Assembly (NCBI GenBank): GCA_020852255.1
Contig: JADZBD010000009.1
Location: forward strand, 62,001-126,000
Direction: 5' to 3'
Source of the DNA: Bacteroidia bacterium
GTDB taxonomy: Bacteria; Bacteroidota; Bacteroidia; JADZBD01
Length of the DNA stretch: 64,000 nucleotides
Shown here: positions 1 through 64,000 of the stretch, one piece after another
How the letters are laid out: every line of letters starts with the position of its first letter
Numbering within the stretch: position 1 is the stretch's first letter
The notes under the pieces: generated by a model
Seen by the model: the letters and a program-made list of their open reading frames with translations, nothing else
What the model was told of the DNA's origin: nothing
Databases searched by the model: none
Position numbers and translations under genes: made by a program

Positions 1-2491
1 CTCCGTTACACGCATCAGACACAATAAAGCTATTTCTGGAATAACCGGTCATCATATTGACGGTTACCGAAACCGGTGAAATCTGGTTGGAAGTAACCGG
101 AACCAGCGCTGTAATAGTAGTGGCAGTGGATGAAAGAACGGTTGCTTTTTCCACCCCGAAATACACCTCATTACTCGTAGGTGTGGCACTGAAGTTTGTT
201 CCTGTGAGTGTAACCACCGTTCCAACAGGACCATTCACCGGAGAAATGCCGGTGATTGTTGGAACAGGTGCTGTGGTCGTCTGCACGTCGCCTGTTAAAT
301 AGGTTGCAGTGAGGTAATTGTTATTTGTTCCGTTGTACTCAAACACCGAAATATTATACCATGTACCCGGGGCAAGGTTTGTGATATTAACGGAGTTGCC
401 TGATCCGTTGTAAACAACATAATAAGATGCAACCGAACTGCCGCTTTGAAAGGAGGAATTCCCAGTGTAGCCGATAAAGTCGATCGGTTCGTCCATTCCG
501 CTTCCCGAATAAACCCACCCTGAGGCAGAAAGAAACCCGGATGCAGCGGTGCTGACCGAATTGGTAAGAACGCCATTCAGAGCAGTACCCACGCTGGAAG
601 AATTACGGCAGGTAGTGGTGGCCGTATATCCGTCATCCAGATGCCAGAGTCCAGCCAGGTATGCATACGCCGTATTGAGTGAAATTTTCTGATACGACCG
701 TAAGGTGCTTGCGCTAAGTGCCGTGCTCCAAATCCGTACTTCATCAATGATTCCCTGGAAGTAATTACCCTGCGGCGTTGTGCCGGTAGACGCTTCGCAT
801 CCAATGAACAGGTTATTTGTATATGTATATGTAATAGTATAATACGCACCCGCATCATTCATTCCACGCTGAGCACCATCAACATACAGTTTGGTGTAAC
901 GACCATCGAAGGTAAACGCAAAATGATGGCTTCCTGCAGAAAGCATAGAGATGTCAGCAGCAACAACTACTAAACCGTTCGATGTAGTGACATAGGCATA
1001 CACATACGTTGATGAAAAATATAAGGTATATCCGCCATTCTCCAGTGTGCTTACCGCACCCCATCCAGCAGCTGGATTCGACCAATTGATTCTGGCCACA
1101 TGACATTCTACAGACAGCTGCCCGGTAGGGCGGGTGCTGGCATGATAGGGTATGCTCACATAATCATTTGTTCCATCAAAATAAACTGCAGTGCGGTGAC
1201 GGACAGGTTTGGCAAGAACAACACGACTCGATCCGGTTCCGTTGATCCATGATGCGTTAATTGAATTTGTGGACGGTGTCAGGACTAATCCGCTACCGAT
1301 ATTTGGAAGTGTGCCTACAGTAGTGGCATTGCCGGTGAGGGAGCTGCTGGTCAGGTAATTCGTTGTATTATTAAAATTTCCCGCTCCCCCGTTAAATTCC
1401 CATACCGTTACTGCGTAAGTAGTATTAGGAGTAAGACCTGAAATACGTACGGCATTTCCTGAGCCATTATAAACAACATAGGTGCCGGTAGAAACCGTTT
1501 GCCCGCTACCATAGGTAGTACTCGCTGTGTAGATTGTCCGGTCGGTTGGCGCATCCGTGTTGGTTGTTCCCGCTTTGATCGTGACCAGTGAGTAGGTACC
1601 ACCGCCACTGGTGGGCTTTTCCCAGTTTACAGTGAATGCGCTCTCAGCGTAATCATTGATATACATGAAGCTGGAAATACTGGTGGGTTGCTGGGCCATG
1701 GTTGTAAAATTTCCATAGGCGGAACCGTAATAATTATTTGCCCCATTGAGCCCATTATACGTTGTAACAAAGAAGGTATAATCTGTGGAATAATTCATAC
1801 ACGAAGCGGTTACGCTGGTACCCGCAAGTTCCTTCACAACGTAAGGATACGGACTGGTGGTACCCAGGGAACTTCCCGAACCAAAGCAGGAGCTAGAGGA
1901 GTAATCATTTCCATCCACCGGAAAACCGGTGTACGAAGTAGATTGACGCAATGCACCCAGATGATAGGTTCCGTTCCCTGCTGTCCAGGAAAGTGTGGTG
2001 CCGGAGGCATCGTAACCGCTCACGGTAACACCAGCGGGACCAAGTGTTGGGGAGGTAGCAAGGGTATAATGCGGGCCATACTCGTACGTGGATGTGAGGT
2101 AGTACTCGAAGCCAAGCCAATCATCATTATATTCATAGATATAAACGGAATAGTATGTAGCGGAAGTTAAGCCTAAAACAGTAACGCCGGTTCCTGTCCC
2201 ATCATAAACAACATAATTCGAATTACCCAGATTACTTCCTGACCCGAAGGTTGTACTTGCACCATAGTTATTTCCGTTCGCTGGGAAGGAAGTGAGGTTT
2301 GCAGCCGGCTTTACCACTACCAAACAATACTCTCCATTACCACGTGTCCAGGTAAAAGAAAGAGAATTCAGACCGATAGACGTGAAGGTTAGGTTGCTGG
2401 CCGCAAGGGTGGGGGCCTGTGATTTCATCCGTGTGGAGCCCACCAACACGATAGCCAGAAACAATGCAGAACGGAGATAAAATTTTGTCAT
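1..2491 (-). CDS. Partial secreted surface protein: FN3-like modules, LamG domain, IPT/TIG domain
   Basis: The frame is open from ATG at 2491 to the left edge (830 complete codons, no stop), so the C-terminus is missing. A hydrophobic signal peptide covers about residues 1-24. Four related fibronectin-like modules follow. Each has a variable GSGS turn and, in three of them, a YVVYNG-type strand (YVVYDGTG, YVVYNGSGNAV, YVVYNGSGNSV). A LamG/concanavalin-like domain (FDGTNDYV, later IDEVRIW and GLWHLDDG) occupies about residues 431-666. An IPT/TIG-like domain (ITGISPVNGPVGT) begins near residue 741. Such proteins in Bacteroidota are usually surface adhesins or T9SS cargo, and the missing end probably carries a sorting domain (inference). 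The actual ligand is unknown. A weak TATCTTAG box lies 21 nt before the start. Confidence 0.85.
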   Translation of the reverse strand, partial: MTKFYLRSALFLAIVLVGSTRMKSQAPTLAASNLTFTSIGLNSLSFTWTRGNGEYCLVVVKPAANLTSFPANGNNYGASTTFGSGSNLGNSNYVVYDGTGTGVTVLGLTSATYYSVYIYEYNDDWLGFEYYLTSTYEYGPHYTLATSPTLGPAGVTVSGYDASGTTLSWTAGNGTYHLGALRQSTSYTGFPVDGNDYSSSSCFGSGSSLGTTSPYPYVVKELAGTSVTASCMNYSTDYTFFVTTYNGLNGANNYYGSAYGNFTTMAQQPTSISSFMYINDYAESAFTVNWEKPTSGGGTYSLVTIKAGTTNTDAPTDRTIYTASTTYGSGQTVSTGTYVVYNGSGNAVRISGLTPNTTYAVTVWEFNGGAGNFNNTTNYLTSSSLTGNATTVGTLPNIGSGLVLTPSTNSINASWINGTGSSRVVLAKPVRHRTAVYFDGTNDYVSIPYHASTRPTGQLSVECHVARINWSNPAAGWGAVSTLENGGYTLYFSSTYVYAYVTTSNGLVVVAADISMLSAGSHHFAFTFDGRYTKLYVDGAQRGMNDAGAYYTITYTYTNNLFIGCEASTGTTPQGNYFQGIIDEVRIWSTALSASTLRSYQKISLNTAYAYLAGLWHLDDGYTATTTCRNSSSVGTALNGVLTNSVSTAASGFLSASGWVYSGSGMDEPIDFIGYTGNSSFQSGSSVASYYVVYNGSGNSVNITNLAPGTWYNISVFEYNGTNNNYLTATYLTGDVQTTTAPVPTITGISPVNGPVGTVVTLTGTNFSATPTSNEVYFGVEKATVLSSTATTITALVPVTSNQISPVSVTVNMMTGYSRNSFIVSDACNG

Positions 2492-2746
2492 TTTGATCAA
2501 TTTAGAGGTCTAAGATAGCGCAATTTTCATTAGAAAATTAACCCTCGCGCTACCTCATATTAAGCTGAATATGAAACCATTATACAAGTTTCTTTGGGAT
2601 CTCTCTCCCGGTCCCAGAGTGGGCATTACTTCTGAAATACACATCCGGGGTCTTCTTTATTATTTATCCTCCCTAAAGCCCTGTGGTCATTTTACACAAG
2701 GTATCTATCTGAATTACAAGTATTTGATTGCAATAGCAATTCAAAT

Positions 2747-4306
2747 TCATTTAATTCCGTTCATTAACTCCGACATTGAAATATTCTCTGATTTGCTCTG
2801 AACAAACTCATGACAATCAAAAAAAGCGAAGGCAGGACGAAATGATTGCGGTCCGGTGGTTAGCTGCGCATGCGCGGTCTGAAAAATTGCGCGTCGTGCG
2901 GAATTACTTTTTGACGAGGCAGATTGATTAAGAATCTCAAGGAACCACCGTTCATAGTCAGAGGCCGCTGAATGCGAAGAGAGGAGTGCAGACAGTGGCT
3001 TCCTTTCCCTTTTTACCACATCCCAGTGCCCCAGTTCGTGATGAGCGATGAGTCGAAGGAATTGAATATAAAGATGAAATTCAGGATGCGAATTCTTTCC
3101 ATCCTTTGGGAACATGTTGATTACCCGCATCGCTTCGCGAAAGGAGCCTGCGGTAATGAGATAGGAAGCGAGGTAAAAAATAAGATTGATCACCTGATAA
3201 TGTAACGTGGCACTCCCCTGCTCCATCAGCGACAGTGCCCTTTTTATGATATCATCCTTCAGCAGCGATTGATACAGATCCCGGAATTTTTCAAACTCTC
3301 TCAGGGCATACCATCCGGCCATTCTCACTTCCGACAGAATCATCCGGTACCGGAGGTAGCGGTATTCTGACCTCCTGATGGCGTCGTTGGATTCTACAAG
3401 CCCTTCCAGATCCGCTGCGAGGCTCTCGAAATCCGGCTTATTTCCAAGATTGGACGCAATGGAGATCTGCTCCGTCAGATTTCCCAGATAGCGCTCAAGA
3501 TGTTCATCCACCTGATGGGGCTCTGCGCAAAACAATCTTCTGCGGCTGTCCGATGCAACATACGCTTTCTGCGGTTCGCCGGTGAGTGAAAACCAAACCG
3601 ATCGGATCCACCAAAGAAGTGCCATTTGTTCAAAGGAGACCTCTGTCCTCTGTACATCGCTCCATTCACGGACAAATCCTTCCCATTGCTTTAACCATGC
3701 TTTATCAAATCGGGCACTATGGCTTCCCTTCTTCCTCATCTGAAAGTAGAACGCAATCCGGGCTGGATGAATCTTATATCCTTTGTCCAGCTTTTCCATA
3801 ATCTTCCCGCATTCGGCAACCTTATCGGTCAGGTTCTGAAATGATGTCAGGTCGGGTCTAACAAAAGATGGGAAATTAAGAAGCACTTCCCGCGTGATTT
3901 CAAGCTGGAGTTCCGGCAAATCATATTCCTTCGCCAACGCCAGGGCCTTTTCCAGCAAGTGATATGCCTTTTCGTTGAATCCCCTCTCTGCCAGCAATTC
4001 ATAATGCCTGTATAGCTTAGAAATACGTGATCGGACAGTTCGCCCGGAATGATATCCGGCCAGGGCATCCATCAATTCAGAAAAAAGATAGTTCTTATAG
4101 AATGCGAACCGGTTGACGGGAATAACCGGCAGTACCTTTTTTTTAGCCAGATCTTCGCGGTATTCACTCATCTTATCCACTACCTTAAAAAGCCGGAGGT
4201 ACGCGACATTCTTTCCGGACAGCGCTGTAGCCCTTCGTACGAAATAAGCCTTCTCACTTTGGGTGAGAGACCGTATCAGTCTGAAAAGATCGTCTGTTGG
4301 TTTCAT
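2747..4306 (-). CDS. Uncharacterised helical protein (519 aa)
   Basis: A 519-residue protein without signal peptide or membrane segment, so probably cytoplasmic. It opens with LFRLIRSLTQSEKAYFVRRA, a start I associate with a lineage-restricted Bacteroidota family of unknown function. The rest is predicted almost entirely alpha-helical with TPR-like spacing (for example the stretch around YHLLEKALALAKEYDLPELQ, residues about 115-135). No catalytic motif is visible. It follows the PKD/SprB protein on the same strand. The ATG directly abuts the T-run of that gene's terminator, leaving no room for an independent promoter in the gap, so it may depend on readthrough. Function cannot be assigned. 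Confidence 0.8.
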   Translation of the reverse strand: MKPTDDLFRLIRSLTQSEKAYFVRRATALSGKNVAYLRLFKVVDKMSEYREDLAKKKVLPVIPVNRFAFYKNYLFSELMDALAGYHSGRTVRSRISKLYRHYELLAERGFNEKAYHLLEKALALAKEYDLPELQLEITREVLLNFPSFVRPDLTSFQNLTDKVAECGKIMEKLDKGYKIHPARIAFYFQMRKKGSHSARFDKAWLKQWEGFVREWSDVQRTEVSFEQMALLWWIRSVWFSLTGEPQKAYVASDSRRRLFCAEPHQVDEHLERYLGNLTEQISIASNLGNKPDFESLAADLEGLVESNDAIRRSEYRYLRYRMILSEVRMAGWYALREFEKFRDLYQSLLKDDIIKRALSLMEQGSATLHYQVINLIFYLASYLITAGSFREAMRVINMFPKDGKNSHPEFHLYIQFLRLIAHHELGHWDVVKRERKPLSALLSSHSAASDYERWFLEILNQSASSKSNSARRAIFQTAHAQLTTGPQSFRPAFAFFDCHEFVQSKSENISMSELMNGIK

Positions 4307-4332
4307 AAAAAAAGGGACGAACCGGTCGTCCC
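4307..4332 (-). terminator. Rho-independent terminator of the PKD/SprB gene
   Basis: On the minus strand a perfect 7-bp stem (GGGACGA/TCGTCCC, arms 4314-4320 and 4326-4332, 5-nt loop) is followed by seven T residues (4307-4313). The T-run ends at the ATG of the next minus-strand gene, so terminator and downstream start codon touch. Confidence 0.75.
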
Positions 4333-4353
4333 CTTCAACTCAGTCTAACATTC

Positions 4354-7300
4354 TCAGTGGATAATCAGCTTCTTAACTTCTACAGAATTCATTACCTGTA
4401 CCTTTACAAAATAGATCCCCGGAGAAAGCCAGCTTAAATCTACCTTTTTCACTTTTTCAACACTGAGGTTCCAGCTAAACTCCATGATCCTTGAACCAAC
4501 CGTACCGAATATTGTAATAGTTCCATCTCCGGAATTTAAACCACAATAAACAGAAAGATCGCCGGTGGAAGGATTCGGATAAAGAACCAATCCTCCGAGC
4601 GATGGACCTTCATTCATGCCGTATGTGGGATTATTAAACGTGTTCTTGATATTTGATTTGGTATTATTAATTGCTGCCATCACATAAGCACTCTGATCTA
4701 CCCGTACCTGAGGATTGCAGGCATTGATCACTGCATCCACGCGGTATGCGTAGGTACCTGCCGGAGGATTCACATCTGTATAGGAGGTCAGGTTGGAAGG
4801 AACGGTAGTCAGGTAAGACCAAATCTGAGTATTCGCGTTATATCGGAAAATGTCATAGGAAGAGAACTCTCTTCCCTCGTAATGATCCCAGATAAGATTA
4901 TATACGTTTCCGATCCCCTGGTTCACGTTCAGGTGTATCGTTTTGTGTTCATTACTCCATAAAGCTTCCTGATTGCAATCATTTACAGCAGCAATTTTAT
5001 ATCTCCATGAACGCACATCCGCATCAGAAACCGGATCAGTCCACAAACTCAGGCTGTCATAATCCACAAATCCTACGAGATAATATAATCCGCTTTGCGA
5101 ACTCTCTTTATAAATATTGTATCCGGAAATATCAGTGGCATTCATATCCTTCTCCCAAACCACCTGGTTCGTCCCGGTTAATGTATCCACCGTAACCATA
5201 CATAGAGACTGAGTAGCAGGGGCATCCTTCGTAATCTGATACATCCCGATTCCCTGACATCCGTTACTTCCGGTGACCACCACGCTATACATACCCAAGC
5301 CTACGTTCAGCAAGTCCTGGGTTGTAGCACCGTTGCTCCAGAGATAGGTGAATGGAGTGGTACCATTAAGTACGCGTATATATACGGAACTGAGATTATT
5401 CAAACATCCAGTGCCGGTAATTGAATCCAGGACAACATCCGGGCCGTTGGTTTCATTGATAATGGCCGCTGCCTGGTAAATGCACCCGTTATTGTCAACA
5501 ACTGTAACTGTATATATTCCTGAGGCAAGAAAATTCACCGAAGGAGTATTGGCGCTGGTAGACCAAACATAATTATAGGGGCCAGTTGAACCATTCACAT
5601 TCGCAATCGCAACACCGTTATTCATATTACAATCGGCATCGCTCGTAACAACTGTCACAATAACTTCCGGTGGCTGAGATACATCAATACTGCGGGCAGC
5701 CACACATCCGTTCACATCCGTAACAATTACTTCATGAGGACCTGCCACAAGATTATTCACATCCTGAGTATTAGCACCATTTGACCATTGATACGTGAAC
5801 GGCGCATTTCCACCAATCAGGTTAATGTCGATGGCGCCGTTTGATCCCCCAAAACATGTCACATCCAAAACTGTATTCACCAGAAGCGTGGGTGCCTGCA
5901 GGTCGCTGACCGTAGCTATTGCAAAATTTGAACAACCGTTCACATCCGTGATATTCACAACGTAGATCCCTGAAGAAAGGCTATCAGCAAGGAAGGTGGT
6001 ATTACCGTTGGACCATTCGTACAGGTAAGGACTCTGGCCTCCGTTTGCAATCGCGATGGCCGTTCCGTTGTTTTGTCCGCAACCGGAACTCACCGAATTG
6101 GTTGTAATGTCTATGTATGAAGGAGGAATAATAATGGACTCTTCAGTCTCATCTGAATACCCGCATCCATTGATCACTTTCATTTTTACCGTATATGTTC
6201 CGGCATTCTGGTACGCATGGGAAACAGGCACCAGCGTATTGTTTGTAACAAGAGTTCCGGAACCATCGCCAAAATCCCATATATAGGTTGATCCGCCGAC
6301 GGCATAAAAATCAACCGGTTTTCCCTGACATTTAGGAGTGGTATTGTCAAAGAAAAAATCCGATTCCGGCTGATGCGCATTAGTGATATTATAGTCCGTT
6401 GAATCGGTAAATGAAAGTCCACAGCTATTTGTGTATGTCATTTTTGCTGAATGCGTGCCGGTTGTTGTAAACACGTGCTTTGCATAGAGGTATGTAGTGT
6501 TGTTTACCCGGATTGATTGTGTTGCCGTGTAAGGAGTAACATTGTCAATCAGCCATGTTACAACGGATGAATCCCCGGCCGGTCCAAACACCAAAAGCAC
6601 TGTATCTCCGGGACAGGCATTGTTCTCCGGGACCACCATCATCCCATACTCATTTGGATTAGGCTGAATTCCTGAGGTGCTTACATAAATATTGAACGTT
6701 GCGGAAGCGGTTTGTCCGCAGCCGTTTGTGGCCGTTAGTGTAACCGTGTAAGTTCCCGGCAGGGCATACTGATGAGAGCCTTCTCGCGTATTTGAATAGT
6801 TTCCATCCCCAAAATCCCAGGAGTACATTTGCGGGTCATCGCCATTGCCAACTATATACATCAGCCCTTCACCCTGACAAACGGAGTCCATAATCCAGAT
6901 ATTTCCCGGAATAATAGCGGGCATACTCGTAACAATATTCAGCGTATCTGACGTAGTGATCGTTGACCCGCATGAATTAGCAACAGTAAGTGTCACCGTG
7001 TAAGTTCCCGGGTTAGAATAACTGTGAGAAGGAGTAGCGTTAGTAGAAGTAGTCTGGTCGCCAAAATCCCAGAAATACGTTGGGTAATGACGGTCCGCAA
7101 AAAAATCAATGCTTTGACCGACGCAAGATGGCGAAAAGTGAATGTTTATGTACGGAACCTGGGAAAACGTTGCGTTCGTAACGATCTTCACCGTATCGTA
7201 AAGAGTACGCGAGTCACCGCATCCATTCACTAAGGTGACCGAAACCGGATACATTCCCGGCAAAACATAAGTATGCTCATCATCGGTAGTACTGTAATTT

Positions 7301-7968
7301 CCATCTCCGAAATCAATATAGAATGAGGTAAATGTTTTGGTAATATAAAAATGCACAACATCCCCCGGGCAAGCGGAATCTTCCTCAACGCTGAAATAAT
7401 TGGTACTAAAAGGAATCGTATTGTTTCCAATATTCACCACTCCTATGCTGGTGTCAATGCCACAGTTGGAATTCACAATTGCCATTACATTAAAATTTCC
7501 CTGACTTTGATATGTATGCTCCGTAGACATATGTGAACCATACAACGTGTTGTCGCCATCGCCATAGTACCAATCAATATCATTGACCATCAAATTCCCG
7601 GTCTGTCCCAGCTGAAGGCTGGCCACATCTCCCAGGCATAAACTATCCGGGTCAATAGTCAGCAGTGGAAGGACCCCCTGAGAATTAATGTAAACCACTG
7701 CTGAACCCAGGTAGTTGCTGTTCATCCAGGCTTGCATGTTCACCCAATGTACTCCAGGTTGTGCGTACACGTGGGATGGGTTCTGAAGATTCGATGTAGG
7801 TGATCCGTCGCCGAAATCCCAATACCATTGATTTGCCCCGGGTCCGGAGTAAGAAAAATTCACTGAAAAGGGGTAACATCCCTGTGTGCTGCTCGCATTT
7901 ATACTTACTTGTGCCCGTACATGAGAAAGGATAAAAAGAAATGCAAAAATCAGAAGAGCTCTTTTCAT
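4354..7968 (-). CDS. T9SS cargo surface protein with PKD domains and SprB repeats
   Basis: A 1204-residue secreted protein. A signal peptide (about 1-19, ending VRA) is followed by about seven PKD-type domains marked by WDFGDG or similar (WYWDFGDGSP, YIDFGDGNY, YFWDFGDQ, YSWDFGDGNY, YIWDFGDGSG). Four SprB-type repeats lie at about residues 620-910 (each with W(S/T)xG/S and DxNGC-like signatures). Two fibronectin-like domains follow. A type A T9SS sorting domain closes the protein (about 1125-1204: LYPNPSTGDLSVY, then GIYFVKV and the final KKLIIH). SprB repeats are known from the gliding adhesin SprB and from many Bacteroidota surface proteins, so an adhesive or structural role at the cell surface is likely. 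The partner or ligand is unknown. It has its own terminator. Confidence 0.9.
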   Translation of the reverse strand: MKRALLIFAFLFILSHVRAQVSINASSTQGCYPFSVNFSYSGPGANQWYWDFGDGSPTSNLQNPSHVYAQPGVHWVNMQAWMNSNYLGSAVVYINSQGVLPLLTIDPDSLCLGDVASLQLGQTGNLMVNDIDWYYGDGDNTLYGSHMSTEHTYQSQGNFNVMAIVNSNCGIDTSIGVVNIGNNTIPFSTNYFSVEEDSACPGDVVHFYITKTFTSFYIDFGDGNYSTTDDEHTYVLPGMYPVSVTLVNGCGDSRTLYDTVKIVTNATFSQVPYINIHFSPSCVGQSIDFFADRHYPTYFWDFGDQTTSTNATPSHSYSNPGTYTVTLTVANSCGSTITTSDTLNIVTSMPAIIPGNIWIMDSVCQGEGLMYIVGNGDDPQMYSWDFGDGNYSNTREGSHQYALPGTYTVTLTATNGCGQTASATFNIYVSTSGIQPNPNEYGMMVVPENNACPGDTVLLVFGPAGDSSVVTWLIDNVTPYTATQSIRVNNTTYLYAKHVFTTTGTHSAKMTYTNSCGLSFTDSTDYNITNAHQPESDFFFDNTTPKCQGKPVDFYAVGGSTYIWDFGDGSGTLVTNNTLVPVSHAYQNAGTYTVKMKVINGCGYSDETEESIIIPPSYIDITTNSVSSGCGQNNGTAIAIANGGQSPYLYEWSNGNTTFLADSLSSGIYVVNITDVNGCSNFAIATVSDLQAPTLLVNTVLDVTCFGGSNGAIDINLIGGNAPFTYQWSNGANTQDVNNLVAGPHEVIVTDVNGCVAARSIDVSQPPEVIVTVVTSDADCNMNNGVAIANVNGSTGPYNYVWSTSANTPSVNFLASGIYTVTVVDNNGCIYQAAAIINETNGPDVVLDSITGTGCLNNLSSVYIRVLNGTTPFTYLWSNGATTQDLLNVGLGMYSVVVTGSNGCQGIGMYQITKDAPATQSLCMVTVDTLTGTNQVVWEKDMNATDISGYNIYKESSQSGLYYLVGFVDYDSLSLWTDPVSDADVRSWRYKIAAVNDCNQEALWSNEHKTIHLNVNQGIGNVYNLIWDHYEGREFSSYDIFRYNANTQIWSYLTTVPSNLTSYTDVNPPAGTYAYRVDAVINACNPQVRVDQSAYVMAAINNTKSNIKNTFNNPTYGMNEGPSLGGLVLYPNPSTGDLSVYCGLNSGDGTITIFGTVGSRIMEFSWNLSVEKVKKVDLSWLSPGIYFVKVQVMNSVEVKKLIIH

Positions 7969-7978
7969 AGATTACGTT

Positions 7979-8302
7979 TTATGCCTGACCCGTAGGTCCG
8001 CCGAAGTTCATAGGTATTGGACCGGAGAATTCCGCCTCACGGATCTGACCATGAGCGGATTCATACTTAGTAATATTGTCTTTCAGAGCACGCAGAAGGC
8101 GTTTGGCATGCTGCGGCGTAAGTAATATTCTGCTTTTTACTTTCGCCTTTGGTACGCCCGGCATCATTTTTATGAAATCAATAACGAACTCAGCCGGGCT
8201 ATGAGTGATAATAGCAAGGTTGGAATATGTTCCTTCCGCAACCTCCTCGGACAGCTCTATATTCAGCTGGTTGGCATTTTGGTTTTGATTTTGCTCTTCC
8301 AT
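7979..8302 (-). CDS. DUF3467 family protein
   Basis: A 107-residue protein. A glutamine/asparagine-rich N-terminus (about 1-13) precedes a DUF3467 domain with the typical AEGTYSNLAIITHSPAEFVI segment, the MMPG(V)PKAKVKSRI strand and LLTPQHAKRLLRAL helix. It has no signal peptide. The biochemical role of the family is unknown. It sits immediately downstream of rpoC in the same direction, a position I associate with the family in Bacteroidota. The rpoC terminator separates the two, and a TACCTTTA box 17 nt before the ATG suggests a promoter of its own. Confidence 0.9.
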   Translation of the reverse strand: MEEQNQNQNANQLNIELSEEVAEGTYSNLAIITHSPAEFVIDFIKMMPGVPKAKVKSRILLTPQHAKRLLRALKDNITKYESAHGQIREAEFSGPIPMNFGGPTGQA

Positions 8303-8343
8303 AGTAATAAGTGTGGAGTTAAAGGTATTACAATTCAGGTCAA

Positions 8344-8373
8344 TTAAAAAGCCCCGGAGATTACCCGGGGCTT
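8344..8373 (-). terminator. Terminator of the rpoBC operon
   Basis: A 9-bp GC-rich inverted repeat (AAGCCCCGG at 8349-8357, CCGGGGCTT at 8365-8373) with a 7-nt loop. Read on the minus strand it is followed by TTTTT. It lies 19-48 nt past the rpoC stop and closes the long tRNA-tuf-rpo operon. Confidence 0.9.
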
Positions 8374-8391
8374 TGACTATTCATTGAAAGG

Positions 8392-11300
8392 TTAGGCCTC
8401 TTCCTCGATTTCTGCTTCTTTCTTCGCAGCCATGAGGCGCTCGTACTCCTCTTTCGAACCAACGATGAACTTCTCGTATTCTCTCAGCCCCGTTCCAGCA
8501 GGAATCAGGTGTCCGACAATTACGTTCTCCTTCAAGCCACTGAGGTCGTCGATCTTTCCGCTCACCGCGGCCTCGTTGAGCACCTTGGTGGTTTCCTGGA
8601 AGGATGCCGCAGAGATCCAGCTGTTGGTCTGGAGTGAAGCGCGGGTGATACCCTGAAGAATCTGGTTAGCAGTAGCAGGACGGGCATCGCGCGCATCCAC
8701 TGCCTTTTTATCTTTCCTCTTCAGAGTAGAATTTTCATCACGCATTCTGCGGGAGGAAATAATCATACCCGCTTTTAACTCCTCAGAATCGCCGCCGTCG
8801 AGAACTACTTTCATTCCATAGATACGGTCGTTCTCATCCATGAAGTCTGCTTTATTCACCAATTGCTTCTCGAGCAACATGGTATCGCCGGGATCATGAA
8901 TCTCCACCTTTCTCATCATCTGACGTACGATCACTTCAAAATGCTTGTCGTTGATTTTTACGCCCTGCAAGCGATAGACTTCCTGAATCTCATTTACAAG
9001 GTATTCCTGCACTGCAGTAGGTCCTTTGATTCCAAGAATATCCCCTGGAGAAATGGCGCCGTCGGACAATTGTTCGCCAGCCTTGATAAAGTCGTTCTCC
9101 TGAACAAGAATATGCTTTGATAGCGGAACCAGGTAACGGCGCTGTTCGCCGGTTTTTGACTCTACCACTACTTCCCTGTTACCGCGCTTAATCTTTCCGA
9201 ATGTAACCACACCGTCAATCTCCGAAACCACCGCAGGATTACTGGGGTTTCTTGCTTCGAAGAGTTCAGTTACACGCGGCAGACCTCCGGTGATATCACC
9301 GGTTTTGCCAGTAGAGCGCGGAATCTTCACCAGAATGGTTCCACCCTCAATTTTATCGTCGCTGTTCACCACGATATGAGCACCCACGGGAATGTTATAG
9401 GTTTTCACCTGGTCCTTTCCCGAAACTACCCTGATCGCAGGATTCTTTGTCTTATCCTTCGACTCAATAATTACTTTTTCGCGGAATCCCGTTTGTTCGT
9501 CTGACTCCTCGCGGAATGTTATTCCCTCTTCCACATTTTCGAATTCCACCTTTCCGGCAAACTCAGAAATGATTACCGCATTGTATGGATCCCAGTCGCA
9601 AATCAGGGAACCTTTCTTCACGCTTACACCGGGCTGGATATACAGCTGGGCACCGTAGGGAATATTTCCGGTGGTAAGAACCGCCTTCGTATTCGGATCA
9701 ATAATCCTCATTTCGGAAGAACGACCGAGAACCACTTTTACCTTTCCGCCGTCGGTATTTTTGCGGTCCACCGTACGGAGTTCATCAATTTCCAGGATAC
9801 CATCGTACTTGGCTTCGATTTTGGACGCAGCGGCAATATTTGATGCAGTACCTCCAACGTGGAAAGTACGCAGTGTAAGCTGCGTTCCGGGTTCCCCGAT
9901 AGACTGAGCTGCAATAACGCCTACCGCCTCTCCCTTCTGCACCATGTGTCCGGATGCCAGGTTACGTCCATAACATTTCGCGCACACACCCATCCGCGAT
10001 TCACACGTAAGCACGGAACGTATCTCCACATTTTCGATGGGAGATTCGGAAATTTCCTTGGCATATTCCTCTGTAATGGACATTCCGGACTCGATGATAA
10101 TCTTTCCGGAGATCGGATGTATCACATCGTGAACGGAAGTACGTCCGAGGATTCGGTCGTACAACGATTCCACTATTTCATCATTGTTTTTAAGTGCGGA
10201 GGCGAGAATACCACGTAGTGTTCCGCAGTCTTCACTTGTGATGATCACATCCTGCGCTACATCCACAAGGCGGCGGGTCAGGTAACCGGCGTCTGCTGTT
10301 TTAAGAGCAGTATCGGCCAACCCTTTACGTGCACCGTGGGTAGAGATGAAGTACTCAAGAATTGAAAGACCTTCCCGGAAATTGGAGATGATCGGGTTTT
10401 CAATAATTTCTCCTCCGGAAGCACCGGCTTTCGACGGCTTCGCCATCAGTCCGCGCATTCCACTGAGCTGCTTAATCTGTTCTTTAGAACCCCGTGCTCC
10501 GGAATCCAGCATCATATAAACCGGATTGAATCCCTGCCGGTCGTTACTGAGGGTATCGAGTACCTGCTTTGTAACGCGGGAGTTAGTATGCGTCCAAATA
10601 TCGATAATCTGATTGTAACGTTCATTGTTGGTAATGAATCCCATGTTATAGTTATTCATCACTTCATCCACCTGCTGATAGGCCTGAGAGATCAGATCCT
10701 CTTTAGCGCCCGGAGTAACGATATCAGCCAGGTTGAAGGAAAGACCTCCGCGGAAGGCAGTGCGGAATCCGAGATCCTTGATATTATCAAGGAAATGGGA
10801 AGTAACCTCCATGTTTGTCTTCTTCATGATTGCGCCGATGATATCGCGCAACGATTTCTTTGTCAGAAGTTCATTGATATACCCAACCGTCTTCGGTACT
10901 ACCTGGTTGAAAAGCACCCGACCCACCGTGGTCTCAATTACTTTGGTTACAAGTTTATCTTCTGCCTCCTCAAAGTTATTGATCTTCACTTTGATGATCG
11001 CATGAAGATCCACCTGCTTTTCATTGTAGGCAATAATCACTTCCTCGGCGGAATAGAAAATACGGCCCTCACCCTTCACAACATGACTTTGTTCGGATTG
11101 GCGTGCCTTCGTAAGATAATAGAGTCCAAGCACCATGTCCTGTGATGGAACGGTAATAGGCGCTCCATTGGCAGGATTCAGGATATTATGCGAAGCAAGC
11201 ATAAGGAGTTTTGCTTCCAGGATGGCGGCATTACCCAGCGGAACGTGAACGGCCATCTGGTCACCATCGAAGTCCGCATTAAATGCTGTACAAACCAGTG

Positions 11301-12693
11301 GGTGAAGCTGGATCGCTTTTCCTTCGATCAGTTTCGGCTGGAATGCCTGAATTCCCAGGCGGTGCAATGTGGGAGCGCGGTTCAGCAGAACCGGATGTCC
11401 TTTCAATACATTTTCAAGAATATCCCACACCACCGGTTCTTTGCGGTCAACAATCTTCTTTGCGGATTTGACCGTCTTCACAATTCCCCTCTCAATAAGT
11501 TTGCGGATGATAAACGGCTTGAATAATTCTGCGGCCATTTCTTTGGGAAGACCGCACTCATGCAGTTTCATTTCAGGACCTACAACAATTACGGAACGGG
11601 CGGAATAGTCTACACGTTTTCCAAGCAGGTTCTGGCGAAAGCGTCCCTGTTTCCCTTTCAGGGAATCAGAAAGCGATTTCAGTGCCCTGTTTGCTTCCGT
11701 TTTAACCGCATTGGATTTGCGGGAATTATCGAACAGTGAGTCTACCGACTCCTGAAGCATTCTTTTTTCATTGCGGAGAATCACATCCGGCGCTTTAATT
11801 TCAATCAGGCGCTTCAGTCGGTTGTTTCGTATGATTACACGGCGATAAAGATCGTTCAGATCCGAAGTGGCAAAACGTCCGCCATCCAACGGAACCAATG
11901 GCCGGAGTTCCGGCGGAATCACCGGAACCACTTTAATGATCATCCACTCCGGACGATTTTCCACATGGGTGTTTGCATTACGGAAGCCCTCCACCACTTG
12001 CAGGCGCTTGAGGGCTTCGTTTTTACGCTGCTGTGAGGTTTCAGTACTTGCTTTGTGACGCAATTCGTAGGAAAGTTCATCCAGCTTGGCGCGAGAGAGA
12101 AGCATCTCCAGGGCTTCAGCGCCCATCTTTGCGATAAATTTATTCGGATCCTCATCGTCCAGATACTGGTTCTCCTTGGGCAATGTCTCCAGAAGATTCA
12201 GGTATTCCTCTTCGGTTAGGAAATCCATTGTCTTTAATCCATCCGCACCCTTGATTCCCGGATTAATCACCACATATCTTTCATAGTAAATAATCATGTC
12301 AAGCTTCTTGGTAGGAAGACCTAACAGGTATCCGATTTTGTTGGGAAGTGAACGGAAATACCAGATGTGGGCTACAGGAACCACAAGATTAATGTGTCCC
12401 ATGCGTTCCCGGCGAACCTTCTTTTCGGTTACCTCTACTCCGCAACGATCACAGACAATTCCCTTGTAACGGATACGCTTATACTTACCGCAGTGACATT
12501 CCCAGTCTTTCACGGGTCCGAAAATTCGCTCACAAAACAACCCGTCACGCTCCGGTTTATAGGTCCGGTAGTTGATGGTCTCAGGTTTTAGCACTTCCCC
12601 GCTGGATCTTTCCAGAATATGTTCAGGTGACGCAAGACTGATTACGATCTTGGAGAAATTGCTTTTCAGTTTTTGATCTCTTTTCAGAGCCAT
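8392..12693 (-). CDS. rpoC: DNA-directed RNA polymerase beta' subunit
   Basis: A 1433-residue beta' subunit, the clamp and catalytic half of RNA polymerase. Visible landmarks: the N-terminal zinc finger ([20 protein letters not shown]), the absolutely conserved magnesium loop NADFDGD, the trigger-loop/bridge-helix region ([19 protein letters not shown]), the second zinc site (CGTLRG and [13 protein letters not shown]), and the C-terminal segment [16 protein letters not shown]. The length fits Bacteroidota RpoC. It follows rpoB by 40 nt and is the last gene of the operon. An acidic C-terminal tail ([10 protein letters not shown]) precedes the stop. Confidence 0.99.
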
Positions 12694-12733
12694 GTCCTGT
12701 TTTATTTAAAGGATGAGTATTATTTCTTTATGC

Positions 12734-15700
12734 TTAGTCCATATTCACATTCAATCCGAGTCCTCTCAATTCATGCAGAAGTACATTGAACGATTCGGGA
12801 ATTCCGGGAGTCGGGAGGTTTTCGCCTTTGACAATACTTTCGTACGCCTTAGCCCTTCCCACCACATCATCTGACTTCACAGTGAGAATCTCCTGGAGGA
12901 TGTTAGCCGCACCGAATGCTTCGAGCGCCCACACTTCCATTTCTCCGAAACGCTGTCCGCCGAACTGTGCTTTTCCGCCCAGTGGCTGCTGTGTGATCAG
13001 TGAGTAGGGGCCGATGGAACGGGCATGCATTTTATCGTCCACCATGTGACCCAACTTCATCATATAGATAATTCCCACCGTGGCCGGCTGATCGAAACGC
13101 TCACCGGTTCCGCCGTCGTAGAGGTAAGTTTGTCCGAATCGCGGCACCCCTGCTTCGTCCGTATGCTTATTGATCTCATCAACGGTCGCTCCGTCGAAGA
13201 TCGGCGTAGCGAATTTCATTCCAAGCTTCTGTCCCGCCCAGCCAAGCACTGTTTCATAGATCTGACCAAGATTCATACGGGAAGGTACACCCAGCGGATT
13301 AAGTACAATATCCACCGGAGTTCCGTCGGCGAGGAACGGCATATCTTCATCACGAACGATCCGGGCCACAATACCCTTGTTTCCGTGACGACCAGCCATT
13401 TTGTCTCCCACCTTCAGCTTACGTTTTTTGGCGATATAAACCTTTGCCAGCTGAACAATACCGGCAGGCAATTCATCTCCAACGGTGGCCGCAAATTTCT
13501 TGCGCTTGTATACACCGTATATGTCGTTGTACTTGATATTAAAATTATGCAGGAGAACTTTGATCTGATCATTTACGTCCTTATCCGTGGTCCACTTAGT
13601 TGGATTAATGATCTGGTAATCCAATTTCTCCAACAGCTTTTGTGTGAACTTTGTTCCTTTCGGTATCACCTCTTCTCTCAGGTTATTAAACACACCCTGA
13701 CAGGTTTTGCCGTTAACGAGCGAGAATAGCTTGGTAACCAGTGAATCCTTCACATCTGAAGAAGTCTCATTAAACTCCTTGTCAAGCTTTTCAAGGATGA
13801 TTTTCTCATCGGCCTTCGCCTTTTTATCCTTAATTGCGCGGGCAAACAGTTTCTTGTCGATAACCACGCCGCGGATAGAAGGGGGTACTTTCAGGGACGC
13901 ATCTTTTACATCACCTGCCTTATCGCCGAAAATGGCGCGAAGAAGTTTTTCTTCCGGAGAAGGATCGGTTTCTCCTTTGGGAGTGATTTTTCCAATCAGG
14001 ATATCTCCTTCCTTCACTTCCGCTCCCACGCGGATCATTCCGTTCTCGTCTAGGTCCTTCGTTGCATCTTCGCTCACGTTAGGAATATCTGCCGTAAGTT
14101 CCTCCATTCCGCGCTTGGTTTCGCGTACTTCAAGCACATACTCGTCGATGTGAATGGAAGTGAAGATATCATCTCTTACCACCCGCTCCGAGATCACGAT
14201 TGCATCCTCGAAATTATATCCCTTCCATGGCATGAATGCCACTTTAAGATTTCGTCCAAGTGCGAGCTCTCCGGACTGTGTGGCATAGCCTTCACAAAGA
14301 ACCTGACCCTCTTTCACCTTCTCCCCTTTCTTCACGATGGGCTTCAGGTTTACGTGTGTATTCTGGTTTGTCTTCCGGAACTTGACAAGTTTATAGGACT
14401 TAACATCATCGTCGAAGCTAAGCAGTCTTTCCTCTTCACTTCGGTTATAGCGGATAACAATTTCGTTAGCATCCACATATTCCACCACTCCATCACCTTC
14501 CGCATTAATAAGTACACGGGAGTCGCGCGCCACGAGGCCTTCGAGTCCGGTTCCAACGATAGGCGACTCCGGCTTCATGAGCGGTACTGCCTGGCGCTGC
14601 ATATTAGAACCCATCAGTGCGCGGTTGGCGTCATCGTGCTCCAGGAATGGGATGAGTGAAGCGGCAATGGATGCGATTTGATTTGGTGCAACATCCATGT
14701 AGTTTACTTTTCCGGGTTCCACAACAGGGAAGTCACCTTCATAGCGCGTTTTCACCTTAGTGTTATGGAAATTCCCTTTGTCGTCTACCGCTTCATTGGC
14801 CTGCGCCATGATCTTTTGATCTTCTTCCTCCGCACTGAGGTAGATCACATTCTTATCTACATCCACCTTTCCGCCTGTTACGGTCTTGTATGGAGTTTCG
14901 ATGAAGCCCAGTTTGTTGATTTTCGCATATACGCAGAGAGAGGAGATCAGTCCGATATTGGGTCCTTCCGGTGTCTCAATGGTACATAAGCGGCCATAGT
15001 GTGTATAGTGCACGTCGCGCACTTCGAATCCTGCACGCTCCCTGGAAAGACCTCCGGGACCAAGGGCCGACAAACGGCGCTTATGCGTGATTTCAGAAAG
15101 CGGATTGGTCTGATCCATGAACTGGCTTAGCTGATTCGTTCCGAAGAAGGAATTAATCACAGAGCTCAGTGTTTTCGCGTTAATAAGGTCGGTTGGGGTG
15201 AACACTTCGTTATCTCTGACGTTCATCCGCTCGCGGATGGTTCGCGCCATACGTGCCAATCCGACTCCGAACTGAGAATAGAGCTGCTCACCCACTGTAC
15301 GCACCCTGCGATTGGAAAGGTGGTCAATATCATCCACATCCGCCTTTGAGTTATACAATTCAATCAGGTACTTGATGATGGCGATAATATCATCCTTTGA
15401 CAGCACTTTCACATCGGAGGGAATATTCAGTCCCAGCTTTTTATTAATCCGGTAACGCCCAACTTCTCCAAGATCATATCTCTTATCCGAGAAGAAAAGT
15501 TTGTCGATTATTCCGCGAGCAGTTTCTTCATCCGGGGGTTCTGCGTTACGCAGCAGGCGATAGATATGTTCTACCGCTTCCTTTTCGCTGTTTGAAGTAT
15601 CTTTCTGAAGGGTATTATAAATGATGGCGTAATCATTGGAATCCACATCTTCCTTGTGCAGGATTATAGACTGAACGTTGGCGTCAACAATGATATCGAT

Positions 15701-16543
15701 GTGCTGATCTTCGAGGCGTGATTCACGCTCAATGATTACCTCATTACGCTGAATAGAAACCACTTCGCCGGTATCTTCATCCACAAAGTCCTCGGTCCAT
15801 GATTTCAGTACCCGGGCTGCGAGAATACGTCCGACATATTTCTTTAGTCCTGCCTTGCTAACCTTTACTTCATCTGCCAGTCCGAAAATCTCCAGGATCT
15901 GCTTATCGCTCTCAAAACCGATGGCACGGAGCAGGGTTGTCACAGGAAGTTTCTTTTTCCTGTCGATATAAGCATACATTACCTGGTTAATATCCGTTGC
16001 AAATTCGATCCATGATCCTTTGAACGGGATAACCCTGGCAGAATAGAGTTTAGTACCGTTTGCGTGGCGGCTTTGACCAAAGAAGACACCCGGTGAACGG
16101 TGAAGCTGGGAAACCACTACACGCTCCGCTCCATTTATCACGAAGGTTCCCTTTGGAGTCATGTATGGAATAGTTCCAAGGTAGACATCCTGAACGATGG
16201 TTTCAAAATCTTCGTGTTCCGGGTCGGTACAGTAAAGTTTCAGTTTTGCTTTGAGGGGTACACTGTAGGTAAGTCCTCTTTCCAGACACTCGTCAATGGT
16301 GTACCTGGGAGGGTCAATGAAATAATCCAGAAACTCCAGAACGAAGTTATTCCGTGCATCGGAGATCGGGAAGTTTTCACTGAATACCCTAAAAAGGCCC
16401 TCATTCTGACGGTTTTCAGGAGTAGTTTCCAGCTGGAAAAAGTCGCGGAACGACTTAAGCTGGATATCTAAAAAGTCCGGATAATCGAGGAGTGATTTGG
16501 TTTTAGCGAAGTTAACTCGCTGGATTTTCTTCATCTGTGCCAA
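12734..16543 (-). CDS. rpoB: DNA-directed RNA polymerase beta subunit
   Basis: A 1269-residue beta subunit that forms the RNA polymerase active centre with beta'. The rifampicin-binding cluster reads [20 protein letters not shown] followed by ALGPGGL, with the usual susceptible-type Asp, His and Ser residues, so no resistance substitution is seen at those sites. The segment [14 protein letters not shown] and the C-terminal [18 protein letters not shown] anchor are present. It is translated from ATG at 16543, preceded by a 139-nt spacer after rplL containing a perfect 7-bp hairpin, and is followed by rpoC in the standard order. Confidence 0.99.
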
Positions 16544-16630
16544 GGCGAACTATACTTTAAATTGTTAAATCAAAATTCCGAACCAATGGATCCTGCACCG
16601 GATGCGGGACCAACAAACGGGTGAAGCCCA

Positions 16631-16652
16631 TGGTCCGGCTTTCGTCGGACCA
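16631..16652 (-). promoter_or_regulatory. Hairpin in the rplL-rpoB spacer
   Basis: A perfect 7-bp inverted repeat (TGGTCCG at 16631-16637, CGGACCA at 16646-16652) with an 8-nt loop lies in the 139-nt gap between rplL and rpoB. No T-run follows on the minus strand, so it is not a classic terminator. In Escherichia coli the equivalent spacer carries an attenuator and an RNase III site that set the ratio of ribosomal protein to polymerase; a similar role here is inference. Confidence 0.45.
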
Positions 16653-16682
16653 CAGGCATAACCCGGTTAACTGATGAAGTGA

Positions 16683-17060
16683 TTACTTAATCTCAACCTC
16701 AGCTCCTGCTTCTGTAAGTTGCGTTTTGATCTGCTCGGCAGTTGCTTTATCAACGCCTTCCTTCACGGGCTTGGGAGCGCCGTCAACAAGATCTTTTGCT
16801 TCTTTCAGACCCAGGCCGGTAAGATCCTTCACGATCTTTACAACGCCGAGTTTGGCATTACCTCCACTCTTAAGAATCACATCGAAAGTGGTTTTTTCCG
16901 CAGCGGCGGCTCCGCCACCTCCAGCTCCTCCTGCGGCTACAGCAACTGCAGCTGCTGCAGGTTCGATGCCATACTCATCCTTAAGGATTTTTGCGAGTTC
17001 ATTTACCTCTTTTACAGTAAGGTTCACCAACTGATCTGCGAGGGATTTTACGTCTGCCAT
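16683..17060 (-). CDS. rplL: 50S ribosomal protein L7/L12
   Basis: A 125-residue stalk protein. The N-terminal dimerisation region ([21 protein letters not shown]) is joined by an alanine/glycine-rich hinge (about residues 34-54) to the factor-binding C-terminal domain with the signature [32 protein letters not shown] and [13 protein letters not shown]. It acts at the ribosomal GTPase centre with L10. Length and domain order are standard. It lies between rplJ and rpoB. Confidence 0.99.
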
Positions 17061-17105
17061 TTTATTTGATTTTTAGAATTGTTTGTGTTTGTTGTTGATT
17101 ATTTC

Positions 17106-17630
17106 TTATTCGGGTCTTTCGGATAAAGTTTTTACCACACCGGCCAGTTTGTGCTTCCCTGAAGACAGGGCGGAGATCACATTCTTAGCAGGTGACTGCA
17201 GTAATCCAATGATATCCCCGATCAATTCATTCTTTGATTTGATCGCGCTCAGGAATTCGAGTTGCGCATCGCCGAGGTAAACAGTTTCCTCAACAAACGC
17301 CCCTTTAAGAACAGGTTTGTCGTTCTTTTGTCTGAATTCCTTGATCAGCTTTGCAGGCTCACTTCCGCTCTGACTGAACATCACAGCGGTATTTCCTTTC
17401 AAAGCGGGGAACAGCGGTGAATAATCCTTGCCTTCGGAGGCTTCCATGGCCTTTTCCAGCAGCGTATTTTTCACCACTATCATCTTGATTTTACGGTCAA
17501 AACACATCCTGCGCAGCGCGCTGGTTTTTTCAGCGGATAGCGCGGAGGTGTCGGCGAGGTAGAAGTTGGCATTGCTCGCCAACTGCGACTTCAGATCATC
17601 GATCACCCGGTTTTTGTCCTCTTTATTCAT
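17106..17630 (-). CDS. rplJ: 50S ribosomal protein L10
   Basis: A 174-residue L10, the base that carries L7/L12 dimers on the ribosomal stalk. The N-terminus (MNKEDKNRVIDDLKSQL) and the segment ALRRMCFDRKIKMIVVKNTLLEKAM match the family, and the C-terminal helix that binds L12 is present (VISALSSGKHKLAGVVKTL). It follows rplA and precedes rplL by 45 nt. In other bacteria L10 regulates its own mRNA; no such site is evident here. Confidence 0.98.
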   Translation of the reverse strand: MNKEDKNRVIDDLKSQLASNANFYLADTSALSAEKTSALRRMCFDRKIKMIVVKNTLLEKAMEASEGKDYSPLFPALKGNTAVMFSQSGSEPAKLIKEFRQKNDKPVLKGAFVEETVYLGDAQLEFLSAIKSKNELIGDIIGLLQSPAKNVISALSSGKHKLAGVVKTLSERPE

Positions 17631-17667
17631 GATGAAGGGTTAACGGATTAATTTTTACTGTATCAGC

Positions 17668-18363
17668 TTAAACACCCAGTGAGCGAACATCAATCTGTAT
17701 GCTGGGGCTCATAGTACCCGACATATAGACACTTCTTACATATTCACCCTTGGCGGAAGACGGTTTAAGCTTTATGATGGTTTGTAACAGCTCGTTGGCA
17801 TTGTCAGCGATCTTTTGTGCATCAAATGATGCCTTACCCACTGACGACATGATAATTCCCTGCTTATCGACTTTAAAGTCGATGCTACCGGCCTTTTTCT
17901 CCTTCACTGCCTTTCCCACCTCCATAGTTACCGTACCGGTTTTAGGGTTTGGCATAAGGCCCCGCGGACCAAGAACCTTTCCAAGGGCCCCCACCTTTCC
18001 CATAACACTGGGAAGCGTGATGATCACGTCCACATCTGTCCAGCCGCCCTTGATCTTATCAATATACTCATCCAATCCCACAAAGTCAGCTCCGGCTGCT
18101 TTCGCTTCCGCTTCTTTGTCGGGCGTGCAGAGAACAAGCACTGACACTGACTTTCCAAGGCCATGAGGAAGCGCCACGGTTCCGCGCACCATCTGATTCG
18201 CCTTCTTGGGATCAACCCCCAGACGGACGCTCAGATCCACCGACGAATCGAATTTGGTGGTTACAATGTCCTTTAGGATTTTCGCCGCATCCGACAAATT
18301 GTACGCCTTACCCTGATCGAATTTCGAGAGGGCCTTTTTTCTGTTTTTGCTAAGCTTTGTCAT
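17668..18363 (-). CDS. rplA: 50S ribosomal protein L1
   Basis: A 231-residue L1 of standard length that binds 23S rRNA at the mobile L1 stalk near the E site. Typical segments: [25 protein letters not shown] near residue 40, [17 protein letters not shown] in the middle domain, and [22 protein letters not shown]. It follows rplK. In several bacteria L1 represses its operon by binding mRNA, and the spacer just upstream of this gene holds a bipartite hairpin that could serve this (see 18377-18417). Confidence 0.98.
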
Positions 18364-18376
18364 ATTAAATGTTTTT

Positions 18377-18417
18377 CGATGTGCCAGCGGCCCGGTTCAT
18401 TCACCCGGCCTCCATCG
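18377..18417 (-). promoter_or_regulatory. Bipartite hairpin in the rplK-rplA spacer
   Basis: An outer 5-bp stem CGATG/CATCG (18377-18381, 18413-18417) encloses an inner helix formed by GGCCCGG (18389-18395) and CCCGGCC (18404-18410), which pairs except for one central mismatch, with an 8-nt loop. The structure fills most of the 67-nt spacer. No T-run follows. A ribosomal-protein binding site is a reasonable guess but not shown. Confidence 0.4.
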
Positions 18418-18430
18418 GATTAAACAGTAT

Positions 18431-18874
18431 TTACTTTTTCAGCGGAGAAGGGCCTTCTACGTTGAGTCCTAGACTACGCGCGGTTCCCGCCACCATACTC
18501 ATTGCAGACTCAATGGTAAAGCAATTAAGGTCCGACATTTTTCCTTCAGCGATCTTTTTAACCTGATCCCAGGTAACGCTTCCCACCTTTTTACGGTTAG
18601 ATTCCGCAGATCCTTTCTGGATCTTGGCCGCCTCAATAAGCGACACGGCCACCGGGGGCTTTTTCAGAATGAACTCGAATGACTTATCGGTGTAAACCGT
18701 AATGATCACCGGAACAACTTTACCGCCCTGATCCTGGGTTCTGGCATTGAACTGCTTACAGAACTCCATAATATTGACACCCTTCGCACCGAGTGCAGGA
18801 CCAATGGGAGGAGCCGGATTAGCAGCACCGCCTTTGATCTGCAGTTTAATGAGGGCACTTACTTCTTTTGCCAT
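18431..18874 (-). CDS. rplK: 50S ribosomal protein L11
   Basis: A 147-residue L11 that binds the GTPase-associated region of 23S rRNA. The proline-rich N-terminus ([20 protein letters not shown]) and C-terminal rRNA-binding segment ([10 protein letters not shown]-type, here [14 protein letters not shown]) are intact. It is separated from nusG by 125 nt, an unusually long gap inside this operon that holds a tandem copy of AGTCTGAA. Otherwise standard. Confidence 0.99.
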
Positions 18875-18999
18875 TTTTCCTTTAGTTTAAAGTCTGAAAG
18901 TCTGAAACCAGCCTGATTGTCCTTCAAGACAGGCAGGGGCTGAAAGTTTTGTTGGGAAGCACAACTTCAACTTTTCCAGTTTCAACTTTGCGACTACAG

Positions 19000-19563
19000 T
19001 TACTCTTTTTCTACCTCCATGAAGCCAAGTTCCAGCGGCTGTTTTCTGCCAAAGATCTTGACCATCACCTTTAGTTTCTTTTTTTCTTCATTTATCTCCT
19101 CTATCACTCCGGAGAAACTATTAAAAGGACCATTAATCACTTTCACGTTTTCCCCAACCACAAAATGATTCACCAGTGTTTCCTCCGATTCTGCCAGCTC
19201 ATCTACCTTTCCCAGAATGCGGTTAATCTCTGTTGTTCTCATCGGAACCGGTTCGCCCCCTTTGGTTTCGCCCAGAAAGCCTAACACGCCAGAGGTGTTT
19301 CTGATCACGTGCGGCACCTCACCTACCAAAGCTGCTTCAATGAGGATATAGCCACCGTAGAAGGGACGCTCCTTGCTGGTTTTCTTTCCGTTTCTGATCT
19401 GAATGATCTTTTCAGTAGGGATCAGGATCTGGGAAACGAAATCCTTAAGCCCGTTCCTGTTAATTTCCACTTCCAGGTACTGCTTCACCTTTTTCTCCTT
19501 ACCGGAAATAGCACGTATCACGTACCACTTCTTTACGGCTGCCTGCTGTTGTTTCTCCGCCAT
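19000..19563 (-). CDS. nusG: Transcription termination/antitermination protein NusG
   Basis: A 187-residue NusG with the NGN domain (KKWYVIRAISGKEKKVKQYL at the N-terminus, FYGGYILIEA, VIRNTSGVLGFLG) and a C-terminal KOW domain (VGENVKVINGPFNSFSGVIEEI). It binds RNA polymerase and couples it to ribosomes or Rho. It lies in the canonical secE-nusG-rplK order, 9 nt after secE. No insertion or deletion relative to the family is evident. Confidence 0.98.
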   Translation of the reverse strand: MAEKQQQAAVKKWYVIRAISGKEKKVKQYLEVEINRNGLKDFVSQILIPTEKIIQIRNGKKTSKERPFYGGYILIEAALVGEVPHVIRNTSGVLGFLGETKGGEPVPMRTTEINRILGKVDELAESEETLVNHFVVGENVKVINGPFNSFSGVIEEINEEKKKLKVMVKIFGRKQPLELGFMEVEKE

Positions 19564-19572
19564 CTCCCCTAC

Positions 19573-19767
19573 CTATTTAAAAAATCCATAAATAAATTCC
19601 AGAACATATTTCAGTCCGAGATCTACAACCCATATCACGGCTGCAATGATAAGCGACGCAATAAGTACGATCACAGCACTATCCTGAAGTTCCTTCCAGG
19701 TAGGCCAGGAAACCTTATTAACCAGCTCATTTCTGGTTTCTTCAATGTATGTTTTGATCTTACTCAT
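19573..19767 (-). CDS. secE: Preprotein translocase subunit SecE
   Basis: A 64-residue single-span SecE, the clamp-like subunit of the SecYEG channel. The conserved amphipathic helix (ETRNELVNKVSWPTWKELQ) leads into a transmembrane helix (about residues 30-55, SAVIVLIASLIIAAVIWVV). The short single-span form is usual outside Enterobacteria. It lies between tRNA-Trp and nusG. Confidence 0.96.
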   Translation of the reverse strand: MSKIKTYIEETRNELVNKVSWPTWKELQDSAVIVLIASLIIAAVIWVVDLGLKYVLEFIYGFFK

Positions 19768-19802
19768 TCCTGTTACTCTGTTTCAACACCTCGGTTACTT
19801 TG

Positions 19803-19873
19803 CACGGGTGCCTGGATTCGAACCAAGATCAACGGTTTTGGAGACCGCTATTCTACCCTTGAACTACACCCGT
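19803..19873 (-). tRNA. tRNA-Trp (CCA anticodon)
   Basis: A 71-nt cloverleaf: acceptor ACGGGTG/CACCCGT with discriminator G, anticodon loop TCTCCAAA and T-loop GGTTCGAATCC. The 3' CCA is not encoded. It sits between tuf and secE, its classic position in Bacteroidota. Confidence 0.97.
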
Positions 19874-19900
19874 AATCCTGGTCGCCGGAAGATGAAGGGT

Positions 19901-19923
19901 GGGAGAACCCGAAAGATTCTCCC
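19901..19923 (-). promoter_or_regulatory. Hairpin between tuf and tRNA-Trp
   Basis: A perfect 7-bp stem (GGGAGAA at 19901-19907, TTCTCCC at 19917-19923, 9-nt loop) just after the tuf stop codon. No T-run follows on the minus strand. It could be a processing signal or a mild attenuator between tuf and the tRNA; this is inference. Confidence 0.4.
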
Positions 19924-19936
19924 TGCCTTTTCCTCC

Positions 19937-21124
19937 TTACTTAATGATCTCAACTACCTGGCCTGCACCAACAGTTCTGCCGCCCTCGCGGATTGCGAAG
20001 CGAAGTCCTTTGTCCATAGCCACCGGTACGATCAGTTTTACGCTGATTGTAACGTTATCGCCGGGCATTACCATTTCGCGTCCCTCGGGAAGGGTGATCT
20101 CTCCGGTTACGTCTGTGGTACGCAGATAAAACTGCGGACGGTACTGATTGTGGAACGGCGTATGACGGCCGCCCTCTTCTTTCTTCAGCACGTAAACCTC
20201 CGCCTTGAATTCAGTATGCGGAGTGATGCTTCCCGGCTTTGCAATTACCATTCCTCTCCAAATATCCTTTTTATCAATACCCCGAAGGAGCAAACCCACA
20301 TTGTCGCCGGCTTCTCCACGATCAAGGAGTTTGCGGAACATTTCCACACCGGTAACAACTGTTTTTACACGCTCTTCGCGCATTCCAACAAGTTCAACTT
20401 CCTCATTCACATTCACCACACCTGTTTCAATTCGGCCGGTAGCTACTGTACCGCGACCTGTGATGGAGAACACATCTTCCACCGGCATCAGGAAAGGCTT
20501 GTCTACCTGACGTGGTGGAACCGGAACCCACTCGTCCACCTGCTCCATAAGCTTTTCAACAGTGGGAACCCATTTTGCATCCTTATTGAGTGCTCCGAGT
20601 GCAGAACCCCGGATGATAGGCGTTTTTGTTCCGTCAAATTCGTAGAAACTCAGAAGATCACGAATCTCCATCTCCACCAGATCCAGAAGTTCAGGATCAT
20701 CCACCATATCCACTTTATTCATAAACACCACAATCTTGGGAACACCCACCTGACGCGCCAACAGGATGTGTTCGCGGGGCTGGGGCATAGGGCCGTCCGT
20801 AGCGGCGACCACCAGAATCGCACCATCCATCTGAGCAGCACCTGTTACCATGTTCTTTACATAATCCGCGTGACCAGGACAGTCAACGTGCGCATAGTGG
20901 CGCTTGTCTGTCTGGTACTCCACATGCGAGGTATTAATCGTAATTCCTCTTTCCTTTTCCTCAGGAGCATTGTCAATTGAAGAAAAGTCCCTCACTTCAG
21001 CCAGACCTTTAGAGGCAAGAACTGTTGTGATGGCAGCAGTAAGAGTAGTTTTACCATGGTCAACGTGACCGATCGTTCCAATGTTAACGTGCGGTTTGTT
21101 ACGTACGAATTGTTCTTTTGCCAT
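19937..21124 (-). CDS. tuf: Elongation factor Tu
   Basis: A 395-residue EF-Tu that delivers aminoacyl-tRNA to the ribosome with GTP. G1 GHVDHGKT, G3 DCPGHADY and G4 NKVDMVDD are intact, followed by the beta-barrel domains 2 and 3 ending [14 protein letters not shown]. Length is standard. It is embedded between tRNA-Thr(GGT) and tRNA-Trp, so transcription from the tRNA promoter at 21658-21688 probably supplies it. No second tuf is present in this window. Confidence 0.99.
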
Positions 21125-21197
21125 TGTTATTCTGTTGTTTGATTAATTGGTTGTTTAACTTTCAAAATCTATTTTATTCATTCATTGCAATCATTTG

Positions 21198-21271
21198 AGC
21201 CAGTGACGGGAGTTGAACCCGTGACCTCGTCCTTACCAAGGACGCACTCTAACCAACTGAGCTACACCGGC
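21198..21271 (-). tRNA. tRNA-Thr (GGT anticodon)
   Basis: A 74-nt cloverleaf: acceptor GCCGGTG paired with CACTGGC (one G-T pair), discriminator T, anticodon GGT in TTGGTAA, T-arm GGGTTCAACTC. The 3' CCA is not encoded. It is the fourth tRNA of the cluster and lies 73 nt before tuf. Confidence 0.97.
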
Positions 21272-21284
21272 TGGTGAGAGATGG

Positions 21285-21357
21285 AGCGGAAGACGGGGCT
21301 CGAACCCGCCACCCTCAGCTTGGAAGGCTGATGCTCTACCAAATGAGCTACTTCCGC
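21285..21357 (-). tRNA. tRNA-Gly (TCC anticodon)
   Basis: A 73-nt cloverleaf: acceptor GCGGAAG/CTTCCGC, discriminator T, anticodon TCC in loop CTTCCAA, T-arm GGGTTCGAGCC. It is the only tRNA of the cluster followed directly by an encoded CCA (minus strand, 21282-21284). Confidence 0.97.
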
Positions 21358-21398
21358 TTATGATTCTAGCACACTCTTCATGATCAACACAAAGCATG

Positions 21399-21481
21399 TG
21401 GGGAGAGAAGGATTCGAACCTTCGAAGTCAGAAGACAACGGATTTACAGTCCGTCCCAGTTGGCCACTTTGGTATCTCCCC
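21399..21481 (-). tRNA. tRNA-Tyr (GTA anticodon)
   Basis: An 83-nt class II tRNA with long variable arm: acceptor GGGGAGA/TCTCCCC, discriminator A, anticodon GTA in CTGTAAA, T-arm GGTTCGAATCC. The 3' CCA is not encoded. Confidence 0.97.
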
Positions 21482-21500
21482 TTCGGCAAACTATGCACTG

Positions 21501-21573
21501 AGCCGGAGAAGGGACTCGAACCCCCGACCAGCTGATTACAAATCAGCTGCTCTACCAGCTGAGCTACTCCGGC
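21501..21573 (-). tRNA. tRNA-Thr (TGT anticodon)
   Basis: A 73-nt cloverleaf: acceptor GCCGGAG/CTCCGGC, discriminator T, anticodon TGT in loop TTTGTAA, T-arm GGGTTCGAGTC. The 3' CCA is not encoded. It is the first gene of the tRNA-tuf-rpo operon. Confidence 0.97.
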
Positions 21574-21657
21574 CTGAATCCAGCAACCACCACTATTTCG
21601 AAGAACTACAAACCTCTTTTCAGAGGTAAAAATGATACCCCCCTGAAAAAAGGACTG

Positions 21658-21688
21658 CAAACTTACAAACTATTTGAGTTTCAGCAAA
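21658..21688 (-). promoter_or_regulatory. Promoter of the tRNA-tuf-rpoBC operon
   Basis: On the minus strand, TTTG (21685-21688), a 19-nt spacer and TAAGTTTG (21658-21665) match the Bacteroidota sigma consensus (TTTG near -33, TAnnTTTG near -7) exactly. A start near 21651-21653 would give a leader of about 80 nt before tRNA-Thr(TGT). No hairpin terminator is seen between hpf and this point. Confidence 0.75.
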
Positions 21689-21760
21689 AAAATGTCTTAT
21701 TTTTTTGCTTCCTGAGACACCCGGCAGGCCCAGGTTTTCCGGTATGGCAGAATGCGGTGC

Positions 21761-22060
21761 TTATAGTTGCCTTTGCTTCTCTTTGTGCCTTTTGGTTTGC
21801 GCTTTCAACGCAGAAACCGCCTGGTCCACTGCCTCCTCAAAGGTCTTGCATTGTCGCTTGGCGAAAAGATCATTCCCGGGAATACTGAGCCGGATCTCCG
21901 CTATTTTATTATCCGAAGTGCTTGATTTATCGAGCTTTAGAGTAATGTCAGCACTTATAATCTGATCGTAAAAGGTATCCAGCTTTTTCACCTTTTCCTC
22001 AATAAATGCAGTGAGTTTTCGGTCTGCATCGAAGTGTACACTCTGAATGTTGATATTCAT
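21761..22060 (-). CDS. hpf: Ribosome hibernation-promoting factor, short form (HPF/RaiA family)
   Basis: A 99-residue protein with the beta-alpha fold of the HPF/YfiA family (MNINIQSVHFDADRKLTAFI, KKLDTFYDQIISADITLKLD, IRLSIPGNDLFAKRQCKTFEEAVDQA). It binds the decoding region of the 30S subunit and stabilises inactive ribosomes under stress. The length indicates the short form without the C-terminal dimerisation domain. It is 25 nt downstream of the XerC-like gene and precedes the tRNA-tuf operon, a position I recall as frequent in this phylum. Confidence 0.95.
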   Translation of the reverse strand: MNINIQSVHFDADRKLTAFIEEKVKKLDTFYDQIISADITLKLDKSSTSDNKIAEIRLSIPGNDLFAKRQCKTFEEAVDQAVSALKAQTKRHKEKQRQL

Positions 22061-22085
22061 AGGTTTTTGATTAAATTATTGATAT

Positions 22086-22982
22086 TCAAGATCTTGGATG
22101 ACTCTTTCGGTAAATCTCCTTTAATTCTGAAATTGAATTATGTGTATATATCTGTGTTGAAGTAAGGTTAGCATGGCCCAGCAGTTCTTTTATGGCATTC
22201 AAATCGGCGCCCCTGTTGAGCAAATGGGTTGCAAAGGTATGCCTGAGAACATGGGGGCTTTTCTTAGAGAGGGTCGTGGATTCTGCAAGATATTGATTCA
22301 CAATACTGTATATTGCTCTAGGATTCAGTTTATTTCCCTTCTCGCTGATAAATACCGAAGCGGGAGACAGGTTCGTTATCTTTTCTGCCCTGTGTTCAAG
22401 ATAACTCTGCAGTGTTTTCACCAGCGATTCATGCAGTGGTACCAAACGCTCCTTCGATCGTTTTCCCATCACTTTTGCCACACGCCGGCGGAGATCAATA
22501 TCCTTCAATTTTAAGTCAATCAGTTCTGCTCTTCGTACACCTGTGGCATAGAAGAATTCTAACACAGCCCGATCGCGCCATCCTTTAAAATCGTTGGTGA
22601 ACCGAAGTGAGGAGAGCAATTTATCCATTTGCTCTTCGGCCACAAACTCCGGAAGCCTTTTTGCGGCTTTTGGTCCCTGCACCTTTTTCATAGGATCATG
22701 AAGGAGCCGGCCCTCTCTTTTTAGAAAGCGATAATAGGTCCGAAGCGCACTTAATTTCCGGTTGACAGATCTCGCATTGATGCCCTGATCCATTAAAAAA
22801 ACAATCCACGATCGTACTTGCAGGTGATTCAATTCCGCAAGGTTTTCTGTCATGTAGGTCGTCTGTGTAAAGTCGCGAAATTGAAGCAGATCGTCCAGAT
22901 AGGCCTTTACGGTTAGGACTGAACTTCGCTTTTCATTTTTCAGATAGCTCGCGAAAGAATCGAATATACCGGCCACTATCAT
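22086..22982 (-). CDS. xerC: Tyrosine recombinase, XerC/XerD type
   Basis: A 298-residue site-specific recombinase. The N-terminal SAM-like DNA-binding domain (about 5-95) and catalytic domain are complete, with catalytic residues visible: Arg150 (TGVRRAEL), Lys174, His244 and Arg247 (HVLRHTF), His270 (LLGHANL) and nucleophile Tyr279 (STQIYTH). Length and order fit the chromosomal XerC/XerD family that resolves chromosome dimers. Whether it is the XerC or XerD partner cannot be told from this alone. No integrase-type att sites or mobile genes flank it, so it is read as housekeeping. It leads hpf by 25 nt. Confidence 0.9.
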   Translation of the reverse strand: MIVAGIFDSFASYLKNEKRSSVLTVKAYLDDLLQFRDFTQTTYMTENLAELNHLQVRSWIVFLMDQGINARSVNRKLSALRTYYRFLKREGRLLHDPMKKVQGPKAAKRLPEFVAEEQMDKLLSSLRFTNDFKGWRDRAVLEFFYATGVRRAELIDLKLKDIDLRRRVAKVMGKRSKERLVPLHESLVKTLQSYLEHRAEKITNLSPASVFISEKGNKLNPRAIYSIVNQYLAESTTLSKKSPHVLRHTFATHLLNRGADLNAIKELLGHANLTSTQIYTHNSISELKEIYRKSHPRS

Positions 22983-23010
22983 AGATTACACTCCTGCATT
23001 CATCTACGCA

Positions 23011-23041
23011 ACAAGGTAAGGAAAGTTACTTCTTTATCAAA
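23011..23041 (-). promoter_or_regulatory. Promoter of xerC-hpf
   Basis: Minus-strand TTTG (23038-23041), a 19-nt spacer and TACCTTGT (23011-23018), one mismatch from TAnnTTTG. It lies 28 nt before the xerC start codon. Confidence 0.5.
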
Positions 23042-23061
23042 TATTAACAGGCTGAGAATGA

Positions 23062-24180
23062 TCAGTTGTAATCGGTGATCACATTATATAATGTGTCTCT
23101 CTCCACAGGCTCCCTGCCAGCCTGCTTTACCAGCGCGATCAATTCTTCTGTAGACATGGAAGGTGTCTGCTCTTCGGATCCTGCCATGGTATATATTCGG
23201 GTTGTGTCGTCGATAGTACCATCAATGTCATCCACCCCAAACGAGAGGGAAAGCTGAGTGCTTTGGCGTCCTATCATTGGCCAGTACGACTTAACATGTT
23301 GAAAATTATCCAGATAGACTCGTGACACGGCATAATTCTTCATATCCTCTACTATGCTAACCTCCTCTACCTGCCTCATCTGATTGTCTTTGTTACGGAA
23401 TTTGAGTGGGATGAAGGTATTAAACCCTCGTGTTTTATCCTGCAGATCGCGGAGTCGTTTTAAATGATCTATTCTATGAGAATAACTTTCAATATGCCCA
23501 TAGAGGATGGTGGCATTAGACGGAATACCCAGCCGATGTGCTGTTTCATGAATTCCCAGCCAGGTTTCACTGCTGCATTTATCACCGGAAATTTTTTCCC
23601 TGATCCCGGCATCAAAAATTTCCGCTCCTCCGCCCGGAAGTGAATCCAGTCCGGCTTCCTTTAACACAGAGAGTCCCTCTTCTGTTGTTTTTCCGGATTT
23701 ACGGAACATATACTCAAGCTCAACGGCTGTAAATGCCTTTATATGCAGCCCGGGGCGGTGTTTGCGAATCCGACGAAGAAGATCCGCAAAAAAATTCAGA
23801 TCCATCTTCGGATGTACCCCTCCTACAATGTGCACTTCCGTAACCGGCTGTCCATCGTATTTGTGCACGATCTCCATCATCTCGTCTGCAGACATTTCCC
23901 ACTGTCCATCCTTTTGCTTGAGTAAACGTGAGTAGGAGCAAAACTTGCAGTCAAAAACACAAATGTTAGTAGGTTCGATATGAAAATTTCTGTTGAAATA
24001 GGTTTTATCCCCATTCTTCTTCTTACGAATAATGGTGGCCAGCATTCCGAGATAAGATAACTCTGCTTTTTCATAAAGCAGCAAGGCCTCTTCATCAGAG
24101 ATCCGTTCTCCTTTCTCCACTTTTTCTGCTATCGCATTCCAGGGCGGAGTCAGTCGAGACTTCATTAACTGCTGTTCCAT
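23062..24180 (-). CDS. mqnE: Aminofutalosine synthase MqnE
   Basis: A 372-residue radical SAM enzyme with the CX3CX2C cluster motif at Cys74, Cys78 and Cys81 (CVFDCKFC). MqnE joins 3-enolpyruvyl-benzoate to SAM to give aminofutalosine, an early step of the futalosine route to menaquinone. Further family marks are VHIVGGVHPKMD, LPGGGAEIF and FIPLKFRNKDNQM. MqnC is the nearest alternative; the GGGAEIF region and overall length favour MqnE. A TAACTTTG promoter box ends 4 nt before the ATG. No other mqn gene is in the window. Confidence 0.92.
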   Translation of the reverse strand: MEQQLMKSRLTPPWNAIAEKVEKGERISDEEALLLYEKAELSYLGMLATIIRKKKNGDKTYFNRNFHIEPTNICVFDCKFCSYSRLLKQKDGQWEMSADEMMEIVHKYDGQPVTEVHIVGGVHPKMDLNFFADLLRRIRKHRPGLHIKAFTAVELEYMFRKSGKTTEEGLSVLKEAGLDSLPGGGAEIFDAGIREKISGDKCSSETWLGIHETAHRLGIPSNATILYGHIESYSHRIDHLKRLRDLQDKTRGFNTFIPLKFRNKDNQMRQVEEVSIVEDMKNYAVSRVYLDNFQHVKSYWPMIGRQSTQLSLSFGVDDIDGTIDDTTRIYTMAGSEEQTPSMSTEELIALVKQAGREPVERDTLYNVITDYN

Positions 24181-24184
24181 ACGG

Positions 24185-24192
24185 CAAAGTTA
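24185..24192 (-). promoter_or_regulatory. mqnE -7 box, near-leaderless
   Basis: TAACTTTG on the minus strand fits TAnnTTTG exactly and ends 4 nt before the mqnE ATG. The position expected for the -33 element falls on the T-run of the M43 gene terminator, with no TTTG. Confidence 0.6.
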
Positions 24193-24212
24193 GGCATTCG
24201 TTACGGGGAAAT

Positions 24213-24237
24213 AAAAAAGGGGGGCAAAAAGCCCCCC
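24213..24237 (-). terminator. Terminator of the M43 peptidase gene
   Basis: A perfect 7-bp stem GGGGGGC/GCCCCCC (24219-24225, 24231-24237) with a 5-nt loop, followed on the minus strand by TTTTTT (24213-24218). It lies 24 nt past the stop codon. Confidence 0.9.
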
Positions 24238-24260
24238 TCCTGATTCTCTATTCATATCGG

Positions 24261-25535
24261 TTACTGACCAGACACCACCAGGCGTTTGGTGATTTGTCCT
24301 GTGCCATTATCCAACTGAAGGAAATAAATACCTTCTGAAACACCGCGAATATCTACTTTAATCTCCGGACCATTTGTATGGTGGAATGATTTAATAAGAT
24401 TTCCGAGTGCATCGAATACTTTGACCTCACAATCGTTCAGATCGTACGCGGGTGAAGCTACGATGAATTGACCTGCACTCGGGTTAGGAATCAGGTTCAC
24501 GGCAAAGGCCGTATACTCATCCACACCAGCGCTGGTAGGCGTACAACCATTCGATGTTTGTAAACTCACACGCGTTCCGTTCATGATCGCAGTCACGCGA
24601 CTCTTCTGACCTGTGGTAAACATGTACATACATGCATCGTCTGTATAGTCCATGTAGTTCATCCACATAATGCCGGGAGAAGTGGTAGTGCAGGCATCCG
24701 TAACAACCTGCGACGGGCTGAAACAACCAAACTGATAGTTCGCAGCGTTCGGGGTATCGCTTACCTGATCTGATCCGCTGCAAGCACCGTTATCATCTCC
24801 CCAGATATGATACAAATTCAGCCAGTGACCCACCTCATGCGTGGCAGTACGCCCTTTGTTGAAAGGAGGCGACGCGCCAGTAGTTCCTGTGTACTGGTAA
24901 TCTATCACTACTCCGTCTGTGGCGGCTGGTCCTCCGGGAAATTGAGCATATCCTAACAATCCGCCGCTCAAATCACACACCCAGACATTCAGGTATTTGT
25001 TTCTATCCCAAATATCCTTCCCTCCATTGGCGGTGTACTTCACTGCATTGTTTGTGGAAAAGGAGGTAACAGTGGTTTGAGTATAAGTGATGCCGGTCGT
25101 TGATGCTCCTGTCGGCGTCCGCTGGGCTAAACAAAACTGGACCTCACAATCCGCCACCAACCCCTGCCACACGGAAGGTGTCAGGTTCCAGTCGGTGTTC
25201 AGTTTCCGGTAATCAGCGTTCAAAACGGCGAGCTGATCGTTGAGACGGCTAACATTAAGCGATTCTGCGGTGGTATTCCACACCACATGAAAAACCGTTG
25301 GGATCGTCACCACGGCTGTCAGGGAATTATCAGGATTTGTACGGAAATAGGAAACATAATCCTGGATATTTCTTTCAATTTCCTCGCGAACCTGTTTGAT
25401 GGTTGGATCCTGTTGTTCAAGCATAGCCTGATGCTCCATTGTTCCACAGGAGCGATGCTGCGGCGTAAAGTCCTCCTGTGCATTCAATGCACAAAAAGAG
25501 AGGGCGGCAGCCATGGTTAGTAAAGGTCTCTTCAT
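24261..25535 (-). CDS. Secreted M43 family zinc metallopeptidase with T9SS sorting domain
   Basis: A 424-residue pappalysin-type (MEROPS M43) peptidase. Signal peptide about 1-20 (ending LNAQ). The catalytic motif HEVGHWLNLYH places zinc ligands at His233, His237 and His243 with Glu234 as base. The Met-turn region (WMNYMDYTDDACMYMFT) follows. A type A T9SS C-terminal sorting domain covers about residues 345-424 (LIPNPSAGQF, then GIYFLQLDNG and RLVVSG). It is therefore likely exported by Sec and T9SS and attached or released at the surface. The substrate is unknown. It has its own promoter and terminator. Confidence 0.95.
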   Translation of the reverse strand: MKRPLLTMAAALSFCALNAQEDFTPQHRSCGTMEHQAMLEQQDPTIKQVREEIERNIQDYVSYFRTNPDNSLTAVVTIPTVFHVVWNTTAESLNVSRLNDQLAVLNADYRKLNTDWNLTPSVWQGLVADCEVQFCLAQRTPTGASTTGITYTQTTVTSFSTNNAVKYTANGGKDIWDRNKYLNVWVCDLSGGLLGYAQFPGGPAATDGVVIDYQYTGTTGASPPFNKGRTATHEVGHWLNLYHIWGDDNGACSGSDQVSDTPNAANYQFGCFSPSQVVTDACTTTSPGIMWMNYMDYTDDACMYMFTTGQKSRVTAIMNGTRVSLQTSNGCTPTSAGVDEYTAFAVNLIPNPSAGQFIVASPAYDLNDCEVKVFDALGNLIKSFHHTNGPEIKVDIRGVSEGIYFLQLDNGTGQITKRLVVSGQ

Positions 25536-25564
25536 TGGGTTAGTTTTTGGTTGGTTATGGTTTA

Positions 25565-25595
25565 CGAATATAATTCAGTTCCGATTGAAATGCAA
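25565..25595 (-). promoter_or_regulatory. Promoter of the M43 peptidase gene
   Basis: Minus-strand TTG (25593-25595), a 20-nt spacer and TATATTCG (25565-25572), one mismatch from TAnnTTTG. It lies 29 nt before the ATG. Confidence 0.5.
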
Positions 25596-25634
25596 CTTAA
25601 ATTTTCAGAAGTGTAGAATTTCAGTATGTTCCTC

Positions 25635-25661
25635 ATGCGGAATGAGACTAACATACCGCAT
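25635..25661. repeat. Inverted repeat in the M43/GH16 divergent gap
   Basis: ATGCGG (25635-25640) and CCGCAT (25656-25661) form a 6-bp inverted repeat with a 15-nt loop in the 211-bp gap between the divergent M43 and GH16-like genes. It might be an operator, but no regulator is known and a chance origin is possible. Confidence 0.25.
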
Positions 25662-25746
25662 TGAATATCAAAGAAATACTAAATTTACCGCGCTATGCAG
25701 AGAAATTCTCCGGTTGGCGTAGCGATATTAGTATAGCGTACTCTAA

Positions 25747-26481
25747 ATGGCAAATCAAAGTTTATTATTTGTACAGGTCATCAGGACAGTTTTTATCGGT
25801 CTGACTGCGATGCTTCTCGGTTCCTTTTACCTTCCCCCTTATAACCGAACGATTGATTTCTCCGGGATGCAGTGGCAGGTGAAGCATCATTCCAAGCCAG
25901 AGGGTCCGGGGCCGAATTATTTCTCGGATCATGATTCTTCTGTGTGGGTGGATGCCTCAGGAAGATTGCATCTCCGGCTGAGGTATTCCGATGGGCGGTG
26001 GTGGTGTGCAGAGGTGATTGGCATGCAACCGGTGGGTACCGGGATCCTGAAATTTGCAGTAGAAGGTTTGCCGGAGAACTGGGATCCGCAATGTGTACTG
26101 GGTTTATTCACCTGGTCAACTGAAAAAATAAAGCACCACGGAGAAATCGATATTGAATACTCGTTATGGGGCAAAAAGAAAAACAAATGGAATCTCCAGT
26201 TTGTTGTGCAGCCTCATAAAAAAAAGCAAAACAAATTTCGTTTTACAACCAGCATCCATCAGCCCAAAACACATGAAATTATCATATCAGGAAAAGCAGT
26301 TGCGTTCTCTACTTCGGGTGTGAATGAAGAAGAAAAAAGATTTGTAGTTCGCAAAAAATGGTATCCGGAGAAAAAGATTTTTCCCCGGATTAATTTATGG
26401 CTTTACCAGGGGATAGCACCGGAGAAGGGTGAGTCGGTAGAAGTGATCATAACCTCTTTTAAATTCCTACCTTCGTTCTGA
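25747..26481 (+). CDS. GH16-like (concanavalin-fold) protein
   Basis: A 244-residue protein with an N-terminal hydrophobic segment (about residues 8-28, signal or anchor). The segments SVWVDASGRLHLRL, GRWWCAEV, VLGLFTW and HGEIDIEYSLWG match short GH16-like proteins. The pattern EIDIE (Glu133, Asp135, Glu137) is the GH16 catalytic triad arrangement, so glycosidase or transglycosylase activity on a beta-glucan-type polymer is possible, though small GH16-like proteins are rarely tested. It is the first gene of a three-gene operon; its TGA stop overlaps the next ATG by one base. No clear TAnnTTTG box was found upstream. Confidence 0.75.
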   Translation: MANQSLLFVQVIRTVFIGLTAMLLGSFYLPPYNRTIDFSGMQWQVKHHSKPEGPGPNYFSDHDSSVWVDASGRLHLRLRYSDGRWWCAEVIGMQPVGTGILKFAVEGLPENWDPQCVLGLFTWSTEKIKHHGEIDIEYSLWGKKKNKWNLQFVVQPHKKKQNKFRFTTSIHQPKTHEIIISGKAVAFSTSGVNEEEKRFVVRKKWYPEKKIFPRINLWLYQGIAPEKGESVEVIITSFKFLPSF

Positions 26482-27698
26482 TGTGGAAAAGAAGGTTAAT
26501 CATCACCGTGTTCTTTCTGGCTTTACTCACTCCGCTCTGGATGTACCTTGCCTGGTTGCTGCGGCCCCCGCATCCAATGAACATCTTTATTCTGGACAAA
26601 ACAGTACTCACAAAAAGCTGCGACGAGCACCGATCGCTGAACTGGGTACTTACAAATGAGAAGATTGTCCGGCCGGACACCCAACTATACGTTACGGAAA
26701 GTGACTACTCGGGATTCTTTCCCCTGGAATATGATCAGTATGAGGTACGTGATATCGAAAAACTAAGCGCTCAGCAGGTAGACAGCATGGCAAATGTGCT
26801 GGACATGGTTTACTACACGGATATTTACGGGATTTACTGGAATGACTGGTACCAGGAAGGAATGCCGGTTTCGGAGGATGAGCGCATCCTGAATCTTTTT
26901 AAAAATCTGTTCGGAAAAAAAGCAGCACTGGAACGCTCTCCGTTGATTTATGGAGGCCTTCACGCGAATGAAGTTGAGCTACTCCGGGAAATGAAAGAAA
27001 GGAAAAAACTGATTCTTACCGAATTCAATCTGCTGGCCTCCCCATCCAACGGACCAAACCGGAAAAAGGTGGAACAATTATTCGGTTTTACCTGGAGCGG
27101 CTGGGTGGGAAGATATTTTATTTCACTCGATACCCTTGTGAACCCGGAGATTCCACCCTGGGTTGTGCGCCTCTATAAGGAGCAACATCAAAATACCTGG
27201 CCCTTTCACAAATCCGGCATTGTACTTGTTCATGAGGACGAAACGATTGCGATTCTGGAAGACGAGACTCATCTGGAGGCCGATGTTCCCGCCATTGTTA
27301 CAACCGATCAATATCAGGATGAATACGGCCTGCCCTACAGGGTGATCTACCCATTCTGGTTTGACGTGATCAACACCGGTGACTCCAACGCGGTTATCTC
27401 CTGGTATGAACTGAGTCCGAACAAAAAGGGAGATTCCATCCTGAATAAAAATCACATACCATCGCTGTTTCCTGCTGTTATTAAGCGAAAATCGGGATTT
27501 CCTTTCTGGTATATGGCTGGCGACTTTTCCGACAATCCCATCCGTATCAATTATATGTCCCGTCTGCGGGGGATTAAGACGTTTCGGTATTTTATGTACG
27601 ACAAAGGAGACAAGAGCGACCGGAACCGGTTTTTCTGGAATTATTATTCCATACTGGTACCGCGAATCATAAGGGATTATCAAAATGAAATGAAATGA
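26481..27698 (+). CDS. Unknown membrane-anchored protein (405 aa)
   Basis: I do not recognise this family with certainty. One transmembrane segment (about residues 7-27) is followed by a soluble domain that should face the periplasm. The region around KKLILTEFNLLASPSNG and LFGFTWSGWVGRYF resembles the part of GATase-like/ThuA-like folds where a statement about open access or release sits, but this is a weak impression. The C-terminal half is rich in aromatic residues (for example IYPFWFDVI, FPFWYMAGDFSDN, NRFFWNYYSILVP). It starts in a TGATG overlap with the GH16-like gene and ends in an ATGA overlap with the TPR lipoprotein gene, so the three are almost certainly co-translated and probably work together on an envelope glycan. 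Confidence 0.7.
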   Translation: MWKRRLIITVFFLALLTPLWMYLAWLLRPPHPMNIFILDKTVLTKSCDEHRSLNWVLTNEKIVRPDTQLYVTESDYSGFFPLEYDQYEVRDIEKLSAQQVDSMANVLDMVYYTDIYGIYWNDWYQEGMPVSEDERILNLFKNLFGKKAALERSPLIYGGLHANEVELLREMKERKKLILTEFNLLASPSNGPNRKKVEQLFGFTWSGWVGRYFISLDTLVNPEIPPWVVRLYKEQHQNTWPFHKSGIVLVHEDETIAILEDETHLEADVPAIVTTDQYQDEYGLPYRVIYPFWFDVINTGDSNAVISWYELSPNKKGDSILNKNHIPSLFPAVIKRKSGFPFWYMAGDFSDNPIRINYMSRLRGIKTFRYFMYDKGDKSDRNRFFWNYYSILVPRIIRDYQNEMK

Positions 27699-28405
27699 GG
27701 AAGTTCCAGGTCATTTTGCATTCCTTTGCGGCAATACTGCTACTGGTCGGCTGCCAAAGCCCTATTTCGGAATATTACCAGGCTGTGAATGACACCAAGG
27801 AGGGGGATTTCCGGAAAGCTGAATTCTTCTTTGAATCCTATGTAACGGAGCGGCCCGGATTTGACTCTGCATGGTTTTATCTGGGCTATTGCAAGCAAAA
27901 AGGGGGGGATCTTCGCGGTGCTGTCAAATGTTACGATGAAGTAACAAGGCTGAATCCAACCTATTATGAGGTGTATAACACCCGAGGTATTTGCAAGGGT
28001 ATGCTGGGAGATCCGGACGGGGAACTGCGTGAATATGACCGGTGTATCGAACTTGCGCCTGACTTTCACCGCCCCTACTATAACCGGGGAAATCTCAAGT
28101 ACGATCGCGGAGATTTACCCGGCGCCCTCAGTGATTATTCCCGTGCCATCGAACTCTACCCTGGATATTCCAAAGCCCATTTCAACCGGGCCAGTGTTCT
28201 GGATGATCTCCGGCGATATGACGAAGCGCTCCGGGATTATTATGCGGCTGTAAAAGATTCGTCCATCGCCGGAGAGACCTTTTACCAGATTGCTATGGAT
28301 CAGCTGATTCTGGGCGATACGGTTCTGGCTTGCCGCGCACTGGACAGCGCGCTTACGCACGGATATTTCAAAGCAGGTTCTGAATTAAACCTTTATTGCA
28401 AATAA
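27695..28405 (+). CDS. TPR-repeat lipoprotein
   Basis: A 236-residue lipoprotein with signal peptide and lipobox LLLVGC (Cys at about residue 20), followed by about six tetratricopeptide repeats. Clear units are FDSAWFYLGYCKQKGGDLRG, RPYYNRGNLKYDRGDLPGAL and KAHFNRASVLDDLRRYDEAL. TPR proteins act as interaction scaffolds. Its ATG overlaps the previous stop (ATGA), linking it to the GH16-like and 405-residue proteins as a likely periplasmic or outer-membrane assembly partner (inference). Confidence 0.85.
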   Translation: MRKFQVILHSFAAILLLVGCQSPISEYYQAVNDTKEGDFRKAEFFFESYVTERPGFDSAWFYLGYCKQKGGDLRGAVKCYDEVTRLNPTYYEVYNTRGICKGMLGDPDGELREYDRCIELAPDFHRPYYNRGNLKYDRGDLPGALSDYSRAIELYPGYSKAHFNRASVLDDLRRYDEALRDYYAAVKDSSIAGETFYQIAMDQLILGDTVLACRALDSALTHGYFKAGSELNLYCK

Positions 28406-28462
28406 TACCGTTCGAATTCTGATTTATTCCTAATTTCATTCCCGAAATAAAACACAATAGTT

Positions 28463-28834
28463 ATGTTCAATGTTAACGGAACCATCAAAGAAGTATTTTC
28501 TGAACAGCAGGTAAACGACCGGTTTAAGAAAAGAGAATTCGTACTCACAGTAAATACTTCCCAATACCCTCAGTATGTCCTGTTTCAGCTTACACAGGAT
28601 AAATGCAGTCTGATTGATCCCTTTCAGCCGGGAGAAGAGATAAAAGTACATTTCAACCTGCGGGGCAGGGAATGGAAAGACAGGGAAGGAAAGATCCGTT
28701 ATTTTAATTCCCTTGAAGCCTGGAAGCTTGAGAAAGCAGGAACAGTAAGCAATACTCCCACTCCTTCATCGCATTCGGAACCGGTTCCGGAAAGTTTCAG
28801 TAATAAAGGGACTGACGACGATTTGCCCTTCTAA
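28463..28834 (+). CDS. DUF3127 protein with SSB-like acidic C-terminal tip
   Basis: A 123-residue protein. The N-terminal about 90 residues match DUF3127 (FNVNGTIKEVF, FKKREFVLTV, PQYVLFQLTQDKC, VHFNLRGREWKD, YFNSLEAWKLE), with an OB-fold-like strand pattern. A proline/serine-rich linker leads to the terminal DDDLPF, almost identical to the tail by which single-stranded DNA-binding protein recruits repair and replication factors. This supports a nucleic-acid-related role, but it is inference. The stop overlaps the end of the convergent permease gene by 4 bp. Confidence 0.88.
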   Translation: MFNVNGTIKEVFSEQQVNDRFKKREFVLTVNTSQYPQYVLFQLTQDKCSLIDPFQPGEEIKVHFNLRGREWKDREGKIRYFNSLEAWKLEKAGTVSNTPTPSSHSEPVPESFSNKGTDDDLPF

Positions 28835-30081
28835 TATCCCATCACCTGATCTTCGTCGATCGCTTTTGCATCAAGCGCATCCCTCAGGCCGTTTCCAACG
28901 AGCATAAACGCCAGTACAAGGATCATGATCGCGAGGCCCGGAACTATTGCGAGGTAGGAGGAATCTGTAAAAAGATACTGGCGGTGATCATTGATCATGG
29001 CTCCCCATGATGCCGTAGGCGGTTGTGCACCAATACCCAGAAAACTCAGTCCCGCTTCAATCAGGATAGCATTCGCGAAATTTGCCGCACAGATTACGAT
29101 CACTGGTCCCATGACGTTGGGCATGATATGCCGGATAATAATCCTGAAATCTGTAAATCCCAGCGCACGTCCGGCTTCAACAAACTCCTTTTCTCTCAGA
29201 CTCAGCGTTTGTCCTCTGACCACTCTTGCCACATCTACCCACATGGTAAGGCCCACGGCTATAAAAACTTGTCCTAGTCCCTTTCCCAGCGCAAGTGTGA
29301 TAGCTATTACCAGCAGGAGGGTGGGAATACTCCAGACCACGTTAATAACCCACATTATGAAATCATCCACCCAGCCTCTGAAGAAACCAGAGATGGCGCC
29401 TAGCAGGATACCGATAAAAAGTGAAATGACTACCGACACCACACCCACCGAGAGTGACACCCTGGTACCCAGCAGTAAACGCGTAAGCATATCGCGGCCA
29501 AGTTGATCTGTGCCGAGCCAATAGGTGCGGTCTACGATAAAATCCTCTTCGATCCGGGTATATAATTCTTCTCTGGAAATAGTAATAAGTTCGGTATTAT
29601 CCTTTTCGTGTATCCGGAATTTCCCGGCAGAGGAATCTACCTCCTGCTTTTGATTCTCATCCAGCGCAAAAACCACATCTGCTATGTCATGAGGGACCTC
29701 CTGCCTTGAGATCACCCCTTCGCCCATGTAAGGTTTTACATAGATAAAGTTTCCGTCAAAGCGGTAATCGATAATGGGATGATGATCGTACATATTCTGA
29801 CGACCATTCCATGCTTTAGAGATCCAGCTTCGGTCATCTTCTTCTATATTCTTACGAACGAGGAGAAACCTGGCGGTGTAGCCAGGTGGTTTTTCACGCA
29901 ACTCTGAAACCACAATGCTTCCGTTTGGGGTAGAATCCGGTGTAATGTTCGGACCGAGCAGTGATATAAGTACACATAATCCGATAGTAACCATCCCGAA
30001 CACTGCAAGACGATTCCTCTTCATGCGTTGCCACGCATGATAACTGAGTGATTTAGAGAACTGCTCCTTATTCACTTTCAT
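28831..30081 (-). CDS. ABC transporter permease, OppC/DppC type
   Basis: A 416-residue inner-membrane permease of the peptide/nickel class. TM1 lies at about residues 23-42. The family signatures DQLGRDMLTRLLLGTRVSL, then AGRALGFTDFRIIIRHIMPN (the EAA loop that contacts the ATPase) and GLSFLGIGAQPPTASWGAMI are all present. OppC is normally about 300 residues; here a periplasmic insert of about 120 residues separates TM1 and TM2. No ATPase, partner permease or binding protein lies nearby. It is the last gene of the flippase-GT2-permease operon and overlaps GT2 by ATGA. Confidence 0.9.
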   Translation of the reverse strand: MKVNKEQFSKSLSYHAWQRMKRNRLAVFGMVTIGLCVLISLLGPNITPDSTPNGSIVVSELREKPPGYTARFLLVRKNIEEDDRSWISKAWNGRQNMYDHHPIIDYRFDGNFIYVKPYMGEGVISRQEVPHDIADVVFALDENQKQEVDSSAGKFRIHEKDNTELITISREELYTRIEEDFIVDRTYWLGTDQLGRDMLTRLLLGTRVSLSVGVVSVVISLFIGILLGAISGFFRGWVDDFIMWVINVVWSIPTLLLVIAITLALGKGLGQVFIAVGLTMWVDVARVVRGQTLSLREKEFVEAGRALGFTDFRIIIRHIMPNVMGPVIVICAANFANAILIEAGLSFLGIGAQPPTASWGAMINDHRQYLFTDSSYLAIVPGLAIMILVLAFMLVGNGLRDALDAKAIDEDQVMGY

Positions 30082-31118
30082 CTACCGTCGACCACTACCC
30101 TGCCCTTCCATTGTAACTCGGGTTTGTTGATCAAACCTGCAAGCAATCTTGACTGAACCCAAACCGACATTAAAAATGCCGGAACTGACCATATCAGCAT
30201 TGCCATTCGCCGGAAGCGGATAGAGGGTAAAAGTACTAACAAAAAGTCAATGAACCATCTGATAAACAGGGGGATAAAATAGACCCATTCCCAATATCCA
30301 AGTGCCCCGAATACCAGTGGCATCAGAAAGAGCATCACTTTAACAATCGTATCCACAACAAAAAGGCTCAGCGCATTTTGGTCGGAAAAAGAGTGCATTT
30401 TGGAGAGCCATCGCAGGCGTTGGGCGAAGAACTGATTTTGGCTCAGTGCGGGAAAGGTCAGCACCGTGGCCTCTCTGGCCCCGGCATGTAACACAGCCCC
30501 GGGGGATCCGGCCATTTTCCGCATCAGGAACATATCATCACCTGAACTGATTTTTTCATTTCCTTCATAACCATTGACTTCGAAAAAGCAGGACTTACGA
30601 AAAGCGAGTGAAGCACCCGTACAAAGACGCGGATTTCCCCATCCGCATGAGAATGCACTTATGGTATAAAAAGCGAAATGCTCCAGCTCCTGATAAGCCG
30701 CCAATAATCCTCCGGCACCTATCATTCGCACATTCCCTACAATCATTTTTACTGAATGATTAGAAAATCCAGCCGTCATTTCCGAGATCCAGGCACCGGA
30801 AGGTCTGCAATCAGCATCTGTAGTAAGAACGATCCCTCCGGTTGCCTTACTGATACCGAATGTTAGTGCAGCCTTTTTACCCTGAAGGTCCTCCGGAAGC
30901 GGAAACACGGATATGTTCATGCGAGGGAACAACCGGACCATTTCCTTTACCGCTTCCAGCTCCAATTCAGAATTATGATCACTGATCAGTAGAAGTTCCC
31001 AATCAGAAAAAGAAATGCTCTGCTTCGATAAACAAGTAATCAGTTCTCCCATTTCCGGCTCATTACGAAAGGGCACGATGACGCTGTATTTAACCATGCT
31101 GATGTCAGGCCGGTTCAT
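30078..31118 (-). CDS. Glycosyltransferase family 2 protein
   Basis: A 346-residue GT2. The start of the catalytic domain (MVKYSVIVPFRNE), the DxD-type motif (TTDADCRP) and the acceptor-side GDDMFLMRKM and QRLRW motif (QxxRW, typical of processive or membrane GT2) are visible. Two or three transmembrane segments follow at about residues 250-325. Either ATG31118 or ATG31097 could be the start; the latter fits the family N-terminus better, while the former overlaps the flippase gene by 14 nt. It probably transfers a sugar to an envelope lipid or polysaccharide, in keeping with the adjacent flippase-like protein. Confidence 0.9.
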   Translation of the reverse strand: MNRPDISMVKYSVIVPFRNEPEMGELITCLSKQSISFSDWELLLISDHNSELELEAVKEMVRLFPRMNISVFPLPEDLQGKKAALTFGISKATGGIVLTTDADCRPSGAWISEMTAGFSNHSVKMIVGNVRMIGAGGLLAAYQELEHFAFYTISAFSCGWGNPRLCTGASLAFRKSCFFEVNGYEGNEKISSGDDMFLMRKMAGSPGAVLHAGAREATVLTFPALSQNQFFAQRLRWLSKMHSFSDQNALSLFVVDTIVKVMLFLMPLVFGALGYWEWVYFIPLFIRWFIDFLLVLLPSIRFRRMAMLIWSVPAFLMSVWVQSRLLAGLINKPELQWKGRVVVDGR

Positions 31119-32082
31119 TCTTCTTGAACATAAGAGCCGCTCCGGAAAGTGCAGGAATTGCCAGGTTAAAACACCAAATCATCAGTGATGCAAAAAGAAC
31201 CGCTTCTGCATCGGCGCATACCGGGCTAAGGAAAAGAACCGCGGATGCTCCCCGAATGGATATGTCCAGCGGAAAGACGAGCAATCCGGGAATCACAGAG
31301 GTAACAAAAAATACCATTGGTATCAGGATCCACCCGGTCCAGTCCGCATCTACGATCCCAAACCAGCGCAGTATCAGCCAATACTGCACCAGAAAAACCA
31401 GGTACCGGAGAACCGAAAGACCCGTGACTTTCATCACTGTGAATGCCCCAACCTGGTGAACCGTTTTCAGTAATGACGAAAACTTCTCACCCCAACGGCT
31501 CACGAACTTACCTGCGCTGACAACATACATAATAACTGCGGAAAAGAGTAGGAAAACGAATGCATACATCAGCATATCACCGACAGGAAGTAACACTTCG
31601 TCCACCATCTGAATAATTCCTGAAAAATGCCAGCGGTAAACCACCCAGGCGATACCTGCCGCACTTACCGTGGTGAGCAACTGTGTAAGGGAATTAATCA
31701 CCGATAGCATAATTCCCCGGGGGCGCAGGGGTGGGTGTATATCCATGATTCTGCCCAGGAACTCTCCCACTCTGTTTGGTGTAAGGATTCCAACCGCCAA
31801 ACCTTTTAACACGGCAGTAAGGGCGGTACTGAAAGAAACCGAGAGACCGATTCGGTGCAGGAGCACCCTCCACTTTACAGCTTCCAGTAACCAGTTGACA
31901 GGAATGAGCAATATAAAAACTCCAAAATATACTGCGGCATCCGGGAACATGAACGCCCTGTGGAACATGTCAAAGGAAAATGGCTGGTCCGAAAAAAAAA
32001 CCCGATAGATAATATACCCGGTGGAAAGGAATAAAATAATGCCTTTCAATAAAAGTCCAGTAACTTTAGCGGTAATGGCCAC
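31105..32082 (-). CDS. Flippase-like / lysylphosphatidylglycerol synthase TM-domain protein
   Basis: An integral membrane protein of about 326 residues with roughly eight hydrophobic helices, of the LPG_synthase_TM/UPF0104 class (motifs LLEAVKWRVLL and the NRVGEFLGR loop are typical). Members are implicated in lipid or glycolipid translocation, and here a co-transcribed GT2 supports glycolipid handling. The frame is open further upstream to 32199, but that stretch is antisense to ruvC codons. GTG at 32082 is preferred because a TACTTTTG box ends 3 nt before it. The start overlaps the ruvC start by 8 bp. Confidence 0.75.
   Translation of the reverse strand: MAITAKVTGLLLKGIILFLSTGYIIYRVFFSDQPFSFDMFHRAFMFPDAAVYFGVFILLIPVNWLLEAVKWRVLLHRIGLSVSFSTALTAVLKGLAVGILTPNRVGEFLGRIMDIHPPLRPRGIMLSVINSLTQLLTTVSAAGIAWVVYRWHFSGIIQMVDEVLLPVGDMLMYAFVFLLFSAVIMYVVSAGKFVSRWGEKFSSLLKTVHQVGAFTVMKVTGLSVLRYLVFLVQYWLILRWFGIVDADWTGWILIPMVFFVTSVIPGLLVFPLDISIRGASAVLFLSPVCADAEAVLFASLMIWCFNLAIPALSGAALMFKKNEPA
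32061..32068 (+). promoter_or_regulatory. ruvC -7 box, near-leaderless
   Basis: TAACTTTA (one mismatch from TAnnTTTG) ends 6 nt before the ruvC ATG at 32075 and lies inside flippase codons. No -33 TTTG at the expected distance. Confidence 0.4.
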
Positions 32083-32665
32083 AGGCAAAAGTATTGGAAA
32101 AAAACCAGTGTCTGATAAAGTGATTCTGGGTATTGACCCGGGAACAAATGTAATGGGATACGGGATTATTCGTGTTTCGGGTCCGATCACCACTCTCATC
32201 CATCTGGATGTATTCAGAATGGAAAAACTCGAAGATCATGCTATGAAGCTAAAGGCAATTTTCGAAAGCACCCTTCAATTGATCGAAAGGTATCAGCCCG
32301 ACGAACTGGCAGTGGAAGCCCCCTTTTTCGGTAAAAATGTGCAGTCCATGCTCAAACTCGGCCGGGCGCAGGGGGTAGCCATTGCAGCGGCTCTCTACCG
32401 GAATATTCCAATCTTCGAATACTCACCCCGTAAGATCAAGCAGGCCATCACGGGTAACGGAAGTGCCTCTAAGGAGCAGGTGGCAGCTATGCTGAAGCAG
32501 CTACTACACATCCAACAAATGCCGAAACTTCTGGATGCCACGGACGGTCTTGCCGTTGCACTTTGTCATCATTTTCAGAGTGGCGGCGCACAGGCTGGCG
32601 GAAAAAAATACTCCGGCTGGGAAGGATTTCTGAAAGCCAATCCCGGGCGAGGCTCAAAGAAGTGA
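32075..32665 (+). CDS. ruvC: Holliday junction resolvase RuvC
   Basis: A 196-residue endonuclease that cuts Holliday junctions. Acidic catalytic residues are visible in VILGIDPGTNVMGYGI, LAVEAPFFGKN and DATDGLAVALCHH, in the usual order. ATG at 32075 is chosen: it gives a short tail before the first catalytic strand, and a TAACTTTA box precedes it. Upstream in-frame ATGs (32021, 32039) would only add residues antisense to the flippase gene. The start overlaps the flippase start by 8 bp and the stop overlaps the HIT gene by 12 bp. Confidence 0.95.
   Translation: MATGKSIGKKPVSDKVILGIDPGTNVMGYGIIRVSGPITTLIHLDVFRMEKLEDHAMKLKAIFESTLQLIERYQPDELAVEAPFFGKNVQSMLKLGRAQGVAIAAALYRNIPIFEYSPRKIKQAITGNGSASKEQVAAMLKQLLHIQQMPKLLDATDGLAVALCHHFQSGGAQAGGKKYSGWEGFLKANPGRGSKK
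32086..32093 (-). promoter_or_regulatory. Flippase -7 box, near-leaderless
   Basis: Minus-strand TACTTTTG fits TAnnTTTG and ends 3 nt before the GTG start, within the ruvC coding region. No matching -33 TTTG. Confidence 0.45.
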
Positions 32666-33052
32666 GTAGGCTTTCCGGATTTTTGCTGCTATTTCCTGCA
32701 TTTCCTTTTCCGCCAATTTTAATTTCGGGAGGGAAAAATTGATTGTACCGCTGTTCAGCGGAATAAGATGTATATGAGCATGCGGAACCTCCAGGCCGAT
32801 CACTGCAATTCCCACCCGCTTACACGGAACGGAGTTGCCGATCGCTGCGGCTATTTTGCGTGAAAAAATCCAAAGCCCATTGTATTCTTCAGGCTCAAGA
32901 TCAAAGATGTAATCTGTCTCCTTTTTTGGTATCACGAGTGTATGTCCTTTCTCCAAGGGCATCACATCAAGAAAGGCCATATAGCGTTGTTCCTCTGCAA
33001 TTCTATGGCAGGGTAATTCACCGTTTACGATACGCGAGAAGATACTTGGCAT
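32654..33052 (-). CDS. HIT family protein
   Basis: A 132-residue histidine-triad protein. The nucleotide-binding strand (IFSRIVNGELPCHRIAEEQRYMAFLDVMPLEKGHTLVIPKK) opens the protein and the catalytic histidine triad HAHIHLIPL (HxHxHxx) lies at about residues 97-105. Such proteins hydrolyse nucleotide conjugates, often purine nucleoside phosphoramidates or dinucleoside polyphosphates. The exact substrate is not predictable. It follows greA on the minus strand and its end overlaps ruvC by 12 bp. Confidence 0.93.
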   Translation of the reverse strand: MPSIFSRIVNGELPCHRIAEEQRYMAFLDVMPLEKGHTLVIPKKETDYIFDLEPEEYNGLWIFSRKIAAAIGNSVPCKRVGIAVIGLEVPHAHIHLIPLNSGTINFSLPKLKLAEKEMQEIAAKIRKAYSLL

Positions 33053-33073
33053 TTTAAAAACAACGGCTGCTGA

Positions 33074-33097
33074 TCCGGTTTCCCGGCACGCACCGGA
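33074..33097 (-). promoter_or_regulatory. Hairpin between greA and the HIT gene
   Basis: A 6-bp inverted repeat TCCGGT (33074-33079)/ACCGGA (33092-33097) with a 12-nt loop, starting at the greA stop. On the minus strand a TTTTT run appears 17 nt later, so it may be a weak terminator or attenuator. Confidence 0.35.
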
Positions 33098-33571
33098 CTA
33101 ACTTGAAATGTCTACTACTTCAAAAATCATTACCCCGGAAGGAACTCTGATTTCCGCCTTCTCCCCCACCTTTTTCCCAAGCAATCCCTTTCCAATTGGC
33201 GAATCAACAGAAATTTTACCCTCCTTCAGGTTTGCCTCCTGCTCAGGAACAATTGTATAAGTCATTGATGCATTGTTTCCGGTATTGCGGATTTTCACCT
33301 TTGACAGGATATGGACTTTGGAATTGTCCATTTTGGAATTATCAATAATACGTGAGTTGGCCAGAAGATCCTCCAGCTTGGAGATCTTCAATTCAAGCAG
33401 TCCCTGAGCTTCCTTTGCCGCATCGTATTCGGCATTTTCAGAAAGGTCTCCCTTATCACGGGCCTCTGCGATCTGCCGAGAGATACTGGATCTTTCCTTG
33501 GTTTTCAGGTAATTAAGCTCCTCCTTGAGCTTTTTTAAACCCTCTTCCGTCACATAATTTACGTGTGCCAT
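33098..33571 (-). CDS. greA: Transcription elongation factor GreA
   Basis: A 157-residue GreA that stimulates transcript cleavage by backtracked RNA polymerase. The coiled coil (MAHVNYVTEEGLKKLKEEL with acidic tip DLSENAEYDAAKE) and the C-terminal FKBP-like domain (SPIGKGLLGKKVGEKAEI) are intact. The frame extends 13 codons upstream to 33610 across the preceding terminator; ATG33571 matches the family start. It lies downstream of the PorV terminator, so it probably has its own promoter, though none was obvious. Confidence 0.97.
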   Translation of the reverse strand: MAHVNYVTEEGLKKLKEELNYLKTKERSSISRQIAEARDKGDLSENAEYDAAKEAQGLLELKISKLEDLLANSRIIDNSKMDNSKVHILSKVKIRNTGNNASMTYTIVPEQEANLKEGKISVDSPIGKGLLGKKVGEKAEIRVPSGVMIFEVVDISS

Positions 33572-33590
33572 GGGACAATCTGTAAGAGAT

Positions 33591-33624
33591 AAAAAGGGAA
33601 TCCCGATCATAGACCGGGATCCCC
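33591..33624 (-). terminator. Terminator of the TonB receptor-cargo-PorV operon
   Basis: A 10-bp stem with one G-T pair (arms 33596-33605 and 33615-33624, 9-nt loop), followed on the minus strand by TTTTT (33591-33595). It lies 38 nt past the PorV stop. Confidence 0.85.
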
Positions 33625-33661
33625 CTGATTCATACTACTAAAATACTAAAATCCTGACAAC

Positions 33662-34732
33662 TTACAAATTGATCCTGGCGCCGATAGCATGACAGCCACT
33701 GAACGGGTTTGTGAAGCGGTAGGAATAATCCAATCCGAATGTCGAACCATTTTTACCAAAAGGAAGTTCAACCGTAAATCCTGCGCTCGGGCCGGTGAAT
33801 GCGGTCGTCCGATCCTCCTTGTTCATGATGCCTTTCTCGTAACTATATCCAGCGTGCACCATGATCCAGCTCTTGTAAGCATACTCCAAACCAATACGCA
33901 ACTCATCCTTGGAGAAGGAATTAGAAGTAAAGTTCACTCCCGTAGTCAAACGGTGCGTCTTCATATTTGCCGAGTCGGATGCAAAATAGAAATCGTATCC
34001 GAAACCAATGTTAATCAGCGATGGTAATTCAAAGGGCTCTGAGCGTTGTTCAACGGTCATGGTTCCGGCGTTTCCATTTGGAAGTGGTGTTTTGAAGGAA
34101 AGACCATCTCCTTCGAATTTCAGACGCGGGCCCACATTTTTCAATGCAATACCAAACTTTATCTGATCATACTTACCGGCAACATACTGAATACCTGCAT
34201 CCAGGGCCACTCCGCGTGCTTTCAGGTCGGAGATTGATTCGCTGATGATCTTCAGATTCATTCCTCCGTAGATATTATCCGAAAACGTTTTGGCATAAGA
34301 AAGTCCTATGTTCATGAACTGAGGCGAATAGGTTCCGATTCCACCCTCTGGAAGTTCGGTGGTTGTAATATCAATTTCACCGAAATTCATTGACATTATT
34401 CCGAGTCCGAGCACCCCTGTAGAACCCACTTTTTGTGTGAATCCGAACGCGGCAATGTGGATATCCGTTCCCACCAGCCAGCTGGTGCGTGTGAATAGCA
34501 TCTCGGTCTTTTTGGTAAAGGCCGTTCCAGCAACATTCAGAAACTGGGCTTCCAGTCCTCGTACGAATGCGGAGTTCGCTCCTCCCCAACCTGAACTACG
34601 CGCCCAGGGATTGATGAGTAACTCCGTTGCACCGGCCTGGCCGGCACGGTCTTCGTTTCCTGCGCTCATGGCTCCGCTGATCAGGACCAAGGCGGCGAGG
34701 GCTACTTTTTTCGGATCTATCATTGCTTTCAT
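33662..34732 (-). CDS. PorV/PorQ family outer-membrane protein (T9SS-related)
   Basis: A 356-residue outer-membrane beta-barrel protein. Signal peptide ending near residue 24; then GATELLINPWARSSGWGGANSAFVRGLEAQFLNVAG, the N-terminal region of the PorV/PorQ family, and the barrel-type alternating strands up to SYRFTNPFSGCHAIGARINL. PorV is the T9SS shuttle that carries cargo from the translocon to the attachment complex. Several PorV-like paralogues can occur per genome, so this may be a dedicated one for the large cargo encoded immediately upstream (36 nt). A terminator follows. Confidence 0.85.
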   Translation of the reverse strand: MKAMIDPKKVALAALVLISGAMSAGNEDRAGQAGATELLINPWARSSGWGGANSAFVRGLEAQFLNVAGTAFTKKTEMLFTRTSWLVGTDIHIAAFGFTQKVGSTGVLGLGIMSMNFGEIDITTTELPEGGIGTYSPQFMNIGLSYAKTFSDNIYGGMNLKIISESISDLKARGVALDAGIQYVAGKYDQIKFGIALKNVGPRLKFEGDGLSFKTPLPNGNAGTMTVEQRSEPFELPSLINIGFGYDFYFASDSANMKTHRLTTGVNFTSNSFSKDELRIGLEYAYKSWIMVHAGYSYEKGIMNKEDRTTAFTGPSAGFTVELPFGKNGSTFGLDYSYRFTNPFSGCHAIGARINL

Positions 34733-34768
34733 ACTCTTGATGTTATTCGTTTCCGGTGTGTATTATCA

Positions 34769-37700
34769 TTAGTAAGTCTCGAGATCGGCCGGGCGCATCG
34801 CACCAAACCACTTCAGTATCTTTTCACCGATTACATTACCGTCTTTATCCATTGCCTCCACATGGATGATATACAATCCGCTGGCGACCGGTATTCCTGC
34901 TGTATTCTTCAGATCCCAATCAACCGATGTAATCGTAGCATCGTCCTTGGTGAGTTTACGAATCAATGTTCCGCTAAGGGTGAAGATCTTGATGGTAGCT
35001 TTATCGGGGAGGTTTGTGATCTTCACCCGTGTATCCACCTGGTTCTTCTCGTATCCGGAATAAGCGTAATACGGATTTGGTACAATGTTGATCAGGTCCA
35101 CTGCGTTCTCAGCACTCTCGTTGTCGTCCTTTTTGGTCATCAGATCCGTTGTACTGAAAGTGTACATCGGGTTATTGCTGTTCTGCGACGGATTGATAGA
35201 ATCGGCAATTACAGTATATCCCTTCTTATATGGCTTTTTCACACGCAGTTTAACAGTTACATCCGAAGGAATCTGCGAAGGATCGCTGATGTTGTAACCA
35301 TTGGACAGCATTGGAATGTTCACCCACATGGCGTCGCGGAAGGCATTCCGCTTGGTTGTGGGCGCAGGCATATTCACCTGCTGGGTATGGTTTGCAAGAA
35401 TCACACGCAGTTTCCTGCCGTAGTCATACCGGGGAAGCCAATTCGTGTCATTGCTATTATGCCCGAAGATGTAGATATAATGCATTCCGCCGAACACTGC
35501 TGCGTTAAAAGGATTCGTAGTAGCTACAGTGGACGTTGGGTTCCATTTCATATCACGGCCATTGTGTCCGGCCATCCAGGAATTTTCCGAGAATGCAATA
35601 TTCAGGCGCTCACCGGTTTCCTGGTTGATAGCATAACCCGGGAACCAACCCATTCCGGTTGCTCCGATGAAGTCTGCATCATTCGGATCGTTGGTAACCA
35701 CTCCATCGCCTGTATTTCCATTCTTATCTACGGAGGCGGCGGTACGCAGATCCAGCTTACGCGCATTGAGCTGAGTGTTGGTCGGGTGCGGTTGAACAAG
35801 ATTTTTATCGTCTCCTGCCTCCAGCACCACGCAGCGGGTCCATTTGCTCTTGTCTGCGGTAATCACCAGATCCACAGAAGCGAGGTACGACCAGTTTGCC
35901 AGGTTGGCATAGGTTTTATCCCAGCAAGGGCCTCCGATATAACAAGGTGAAGGCGGTGTAGTGGAATTGTCAGAGGCAGCAGTGAGGCGATAAGGTGACC
36001 ATGTGCCTCCCAGAATGCGCTCATAGATTCCATCATTATCCTGACCTGTATAATCATCGTAAGAGGCGAGGCAAGTGTTGTTGGTCTGGTCGTCCTGTGT
36101 ACCGGAACGGATCCAGTTTGCTGCGGAATATCCATCCTCATCTGCCAATGCGGTGAGCCATTGTTTGGTAGGATCCGCGAAGTTCACACTGGCGGTAATA
36201 AAGCCCATATCCTCATCCGTTGTAACACCGGGGTTATTCACCTGGGTAATCGAAACGGAAAGCCCCCATTCCGGAATGATCTGCTCATTGGCAACCTGCA
36301 GATTTATCGTACGCTCGGAGTTCACGGTCATGTTAGGACCGGTGAGCGTCCAGTTTGAGCTCGATGCCACTCCAGAGAATTTCAGGGTGAAGTTTCCATC
36401 CGGCACATTCAGTGGATCTACTACTTTCACATTCACCGGGCCGGCCGAATATTCGTATGTTGGAGTCTTGATCCTCCAATCGTCAGCATTCGACATAATA
36501 TAATCAACAGAGGACTGAGTTAACTGGAGGTTCATTGCGCCATTTCCATTCCCCTCAATACGGGTGATCTTCGGACCCACACCGTACGATGTTTGCTGGT
36601 TGGTTCCTCCGTTTTCCGGTGATGGAATATGTGGGATACCTGTATAAAGCTTGATGTTTCTGCGACCCGCTTTGTAAGGCTGTTTCTGGCCATCCAGTGC
36701 CTGCGGATTGTTCTGATCGTAAGTCAGATAGTTGTTATAACCATAAGAGACCGCCATGTAGAAGTAAGTCTTATGGTTCACTAATCGGGGGTCTCCTGTT
36801 GCAAACTTATCATCTGTGATCCGGACGGAATGAGAAACACCAACATCTTCCCCATTCACCATTTCCTGAGGAACGTTTGCATTTAACGTCTTATCAAATT
36901 CAAAGTTGACAATCTGGGTGATTCCGTTTTTAACATCGCACTGGAATACCAGGCGTGCCTTATCGGGGTTATAAAGTTCCGAGCTGGAAACTGTACCGTC
37001 CTTTAACTGCCATACCTGATAACCTTCGAAATCAAAGGTTGAATCCAGCGTGGGATACGCCAGAGAGATTACGGGATCTTCTTCTGAGTACTGCTCCAGA
37101 TAATTGTTGGAAGTAGGTCCGTTCCCGAGATAAAGGATGAGTTCCTTATCCAGCTCCTGGATGGTGATATCCGGAGCATCCGGGCCGTTCAGCACCTGGA
37201 AGCAATTATCGAACAGTGCCTGCGCTTTTTTGTCGGCGGTAAGCATTTCAGCAATAGCTGCCATGTTATTATTAGCAATGGTGGTAGAGGCCCAAACCAC
37301 ACCCACAGTAACCGTATTTACTGCACCGGGTTTCAGGGTGAAAGGTCCGGCCGACTGCAGTAAACGACGATCAGCAGGAGTATTACCAACACTGTTCTCG
37401 TCCCATGGTGCCTGCACTGTTTGAGGCTGCTGGCAATTGCCACCCGTTCCCCAGGCATACGTTTGGTCCGAAGTTCCCGGGAACATGAAGTCGCAGGTAG
37501 GTCCAGGTTCATTGTATGCGTCACCTCCGTAGGTCAGGGGAAGACCATCCTTCCAGAATCCGGAGAGGTACCCGTAAATATGGTTTGCGTTTTCAGGATT
37601 TCCCTGATCCGACCAGTCGTTGTTATAATAAATGAACTTACTCATTACAATCTGTTCGCCCGGTTCATCTACCAGACAGTCGCGGTCATTGTCTTTACCA

Positions 37701-38758
37701 TCGCCGAGATCTGCCAGAGGACCCTGGAAAAAGTCGACTCCGATTGCCGGGATATAATTTCCGTAGGAACCGGGACCACCATTACCGTCCTGGTTATCTC
37801 CGTTATAGCAGTAACCGATTCCGTTCTCTACATCGCAACCCACGTAATCATCGGTATAGTCACCAAGGTCAGCATCGATCCATTGTCCGAAGTAGCAGTC
37901 ATTCAGCTGATAGGTGGAACGATTGATAACCTTATACTGATAAAAGGTCATATCATTCACCTCATCATTCGTGGTAAACGCAAAGGCTTGTGAATGCAAT
38001 TCAAGACCAATGGCCTCAGCGCCGGATTCTGAGTGGATATTTCCTTTGTCATTAAACACCCACCAAAGTGTTTCATCACCAAAGAGTCGCGCAGCACATC
38101 CGCGGGTTCCGGTAATATCGTAATCAGGGTAGTCACCGTCATAGGGGTTATACACCCCATCTCCGTTATAATCGAAGAACGGTGCCAGATAATGAGATTC
38201 GTTATACGCTGAATTTCCGTTTCCCGGCCACTGGATCATTGAAGTTGGAACCTGGGGGCTTCCGGCGAGAAAGCTGGCATAGAAATCCTCCACTTCTTTT
38301 CTGTTCACACGATAGTGCTTATCATAATAATCACAGCGGCTCTGATCAATCGATACACTGACTGTATCGAGGGGTCCGGGCCAATAGTCGTTACCGCTCT
38401 GACGGTAGGTCATGGCGGCTACTTTGAGCTGCCCTCCGGCATCGATACCTCCTATCCAAAGTGATCCGGCAAAGAGTGAGTGGTCGCCACTTCCCTTGGG
38501 AACTTCGTACTTGGCATTTTGAAGATCCCACCACATATCGCCGCCTGTAAGAATACGTGCACGTACGTTGTTGATCTCAAGGTCAGTTTGTGAACTTCCC
38601 GCGTTACAAGCTGCTGCGATCTGGTTCGGGCTGGAATTTCTCTGGGGAGTTCCCAGATTTTCCCTTCCGAAAGAGATCTGAGCTACTGCCAGCAAGGATG
38701 CCGAAAAAAGAGCCAGTCTCATGTGTCCTGATGTTTTTGATTGAAAATTCATAGCCAT
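34769..38758 (-). CDS. Very large T9SS-type secreted protein
   Basis: A 1329-residue exported protein. After a signal peptide (about 1-31) the N-terminal region includes SLWIGGIDAGGQLKVAAMTYRQSG and the Asp-rich DYNGDGVYNPYDGDYPDYDI, a possible calcium-binding loop. The C-terminal about 90 residues (VNLINIVPNPYYAYSGYEKNQ-like start, TIKIFTLSGTLIRKL, then VASGLYIIHVEAMD) form a sorting-type domain related to T9SS type A. Families of this kind occur next to a TonB-dependent receptor and a PorV-like protein, as here. Function is unknown; export to the cell surface is likely. Confidence 0.85.
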   Translation of the reverse strand: MAMNFQSKTSGHMRLALFSASLLAVAQISFGRENLGTPQRNSSPNQIAAACNAGSSQTDLEINNVRARILTGGDMWWDLQNAKYEVPKGSGDHSLFAGSLWIGGIDAGGQLKVAAMTYRQSGNDYWPGPLDTVSVSIDQSRCDYYDKHYRVNRKEVEDFYASFLAGSPQVPTSMIQWPGNGNSAYNESHYLAPFFDYNGDGVYNPYDGDYPDYDITGTRGCAARLFGDETLWWVFNDKGNIHSESGAEAIGLELHSQAFAFTTNDEVNDMTFYQYKVINRSTYQLNDCYFGQWIDADLGDYTDDYVGCDVENGIGYCYNGDNQDGNGGPGSYGNYIPAIGVDFFQGPLADLGDGKDNDRDCLVDEPGEQIVMSKFIYYNNDWSDQGNPENANHIYGYLSGFWKDGLPLTYGGDAYNEPGPTCDFMFPGTSDQTYAWGTGGNCQQPQTVQAPWDENSVGNTPADRRLLQSAGPFTLKPGAVNTVTVGVVWASTTIANNNMAAIAEMLTADKKAQALFDNCFQVLNGPDAPDITIQELDKELILYLGNGPTSNNYLEQYSEEDPVISLAYPTLDSTFDFEGYQVWQLKDGTVSSSELYNPDKARLVFQCDVKNGITQIVNFEFDKTLNANVPQEMVNGEDVGVSHSVRITDDKFATGDPRLVNHKTYFYMAVSYGYNNYLTYDQNNPQALDGQKQPYKAGRRNIKLYTGIPHIPSPENGGTNQQTSYGVGPKITRIEGNGNGAMNLQLTQSSVDYIMSNADDWRIKTPTYEYSAGPVNVKVVDPLNVPDGNFTLKFSGVASSSNWTLTGPNMTVNSERTINLQVANEQIIPEWGLSVSITQVNNPGVTTDEDMGFITASVNFADPTKQWLTALADEDGYSAANWIRSGTQDDQTNNTCLASYDDYTGQDNDGIYERILGGTWSPYRLTAASDNSTTPPSPCYIGGPCWDKTYANLANWSYLASVDLVITADKSKWTRCVVLEAGDDKNLVQPHPTNTQLNARKLDLRTAASVDKNGNTGDGVVTNDPNDADFIGATGMGWFPGYAINQETGERLNIAFSENSWMAGHNGRDMKWNPTSTVATTNPFNAAVFGGMHYIYIFGHNSNDTNWLPRYDYGRKLRVILANHTQQVNMPAPTTKRNAFRDAMWVNIPMLSNGYNISDPSQIPSDVTVKLRVKKPYKKGYTVIADSINPSQNSNNPMYTFSTTDLMTKKDDNESAENAVDLINIVPNPYYAYSGYEKNQVDTRVKITNLPDKATIKIFTLSGTLIRKLTKDDATITSVDWDLKNTAGIPVASGLYIIHVEAMDKDGNVIGEKILKWFGAMRPADLETY

Positions 38759-38778
38759 CTATGGTTGAGTTAGGGGGA

Positions 38779-41700
38779 TTAGAATTCAAGTGCCACGCCC
38801 AATCGGATACGGCGCGGGATAGAATAGTTAGAAGGATTATTCACTTTGATGCCATACAGATCGATAAACGAAGTAGGACTTACCTGAGCGTTGATGGTAC
38901 TCTGAGCTTCTGCGCTGGCCAGGAATCCATCGTCATCGGGGTTACCGGTATAGGCATATACATTTTGGATATTCTTTGTATTGAGAACGTTGAGCACCTG
39001 CAGGTATACATTAATATTTACAGGGTTTCCCTTGTCTTCTCCTTCTTTCTTCTTACCAAAAGTGCGCTCAAAGCTCTTATCAATCCGCAGGTCCATACGA
39101 TAATTCCAGGGGAGGTAAGAACCATTCACGGAACCTTTCAGGGTGGAACGCTGTGCGATTCCAAATGCAGCGGCCTGCGTAACGTTACCCTGCTTGGTAT
39201 AAGGCAATCCGGATCCCGCACGGAATACCACGTTCATTCCCACATCTTTCAGCCACTGTACGCTTTTCTCTTTGTCGGTACCCTTTCCTTTGGTGTAAAC
39301 CGGTCCGCGGTAATTCTTCCCGCTTCCAAAACGATAGTCAAAGTTTGCAACAATGGTGTGACGCTGATCGAAGTCAAGGGGCATGGTGGTACGCAGGTTT
39401 GGTAATCCCTGGCTTACGAGGTTATATCCTCCAGAGGCTGAAGAACCGGTGCCGTCAGCGAACTGCAGGGTGTAGGATGCCGTCATCTGCACACCCTGAC
39501 TCCTGCGAAGGTCGTAGGCTACAGAGAAACCTTTTACCGTACCGAAGTCGATGTTTCCGTAAGAGATATAATTCATCGGGTAAGCATAGTTCACATTTAC
39601 GATCTGGATCATATCACGCAATTCCCGATAGAATGCAGAAATGGTGATAGCAGAATTTTTCTTTTCACTCAGTGTTTGAGAGAATCCGAGTTCGTAGTCT
39701 GTGGTGCGCTCCGGTTTCAGATCAGGGTTGTTAATAACCACTCCCTGGTTAGACGTCATAAAGTAATAATCCAGGATCTCCATCCGGTTATTTGAGGATG
39801 GGCGCTGGGTCAGCACATCGTAGTGAGCAAAGAAGTTAGCCACATCGGAAATAGGGAAAGAGAATGCAACCCGGGGCATGATAGTTGGCTTAGGCTGATA
39901 ATCCTTGAAGGCTGTGGCATCAATTTCTGACTTGGAGGGATCCTGAAGATAAGGAGTGATGGTTCCTGTTACACTACCTCCTGCAATAACGGAAGGATCC
40001 TGCAACAGGTTTCCGCTTGCATCATACCAATCATCCCCATCACGATATCCCAGAATGGTTGTTGGGTTAATATTATCCACGTAGACCACATAATCGTCTC
40101 CCATGTTAGTCGGGTGAGAGCCGTTGGGGTTGAGTGTACCTGCCACTTCGGAAAGTGTTTTTGCGGGATACAGGAGATACTTATCAGAAAGTACCATTTG
40201 GTTAGCGTCAAAGAGGTCAACACGAACTCCCACGTTGAATTTGATGTCCTTGAAGTCAAATTTATCCTGAATATATCCAGCAATATACGTTGGGCGATAC
40301 GCGTCGATGGAGCGTGTGAAGTTTCCGTCCTCATCCTTCTTCGTAAAAAAGTCGTTGAAGGAAATCTTGTCCTTCAGCGGTTTTCCGTCATGCGAATATC
40401 CATAGTAGTTAACAATAGAAGCTCCTGAGTTCAGCAGGTCATCAGCCGAGAACATGCTGATATCGAAAGTTCCGGGATCGTAGGAGTCAATATCGATGTA
40501 TTCACCGGCCCCGAGACCCAGTTTTTCGCGAAGCTGTGCGTCGAAGTACCGTTGCGTACTGCTATTTATTGCGTAGTTATAATCGTAGTAGGGATAGGTT
40601 CCTGACAAGTAGGGATTATAGATGGGATTAGCGAGATCAAGCTGATCCAGGTGGAAATTCGCGAGCTGGCGCATGAGTCCCCAGATTCCGATCGGGGTAA
40701 TTCCCCAGTAGCGATCCACGCGCTGTTCATATTCGAATCCGGCTTGTACCGCGTGCGATTTAATGTCTGCACTAAAATGGGCTCTTACGGAGAACTGTGA
40801 TGTGTTGGTTACGTTATAACCGCCATATTGTCTTCCTGTGTTATACCACAACGAGTAAATATTGGATGGACGATCGCCGTTGCGGAGGCCGCCCAGCAGG
40901 AAGATCTCATCCAGGTTATTCGGATCACCGGGAAGCAAATCGTAAACAAGGGATGTGTAATTGGCGCCGAACTCATTCCGGTCATCACGCTCAAACGTTA
41001 CCAGGGTATCAAGGTATCCGGCAAGGTGGTATTCAATCTGGTTGCCATTTTGTTGTGCAAGATAAATTGGCTGCCGGTAGGTTTTGAACTTCCCGATAAA
41101 GCCGTAATCGAAGAGATTATCCTTGTGGTTGTCATCCTGTTCTGTGCGCTTGTACTGAGCGTAGTTGACCTGAAGAGTATAATATGCGTTTTTGATATTG
41201 GAGGTGGACTTATCGTCCTTGCTCACCTCATCACTTCCAAACTTCTGTGTGATCTTGGCAAACGTTCTCCAGGTGTTGGTGATAACCTGAGGGTTGTTGG
41301 AGGGGTTATACAGGGCATACTCATAGATATAGGAGTGTCTGTTGTTGTAATCTACAGATCCACCCACGGTAAGAGTAAAGTTTTTGGACACCCTGAAGTC
41401 GAGCTTTGCATTCAGTCTCAATGACTTGGAACGAACATTCTGGCGATATTTTATTTTCTCAAGCGAATCCATGGTGATGAATTCCGAGCTCTTATAAGTT
41501 CCGAATCCTACATCTGAGATGATGAGCGGTGTTGTGTTCAGCTTGTCAAGAATATCATCTTTTACCTTATAGGCTCCGATTGCAGAGGGATCATCGTCTT
41601 TTTCATTTACATATTCACCGGAGACAATGTATCCGATAACGGACTGTTTAACACCTGTTGAATCCTTTTTAGAAAGAATTGGTCCTCCCACGGTAAAACC

Positions 41701-42459
41701 GAGGAAGTTATAACCATAGGCATCTAAGAACTGGGAAGTAATCCCTTCCACGCCGCCAAAAAATTCTGATTGCGGGCCACGGGTAGAGATGGAGATGATA
41801 CCACCTGTTGCATCACCGTACATTGCCGGAACTCCACCGGTAATTACGGAAACCTGTTCGATGGAGGACTGGGGCAGGCCGGAGGATCCGATCACTTTTT
41901 GTCCGTCGATGTAATAATCCGTTCCCTCGGATCTTGATCCGCGGATATTAATATCACCTCCTTCATCTTCCTGGAACACCCCGGCAGTAGTAGAAGCAAC
42001 AGAGTTGATATTCTTAGAGGGCATGTTTTGGTATTCCTCTCGTGTAACCGTACCTCCGGATTTGGTATCGGGGTCAATGAGTGGTTCGATGTATTCAACA
42101 ATTTCCACCTGATCCAACTGCTGCGTAGTGGGGGTGAGGGGGATATCGAGGTATGTTGTTTTATCCGAGGAGATGATCACTCCATCAATCTGTTTGGTTC
42201 CGTATCCGACATACGTTGCTTTAACGGTGTATTTACCCGGAGGGAGGGGCTTGAGCGTATAGCCTCCCTCAATATCCGAAACGGTGGTCAGCACCTGATT
42301 TCCCCCGTTGAAAATACCCACATTAGCGAATGGGATCGGTTCGTTGTTAGAGGCGTCTTTTACGATTCCCTTAAGGATACCGTTTCCCTGACCGTAAGCA
42401 AAGGCTCCGGACATGAGAACGACCGCAACGAATGAGAAAATTTTGCGCAGCATATTCAA
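38779..42459 (-). CDS. TonB-dependent receptor with carboxypeptidase-like regulatory domain
   Basis: A 1226-residue outer-membrane receptor. Signal peptide about 1-24. A CarboxypepD_reg-like domain (about 27-112: GILKGIVKDASNNEPIPFANV) precedes the plug (about 120-230, including INIRGSRSEGTDYYIDGQ and ITGGVPAMYGDATGGIISI) and the beta-barrel ending in RIRLGVALEF with a terminal aromatic residue. The substrate is unknown. No TonB-box or siderophore-specific marks were noted. It starts a three-gene set (20 nt to the next gene) with a T9SS-type cargo and a PorV-like protein, so the set may jointly form or feed a surface complex. A weak TATATTTA box lies about 35-40 nt upstream. Confidence 0.92.
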   Translation of the reverse strand: MNMLRKIFSFVAVVLMSGAFAYGQGNGILKGIVKDASNNEPIPFANVGIFNGGNQVLTTVSDIEGGYTLKPLPPGKYTVKATYVGYGTKQIDGVIISSDKTTYLDIPLTPTTQQLDQVEIVEYIEPLIDPDTKSGGTVTREEYQNMPSKNINSVASTTAGVFQEDEGGDINIRGSRSEGTDYYIDGQKVIGSSGLPQSSIEQVSVITGGVPAMYGDATGGIISISTRGPQSEFFGGVEGITSQFLDAYGYNFLGFTVGGPILSKKDSTGVKQSVIGYIVSGEYVNEKDDDPSAIGAYKVKDDILDKLNTTPLIISDVGFGTYKSSEFITMDSLEKIKYRQNVRSKSLRLNAKLDFRVSKNFTLTVGGSVDYNNRHSYIYEYALYNPSNNPQVITNTWRTFAKITQKFGSDEVSKDDKSTSNIKNAYYTLQVNYAQYKRTEQDDNHKDNLFDYGFIGKFKTYRQPIYLAQQNGNQIEYHLAGYLDTLVTFERDDRNEFGANYTSLVYDLLPGDPNNLDEIFLLGGLRNGDRPSNIYSLWYNTGRQYGGYNVTNTSQFSVRAHFSADIKSHAVQAGFEYEQRVDRYWGITPIGIWGLMRQLANFHLDQLDLANPIYNPYLSGTYPYYDYNYAINSSTQRYFDAQLREKLGLGAGEYIDIDSYDPGTFDISMFSADDLLNSGASIVNYYGYSHDGKPLKDKISFNDFFTKKDEDGNFTRSIDAYRPTYIAGYIQDKFDFKDIKFNVGVRVDLFDANQMVLSDKYLLYPAKTLSEVAGTLNPNGSHPTNMGDDYVVYVDNINPTTILGYRDGDDWYDASGNLLQDPSVIAGGSVTGTITPYLQDPSKSEIDATAFKDYQPKPTIMPRVAFSFPISDVANFFAHYDVLTQRPSSNNRMEILDYYFMTSNQGVVINNPDLKPERTTDYELGFSQTLSEKKNSAITISAFYRELRDMIQIVNVNYAYPMNYISYGNIDFGTVKGFSVAYDLRRSQGVQMTASYTLQFADGTGSSASGGYNLVSQGLPNLRTTMPLDFDQRHTIVANFDYRFGSGKNYRGPVYTKGKGTDKEKSVQWLKDVGMNVVFRAGSGLPYTKQGNVTQAAAFGIAQRSTLKGSVNGSYLPWNYRMDLRIDKSFERTFGKKKEGEDKGNPVNINVYLQVLNVLNTKNIQNVYAYTGNPDDDGFLASAEAQSTINAQVSPTSFIDLYGIKVNNPSNYSIPRRIRLGVALEF

Positions 42460-42522
42460 GAATTTACGTTAGTGGTTTCGTGCCAGTTAAAGTGCGTAAA
42501 TATAGGAATAAATGATTTCGAC

Positions 42523-42540
42523 GGATAATTTTTTTTATCC
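42523..42540. repeat. Short palindrome upstream of the TonB receptor gene
   Basis: GGATAA (42523-42528) and TTATCC (42535-42540) flank six T residues. It sits between the 178-residue protein gene and the TonB receptor gene. It could be a weak terminator of the former or an operator of the latter. Confidence 0.3.
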
Positions 42541-42559
42541 ACCCGAAAGGCACTGATTT

Positions 42560-43096
42560 TCAGTGAAATCGACGATTGAAAACCTCTGAAAAAATAAGGG
42601 CTTTTTGAGCATCAAAATCCACCATCAATGGGTGCTTTCCGGAACGTACGTCCCTGAACTGTTCTACAATCTCGGCTACCTGTTCCGCAGGCAACTGGTC
42701 GGGGGGATGTTGCTGGTGGGATGTTGTAGAAAAGGGTGTTGCTGATAACGAAGATAGTGATTTCTTTTTGCCGGCCAAATGTTTTTTCGATTTTTCTCTC
42801 TTTTCGGTCAAAAAGTCCTTGTGCTCCTGATGGATTTCGAGCTTGGAGGGCTTCTTTTTAGGTGCCGCTACGGATTCTTTAACAGGTCTAATTTCCTTTT
42901 TCCGGACTTGTTTCCCCTGCATCAGATCTTCGAGCATTTTCCGTACATCCTGTTCAGTTTCTGATTCCGGGAGTGTTGTTTTTTCGGAGACAGTTTGGCC
43001 GGCTCGCTTCCTTTTTGCTTTCGCCACTCCGCCGATGATGCTAAAGAGGAACCAAAGCACCCCAATGATAATATAGATATAGTCTCCGATATCCAT
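42560..43096 (-). CDS. Small membrane-anchored hypothetical protein (178 aa)
   Basis: One N-terminal transmembrane segment (about residues 6-24, IYIIIGVLWFLFSIIGGVA) followed by a long basic, probably disordered middle (KKEIRPVKESVAAPKKKPSK) and a C-terminal helix (LPAEQVAEIVEQFRDVRSGKHPLMVDFDAQKALIFSEVF). I do not recognise a family. Its start ATG overlaps the stop of the preceding 96-residue protein gene (TGATG), so the two are probably co-translated and their products may associate at the envelope. Confidence 0.7.
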   Translation of the reverse strand: MDIGDYIYIIIGVLWFLFSIIGGVAKAKRKRAGQTVSEKTTLPESETEQDVRKMLEDLMQGKQVRKKEIRPVKESVAAPKKKPSKLEIHQEHKDFLTEKREKSKKHLAGKKKSLSSLSATPFSTTSHQQHPPDQLPAEQVAEIVEQFRDVRSGKHPLMVDFDAQKALIFSEVFNRRFH

Positions 43097-43386
43097 CAGT
43101 GTCTTTTTTGCTTATTGTTCCGGAGTGCTTTCTTCTTACTTCTCTTCATTCTTCTCCTGGTTTTCTTGGTTTGCAATCGTTTATGATGCTCCTTGACGGC
43201 TTTTTTTTGCGATTTCTCAAGTTTTCGCTGCTCTTTCCACTTTTTCTTGTCCTTCTTTCTCATCTCCCGCCGGCTATCAGGACTTTTCGGCTTCTTGTCG
43301 CCTCCTCCATCTCCTCCGTCCTGCGCCAGAAGTGGCATCGCCAGAATCATGACCAGCCAGATCAGACATACTCTGAGGATACGCAT
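43096..43386 (-). CDS. Small secreted, strongly basic protein (96 aa)
   Basis: A signal peptide (about 1-21, ending PLLAQ) precedes a mature part that is about half lysine and arginine (KKDKKKWKEQRKLEKSQKK and KKTRRRMKRSKKKALRN segments), after a short GGDGGGD acidic/glycine stretch. ATG43386 is chosen over an upstream TTG because TAACTTTG ends 4 nt before it. The family is unknown. A secreted polycation could bind anionic glycans, DNA or the outer membrane. It is coupled with the next gene (TGATG). Confidence 0.65.
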   Translation of the reverse strand: MRILRVCLIWLVMILAMPLLAQDGGDGGGDKKPKSPDSRREMRKKDKKKWKEQRKLEKSQKKAVKEHHKRLQTKKTRRRMKRSKKKALRNNKQKRH

Positions 43387-43390
43387 CAAT

Positions 43391-43398
43391 CAAAGTTA
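43391..43398 (-). promoter_or_regulatory. -7 box of the basic-protein gene, near-leaderless
   Basis: Minus-strand TAACTTTG fits TAnnTTTG and ends 4 nt before the ATG at 43386. TTCG lies 19 nt upstream (a one-mismatch -33). Confidence 0.55.
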
Positions 43399-43434
43399 AC
43401 GAATTCGCAGGAGGTGCCGAAAATTTTTATTTGG

Positions 43435-43442
43435 TAATTTTG
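43435..43442 (+). promoter_or_regulatory. -7 box of the Rieske-like lipoprotein gene
   Basis: TAATTTTG fits TAnnTTTG and ends 10 nt before the ATG at 43453. No TTTG at the expected -33 position. It is divergent from the box at 43391-43398, 36 bp away. Confidence 0.45.
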
Positions 43443-43452
43443 TTGTAGCGTT

Positions 43453-43881
43453 ATGTTTTTCAGATTCCGTACTTGTTTATGGCTGATTGTTCCACTGCTT
43501 CTTCTGTCGTGCCGGCGGGAGAAGCCCAGTATTCCGTATATCTACGTGGATTTTTACGTCAACATTACCGATCCCAATTTCAGCGCTCTGAATGCGGTCT
43601 CAGGCTATGTGTACGTCACCGGAGGTTCCAAAGGCATTATCCTATACAGAAAAGGAGCCAACGAATTCATGGCCTATGACCGGCATTGTCCTTATGATCC
43701 TGATGCATCCTGCAGCAGGTGTGTGGTAGAGACTTCCGGGTTACTGGTAAAAGACGATTGCTGCGGTTCTGTTTATTTGATAACCGACGGCAGCCCTTCC
43801 TCCGGCCCGGGCACTTCATCCGATCCTCTGCTTCAATACCATACAACATTTGATGGCATGAACATCCACGTTACAAATTAA
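43453..43881 (+). CDS. Lipoprotein with Rieske-like fold, metal ligands apparently lost
   Basis: A 142-residue lipoprotein: signal peptide with lipobox LLLSC (Cys at about residue 20), then a Rieske-like pattern (GVYVTGGSKGIILYRK-type strands, AYDRHCPYDP, then DDCCGSVYLITDG and PLLQYHTTFDG). Genuine Rieske proteins have CxH and CxxH ligand pairs; here the corresponding positions read CPY and CCGS, so a [2Fe-2S] cluster is unlikely in the classic form. Extra cysteines (CSRC, CC) could form disulphides or another site. Function unknown. Confidence 0.75.
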   Translation: MFFRFRTCLWLIVPLLLLSCRREKPSIPYIYVDFYVNITDPNFSALNAVSGYVYVTGGSKGIILYRKGANEFMAYDRHCPYDPDASCSRCVVETSGLLVKDDCCGSVYLITDGSPSSGPGTSSDPLLQYHTTFDGMNIHVTN

Positions 43882-43903
43882 AAACGGGGCATGCGCCCCG
43901 TTT
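43882..43903 (-). terminator. Terminator of ahcY, probably bidirectional
   Basis: A 9-bp stem AAACGGGGC (43882-43890)/GCCCCGTTT (43895-43903) with a 4-nt loop between convergent genes. The minus-strand reading ends in TTTTT, which suits ahcY; the plus-strand side is weaker (TTTACC). Confidence 0.8.
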
Positions 43904-43923
43904 ACCTTTCATTTGTACAATGA

Positions 43924-45246
43924 TCAATACCGGTAATATTCCGGTTTAAAGGGTCCCTCTTTTTTCACGCCGATATATCCAGCCTGCTTTTCCGTGAGGG
44001 TATCAATTTCCACTCCGATCTTTTTCAAATGCAGACGGGCCACTTTTTCATCCAGCGCTTTGGGAAGGGTGTACACCTTGTTCTCGTATTTTCCGTGGTT
44101 CTTCCAAAGTTCAAGCTGAGCGAGCGTCTGATTCGTAAAGGAATTACTCATTACAAAAGAAGGGTGACCCATGGCACAGCCCAGATTAACGAGTCTTCCT
44201 TCAGCAAGTACGATGATATCCTTTCCGTTCACCGTATATTTATCCACCTGAGGTTTGATCTCCTCACGGGAATTTCCGAACCTGGTATTAAGCCATGCCA
44301 TATCAATCTCATTATCAAAGTGGCCGATATTACAAACAACCGCGTTATGTTTCATTGAGAGAAAATGGCGGTCGCAGATAATATCACAGTTTCCCGTTGC
44401 GGTTACAATAATGTCCGCTTCCTTCACCGCGTCATCAATCTTTTTCACCTCATAGCCCTCCATGGCGGCCTGCAAGGCACAGATTGGATCAATTTCGGTT
44501 ACGATCACTCTCACCTTGGCTTCCTTCAATGATTCCGCGGATCCCTTCCCGACATCGCCGAAGCCTGCCACTACAGCTACTTTCCCGGCCAACATCAAAT
44601 CGGTAGCCCGTCGAATGGCATCCACCAGTGACTCGCGGCATCCGTATTTGTTATCGAATTTTGATTTGGTTACGGAATCGTTCACATTGATTGCCGGCAT
44701 CGGCAGTGTACCTTTCTCCATGCGTTCATACAGTCGGTGAACGCCTGTAGTGGTTTCTTCTGAAAGTCCTTTGATACCTTTAATAAGTTCAGGGTATTTG
44801 TCGAGGACCATATTGGTGAGATCACCACCGTCATCGAGGATCATATTCAGCGGCTGTCGGTCTTTGCCGAAGAACAATGTTTGTTCAATACACCAGTCAA
44901 ACTCCTCAGCATTCATTCCTTTCCACGCATAAACCGCAATACCGGCCTTTGCGATCGCGGCGGCCGCATGATCCTGCGTTGAGAAAATATTACAAGAACT
45001 CCAGGTGACCTCTGCTCCGAGTTCTGCCAGCGTTTCGATCAGCACTGCTGTCTGAATAGTCATATGAAGACATCCGGCAATGCGAGCTCCTTTCAGGGGT
45101 TTTTCCTTTCCGAATTCTTCACGCAATGCCATGAGTCCGGGCATCTCCTGCTCGGCAAGACGGATTTCCTTTCTACCCCATTCCGCCAGGGAGATATCTT
45201 TAACTTTATACGGAACGAAAGTGTCTGTTTTTGTGTTTGTTGCCAT
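43924..45246 (-). CDS. ahcY: Adenosylhomocysteinase
   Basis: A 440-residue enzyme that splits S-adenosylhomocysteine into adenosine and homocysteine, ending the methyl cycle and relieving product inhibition of methyltransferases. The NAD-binding motif [15 protein letters not shown] is intact, as are [32 protein letters not shown] and the C-terminal [18 protein letters not shown]-like segment with terminal YYRY. Length and both halves fit the family. It has a perfect TTTG-20-TAATTTTG promoter and its own terminator. The expected leader is about 30 nt, too short for an SAH riboswitch. Confidence 0.98.
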
Positions 45247-45281
45247 TGATTGTTGTTTTCTAGAAGTTTAAAAACGGAGGT

Positions 45282-45313
45282 CAAAATTACTGAATCGAAC
45301 TCAGTCGGACAAA
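45282..45313 (-). promoter_or_regulatory. ahcY promoter
   Basis: Minus-strand TTTG (45310-45313), a 20-nt spacer and TAATTTTG (45282-45289) match the Bacteroidota consensus exactly. The box is 35 nt before the ATG. Confidence 0.75.
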
Positions 45314-45341
45314 AAACTAAGTTTCTGAAATCCAATGAGAT

Positions 45342-45372
45342 AAAAATAAAAAACCCCTTCTAAGAGGGGTTT
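45342..45372 (-). terminator. Terminator of the WG-repeat gene
   Basis: An 8-bp stem AAACCCCT (45351-45358)/AGGGGTTT (45365-45372) with a 6-nt loop; the minus strand continues with TTTTTATTTTT. It lies 23 nt past the stop codon. Confidence 0.85.
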
Positions 45373-45394
45373 AGAAAGATGAAACGCGCTGGTA

Positions 45395-46411
45395 TCAGGG
45401 CCAAATATAGTTTCCGGACTTGTCGATATAGCCGAAACTGAAGCCAGGCTTGAGGTCGCCGGATTTAACCTTTGCAAGTCCGCCCTGAAAGGACGACATA
45501 TAGTCAAAACTTTTTGCGATAACCACCTTTCCGGATTTATCAATATAGTTCCACTTAGGGTTTTTGGTATCGAGTGTAGTTGAAACACAGGCAAGACCAT
45601 CTTTAAAGTGATCTGCTCCATAGAACTGATAATCGATTACAAGCTTCCCGGTTTTGTCAATGTAGCCAAACTTCCCTGTTTTAAAATCTCCTTTGCGAAC
45701 CAGTGCCAGACCATCGGAGAATGTATAAGCCCGATCAAACTGGAAATCAATAACGACCTTCCCTGTTTTATCGATGAATCCCCATTTCCCTGTTGCTTCA
45801 TCACCCTTCCGGACGTTTGCCATTCCCTGAGAAAAATCGAAGGTTTCATCATAGATAAAATCAACCACCGCTTTACCGGATTTATCAATGAATCCCCACT
45901 TTTTTCCTTTTTGAACCCGGGCGAGTCCCTCTGAGAAATAATAAGCTCCGTCGTATTCTGCTTTGATTACGATGTTGCCCGATTTGTCCACGAATCCGTA
46001 TTTATTGGCAGAATACACACGGGCAAGACCTTCGGTAAAACGGTAGGCAAAATCAAACTTAAAATCAATAACTACCTTTCCTGTTTTGTCCACATAGCCC
46101 CATTTTCCACCCTTTTTTACGGCGCATAAGCCTTCGGAGAAATACTCAGATACCTTATCAAATTCAGCTTTGACTACCAATTTACCAGAAACATCCACGA
46201 ATCCGCGTTTGCCCCCGGAGGTAATACTTCCCATTCCTTCAGAAAATTTCTCGGCAAATTCATATGCCGGGGCGATAACTACTTTGCCAGATTTGTTGAT
46301 GTATCCCCACTTTCCCTTTTCCTGAACAGGGAAGAGTGCGTCCTGGGCAAACAGGGAGGCTAAAAAATTCCAGCTAAGAATAGCAACAATCAGGATAGAT
46401 ACTCTTTTCAT
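45395..46411 (-). CDS. Secreted WG-repeat protein
   Basis: A 338-residue protein with a signal peptide (about 1-23, ending LFAQ) and nine WG-type repeats spaced about 33-37 residues apart. Each reads like KWGYINKSGKVVI or RGFVDVSGKLVVKAEFD, with a following FSEGLARV-like strand; the eighth is the divergent WNYIDKSG. WG repeats form a beta-rich scaffold, and their functions are largely unknown. No enzyme domain or T9SS sorting domain is evident. It is a single gene with its own terminator. A periplasmic or surface binding role is likely. Confidence 0.85.
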   Translation of the reverse strand: MKRVSILIVAILSWNFLASLFAQDALFPVQEKGKWGYINKSGKVVIAPAYEFAEKFSEGMGSITSGGKRGFVDVSGKLVVKAEFDKVSEYFSEGLCAVKKGGKWGYVDKTGKVVIDFKFDFAYRFTEGLARVYSANKYGFVDKSGNIVIKAEYDGAYYFSEGLARVQKGKKWGFIDKSGKAVVDFIYDETFDFSQGMANVRKGDEATGKWGFIDKTGKVVIDFQFDRAYTFSDGLALVRKGDFKTGKFGYIDKTGKLVIDYQFYGADHFKDGLACVSTTLDTKNPKWNYIDKSGKVVIAKSFDYMSSFQGGLAKVKSGDLKPGFSFGYIDKSGNYIWP

Positions 46412-46527
46412 TTTCAGAACAATTAGAAGACGTAAATATGCATATTTTTTTAGATCGTTTGCGTGATTAAGTTTGCATGATTTTCAACAGGTGTTCATTA
46501 CCTGCGTATTTTAGCAAAAAGCTGTAA

Positions 46528-47127
46528 TTGAAGCTTCTGAGTGATATTTTCGATGACGGTACGTCGCGAATAGGAATCTGGGAATCCGAAACCGGCAACG
46601 GGGAAGGATCGCTGCAGAATGGTATGCGCGGGAGCGGAGCTTCATCTCAGGTGTTGAGCTGTCTGCGTATGTTCCCCGGTTTGGAGAACAGTTACATAGT
46701 ATACGACAAGAACGGAAAGCCTTACTTGAATGAGTCAACCCGGGGCAAGATATCCCTGAGTCATTCACACGGAATGCTTGCGATCATACATGACCGGAAA
46801 TCGGAAACCGGTATAGATCTGGAAAAAGTAGGAGACAAGGTGATCAGGATCCGGCATAAATTTCTGCATCCTGACGAGCTGAGTGCATGCGGTGCGCAAC
46901 CGGATGCCCGCGCTCTTCATATTTACTGGGGAGCAAAGGAAGCGCTGTATAAATGCTACGGAAAAAGAAGTTTGCACTTTTCTGAAAATCTCCGGGTAGA
47001 GGCATTCACTACCGAAACCGAAGGCGAAGTAAGGGGTGAAATCCGTGTTGCCGGGATCAGCAGAATAAAAAAACTGTATTATCGCTTCATGGGTCACTAC
47101 TTGCTGGTGTATATTCGCAATTCATGA
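46528..47127 (+). CDS. 4'-phosphopantetheinyl transferase (Sfp/AcpT type)
   Basis: A 199-residue transferase that attaches phosphopantetheine from CoA to carrier proteins. The magnesium/CoA motifs are visible: GIDLEKVGDKV and the WGAKEALYKCYG helix, with SHSHGMLAI upstream. TTG46528 is used as start because a TAA stop lies directly before it in frame and the homologous region begins at about GIWESE; the next ATG is well inside the fold. It begins a three-gene operon and overlaps the GGGPS gene by ATGA. A weak TATTTTAG box is 13 nt upstream. Confidence 0.88.
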   Translation: MKLLSDIFDDGTSRIGIWESETGNGEGSLQNGMRGSGASSQVLSCLRMFPGLENSYIVYDKNGKPYLNESTRGKISLSHSHGMLAIIHDRKSETGIDLEKVGDKVIRIRHKFLHPDELSACGAQPDARALHIYWGAKEALYKCYGKRSLHFSENLRVEAFTTETEGEVRGEIRVAGISRIKKLYYRFMGHYLLVYIRNS

Positions 47128-47855
47128 AGCCTGTGCCTTTTCTTTCGCATCTGGAGCGCTATCGCAAACAAAAAAAATGCGGGGTACTGGTATTAATTGA
47201 TCCTGACAAAGCGAAGCCGGAAGAACTGAAGAGGCGCATTCTGCCCGGGGTGATGGCCTATCTTGTGGGTGGTTCTGTTATTACATCCGGCCGTATTGAA
47301 AAAACCATTCGTGCACTACGTCAATTGACCAACCGGCCCATCTTTCTTTTTCCAGGGCATTCCATTCAGACTGCAGAAGGAGCGGACGGCATTCTTCTTC
47401 CATCGCTTATCTCGGGAAGAAACCCGGATTACCTGATCGGGCAGCATGTTCATGCGGCCTTTGCCATTGAGCGAAGCGGAATGGAAGTGATTCCTGCCGG
47501 TTATATCCTTTGCGGGGGGGCGCGCGTATCCGGAACGCAGTACATCACTCAAACGTTACCAGTTCCATCCGACAAACCGGAACTCGTGATGGCCACGGCC
47601 CTTGCGGGCATACAATTAGGAATGAAAGTTATCTACCTTGAAGCCGGAAGCGGGCAGGATGCCCCCCCGGATAAAAAACTGGTGAAAGAAGTGGCACAGA
47701 GAATACAGGTACCTCTCATAGCAGGGGGCGGCATCCGAACCGCGTCCGGAATCAGCCAGCTGAAAAACGCCGGTGCCAGTGCGGTGGTTATTGGGAACAT
47801 TCTTGAAACACATCCTGGTCTTCTCAGGGATTTTCTAAAAGCTGCCGATGACTGA
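47124..47855 (+). CDS. Geranylgeranylglyceryl phosphate synthase family protein (GGGPS/PcrB)
   Basis: A 243-residue TIM-barrel prenyltransferase that joins a prenyl diphosphate to glycerol-1-phosphate through an ether bond, the first step of archaeal-type lipids. Substrate-binding segments are visible: VLIDPDKAK at the N-terminus, YLEAGSG in the middle, AGGGIRTAS and VVIGN at the C-terminus. Bacteroidota are known to carry group II GGGPS homologues of uncertain product. It overlaps both neighbours (ATGA with the PPTase gene, 8 nt with the ThiE-like gene), so the three genes are one operon. Confidence 0.9.
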   Translation: MKPVPFLSHLERYRKQKKCGVLVLIDPDKAKPEELKRRILPGVMAYLVGGSVITSGRIEKTIRALRQLTNRPIFLFPGHSIQTAEGADGILLPSLISGRNPDYLIGQHVHAAFAIERSGMEVIPAGYILCGGARVSGTQYITQTLPVPSDKPELVMATALAGIQLGMKVIYLEAGSGQDAPPDKKLVKEVAQRIQVPLIAGGGIRTASGISQLKNAGASAVVIGNILETHPGLLRDFLKAADD

Positions 47856-48486
47856 TCTTAAGCTCATCGTCATTACTTCTTCCGATAAAAAGGAGGATGA
47901 GGCCGGGCACATCACCCGAATGCTGGAAATGGGGCTTCCCACCCTTCACATGAGAAAACCCAAGCTTTCCACCGGCGAGCTGCGCGCGCTGATCCGTGAG
48001 ATACCTTCTCACTTTCATTCGCGCATAATCATTCATTCTCATCATAATCTGGTACGGGAATTTGACCTTAAGGGCATTCATGTTACCCGGTTGCATAAAA
48101 AACGCTGGCTCCGTTTATGGCTGAATGAAAAACTATTCCGCTTCAAAGGTAAAATACCGGAACGCAGCTGTTCCTTCCGTAAGCTCGCCTCCTTATACGA
48201 AGAAAAGGATCCCTATACCCACGTTTTTCTCAGCCCGGTTTTTGATTCGCTCAGCGGAAGTCTTCAGAGCGGATTCAATGAGTTTAGTCTGCGGGCTGCG
48301 CTTGCGAAAACCCCCTACAAAGTGATCGCCCGCGGAGGCATCGAACTGGAAAAACTGGAAAAAGTAGCAGAACTTGGATTTGCGGGACTTGCATTTTATT
48401 CTGCGATATGGAAGAAGAAAAATCCTGCTGAAGCCTTCGAGAAAATTCTCCGAAGAGGTAAGGAGTTAGAAATCCGCTTTATTTAA
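47848..48486 (+). CDS. Thiamine phosphate synthase (ThiE/TenI) family protein
   Basis: A 212-residue TIM-barrel protein of the ThiE/TenI superfamily: VITSSD, LHMRKP, the GIHVTR strand, FLSPVFDSLSG and IARGGIE match family strands. True ThiE has GPIFxTxTK; here this is SPVFDSLSGS, a difference shared by many TenI-like proteins that lack ThiE activity, so I name it at family level only. It is the last gene of the PPTase-GGGPS operon and overlaps the convergent TPR gene by 8 bp. No thiamine riboswitch or thi genes are nearby. Confidence 0.8.
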   Translation: MTDLKLIVITSSDKKEDEAGHITRMLEMGLPTLHMRKPKLSTGELRALIREIPSHFHSRIIIHSHHNLVREFDLKGIHVTRLHKKRWLRLWLNEKLFRFKGKIPERSCSFRKLASLYEEKDPYTHVFLSPVFDSLSGSLQSGFNEFSLRAALAKTPYKVIARGGIELEKLEKVAELGFAGLAFYSAIWKKKNPAEAFEKILRRGKELEIRFI

Positions 48487-49966
48487 CCCTGGAAAGTCCG
48501 GCCTGCGCCTTCTGATCCAGACTTTGCTTGTACTGGTGATCAGAATAGGAAAGACACTTCCTATAATAGTAGGCTGCCATCTTCTTATTGCCCTGCGATT
48601 CCCATAACAGGCCGAGCATCAAAGCCGAGTTTGGAGCAAAATATCCTTGATCGGATGGTACTGTTTGCTGAATGACCCAGTCATAGGAATCCATTGCCTT
48701 GCTGATTTCGCCCATCTTTTCCTGAATCCGGGCCAAACGGTATACGGCCTCCATGCGGTGGAGCCTTTGCGGGAGGTCTCTGGAAGGAACGATTGCGAGT
48801 AAGGCTTTACGGGCTTCTTTATAGAACCCTCCGTCGAAATACAATCGGGCCAGCAGCAAAACAGGATGAGGGATTTCTCCGGTACTATGCTCACGCGTAG
48901 CCTGCCTGTCCTCATCAACAATGGTAGAGCCAGTAGCGGTAAGTTTATTCATGTACCTGGAGTAACCGGAAGTATCTCCGTTCACAAGATAAGACCATGC
49001 CAGCTTATGCAATGCTGATCGCCGGAACGTATGACCGTTAAAATGCTCCAGGTAATCCCGAAAATGTTTTCTGCAAAGGGTGTCGTTTTTATACAACAGG
49101 CACAGACCTTTCAGGTATCCGAGATAATGAAAAGAGAAATCCTCCTTTCCGGGAGAATAGGAATTCAGCAAGGGGAGTGCCTCTCTGCTACTCCCGCTCC
49201 GGATCAGAAGACTGGCACAGGCATAGATTCCGAGTGGCGTATTTCCCGATCTCCCCTCCCACTTCCGGATAATCTCTTCACGAAAAGCATCATCGGGATA
49301 CAGGTTCAGGGAAATAAAAGAAAGATAGAACAGCGTCTCCTCTTGCAGCCAGGCATATACACTGTCGGTATCAGCACGCTCCAGTACCTCACATAATTCT
49401 CTGTATCCCTCGCTGACATTGCCCTGTAATCCCTTGAGCTCTGTGATCCATCGGTATTTTTCCGGCATGGAACCCAACAAACAACGGAGGAGTCCCATAC
49501 TTTTCCGGGAAGGAAGGAAACCGGGGAAGTTTTTCAGATTTTGTTCCAACAATTTATATGCTTTGGCTATTTCCTTTGCAGCTGTTAGGTGCTCGCCAAA
49601 TTTCATTCGCGCGAATGCCCATTGCAGTAATGTTTCGGCCTTGCAGTGCAGCGGCCAGGGCGACAACTTGTCTTCCCCGGCAGAAAACTGTTTCAAACGC
49701 TCCCTGCCATTTCGTTCTGCCTGAATAAAATGATACCGATCTTCTCCGATGGCGCACGAAAGAAAATCGATATAATTCTCCAGCAACAACCATACGCGGT
49801 TCGTTGGATCTTTCTGCTTTCCGTCACCTATCAGTTCCGAGGCTTTCCGGAAGTGCAAATTCATGATCTCCCCCATTGCTGCGGCTTCCTTCCGATCAAA
49901 ATGATATCCGGCGGATAAATGAAGTGAGATACAGAACGCCAGAATTCCCGGCAGAAGACTCCTCAT
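48479..49966 (-). CDS. Secreted TPR-like hypothetical protein (495 aa)
   Basis: A 495-residue protein with an N-terminal signal peptide (about 1-20, LLPGILAFCISLHLSAG). The remainder is helical with several TPR-like units in the C-terminal half (for example AVYRLARIQEKMGEISKAMDSYDW and ALMLGLLWESQGNKKMAAYYYRK). No enzymatic motif. I do not recognise a named family. It starts 15 nt downstream of the preceding gene's terminator, whose T-run doubles as its TATTTTTG box. The 3' end overlaps the ThiE-like gene by 8 bp. Confidence 0.78.
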   Translation of the reverse strand: MRSLLPGILAFCISLHLSAGYHFDRKEAAAMGEIMNLHFRKASELIGDGKQKDPTNRVWLLLENYIDFLSCAIGEDRYHFIQAERNGRERLKQFSAGEDKLSPWPLHCKAETLLQWAFARMKFGEHLTAAKEIAKAYKLLEQNLKNFPGFLPSRKSMGLLRCLLGSMPEKYRWITELKGLQGNVSEGYRELCEVLERADTDSVYAWLQEETLFYLSFISLNLYPDDAFREEIIRKWEGRSGNTPLGIYACASLLIRSGSSREALPLLNSYSPGKEDFSFHYLGYLKGLCLLYKNDTLCRKHFRDYLEHFNGHTFRRSALHKLAWSYLVNGDTSGYSRYMNKLTATGSTIVDEDRQATREHSTGEIPHPVLLLARLYFDGGFYKEARKALLAIVPSRDLPQRLHRMEAVYRLARIQEKMGEISKAMDSYDWVIQQTVPSDQGYFAPNSALMLGLLWESQGNKKMAAYYYRKCLSYSDHQYKQSLDQKAQAGLSRVK

Positions 49967-49970
49967 GTGT

Positions 49971-49978
49971 CAAAAATA
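49971..49978 (-). promoter_or_regulatory. -7 box of the 495-residue gene, fused with a terminator
   Basis: Minus-strand TATTTTTG fits TAnnTTTG and ends 4 nt before the ATG at 49966. It lies in the T-rich tail of the preceding gene's terminator. No -33 TTTG. Confidence 0.45.
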
Positions 49979-49980
49979 AG

Positions 49981-50004
49981 AAAGGGATCGCGCGCGATCC
50001 CTTT
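49981..50004 (-). terminator. Terminator of the zinc-ribbon gene
   Basis: A perfect 10-bp palindromic stem, AAAGGGATCG/CGATCCCTTT, with loop CGCG, followed on the minus strand by TCTTATTTTTG. It lies 24 nt past the stop. Confidence 0.8.
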
Positions 50005-50027
50005 AAGCCCATTGAATTTGTTTCAGA

Positions 50028-50807
50028 TCAATCCTTCACCAAAACACCATCTTCCGCACCTACCAGCGAGGGATCTACCAGCAATCTTCCACAATGTTCG
50101 CAAACGATAATTTTTTTGCTCGCTTTAATGTCCAACTGTCGCTGAGGGGGAATTTTATTGAAGCATCCGCCGCATGCATCACGCTGAACCGGTACAACTG
50201 CCAGACCATTCTTGGCATTTTTACGTATACGTGTATAGGCATTGAAAAGCCGGTCCTCCAGCATCTTCTCCGCTGTTTTTGATTTCTTCACCAATTCCTG
50301 TTCTTCCTTCTCAGTTTCTGCGATAATCTCATCGAGTTCTGCCTTTTTTGCCTTGAGATCCTTCTTCTTTTCCTTGAGCTCCTCGTTCGCCAGTTCAATT
50401 ACTTCATTCTTGGCGATAATCTGTGCTTTTGCCTCTTTAATCCGTTTATCGGAGAGCTGGATCTCCAGGTTTTGGAATTCAATTTCTTTGGTGAGTGAAT
50501 CATACTCACGGTTATTGCGCACTTTGCTTTGCTGCGATTCATATTTCTTTATCGCTGCAGCTGCTTCCTTCATTGAGTTCTTACGATCTGAAATACTGGT
50601 CTCCAGTGCCTTCAGCTCCTCATTCATATTATTAATGCGCGTTTCAAGACCCGTTACCACGTCCTCCAGGTCGCATACCTCCAGAGGGAGCTCACCACGA
50701 ATCGTCCGAATCTTGTCGATGGAGGAGTCTATGTTCTGAATATTGAACAGTGCCCTCAGTTTATCGGCTACTGCCACATCTGCTTTATCGTTCTTGTCTT
50801 TTGCCAT
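50028..50807 (-). CDS. Coiled-coil zinc-ribbon protein (zf-RING_7 family)
   Basis: A 259-residue protein with a long coiled coil (about residues 45-190) and a C-terminal C4 zinc ribbon: CGGC near residue 215 and CEHCG near residue 239, as in the zf-RING_7/DUF164 family (CT398-like). It is thought to be a nucleic-acid or protein-interaction factor; the precise role is unknown. It begins 2 nt after the Nif3 stop. The Nif3-zinc-ribbon pairing recurs in many bacteria and hints at a shared role. Confidence 0.9.
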   Translation of the reverse strand: MAKDKNDKADVAVADKLRALFNIQNIDSSIDKIRTIRGELPLEVCDLEDVVTGLETRINNMNEELKALETSISDRKNSMKEAAAAIKKYESQQSKVRNNREYDSLTKEIEFQNLEIQLSDKRIKEAKAQIIAKNEVIELANEELKEKKKDLKAKKAELDEIIAETEKEEQELVKKSKTAEKMLEDRLFNAYTRIRKNAKNGLAVVPVQRDACGGCFNKIPPQRQLDIKASKKIIVCEHCGRLLVDPSLVGAEDGVLVKD

Positions 50808-50809
50808 GT

Positions 50810-51904
50810 TCAGAAATAATTGACCGGATTTGTTTGAATTTTAGAAAAATGGATGGCAAATTTAGGAAATTTCTTCCTTATCGCCTCGTAAAACAACTCA
50901 GTTGTAAACTGTTCACTTTCAGCATGTCCCACGTCGGCCAATACCAATCGCCCCTCTGCGAGGAAGAAGTCATGATATTTTAAATCCCCGGTGATGAACA
51001 CATCAGCCCCGGCCCGAACGGCATCGGGTATTAAAAAGGCACCGGAACCTCCGCAGAGGGCCACCTTCTTTATGGGCCGGTCAAGAAACGGGCTATGCCT
51101 TATGATACCCGTTCCGAAAATGGCCCGGATCCAGTAGAACAATTTTTCTTCCGGCATTGCCACCGGTAGTTCCCCTATGAGTCCTGCACCCGTTTGCGGA
51201 AGGGCATTTAAAAGGGGAAAGATATCAAAAGCAACTTCTTCATAAGGATGTACATGCAGCAGTTCCTGAACCACCTCCGCTTCCTTCCATTGCGGAAGCA
51301 CCACCTCTATCCGCTTTTCTTTTTCAAGGTGTCTTTGTCCTTTTTTTCCCACGAAGGGGTTGGTTAACTCATTCCCCCGGAAAGACCCTGTACCCATAAC
51401 GCTGAAACTGCATTCCGAATAATTTCCGATGTGGCCTGCACCGGCTTTAAACAAAGCATTCAATACTTCAGACACCCGGGCCTGGGGGCAAAACGTAACG
51501 AGCTTACGCAGTTCGCCCCGGCGTGGAGCCAGAACTTTCACTTTACGAAGCCCGAGCTTCTCTGCAATCTTTCCGTTCACCCCATGAAGAACATTATCCA
51601 GACTGGTATGGCAGGCATAGATGGCTATATCCTTTTTCACGGCGAGGACGATTATTCGCTCCACTTCATTTCGTCCGGTGAGACCTTTCAATGGTTTGAA
51701 AATGACCGGATGATGGACAATCACAAGGTTGCATTTTTTCCGCTGTGCTTCCTTAATTACCCCTTCTGTACAATCGAGTGCCAGCAGAATGCCTTTCACT
51801 TCCGCAGCAGGGTCGCCACACTGTAATCCGCAGTTATCATAACTTTCCTGAAGCACCGGGGGTGCCAGTTGTTCCATAAGCTGGATGATCGCGTTCAGTT
51901 TCAT
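50810..51904 (-). CDS. Nif3-like dinuclear metal-centre protein
   Basis: A 364-residue protein of the NIF3/YbgI family (also called GTP cyclohydrolase I type 2 homologue), a toroidal hexamer with a dinuclear metal site. Metal ligands appear in IVHHPVIF, ACHTSLDN and the C-terminal DVGHAESEQF. A PII-like domain of about 100 residues is inserted in the middle (about 135-230), giving the long form. The open frame extends to 52333, but the extra 143 codons are antisense to the EamA gene; ATG51904 fits homologues and has a TATTTTTG box upstream. Molecular function is not settled. Confidence 0.93.
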   Translation of the reverse strand: MKLNAIIQLMEQLAPPVLQESYDNCGLQCGDPAAEVKGILLALDCTEGVIKEAQRKKCNLVIVHHPVIFKPLKGLTGRNEVERIIVLAVKKDIAIYACHTSLDNVLHGVNGKIAEKLGLRKVKVLAPRRGELRKLVTFCPQARVSEVLNALFKAGAGHIGNYSECSFSVMGTGSFRGNELTNPFVGKKGQRHLEKEKRIEVVLPQWKEAEVVQELLHVHPYEEVAFDIFPLLNALPQTGAGLIGELPVAMPEEKLFYWIRAIFGTGIIRHSPFLDRPIKKVALCGGSGAFLIPDAVRAGADVFITGDLKYHDFFLAEGRLVLADVGHAESEQFTTELFYEAIRKKFPKFAIHFSKIQTNPVNYF

Positions 51905-51918
51905 CAATGTAGTTTTGC

Positions 51919-51926
51919 CAAAAATA
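51919..51926 (-). promoter_or_regulatory. Nif3 gene -7 box
   Basis: Minus-strand TATTTTTG fits TAnnTTTG and ends 14 nt before the ATG at 51904. Lies 25 bp from the divergent EamA box. Confidence 0.4.
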
Positions 51927-51951
51927 ATCATTCGAACGGGTTGGAAGCCTT

Positions 51952-51959
51952 TATCTTTG
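51952..51959 (+). promoter_or_regulatory. EamA gene -7 box
   Basis: TATCTTTG fits TAnnTTTG and ends 12 nt before the ATG at 51972, which supports that start. No clear -33 TTTG at 19-20 nt. Confidence 0.45.
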
Positions 51960-51971
51960 TCCTCCGCCACA

Positions 51972-52844
51972 ATGAAAAAACCTGACACCACCAGTTGGAT
52001 CCTGCTTTTAATACTATCCTGTATTTGGGGCAGTTCATTCATACTGATGAAATTGGGAATGGAGGTGTTTCCGGATGACGCGGTGGCTGCCCTGCGACTG
52101 AGCTTCGCGTTTCTCTTTGTACTTCCTTTTTGGTTTTTCCGGTTTCGTAAGGAACATTTCAAACACTGGCCGGCACTTATGGTTTCCGGTGTGTTCGGGA
52201 ATCTATTTCCGGCGTTTCTTTTCACCTTCGCGGAAACGCAGGTGAGCAGTGTACAGGCGGGAATGCTGAATTCCTTCACACCTCTGGCTACACTGGTGCT
52301 GGGAAGCATTTTCTGGAATGTAAAAGCCGGCAAGGAAGGTATACTGGGAGTACTTCTCGGACTTTGCGGTGCCTGCGGACTCTTTTTATTCGGTGAAGGG
52401 GAAGATAACAGCCGCTGGATTTATTCCGCCGCCGTGATACTGGCCACCCTGATGTATGGTCTTTCTGTGAACGTGATCCGCCAGTACCTTTCGGAGCTGG
52501 ACCCGCTTACAATCACCATGTGGTCTATGACCTTTTGCGGGCTACCCGGCCTGATCTACGTACTAACAGGTGACACAATAGCCATCCTGGCAGAAAATGA
52601 GCATGCCGGACGCAGCCTCTTTTTCATTGGGATCCTGGGGGTAATCGGCTCTGCGGTAAGCGTGATCCTCTTTAACCGGCTCATTCAGAGATCCACGGCG
52701 CTCTTCGCCTCCTCGGTGACTTATCTTATTCCGGTTGTTTCGCTCCTGCTGGGTCTTACCTATAATGAAAGCGTGAGTACAGGCCAGGTGTGTTCTATGG
52801 GATTGATTCTCAGTGGGATATGGGTAATTAATAAAAGGAAATGA
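51972..52844 (+). CDS. DMT family transporter (EamA domain)
   Basis: A 290-residue inner-membrane protein with ten predicted helices in two EamA repeats. Signatures: SCIWGSSFILMKLG in helix 1, VFGNLFPAFLFTFAETQVSSVQAGMLNSFTP in the first repeat, and ALFASSVTYLIPVVSLLLG in the last. These transporters move small metabolites such as amino acids or nucleosides; the substrate cannot be inferred. ATG51972 is preferred over the upstream 51885 because the family begins at the first helix and the promoter box lies between. Divergent from the Nif3 gene. Confidence 0.9.
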   Translation: MKKPDTTSWILLLILSCIWGSSFILMKLGMEVFPDDAVAALRLSFAFLFVLPFWFFRFRKEHFKHWPALMVSGVFGNLFPAFLFTFAETQVSSVQAGMLNSFTPLATLVLGSIFWNVKAGKEGILGVLLGLCGACGLFLFGEGEDNSRWIYSAAVILATLMYGLSVNVIRQYLSELDPLTITMWSMTFCGLPGLIYVLTGDTIAILAENEHAGRSLFFIGILGVIGSAVSVILFNRLIQRSTALFASSVTYLIPVVSLLLGLTYNESVSTGQVCSMGLILSGIWVINKRK

Positions 52845-52846
52845 GG

Positions 52847-52878
52847 TTTGGCTGGCTGCCAAACATTTGCTACCTTCG
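52847..52878 (+). promoter_or_regulatory. rplU-rpmA promoter
   Basis: TTTG (52847-52850), a 20-nt spacer and TACCTTCG (52871-52878), one mismatch from TAnnTTTG. It begins right after the EamA stop codon and gives a leader of about 40-45 nt. Confidence 0.6.
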
Positions 52879-52881
52879 CAA

Positions 52882-52895
52882 CCCCGAATTCGGGG
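52882..52895 (+). promoter_or_regulatory. Palindrome at the rplU promoter/leader boundary
   Basis: The perfect 14-bp palindrome CCCCGAATTCGGGG starts 3 nt after the -7 box, so it covers the likely transcription start and the first leader bases. It could be an operator or a 5'-end hairpin. Confidence 0.4.
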
Positions 52896-52926
52896 ATTTA
52901 ATAAACCCTTATTAATCAATAACATT

Positions 52927-53388
52927 ATGTACGCCATTGTAGACATAGCCGGGCAACAATTTAAGGTTCAGAAGAACCAAAGAGTGCTGGTGCACCGCCT
53001 GGAGGCTATCGAGGGTTCGCAGATTGAGTTCGACCGCGTATTGCTGGTTGATAACGACGGCAAGATTGCCGTAGGCAAACCACTCGTTGACGGTTACAAA
53101 GTAGCCGCGAAAGTTCTCGGACACGTTCGCGGAGAGAAAGTGATCGTATTCAAGAAGAAAAGAAGAAAAGGCTATGCCGTTAAAAACGGGCATCGTCAGG
53201 ATCTTTCAGAGATCCTGGTTCAGGCGATCCTTGCAAAGGGAGAGACTTTCAAAGCGGAAGAAACGGAAGTAAAAAAGCCGAAGACAAAGGCCGTTACGAA
53301 GGCAGAGCCGGCCGATGAAACAGAAACGGTTGCAGAGAAAAAAGCGCCGGCAAAAAAGACTGCTGCAAAAACAACCAAGAAGAAATAA
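52927..53388 (+). CDS. rplU: 50S ribosomal protein L21
   Basis: A 153-residue L21. The first about 103 residues are the conserved fold (MYAIVDIAGQQFKVQKNQ, VLGHVRGEKVIVFKKKRRKGYAVKNGHRQ). A lysine/alanine/glutamate-rich tail of about 50 residues (TEVKKPKTKAVTKAEP and KKAPAKKTAAKTTKKK) extends it beyond the usual length; such tails are common in Bacteroidota. ATG52927 is chosen over an upstream TTG, since MYAIVDI is the family start. It is followed by rpmA after 19 nt. Confidence 0.97.
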   Translation: MYAIVDIAGQQFKVQKNQRVLVHRLEAIEGSQIEFDRVLLVDNDGKIAVGKPLVDGYKVAAKVLGHVRGEKVIVFKKKRRKGYAVKNGHRQDLSEILVQAILAKGETFKAEETEVKKPKTKAVTKAEPADETETVAEKKAPAKKTAAKTTKKK

Positions 53389-53407
53389 ACAATAAAATCC
53401 CAACGCC

Positions 53408-53671
53408 ATGGCACATAAGAAAGGTGAAGGTAAAGTAAAGAACGGACGCGATTCGAACGCGAAACGACTTGGCATTAAGATCTTCGGAGGACAACCTGCG
53501 CTGAGTGGTAATATTATCGTCCGTCAGAGAGGCACGCGTCATAACCCGGGAAAAAATGTAGGAATGGGCAAGGATTTCACTCTTTTCGCACTGACCGACG
53601 GTATTGTTGAATTCAGAAAGAAGAAAGACAACCGTTCATACGTTTCCATCATTCCCGTAGAAACCAAGTAA
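53408..53671 (+). CDS. rpmA: 50S ribosomal protein L27
   Basis: An 87-residue L27. The N-terminal [20 protein letters not shown] reaches toward the peptidyl-transferase centre in the ribosome, and [31 protein letters not shown] and GIVEFRKKK follow. The start is Met-Ala-His with no cleavable extension of the Firmicutes type. It ends the rplU-rpmA operon, and a strong terminator lies 21 nt downstream. Confidence 0.98.
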
Positions 53672-53692
53672 ACCGTTTCCAGGTATTAAAGG

Positions 53693-53727
53693 ATCTCCCG
53701 GTTTGTCAGGTCGGGAGATTTTTTTTT
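53693..53727 (+). terminator. rplU-rpmA terminator
   Basis: An 8-bp stem ATCTCCCG (53693-53700)/CGGGAGAT (53712-53719) with an 11-nt loop, followed by a run of nine T residues. Confidence 0.9.
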
Positions 53728-53743
53728 GATACTTCTCAGTCTT

Positions 53744-53751
53744 TAACTTTG
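53744..53751 (+). promoter_or_regulatory. serS -7 box
   Basis: TAACTTTG fits TAnnTTTG and ends 14 nt before the serS ATG. The T-run of the rpmA terminator supplies a TTTG 15 nt upstream, shorter than the usual 19-20. Confidence 0.5.
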
Positions 53752-53765
53752 AATATTCCAATCGT

Positions 53766-55037
53766 ATGCTTCAGATACAACTGATCCGAGAACAGAAAGA
53801 CCTGGTGATTCAAAAACTCGCCGTTAAGAATTTTGACGCTTCAAAGCGGGTAGATGAAATCCTGAACATTGACCAGGAGCGGCGCAGTACACAGCAGGAA
53901 CTCGAAGCTCTGAAAGCGGAAGCGAACCGGCTTGCAAAATCCGTCGGTGACTTATTTAAGTCCGGCAAGAAAGCGGAAGCCGAAGAGTTGAAGAACAAGA
54001 GTATCGCACTAAAGGAAACAGAAAAAAAGCTGGAGTTAGTGTTATCGCAAATGGAGAGAAGGCAACACGATTTGCTCGTACAGCTACCAAATATTCCTTC
54101 GGACCAGGTGAGACCGGGCAAAACCCCGGCAGACAATGAGGTTGTGGAACAGTCAGGTAACATTCCGGAATTACCCGGTGATGCGAAACCGCACTGGGAG
54201 CTGGCAACGAAATACGATCTGATCGATTTTGAATTGGGAGTAAAACTCACCGGTGCCGGATTTCCGGTGTACAAAGGACACGGAGCCAGGCTGCAGAGAG
54301 CGCTATTGAATTTCTTTCTTGACAATGCTACCCGGGAAGGCTACCGTGAAATACAACCGCCTGTACTGGTTAACGCAGATTCCGGATACGGAACCGGCCA
54401 GCTTCCCGACAAGGAAGGGCAAATGTACCATGTGCAGGAGGATGATTTGTACCTCATCCCTACTGCGGAAGTTCCCATCACAAATATATACAGAGACGTT
54501 ATTCTTAAGGCTTCAGATCTTCCCATCCGGAATTGCGGTTACACTCCCTGTTTCAGGAGAGAAGCCGGAAGTTATGGAAAGGATGTGCGGGGCTTGAACC
54601 GTTTACACCAATTCGACAAAGTGGAGATCGTACAGATTGCCCATCCTTCCGAAAGCTACACAATACTGGAAGAGATGAGAAATTACGTAACCGGTCTTTT
54701 AAAACAGCTTGAGCTGCCATTCCGAGTGCTCCGGCTTTGCGGAGGAGATATGAGTTTCGCCTCTGCGCAAACGTACGACATGGAAGTGTACAGTGCCGCT
54801 CAAAAAAAATGGCTGGAGGTTAGTTCTGTTTCCAACTTTGAAACCTTTCAGAGTCATAGAATGAAGCTGCGCTTCAAAGATGAGCAAGGAAAAACCCAAC
54901 CCGCCCATACATTGAACGGGAGCGCTCTTGCCTTCCCTCGTATAGTGGCCGCATTGCTGGAAAATAACCAGAGTGAAAACGGTATCCGGATTCCTAAGGC
55001 GCTGGTACCTTATACAGGCTTTGACCGAATTCAATAA
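53766..55037 (+). CDS. serS: Seryl-tRNA synthetase
   Basis: A 423-residue class II synthetase. The N-terminal coiled-coil arm that contacts the long variable arm of tRNA-Ser spans about residues 30-105. Catalytic motifs follow: motif 2 CFRREAGSYGKDVRGLNRLHQFDKVE, TAEVPI before it, and motif 3 GSALAFPRIVAALLENNQ. Length is normal. It leads a probable five-gene operon (serS, a lipoprotein, a TPR protein, DUF4286, rsmA), with 2-5 nt gaps or overlaps. Confidence 0.99.
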   Translation: MLQIQLIREQKDLVIQKLAVKNFDASKRVDEILNIDQERRSTQQELEALKAEANRLAKSVGDLFKSGKKAEAEELKNKSIALKETEKKLELVLSQMERRQHDLLVQLPNIPSDQVRPGKTPADNEVVEQSGNIPELPGDAKPHWELATKYDLIDFELGVKLTGAGFPVYKGHGARLQRALLNFFLDNATREGYREIQPPVLVNADSGYGTGQLPDKEGQMYHVQEDDLYLIPTAEVPITNIYRDVILKASDLPIRNCGYTPCFRREAGSYGKDVRGLNRLHQFDKVEIVQIAHPSESYTILEEMRNYVTGLLKQLELPFRVLRLCGGDMSFASAQTYDMEVYSAAQKKWLEVSSVSNFETFQSHRMKLRFKDEQGKTQPAHTLNGSALAFPRIVAALLENNQSENGIRIPKALVPYTGFDRIQ

Positions 55038-55039
55038 AC

Positions 55040-55606
55040 ATGAAAACCGTACTTCTCAGCTCCCTGCTTATCGTTACGCTTTTTTTGATGCCGTCATGCG
55101 GCGGCGATCTTTATCAAACGGAGATCAGGACCATAGACAGTCTGCTCACAGCACTGGATAGTGCAGAAAAAGCATTTTGGACTATTGACTCCGCAGCAGC
55201 GCGCACAGCCTATGCCGACGTAAATAAGGACCTCGGACATTTAACGAATCTGATCCAGGACACGCTGGAGAAAAACGAAGCTCTTTTGCTCTCCAGATAC
55301 AGGGGTATACGAAAGCCACTGCGGGAGTATCTTCTTAAGCAAACTGTGATGAAAAAGGAGATTACCATAACACGCAAGCAGCTTGAGGATCTCCGCCACG
55401 ACCTTGACAAGGAATTACTTACAAAGGAAAACGCCCAGCTGCATTTCACCAAAGAATCAGGGTTGGCCCGTCTTTTGATCAATTCACTCTATATCAGTAC
55501 TGAGTCTGTGGACATTTTCCTTCGCCGTTATGCGGAGGTGAACCCTTCGATTGATTCACTCGTACAAGTAAAAGAGCAGCAGCTTCAGAAGAAAACAATC
55601 CCTTGA
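55040..55606 (+). CDS. Small lipoprotein, function unknown (188 aa)
   Basis: A signal peptide with lipobox LMPSC (Cys at about residue 20) and a helical remainder with likely coiled coil (IRTIDSLLTALDSAEKAF and ITRKQLEDLRHDLDKELL). No catalytic motif. I do not recognise a named family. It starts 2 nt after serS and its stop overlaps the TTG start of the next gene (TTGA), so the two are translationally coupled. The TPR protein next to it may be a partner in the periplasm. Confidence 0.8.
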   Translation: MKTVLLSSLLIVTLFLMPSCGGDLYQTEIRTIDSLLTALDSAEKAFWTIDSAAARTAYADVNKDLGHLTNLIQDTLEKNEALLLSRYRGIRKPLREYLLKQTVMKKEITITRKQLEDLRHDLDKELLTKENAQLHFTKESGLARLLINSLYISTESVDIFLRRYAEVNPSIDSLVQVKEQQLQKKTIP

Positions 55607-57417
55607 AACACGGTTTACTGTTATTATTCATTCTTATTTGCTCTTCCGGTTTTAGTCAGACGGGCAACGACGAACTGCTGGCAGCACAGTACTACCAGAA
55701 CAAGGAATATGACAAAGCGCTGATCTACTACGAAAAGCTTTACCAGAAAAAGGACAATCAGGCATATTACAAATACTACGTTGACTGTCTCATTGAAACC
55801 AAGGCATATAAAGAAGCAGAAAAAGTTATCCGGAAAAGAATTAAGGCAGAACCGGGCTCGCTGTACTATTATGTTGACTTAGGGTTGGTCTATCTGCGCG
55901 CCGGCGAGGAAACCAAAGCTAAAGAACAATTCGAGAAAGCAATTTCCCAGCTCAGTGAGGAAAACAATCAGGTTTTTGTGGTTGCCAAATCCTTTCTGGC
56001 CATCCGCGAATACGATCTGGCAATAAAAACGTATGAAAAAGGAAGAAAACTCATGAAGGGATCTTACCCCTTCAATTTCGAGATTGCCCAGGTGTACGGC
56101 CAAAAAGGAGAATACCCTTCCATGATCGGAGAAATCCTGGATGTACTGCTGATTAATATATCGTATAAGCAGAGTGTGGAAGACGCTTTGGCTCCCTTTC
56201 TGGAAGACGGCACCGGAAACAAACGCGTAGATCTTGTTCGCACCGAACTACTTAAACGAACGCAGAAATTCCCGGATAAAATCATTTTTTCTGAAATGCT
56301 CATCTGGCTTCTCATACAGCAGCGGGAATTCGAAGCCGCATTCACTCAGGTTAAGGCACTTGATAAACGGTTAAAGGAAGAAGGGCAGCGGGTCATGGAG
56401 TTGGGAACAGTGTGTGCGGGAAATGAGATGTATGAAACAGCCATCCATTGTTACCAGTATGTACTCAACAAAGGAAACAATGGGAGTTTTTATATCGCCG
56501 CCCGGCAGGAGTTACTGAATGTAATGTATAAAAAAGTTGTAGGAAGGAATGACTATACCCCTGCAGATCTGATGGAGTTGGAAAAGAATTATCAGATTGC
56601 TCTGGAAGAACTTGGGAAGAGTTCCGCCACCATTTTTCTGATCAGGAACCTGGCACACATTCAGGCTTTTTACCTGAACAAACTGGACGAACCGATCAGC
56701 TTACTGAATGATGCACTGATGATGGGTGGTCTCACTCCCGGTGCTGAGGCGGAATGTAAACTGGAGCTGGCCGACATTCTTCTGCTCAAAGGTGAGATAT
56801 GGGACGCCTCCCTGATGTATTCACAGGTGGAAAAAGCCATGAAACACGATGTGCTGGGACATGAAGCAAAATACCGCAATGCCCGTCTCTCATACTACAT
56901 CGGAGATTTTAAATGGGCACAGGCCCAGCTCGATGCATTGAAAGGTGCTACCTCTAAACTCATTTCGAACGACGCCATGGATCTGAGTCTGCTGATAAGC
57001 GATAATTCCACTCTTGACACCAACCTGGTGCCCCTGATAATGTTCGCACGTGCTGATTTGCTTTTTTTCCGAAACAACTTTGATCTCTCTCTGAGCACCC
57101 TTGACTCTATCCGCACATTATTTCCCGGCCATATGCTTACTGATGAGATCTTGTTTAAAAAATACCAGATCGCCATGCGCCGGGGAAAATGGCAGGAGGC
57201 CGCCGGATTTTTACAGTTAATACTGAAAGATCATTCTTTTGATATTTACGCGGATGATGCGTGCTTTAAACTCGGTGATCTGTATGAACACCAGTTATAC
57301 GATCCTGACAAAGCAAGAGAATATTATGAACAGGTGCTTCTCAAATTTCCAAACAGTCTGTTCTCCGTGGAAGCCCGCAAAAGATACCGCCGTCTCCGCG
57401 GCGACGGAATGAACTGA
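55603..57417 (+). CDS. Secreted TPR-repeat protein (604 aa)
   Basis: A 604-residue protein with a signal peptide (about 1-18, ending GFSQ) and TPR repeats throughout. Clear examples: LLAAQYYQNKEYDKALIYYEKL, YVDLGLVYLRAGEETKAKEQF at about residues 88-108, and the last unit ACFKLGDLYEHQLYDPDKAREYY near the C-terminus. TTG55603 is the start, overlapping the preceding stop. It resembles envelope TPR proteins found near cell-envelope genes in Bacteroidota; a scaffold role is inferred. It is followed by DUF4286 after 5 nt. Confidence 0.85.
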   Translation: MKHGLLLLFILICSSGFSQTGNDELLAAQYYQNKEYDKALIYYEKLYQKKDNQAYYKYYVDCLIETKAYKEAEKVIRKRIKAEPGSLYYYVDLGLVYLRAGEETKAKEQFEKAISQLSEENNQVFVVAKSFLAIREYDLAIKTYEKGRKLMKGSYPFNFEIAQVYGQKGEYPSMIGEILDVLLINISYKQSVEDALAPFLEDGTGNKRVDLVRTELLKRTQKFPDKIIFSEMLIWLLIQQREFEAAFTQVKALDKRLKEEGQRVMELGTVCAGNEMYETAIHCYQYVLNKGNNGSFYIAARQELLNVMYKKVVGRNDYTPADLMELEKNYQIALEELGKSSATIFLIRNLAHIQAFYLNKLDEPISLLNDALMMGGLTPGAEAECKLELADILLLKGEIWDASLMYSQVEKAMKHDVLGHEAKYRNARLSYYIGDFKWAQAQLDALKGATSKLISNDAMDLSLLISDNSTLDTNLVPLIMFARADLLFFRNNFDLSLSTLDSIRTLFPGHMLTDEILFKKYQIAMRRGKWQEAAGFLQLILKDHSFDIYADDACFKLGDLYEHQLYDPDKAREYYEQVLLKFPNSLFSVEARKRYRRLRGDGMN

Positions 57418-57422
57418 CACGC

Positions 57423-57728
57423 ATGATTATTTACAACGTCACGATCAATATTGAAGAATCCGTTCACGATGAATGGCTTCATTGGATGAAGGAACACCAT
57501 ATCCCTGCCGTGATGGCAACCGGCTATTTTCTGGAAAACAGGTTTTGCCGGGTTCTGGTGGAAGAAGAAAGCGGAAAAACATATTCCGTACAGTATACCT
57601 GCGCAACGATGGCAGATCTGGAAGAATATCGTTTAAAGGAGGCCCCGCGCCTTCAACAAGAGCACCTGGAACGATTCAAGGATAAATTCGTGGCGTTCAG
57701 AACGCTGCTCGAGATCGTTTCAAAATGA
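57423..57728 (+). CDS. DUF4286 family protein
   Basis: A 101-residue protein matching DUF4286 along its length (MIIYNVTINIEESVHDEWLHWM, HIPAVMATGYF, QYTCATMADLEEYRLKEAPRL). It is predicted to have a small alpha/beta, possibly ferredoxin-like, fold. Function unknown. It lies between a TPR protein and rsmA, and overlaps rsmA by ATGA, a neighbourhood I recall from other Bacteroidota. Confidence 0.9.
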   Translation: MIIYNVTINIEESVHDEWLHWMKEHHIPAVMATGYFLENRFCRVLVEEESGKTYSVQYTCATMADLEEYRLKEAPRLQQEHLERFKDKFVAFRTLLEIVSK

Positions 57729-58534
57729 CCGAAAAAGTAAGGCCTAAAAAACATCTTGGTCAGCATTTTCTCAAGGATAAAACTATTGCGAAAAAAATTG
57801 CCGACTGCCTGCAACTGCATGAACAGCGTCCGTACGTGCTGGAAATTGGACCCGGTACCGGCGTGCTGACGGAATATCTATTACAGTGTCGCGGTGTTGA
57901 TCTGAAAGTAGCAGAGATAGATCCGGATTCCATTTCCCATCTCAATAAACATTTCCCTGCACTGGAGGGTCGAATCCTGGAAGGAGACTTTCTCCAGATG
58001 GACATTAAGAAGATGTTTCCGGATGAATTCGCCGTTATCGGTAATTTCCCATACAACATTTCCAGCCAGATTCTGTTTCGTGCTTTTGATCACCGGGCCA
58101 TTATCTGGCAGGTCACAGGCATGTTTCAGCGGGAAGTAGCCAGGAGGATCACCAGTCCGCACGGGAACAAGGATTACGGAATTCTCAGTGTTCTTTTCCA
58201 GGCCTTTTATCACTGTGAATATCTCTTCACTGTGAATGAAGGGGTTTTTGATCCTCCTCCGAAAGTAAAATCGGGTGTAATACGAATGATCAGAAAGGAA
58301 AATTTTAATCCGGAATGCAATGAGTTGCTTTTCCGTGAAGTAGTAAAAGCTGCGTTTAATCAGCGCAGAAAAACGCTGCGCAATGCGCTGAGCCGGCTTT
58401 GTGGTTCATACGGTTTCAGCGCTGCCGGATTGCCTTTCAGTGACCTGCGGGCAGAGCAACTGTCCTGGGAAGAATTCCTTGAGTTAACCAGAGCTATTCA
58501 GGGGAAAATCACACCATCACAATCGCTGCAGTAA
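57725..58534 (+). CDS. rsmA: 16S rRNA (adenine1518/1519-N6)-dimethyltransferase
   Basis: A 269-residue RsmA/KsgA that dimethylates two adjacent adenines in helix 45 of 16S rRNA late in 30S assembly. SAM-binding and catalytic marks: KKHLGQHFLKD at the N-terminus, VLEIGPGTGVLTE (motif I), VAEIDPD (motif II) and the catalytic NFPYNISSQIL. The C-terminal domain has FDPPPKVKSGVIRM. The stop region overlaps the convergent SGNH gene by 37 bp. Confidence 0.97.
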   Translation: MTEKVRPKKHLGQHFLKDKTIAKKIADCLQLHEQRPYVLEIGPGTGVLTEYLLQCRGVDLKVAEIDPDSISHLNKHFPALEGRILEGDFLQMDIKKMFPDEFAVIGNFPYNISSQILFRAFDHRAIIWQVTGMFQREVARRITSPHGNKDYGILSVLFQAFYHCEYLFTVNEGVFDPPPKVKSGVIRMIRKENFNPECNELLFREVVKAAFNQRRKTLRNALSRLCGSYGFSAAGLPFSDLRAEQLSWEEFLELTRAIQGKITPSQSLQ

Positions 58535-59847
58535 ACTCCGGGTATTACTGCATTGTACTTCCGGCATACCGATTTAACGAATTCATTTGCCAGGACAGCA
58601 TATCCTTTTTGATGCGGGTGGTATCCATCAAGTGAGAAAAAGCCTCCACTTACAAACGTACTGTTCAGTTCAACGCCGTTCCACATAGTGCCGGACTTTA
58701 ATCCTGAGAAAAAGGAATGCATATCGCACAGTGCCAACCCGTAATAAGATGCCCGCTCGTTAATCACAGAATTATAATGCTGCAGGAAAGAACGGAGCGT
58801 ATTCATTTCACTGATGTCCAGCACATACCTGTCCGGTATTGGAGTGAATACTCCCATATAATTACACTTAACTGAATCCAAGGGCAATGTCAGCAGTAAG
58901 TATTCGCCTTCGATCATCTTACGGTAATTACCGGGAGAATCCGGATCGGCGATCACAAAACCATTTTGCCCGGCAACAAAATTGAACATATATCCTGTAA
59001 GCTGGTTGAGTGAATCTGCCTTTGATTGAGTAAGCTCCAACCCGTTCCAGGGAATGGTGGTATAGAAGGGAATAGCGGAAGGATCGGGAATATTCGCGAT
59101 CACTCCTTTTGCACCGTTGGCACAGAGCGCTCCGAGATACTGATCGAGGTAATGCCAGAATACAGAACCCGAAGGAATAGTGAAAGACGTAGCACCGCTG
59201 CGGGCATGTTCATATATTTCTTCCATGCCGAACCACGCCGCAAAAAAAGTAGCCTGTTGCGCTACAGCATCCCCCTTCACCGTAGAATTACCGACATTGG
59301 AGGCGAACCGGTGGTAATACGGATTGGGATTTCCATTCTGCCATGAGGCAGAAAACGAAAGAGAAAAGTGATCCTGTATCCGTGCGTAGGGCACCGCCAG
59401 ATTCTGAAAACTGTTTCCTGATATTCCGTCGAGATAAGGAGAAGCGAGTGACAGACCAAAGGTATCTTTCAACGGCTTGAGTGCCGATATACCCTCACAG
59501 TCCGTTTTATATCCCAGCCGCGAGGCATGTACAAAAACACCTTCCCAGGGTTTCGCATTGAGTCCTAATCCAAGATGATCTGGCATCAACGGCTGCCGGA
59601 ATGATCCTCCCCCCACTTTGCTGAACTGACCGGCCATCAGCGCGCCGATAGAACGCTCCTGTCCTTTTTTCCACAATGCTCCGTCCTGGAAGCCCGTCAT
59701 ATAACTACCTCCCACCGCAATAAACTTCGAAAAATTCGCATCTCCTGCTGTGTACTCGGGTAATTCAAGATCCGGAGTACATGCTGCCAGCGCCCATAAA
59801 AAAAACAAGGCCGGTACAGGAAAATGCTGCCTGAGACGATGAAACAT
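58498..59847 (-). CDS. SGNH/GDSL-hydrolase-like lipoprotein
   Basis: A 449-residue lipoprotein (lipobox ALAAC, Cys at about residue 23). The sequence FIAVGGSYMTGFQDGAL at about residues 43-59 corresponds to the GDSL block I, with the serine retained in GGSYMTG, and the C-terminal GYHPHQKGYAVLANEF supplies the Asp/His of block V (here DGYHPHQKG). SGNH hydrolases act on esters of lipids, polysaccharides or peptidoglycan; the substrate is not evident. The altered GDSL makes activity less certain. It overlaps rsmA by 37 bp at the 3' end; the NifU-like gene stops at its start codon. Confidence 0.82.
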   Translation of the reverse strand: MFHRLRQHFPVPALFFLWALAACTPDLELPEYTAGDANFSKFIAVGGSYMTGFQDGALWKKGQERSIGALMAGQFSKVGGGSFRQPLMPDHLGLGLNAKPWEGVFVHASRLGYKTDCEGISALKPLKDTFGLSLASPYLDGISGNSFQNLAVPYARIQDHFSLSFSASWQNGNPNPYYHRFASNVGNSTVKGDAVAQQATFFAAWFGMEEIYEHARSGATSFTIPSGSVFWHYLDQYLGALCANGAKGVIANIPDPSAIPFYTTIPWNGLELTQSKADSLNQLTGYMFNFVAGQNGFVIADPDSPGNYRKMIEGEYLLLTLPLDSVKCNYMGVFTPIPDRYVLDISEMNTLRSFLQHYNSVINERASYYGLALCDMHSFFSGLKSGTMWNGVELNSTFVSGGFFSLDGYHPHQKGYAVLANEFVKSVCRKYNAVIPGVYCSDCDGVIFP

Positions 59848-60113
59848 CAGAAGCCCGGAATATCAATATTGATCGCCTCGACTGATTTTATCTCCGGTAC
59901 AGCACGCCGCACCGTGGCTTCAATCCCCGATTTCAGAGTCATCATGCTCATTGAACAGGACTGACAGGCGCCGGTGAGCCGGAGCAGAGCAACACCATCA
60001 GGTGTTACTTCCTCCAGTTCCACATTGCCGCCATCTGCTTCGAGATAAGGACGGATCTGTTCCAGCGCTTTTTCGACTTTCGCTTTAAGAGCTATTTGTG
60101 CTGTTTCATTCAT
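59847..60113 (-). CDS. NifU-like iron-sulphur scaffold protein
   Basis: An 88-residue NifU C-terminal domain protein. Cys50 and Cys53 in the GACQSCSMS motif can carry a transient [4Fe-4S] cluster. The typical [14 protein letters not shown] helix is upstream. The open frame extends 16 codons before ATG60113, but homology begins at MNETAQ. It overlaps the end of mrp by 8 bp, and the Fe-S scaffold/carrier pairing is consistent: NifU-type proteins and Mrp both deliver Fe-S clusters. Confidence 0.92.
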
Positions 60114-61209
60114 GTTGATCGGCGGTGCTGGTTTCCTGAACATTTTCCTTCGGGCGGGCATTCAAAATAGCCAGTTGTTGTGCAATATTCCGGGCCACGC
60201 TGAGAAAAGCAAGAGACTGTGGGGTATTTTCTTGCAGCACAACGGGTCTGCCCGCATCTCCTGATTCACAAATACTTTGTATTAAAGGGATTTCGCCCAG
60301 AAATGGAATTTCCAATTGTGCAGCCAACGACTTCGCTCCTTCCTTGCCGAAAATATAATATTTGTTATGAGGAAGCTCCGCCGGTGAGAAATACGCCATG
60401 TTTTCTACCATACCGAGAACCGGCACCTTAAGCTGAGACATACGGAACATTGCAATACCTTTCCGGGCATCTGCCAGCGCCACCTGCTGAGGTGTGCTGA
60501 CAATGACTACACCTGAGAGAGGTACAGACTGAACCAGTGAAAGGTGAATATCGCCCGTTCCCGGAGGAAGATCTACGATCATATAATCCAATTCACCCCA
60601 ATGAACATCAGTGAACAGCTGTGTGAGTGCCCGCGTGGCCATTGGTCCGCGCCAGGGAATGGCCTGATCCGGGTCGGCAAAAAATCCGATAGACATAATC
60701 TGAATACCGTGAGCCTGCACAGGCACCATTTTATTTTTACCATCTACAGTCACCACTCCAGGTTTGTCGAACACGGCATCAAACATGATAGGAACCGACG
60801 GCCCATAAATGTCTGCGTCAACCAAACCTACCTTTGCACCCATTGAGGAGAGTGCGAGAGCCAAGTTCGCCGCTACCGTGGACTTCCCCACTCCACCCTT
60901 CCCCGAGGCAACAGCAATGATATTCTTTACAGAAGGAAGTAATGCATTCTTCCTGGAGGTAACACTGGCATCCATTTTTATGTTGATCACCGCCTGCTTA
61001 TCCACATAATGAATGATTGCATTCTTTGCCGCATTATGTATCATGTCCTTCATGGGGCATGCAGGGGTTGTGAGCATAATGGTGAAAGAGACATTGCTCC
61101 CTTCCACCCGGAGGTCGCGCACCATACCAAGCGTTACAATATCCTTCTTCAGATCCGGATCCTCTACGTTACGCAGAGCCTCCAGTACTTTTTCTTTCGT
61201 GATGGCCAT
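60106..61209 (-). CDS. mrp: Mrp/ApbC family Fe-S carrier ATPase
   Basis: A 367-residue protein: an N-terminal MIP18/DUF59 domain (about 1-85, [22 protein letters not shown]) followed by a ParA-type ATPase with deviant Walker [26 protein letters not shown] and [10 protein letters not shown]. Mrp proteins transfer [4Fe-4S] clusters. The C-terminal CxxC used by Escherichia coli Mrp is not seen; the region reads [19 protein letters not shown]61209 is chosen because a TATCTTTA promoter box lies 7 nt upstream and homology begins there. It precedes the NifU-like gene in one operon. Confidence 0.93.
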
Positions 61210-61216
61210 AATCTCA

Positions 61217-61246
61217 TAAAGATACGATGAATTGGGCGTACTCAAA
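61217..61246 (-). promoter_or_regulatory. mrp-NifU promoter
   Basis: Minus-strand TTTG (61243-61246), an 18-nt spacer and TATCTTTA (61217-61224), one mismatch. It ends 7 nt before the mrp ATG; the -33 element lies in the end of the atl gene. Confidence 0.5.
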
Positions 61247-61580
61247 GTGAGAGTTCTGTTCCCGGATCCCAAAACAACTTATTGAATTTCAATACCTTAT
61301 CCTTAGCTACTTTAATTCCTTCCGCTTTAAGCCTTCGTTGCATTTCATCCGGATCATCAAAGTGATGTTTTCCGGTAAGCATCCCATTTCTGTTCACCAC
61401 GCGGTGTGCGGGTACCAGTGGTTTAGCCTGATGGGAAGCATTCATTGCCCATCCCACCATCCGGGAGCTACCGGCCGAACCGAGGTACTTTGCAATGGCT
61501 CCGTAAGTGGTTACTCTTCCTTTAGGAACGAGGCGAACCACATCATACACATCATTGAAGAAACTTCCATGCTTTTGCAC
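61242..61580 (-). CDS. Alkyltransferase-like protein (Atl), MGMT family without catalytic cysteine
   Basis: A 112-residue protein of the MGMT C-terminal fold (VPKGRVTTYGAIAKYLG DNA-binding helix; GSSRMVGWAMNASH arginine finger). The active-site PCHRV of O6-alkylguanine transferases reads PAHRV (Ala58), so it cannot accept alkyl groups. Such Atl proteins bind alkylated guanine and channel it to nucleotide excision repair. The start is GTG at 61580, with a TATCTTTA box ending 4 nt upstream. A tandem repeat separates it from the divergent DHS-like gene. Confidence 0.9.
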   Translation of the reverse strand: MQKHGSFFNDVYDVVRLVPKGRVTTYGAIAKYLGSAGSSRMVGWAMNASHQAKPLVPAHRVVNRNGMLTGKHHFDDPDEMQRRLKAEGIKVAKDKVLKFNKLFWDPGTELSL

Positions 61581-61584
61581 GGGG

Positions 61585-61592
61585 TAAAGATA
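61585..61592 (-). promoter_or_regulatory. atl -7 box, near-leaderless
   Basis: Minus-strand TATCTTTA, one mismatch from TAnnTTTG, ends 4 nt before GTG. Its TATC half comes from the edge of the 8-bp repeat array. Confidence 0.4.
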
Positions 61593-61650
61593 TTGGGATA
61601 TTGGGATATTGGGATATTGGGATATTGGGATATTAGGATATTAGGATACT
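61589..61650. repeat. 8-bp tandem repeat (GATATTGG)n between divergent promoters
   Basis: Five perfect GATATTGG units (61589-61628), two GATATTAG units (61629-61644) and a partial GATACT. The array lies wholly in the 92-bp gap between atl and the DHS-like gene and contributes bases to both promoters. Confidence 0.95.
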
Positions 61651-61654
61651 TTTG
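61625..61654 (+). promoter_or_regulatory. Promoter of the DHS-like gene
   Basis: TTG (61625-61627), a 19-nt spacer and TACTTTTG (61647-61654), an exact TAnnTTTG. The TTG belongs to the last perfect repeat unit. The box is 18 nt before the ATG. Confidence 0.6.
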
Positions 61655-61672
61655 TGGTTTAAAAAATAATTC

Positions 61673-62647
61673 ATGGAGAAAGGTCCTATATCCCGCTTTA
61701 TTGACACACACTACCGGCATTTTAACGCAGCGGCGCTGAAAGATGCAGCCATGGGTTATGAAGATCACCTGAACGCAGGTGGGAAAATGATGGTAACGCT
61801 GGCAGGCGCAATGAGCACCGGTGAACTTGGCATTTCCCTCGCCGAGATGATTCGTCAGGATAAAATTCAGATTATCTCCTGCACGGGGGCCAACCTCGAG
61901 GAAGATCTGATGAATCTGGTAGCACATAAATCCTACAAACGCGTACCACATTACCGGGATCTGACACCAAAAGATGAATGGGAACTCCTGGAGAATGGAT
62001 TCAACCGTGTCACTGACACCTGCATTCCGGAGGACGAAGCCTTTCGGCGTTTGCAGAAACATATTTACAAACTCTGGAAAGAAGCCAATGACAAGGGGGA
62101 ACGTTACTTCCCACACGAATTTATGTACAAAATGCTTTTAAGCGGCGTACTGGAGCAGTACTACGAGATTGATCCGAAAAACTCATGGATGCTGGCCGCC
62201 GCAGAGAAGAATCTTCCCATTGTTGTTCCGGGCTGGGAGGATTCCACTATGGGAAATATTTTTGCCTCGTATTGCATCAAAGGAGAACTGAAGTCAACCA
62301 CAATGAAGAGTGGCATTGATTACATGGTATGGCTGACTGACTGGTACCGAAAAAACTCTGGCGGTAAAGGAGTGGGATTTTTCCAGATTGGAGGAGGTAT
62401 TGCCGGAGACTTTCCAATATGTGTTGTTCCCATGATGTACCAGGATCTGGAATGGAAAGAAGTTCCATTCTGGAGTTATTTTTGTCAGATCTCTGATTCC
62501 ACCACTTCCTACGGCTCTTATTCAGGCGCGGTGCCGAACGAAAAGATCACCTGGGGGAAGCTGGATATCAATACACCCAAGTTCATCGTGGAAAGTGATG
62601 CAACCATTGTAGCACCATTGATCTTTTCCTGGATACTGGGTTGGTGA
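61673..62647 (+). CDS. Deoxyhypusine synthase family protein
   Basis: A 324-residue NAD-dependent enzyme of the deoxyhypusine/homospermidine synthase family. Marks: GAMSTGELG and SCTGANLEEDL (NAD site), GWEDSTMGNIF, GGGIAGDFPIC, and the catalytic lysine segment GSYSGAVPNEKITWGKLD with Lys296 aligned with Lys329 of the human enzyme. Bacteria lack eIF5A, so the likely product is homospermidine or another polyamine derivative, or modification of an unknown protein; neither is shown. The 3' end is 2 bp from the trmB stop. Confidence 0.9.
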   Translation: MEKGPISRFIDTHYRHFNAAALKDAAMGYEDHLNAGGKMMVTLAGAMSTGELGISLAEMIRQDKIQIISCTGANLEEDLMNLVAHKSYKRVPHYRDLTPKDEWELLENGFNRVTDTCIPEDEAFRRLQKHIYKLWKEANDKGERYFPHEFMYKMLLSGVLEQYYEIDPKNSWMLAAAEKNLPIVVPGWEDSTMGNIFASYCIKGELKSTTMKSGIDYMVWLTDWYRKNSGGKGVGFFQIGGGIAGDFPICVVPMMYQDLEWKEVPFWSYFCQISDSTTSYGSYSGAVPNEKITWGKLDINTPKFIVESDATIVAPLIFSWILGW

Positions 62648-62649
62648 TT

Positions 62650-63312
62650 CTATAATCGGAACTTCACGTAAGTAATCGGAGTTCCCCTTGCAAGATATAT
62701 TTTTTCATAGAAGGTCTGCACCCTGCATACCTCCGGATACTGTTCCGGCAATTTATAAAGGTCTGTTGTGTTCGCCAGCAATTCTGCCTTTTGTTCCTTA
62801 ATCACATTCAGGGTGTAATGATACAGCAAGGCAGAATCTGTTTTCAGATGAATCACTGCGCCGGCCCGGAGAATTTTTCTGTACCGTTCGAGGAATAAGG
62901 GGTGCGTCAGGCGTTTTCTTGCCTTTTCTTTCTGCGGATCCGGGAATGTGATCCATATTTCTGAAACTTCATTCACAGCGAAGGCTTTGTCAATAAAGTC
63001 TATCCGTGTTCGCAGAAACGCCGCATTATTCAATCCGAGTTCCAGGGAAGTTTTCGCACCCCGCCATATTCTGTTTCCTTTAATATCTACGCCGATGAAG
63101 TTCTTCTCCGGATGTTGCATCGCCAGATCAACGGTATATTCTCCTTTGCCGCATCCCAGTTCGAGTACCACCGGGAACAGGTTTTTAAAAAAATCTGAAT
63201 TCCACTTTCCCTTCAGCACAAAACTGTCTGATGCTGCCTGTCTGTAAGGCATATAATGTGCATTAGGAAAGGAATCCAGCTCGGCGAATTGCTCCAGTTT
63301 CCGATGTGCCAT
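62650..63312 (-). CDS. trmB: tRNA (guanine46-N7)-methyltransferase
   Basis: A 220-residue SAM-dependent methyltransferase. The SAM motif VLELGCGKGEYT, the conserved GVDIKGNRIWRGAK and the signature EIWITFPDPQKEKARKRLTHP are intact. It forms N7-methylguanosine at position 46 in the variable loop. The open frame continues to 63408, but ATG63312 is the family start and has a promoter box 7 nt upstream. Divergent from the partial glycosyltransferase with only 39 bp between. Confidence 0.95.
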   Translation of the reverse strand: MAHRKLEQFAELDSFPNAHYMPYRQAASDSFVLKGKWNSDFFKNLFPVVLELGCGKGEYTVDLAMQHPEKNFIGVDIKGNRIWRGAKTSLELGLNNAAFLRTRIDFIDKAFAVNEVSEIWITFPDPQKEKARKRLTHPLFLERYRKILRAGAVIHLKTDSALLYHYTLNVIKEQKAELLANTTDLYKLPEQYPEVCRVQTFYEKIYLARGTPITYVKFRL

Positions 63313-63319
63313 CTGGGTA

Positions 63320-63352
63320 CAAATGTAAGAGTATTGATACCTTTGATACAAA
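63320..63352 (-). promoter_or_regulatory. trmB promoter
   Basis: Minus-strand TTTG (63349-63352), a 21-nt spacer and TACATTTG (63320-63327), an exact TAnnTTTG. The box ends 7 nt before the trmB ATG; the TTTG overlaps the first base of the divergent gene's start codon. Confidence 0.6.
63338..63345 (+). promoter_or_regulatory. -7 box of the partial glycosyltransferase gene, near-leaderless
   Basis: TACCTTTG fits TAnnTTTG and ends 6 nt before the ATG at 63352. No TTTG at the expected -33 position. Confidence 0.5.
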
Positions 63353-64000
63353 TGCAGAAAAAAGCTCCCCTGGTAATTATTTCTCCGCTGAACTGGGGCA
63401 TGGGGCATGCTACCCGCTGTGTGCCGGTAATACAGGAATTACTAGAAGCGGGATGCAGGGTACAAATTGTAGCAGAGGGGCGAGGAGCCGACTTTCTGAG
63501 CAATGCATTTCCGCAGCTGTCTATCGAAGCTTTTCCCGGTTATGAGATCACCTACCCGGGGGAAGGCGGAAATATGATGATGCGTATGGTAAAAAACACA
63601 CCGGGAATACTGAGAGGAATAAAAAAGGAAAATGAAAAATTGCAGGAATTGGTTGCCAAAACGGGGGCAGACGCTGTGATTTCAGACAACAGGTATGGTA
63701 TGCACCATCCCAGGATTCCGTCCATTTTTATCACCCACCAGGTCAATATCAAAGCGCCTTTTGGAGAAAGTCTTATCGCTGTTATGAATCAGCGGTACAT
63801 ACGAAAATTCAACGAATGCTGGATCCCCGATGAGGCGGGGGCAGAAAACCTCAGTGGGGATCTTGGACATACCCTTCGGTTTTCTTATCACCGCAGGTAT
63901 ATTGGTGCCCTTTCACGATTCACTTCTTCGGGTGTAAAAAAAGAAAAAAAGTTCGATCTCACCCTCTTGCTTTCCGGGCCCGAACCACAGCGTACCGTAC
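63352..64000 (+). CDS. Partial glycosyltransferase-like protein (GT28/MurG-like N-terminal domain)
   Basis: The frame is open from ATG63352 to the right edge (216 codons, no stop), so the C-terminal domain is missing. The N-terminal PLVIISPLNWGMGHATRCVP resembles the nucleotide-sugar glycosyltransferase GT-B fold (HGG-like GMGHATR loop), as do AVISDNRYGMHH and SIFITHQVN. Such proteins glycosylate lipids or polysaccharides in Bacteroidota; the substrate is unknown. A TACCTTTG box ends 6 nt before the ATG. Confidence 0.8.
   Translation, partial: MQKKAPLVIISPLNWGMGHATRCVPVIQELLEAGCRVQIVAEGRGADFLSNAFPQLSIEAFPGYEITYPGEGGNMMMRMVKNTPGILRGIKKENEKLQELVAKTGADAVISDNRYGMHHPRIPSIFITHQVNIKAPFGESLIAVMNQRYIRKFNECWIPDEAGAENLSGDLGHTLRFSYHRRYIGALSRFTSSGVKKEKKFDLTLLLSGPEPQRTV

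Follow-up and report, generated by a model that had tools for sequence, protein, structure and literature searches.

A probable detached accessory module of a synthase-dependent exopolysaccharide system in the Bacteroidota, encoding a membrane-anchored GATase1-like protein

Compared with those of the Proteobacteria, the exopolysaccharide machines of the Bacteroidota are poorly known. Among systems described elsewhere, the TPR part of PgaA binds the polymer and modulates a polymer-processing partner (PMC9384988); synthase operons commonly include a hydrolase gene (PMC7710045); and the Pel loci of Gram positive bacteria offer a precedent for a polysaccharide locus accompanied by a CotH-like gene (PMC7112168). 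The fungal enzyme Agd3 deacetylates an exopolysaccharide; its N-terminal domain is most similar to the structures 3RHT and 4JQS and defines the family CBM87. According to PMC7229062, this alpha/beta/alpha domain is GATase1-like, has no Cys-His-Glu triad, carries conserved aromatic residues there and binds its polymer, and GATase1 active sites follow core strands.

The locus considered here lies within a 64,000 nt stretch of a Bacteroidia genome (the window; contig JADZBD010000009.1, positions 62,001 to 126,000), the assembly of which totals 3.28 Mb in 28 contigs and is 99.8% complete. Three open reading frames run together on the forward strand. The first encodes a GH16-type glycoside hydrolase (25747..26481, 244 aa), predicted from its profile and hydrophobic N terminus to be exported; the second encodes a 405 aa product, here named MID (26481..27698), which its relatives and structural model mark as a membrane-anchored GATase1-like protein, probably of an exopolysaccharide system; and the third encodes a TPR lipoprotein (27695..28405, 236 aa) with several repeats (TPR_1, E 2.4e-24). 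The initial annotation had described three overlapping genes with envelope-directed products, and both observations stand: the first and second genes share 1 bp and the second and third 4 bp, whilst all three N termini are hydrophobic (best 19-residue mean hydropathies of 2.1, 2.2 and 1.9 respectively) and the last product also has an LVGC lipobox ending at Cys20 (27743..27754, forward strand), found as a pattern in the translation. A promoter scan of the trio found five sites, against 5.3 expected by shuffling, and terminator-like sites were all within genes or on the opposite strand, with none at the end of the trio. A DUF3127 protein is encoded on the same strand from 58 bp past the trio (28463-28834) and may share its transcript; divergent from the trio is the gene for an M43-type metalloprotease with a T9SS sorting tail (24261-25535, reverse strand).

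MID was the product to which the initial annotation could give no family name. Searches of Pfam, NCBIfam (to E 1) and PDB sequences likewise returned no match beyond chance, the best PDB match (E 0.8) being discarded as chance level. The profile search that had been proposed for the 405-residue protein recovered no known family, yet genome contigs, when scanned, yielded 213 relatives, the best 80 of which were kept for the analysis of loci. An alignment of 55 sequences was picked by hand from these loci, leaving out fragments and near-duplicates, and its profile also matched nothing beyond chance among PDB sequences, the top match, a botulinum neurotoxin chain at E 0.93, being disregarded too. 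Going by record titles, most carriers within the best 80 of the 213 belong to the Bacteroidota, the others being a few Ignavibacteria and one Candidatus Electryonea, and MID was present in five of the 99 genomes of the relatives set, the window's own included. Profile comparison gave no sequence link between MID and the GATases of its own genome (0.1%, no usable alignment), nor between MID and GH16, and a search of 119 Bacteroidia genomes for the GATase1_like family PF07090 gave no match. Judged by its sequences, MID is a widespread family, unnamed in Pfam and NCBIfam.

The surroundings of MID were compared across 82 loci, comprising the window, one further locus (L005) and the best 80 of the 213 relatives. 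YaiO homologues are present in 61 of these and homologues of the family 2 glycosyltransferase (GT2) of the window's own genome in 50, with both in 49 and either in 62; HEAT-repeat homologues are found in 43, response regulators in 39 and CotH in five. The YaiO gene is directly upstream of MID on the same strand in 47 of the 82, with a median gap of 1 bp and every pair either overlapping or at most 12 bp apart. Neither GT2 nor YaiO was found in the stretches of 20 loci, the window's included, some of which are short contigs. In the type locus (L021), a YaiO barrel protein with TPR repeats at its N terminus is followed by MID, and the other strand encodes an LtaS-like sulfatase-fold protein, GT2, a HEAT-repeat protein and a response regulator. 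The GT2 of this locus scores best in NCBIfam against the PgaC/IcaA and XrtG-associated synthases, followed by a group that includes NodC and CelA. In L033 (11281-14868) the GT2 and the LtaS-like protein are fused into one 1195 aa polypeptide, as they are in other loci too, which suggests a transferase that decorates the polymer with phospho groups.

The initial annotation had envisaged the three genes as a fixed set, forming a small machine that binds or remodels a glycan. The same trio was not found at other MID loci: when co-occurrence was checked in the stretches around the best 80 of the 213 relatives, a GH16 homologue was detected in five loci and the TPR lipoprotein in none beyond two weak TPR matches, its representatives otherwise being itself and a cut copy in L008. 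With its lipobox and TPR repeats, this lipoprotein might be comparable with AlgK-like scaffolds. A conserved machine composed of the trio was ruled out on these counts, and a fixed machine of its own is unsupported; the unit that is conserved consists of MID with GT2, YaiO, the HEAT-repeat protein and the response regulator.

The window's genome has a single YaiO gene and a single close GT2, both of which are on contig C3, the trio being on C9. They belong to a core locus of five closely packed genes in one direction (L097:9040-14669, or G000:C3:19040-24669), encoding a response regulator (L097:9040-9414), a YaiO barrel with N-terminal TPR (L097:9423-10736; YaiO domain E 4.1e-48), a CotH-like protein (L097:10736-12070), a HEAT-repeat protein (L097:12070-13224) and GT2 (L097:13221-14669; Pfam Glycos_transf_2 E 2.4e-23), the last being 62% identical to the GT2 of the type locus. 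This GT2 contains the sequence QRNRW, which we take to be an instance of the QxxRW motif with its customary meaning. The locus appears to encode both a processive family 2 glycosyltransferase and a TPR-containing outer-membrane export barrel. An orthologue of the LtaS-like partner was sought in the same genome, with only distant matches found (25-27% identity). The trio on C9 supplies the MID that the core locus on C3 lacks.

Amongst 247 Bacteroidia genomes, MID was detected in 14, one of which (G236) has only pieces with stops, GT2 in 30 (E at most 1e-60) and YaiO in 29. All 13 genomes with an intact MID, spanning 11 genera, carry both GT2 and YaiO (Fisher p of 8e-14 and 5e-14 respectively, ignoring relatedness and scoring G236 as MID-less), and in 11 of the 13 MID and a YaiO gene are on one contig, no more than 10 kb apart. 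G236, where the remnant lies at C6:91528-91906, has no match to GT2 or YaiO, and its MID seems to have decayed once the system was lost. Seventeen of the 30 GT2 genomes have no MID. Fifteen core stretches from 14 of these genomes contained GT2 in every case, a HEAT homologue in 14 and a YaiO homologue in 14, with no convincing MID (best profile E 0.21); as these stretches show the core alone, MID is accessory to the system, being neither core nor essential.

The AlphaFold2 model of MID built from the 55-row alignment has a mean pLDDT of 92.6 and a pTM of 0.90, superseding an earlier model from five sequences (pLDDT 65.9). Residues 2-27 form an N-terminal membrane helix (26484..26561, forward strand), agreeing with a TM-like N terminus in 54 of the 55 aligned rows, and none of the rows has a second such stretch; residues from about 32 to 404 form a GATase1-like alpha/beta domain (26574..27692, forward strand). 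The VIA-align matches were 3soz_A (Z 14.2, rmsd 3.1, 205 aligned), a GH42-type beta-galactosidase domain (Z 14.1), 3rht_A (Z 13.8), Agd3 (6nwz_A; Z 13.2, rmsd 4.0, 205 aligned, residues 146-363, 10% identity) and a chain of the human oligosaccharyltransferase OST-B (Z 12.9), amongst which differences in Z of less than 1 are ties; many GATase1-like folds score alike, and a common fold shows no function. Foldseek retrieved GATase1-like and ThuA-like proteins along with one GH42 enzyme (E about 2e-4 to 3e-3), and a viral structure library gave a single match below 0.001, a phage protein, which was taken to reflect the common fold. Ten residues are invariant in all 55 rows (D39, H50, D75, D114, E181, N183, W205, W208, W227 and W293), and D348 is nearly so. 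The motif E181-F-N183 (27021..27029, forward strand; F182 in 54 of the 55 rows) is at the end of the core strand 177-181, and from the order of motifs, with GG at 158-159 preceding a helix and this strand, E181 would sit where true GATases carry Cys. The Cys-His-Glu triad of class I glutamine amidotransferases is absent: the one Cys of the window's MID (47) is outside the conserved columns, and a glutamine amidotransferase was ruled out as no Cys is conserved in the 55 rows.

The GH16 fold that the initial annotation assigned to the first gene was borne out. An ExDxE motif, E133-I-D135-I-E137 (26143..26157, forward strand), is invariant in all eight aligned relatives, and its three acidic residues presumably have the nucleophile and acid-base roles familiar from GH16. 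A profile of these eight matches 1,3-1,4-beta-glucanases in the PDB over the catalytic half (E 4.9e-9). The window's protein alone had no GH16 match in Pfam; its homologues at MID loci (L011, L015, L020, L031 and L042, from the best 80 of the 213) were also scanned, and four matched PF00722, only L011 passing the cut-off, with none for L042. The homologue in L015 is directly 3' of GT2, inside the core operon. GH16 was found in 17 of the 247 Bacteroidia genomes, some of them without the core: four of the 13 with an intact MID, against 13 of the other 234 (Fisher p 0.008, two of the four being one genus). The same subfamily seems to serve degradation as well, and its relatives elsewhere adjoin GH3 enzymes, along with proteins that match CBM11 or CBM30 below threshold. 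A cluster of this type, with GH16, GH3 and weakly CBM11/CBM30-like genes, recurs in other Bacteroidia (L123:2965-10102 and L125:8755-14071; the L123 proteins and one L121 GH3 were scanned) and is likely to be a beta-glucan degradation set. Taken as a whole, the evidence on GH16 gives no more than a hint of a beta-glucan-like substrate. In two further loci (L118:8521-9390 and L119:8960-9856), GH16 relatives lie between tyrosine-recombinase-like and carboxylase-like genes, named by eye, and a carboxylase-like gene similar to the latter is near YaiO-MID in L021 and L042. Of the machine proposed by the initial annotation, the glycan role is thus the part that gained support, given the GT2 and YaiO of all intact-MID genomes and the intact GH16 motif.

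With the Agd3 domain as precedent, glycan binding is our first choice for the role of MID by analogy, and 3RHT and 4JQS, the structures nearest to that domain, are also structurally near MID. Alternatively, MID could be a periplasmic enzyme that modifies the polymer, for example through hydrolysis, lysis or group transfer, in which invariant acidic residues, at the C termini of core strands, stand in for the Cys nucleophile. The conservation of D39, H50, D75, D114, E181, N183 and, nearly, D348 is consistent with this, as is the position of several of these behind strands of the modelled core, which is where PMC7229062 locates the active sites of GATase1 proteins. However, sequence searches gave no relative of solved structure, and no enzyme known to combine this fold with such a centre was found; the many conserved tryptophans would also fit plain glycan binding, and the Agd3 domain is a binding module without such chemistry. 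We consider an enzyme rather unlikely, and we are similarly hesitant about a broader proposal: that MID proteins, anchored in the membrane and facing the periplasm, are a new family of enzymes or chaperones whose GATase1 fold has exchanged the Cys triad for an invariant acidic centre (D39, D114, E181, N183, D348), with which they would act on the growing polymer of an undescribed, Bacteroidota-wide synthase-dependent machine of GT2, HEAT, YaiO and response regulator.

The association of GH16 relatives with GH3 and weakly CBM11/CBM30-like genes in other genomes, together with the lack of linkage between trio and core in its own, could indicate that the trio no longer belongs to the exopolysaccharide system but degrades glycans, GH16 being the principal enzyme whilst MID and the lipoprotein act as binding partners. 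This is improbable: no SusC/SusD, GH3 or CBM gene was recognised by eye amongst the open reading frames of 22000-32000 in the window, five of which were scanned; intact MID is confined to core-bearing genomes; and GH16 is itself enriched with MID, albeit with half of the four cases from one genus. Little credence can be given either to a chance neighbourhood of three envelope genes co-transcribed by happenstance. This would account for a lipoprotein with no more than two weak TPR matches in other loci and for GH16 in just five of 80 stretches (both from the best 80 of the 213), but the start/stop overlaps of 1 and 4 bp argue against it, as does GH16 lying near MID in five other loci, once inside the core operon.

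Given the neighbours of MID in other loci, its co-occurrence with GT2 and YaiO, and a core of response regulator, YaiO, CotH, HEAT and GT2 on another contig of the window's genome, we think it probable that these three genes form a detached accessory module of a synthase-dependent exopolysaccharide system of the Bacteroidota. Set against this are the fact that MID does not adjoin the core in this genome and the occurrence of GH16 relatives in degradation-like clusters, beside GH3 and possible CBM genes, as well as the 20 loci with neither GT2 nor YaiO, the MID remnant in G236 and the 17 GT2 genomes without MID. In such a system GT2 would polymerise the polysaccharide, which may be beta-glucan-like, and push the chain through the inner membrane, where MID would be held by its one helix with the GATase1-like domain in the periplasm. 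Most likely, MID handles the glycan in the periplasm on its way from synthase to export barrel: its domain would bind, and possibly modify, the nascent chain before passing it to the TPR repeats of YaiO, a hand-over modelled on the PgaA TPR (PMC9384988). Trimming or clearance of polymer would fall to the GH16 enzyme, and the TPR lipoprotein may act as a local scaffold. A family unnamed in Pfam and NCBIfam is now tied to a recurring gene set with the marks of a secretion machine, and as its carriers include the cultivable genera Pedobacter, Gillisia, Zunongwangia and Niabella, both role and polymer are directly testable.

By title or abstract, no description of a GT2/YaiO/HEAT/MID gene set was found in the open-licence literature. 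The 1,3-1,4-beta-glucanases, or lichenases, resemble the window's GH16 protein in the profile match and the intact ExDxE motif; however, even with its own relatives the latter shares only about a third of its residues, and the Pfam GH16 model misses it. MID shares with the N-terminal domain of Agd3 (CBM87) a GATase1-like fold, the loss of the triad, conserved aromatic residues and a tie to exopolysaccharide, but it is bacterial, membrane-anchored and without a deacetylase domain. The clostridial ccsZABHI cellulose locus has a hydrolase (ccsZ) within the synthase operon (PMC7710045), and the Gram positive Pel locus has a CotH-like accessory gene (PMC7112168); both differ in having other synthases, no outer membrane and no MID. 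As regards Pga, which makes PNAG, the GT2 of the type locus scores 138.4 bits, far under the PgaC/IcaA equivalog cut-off of 422.3, and no PgaB-type polysaccharide deacetylase was seen amongst the five core-locus proteins of the window's genome and the three window proteins scanned. Synthase-dependent systems as a class (Pga, cellulose, alginate and Pel; PMC9384988, PMC7710045) have in common with this one a synthase and a TPR-bearing outer-membrane protein; they often include a glycoside hydrolase, for which the GH16 enzyme is the candidate here. The YaiO-type barrel, the HEAT-repeat protein, the receiver-only response regulator, the LtaS-like or CotH-like partners and MID set this system apart. 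It is probably an exopolysaccharide machine, ordinary in kind, and is new in its parts, namely an unnamed family and a repurposed fold.
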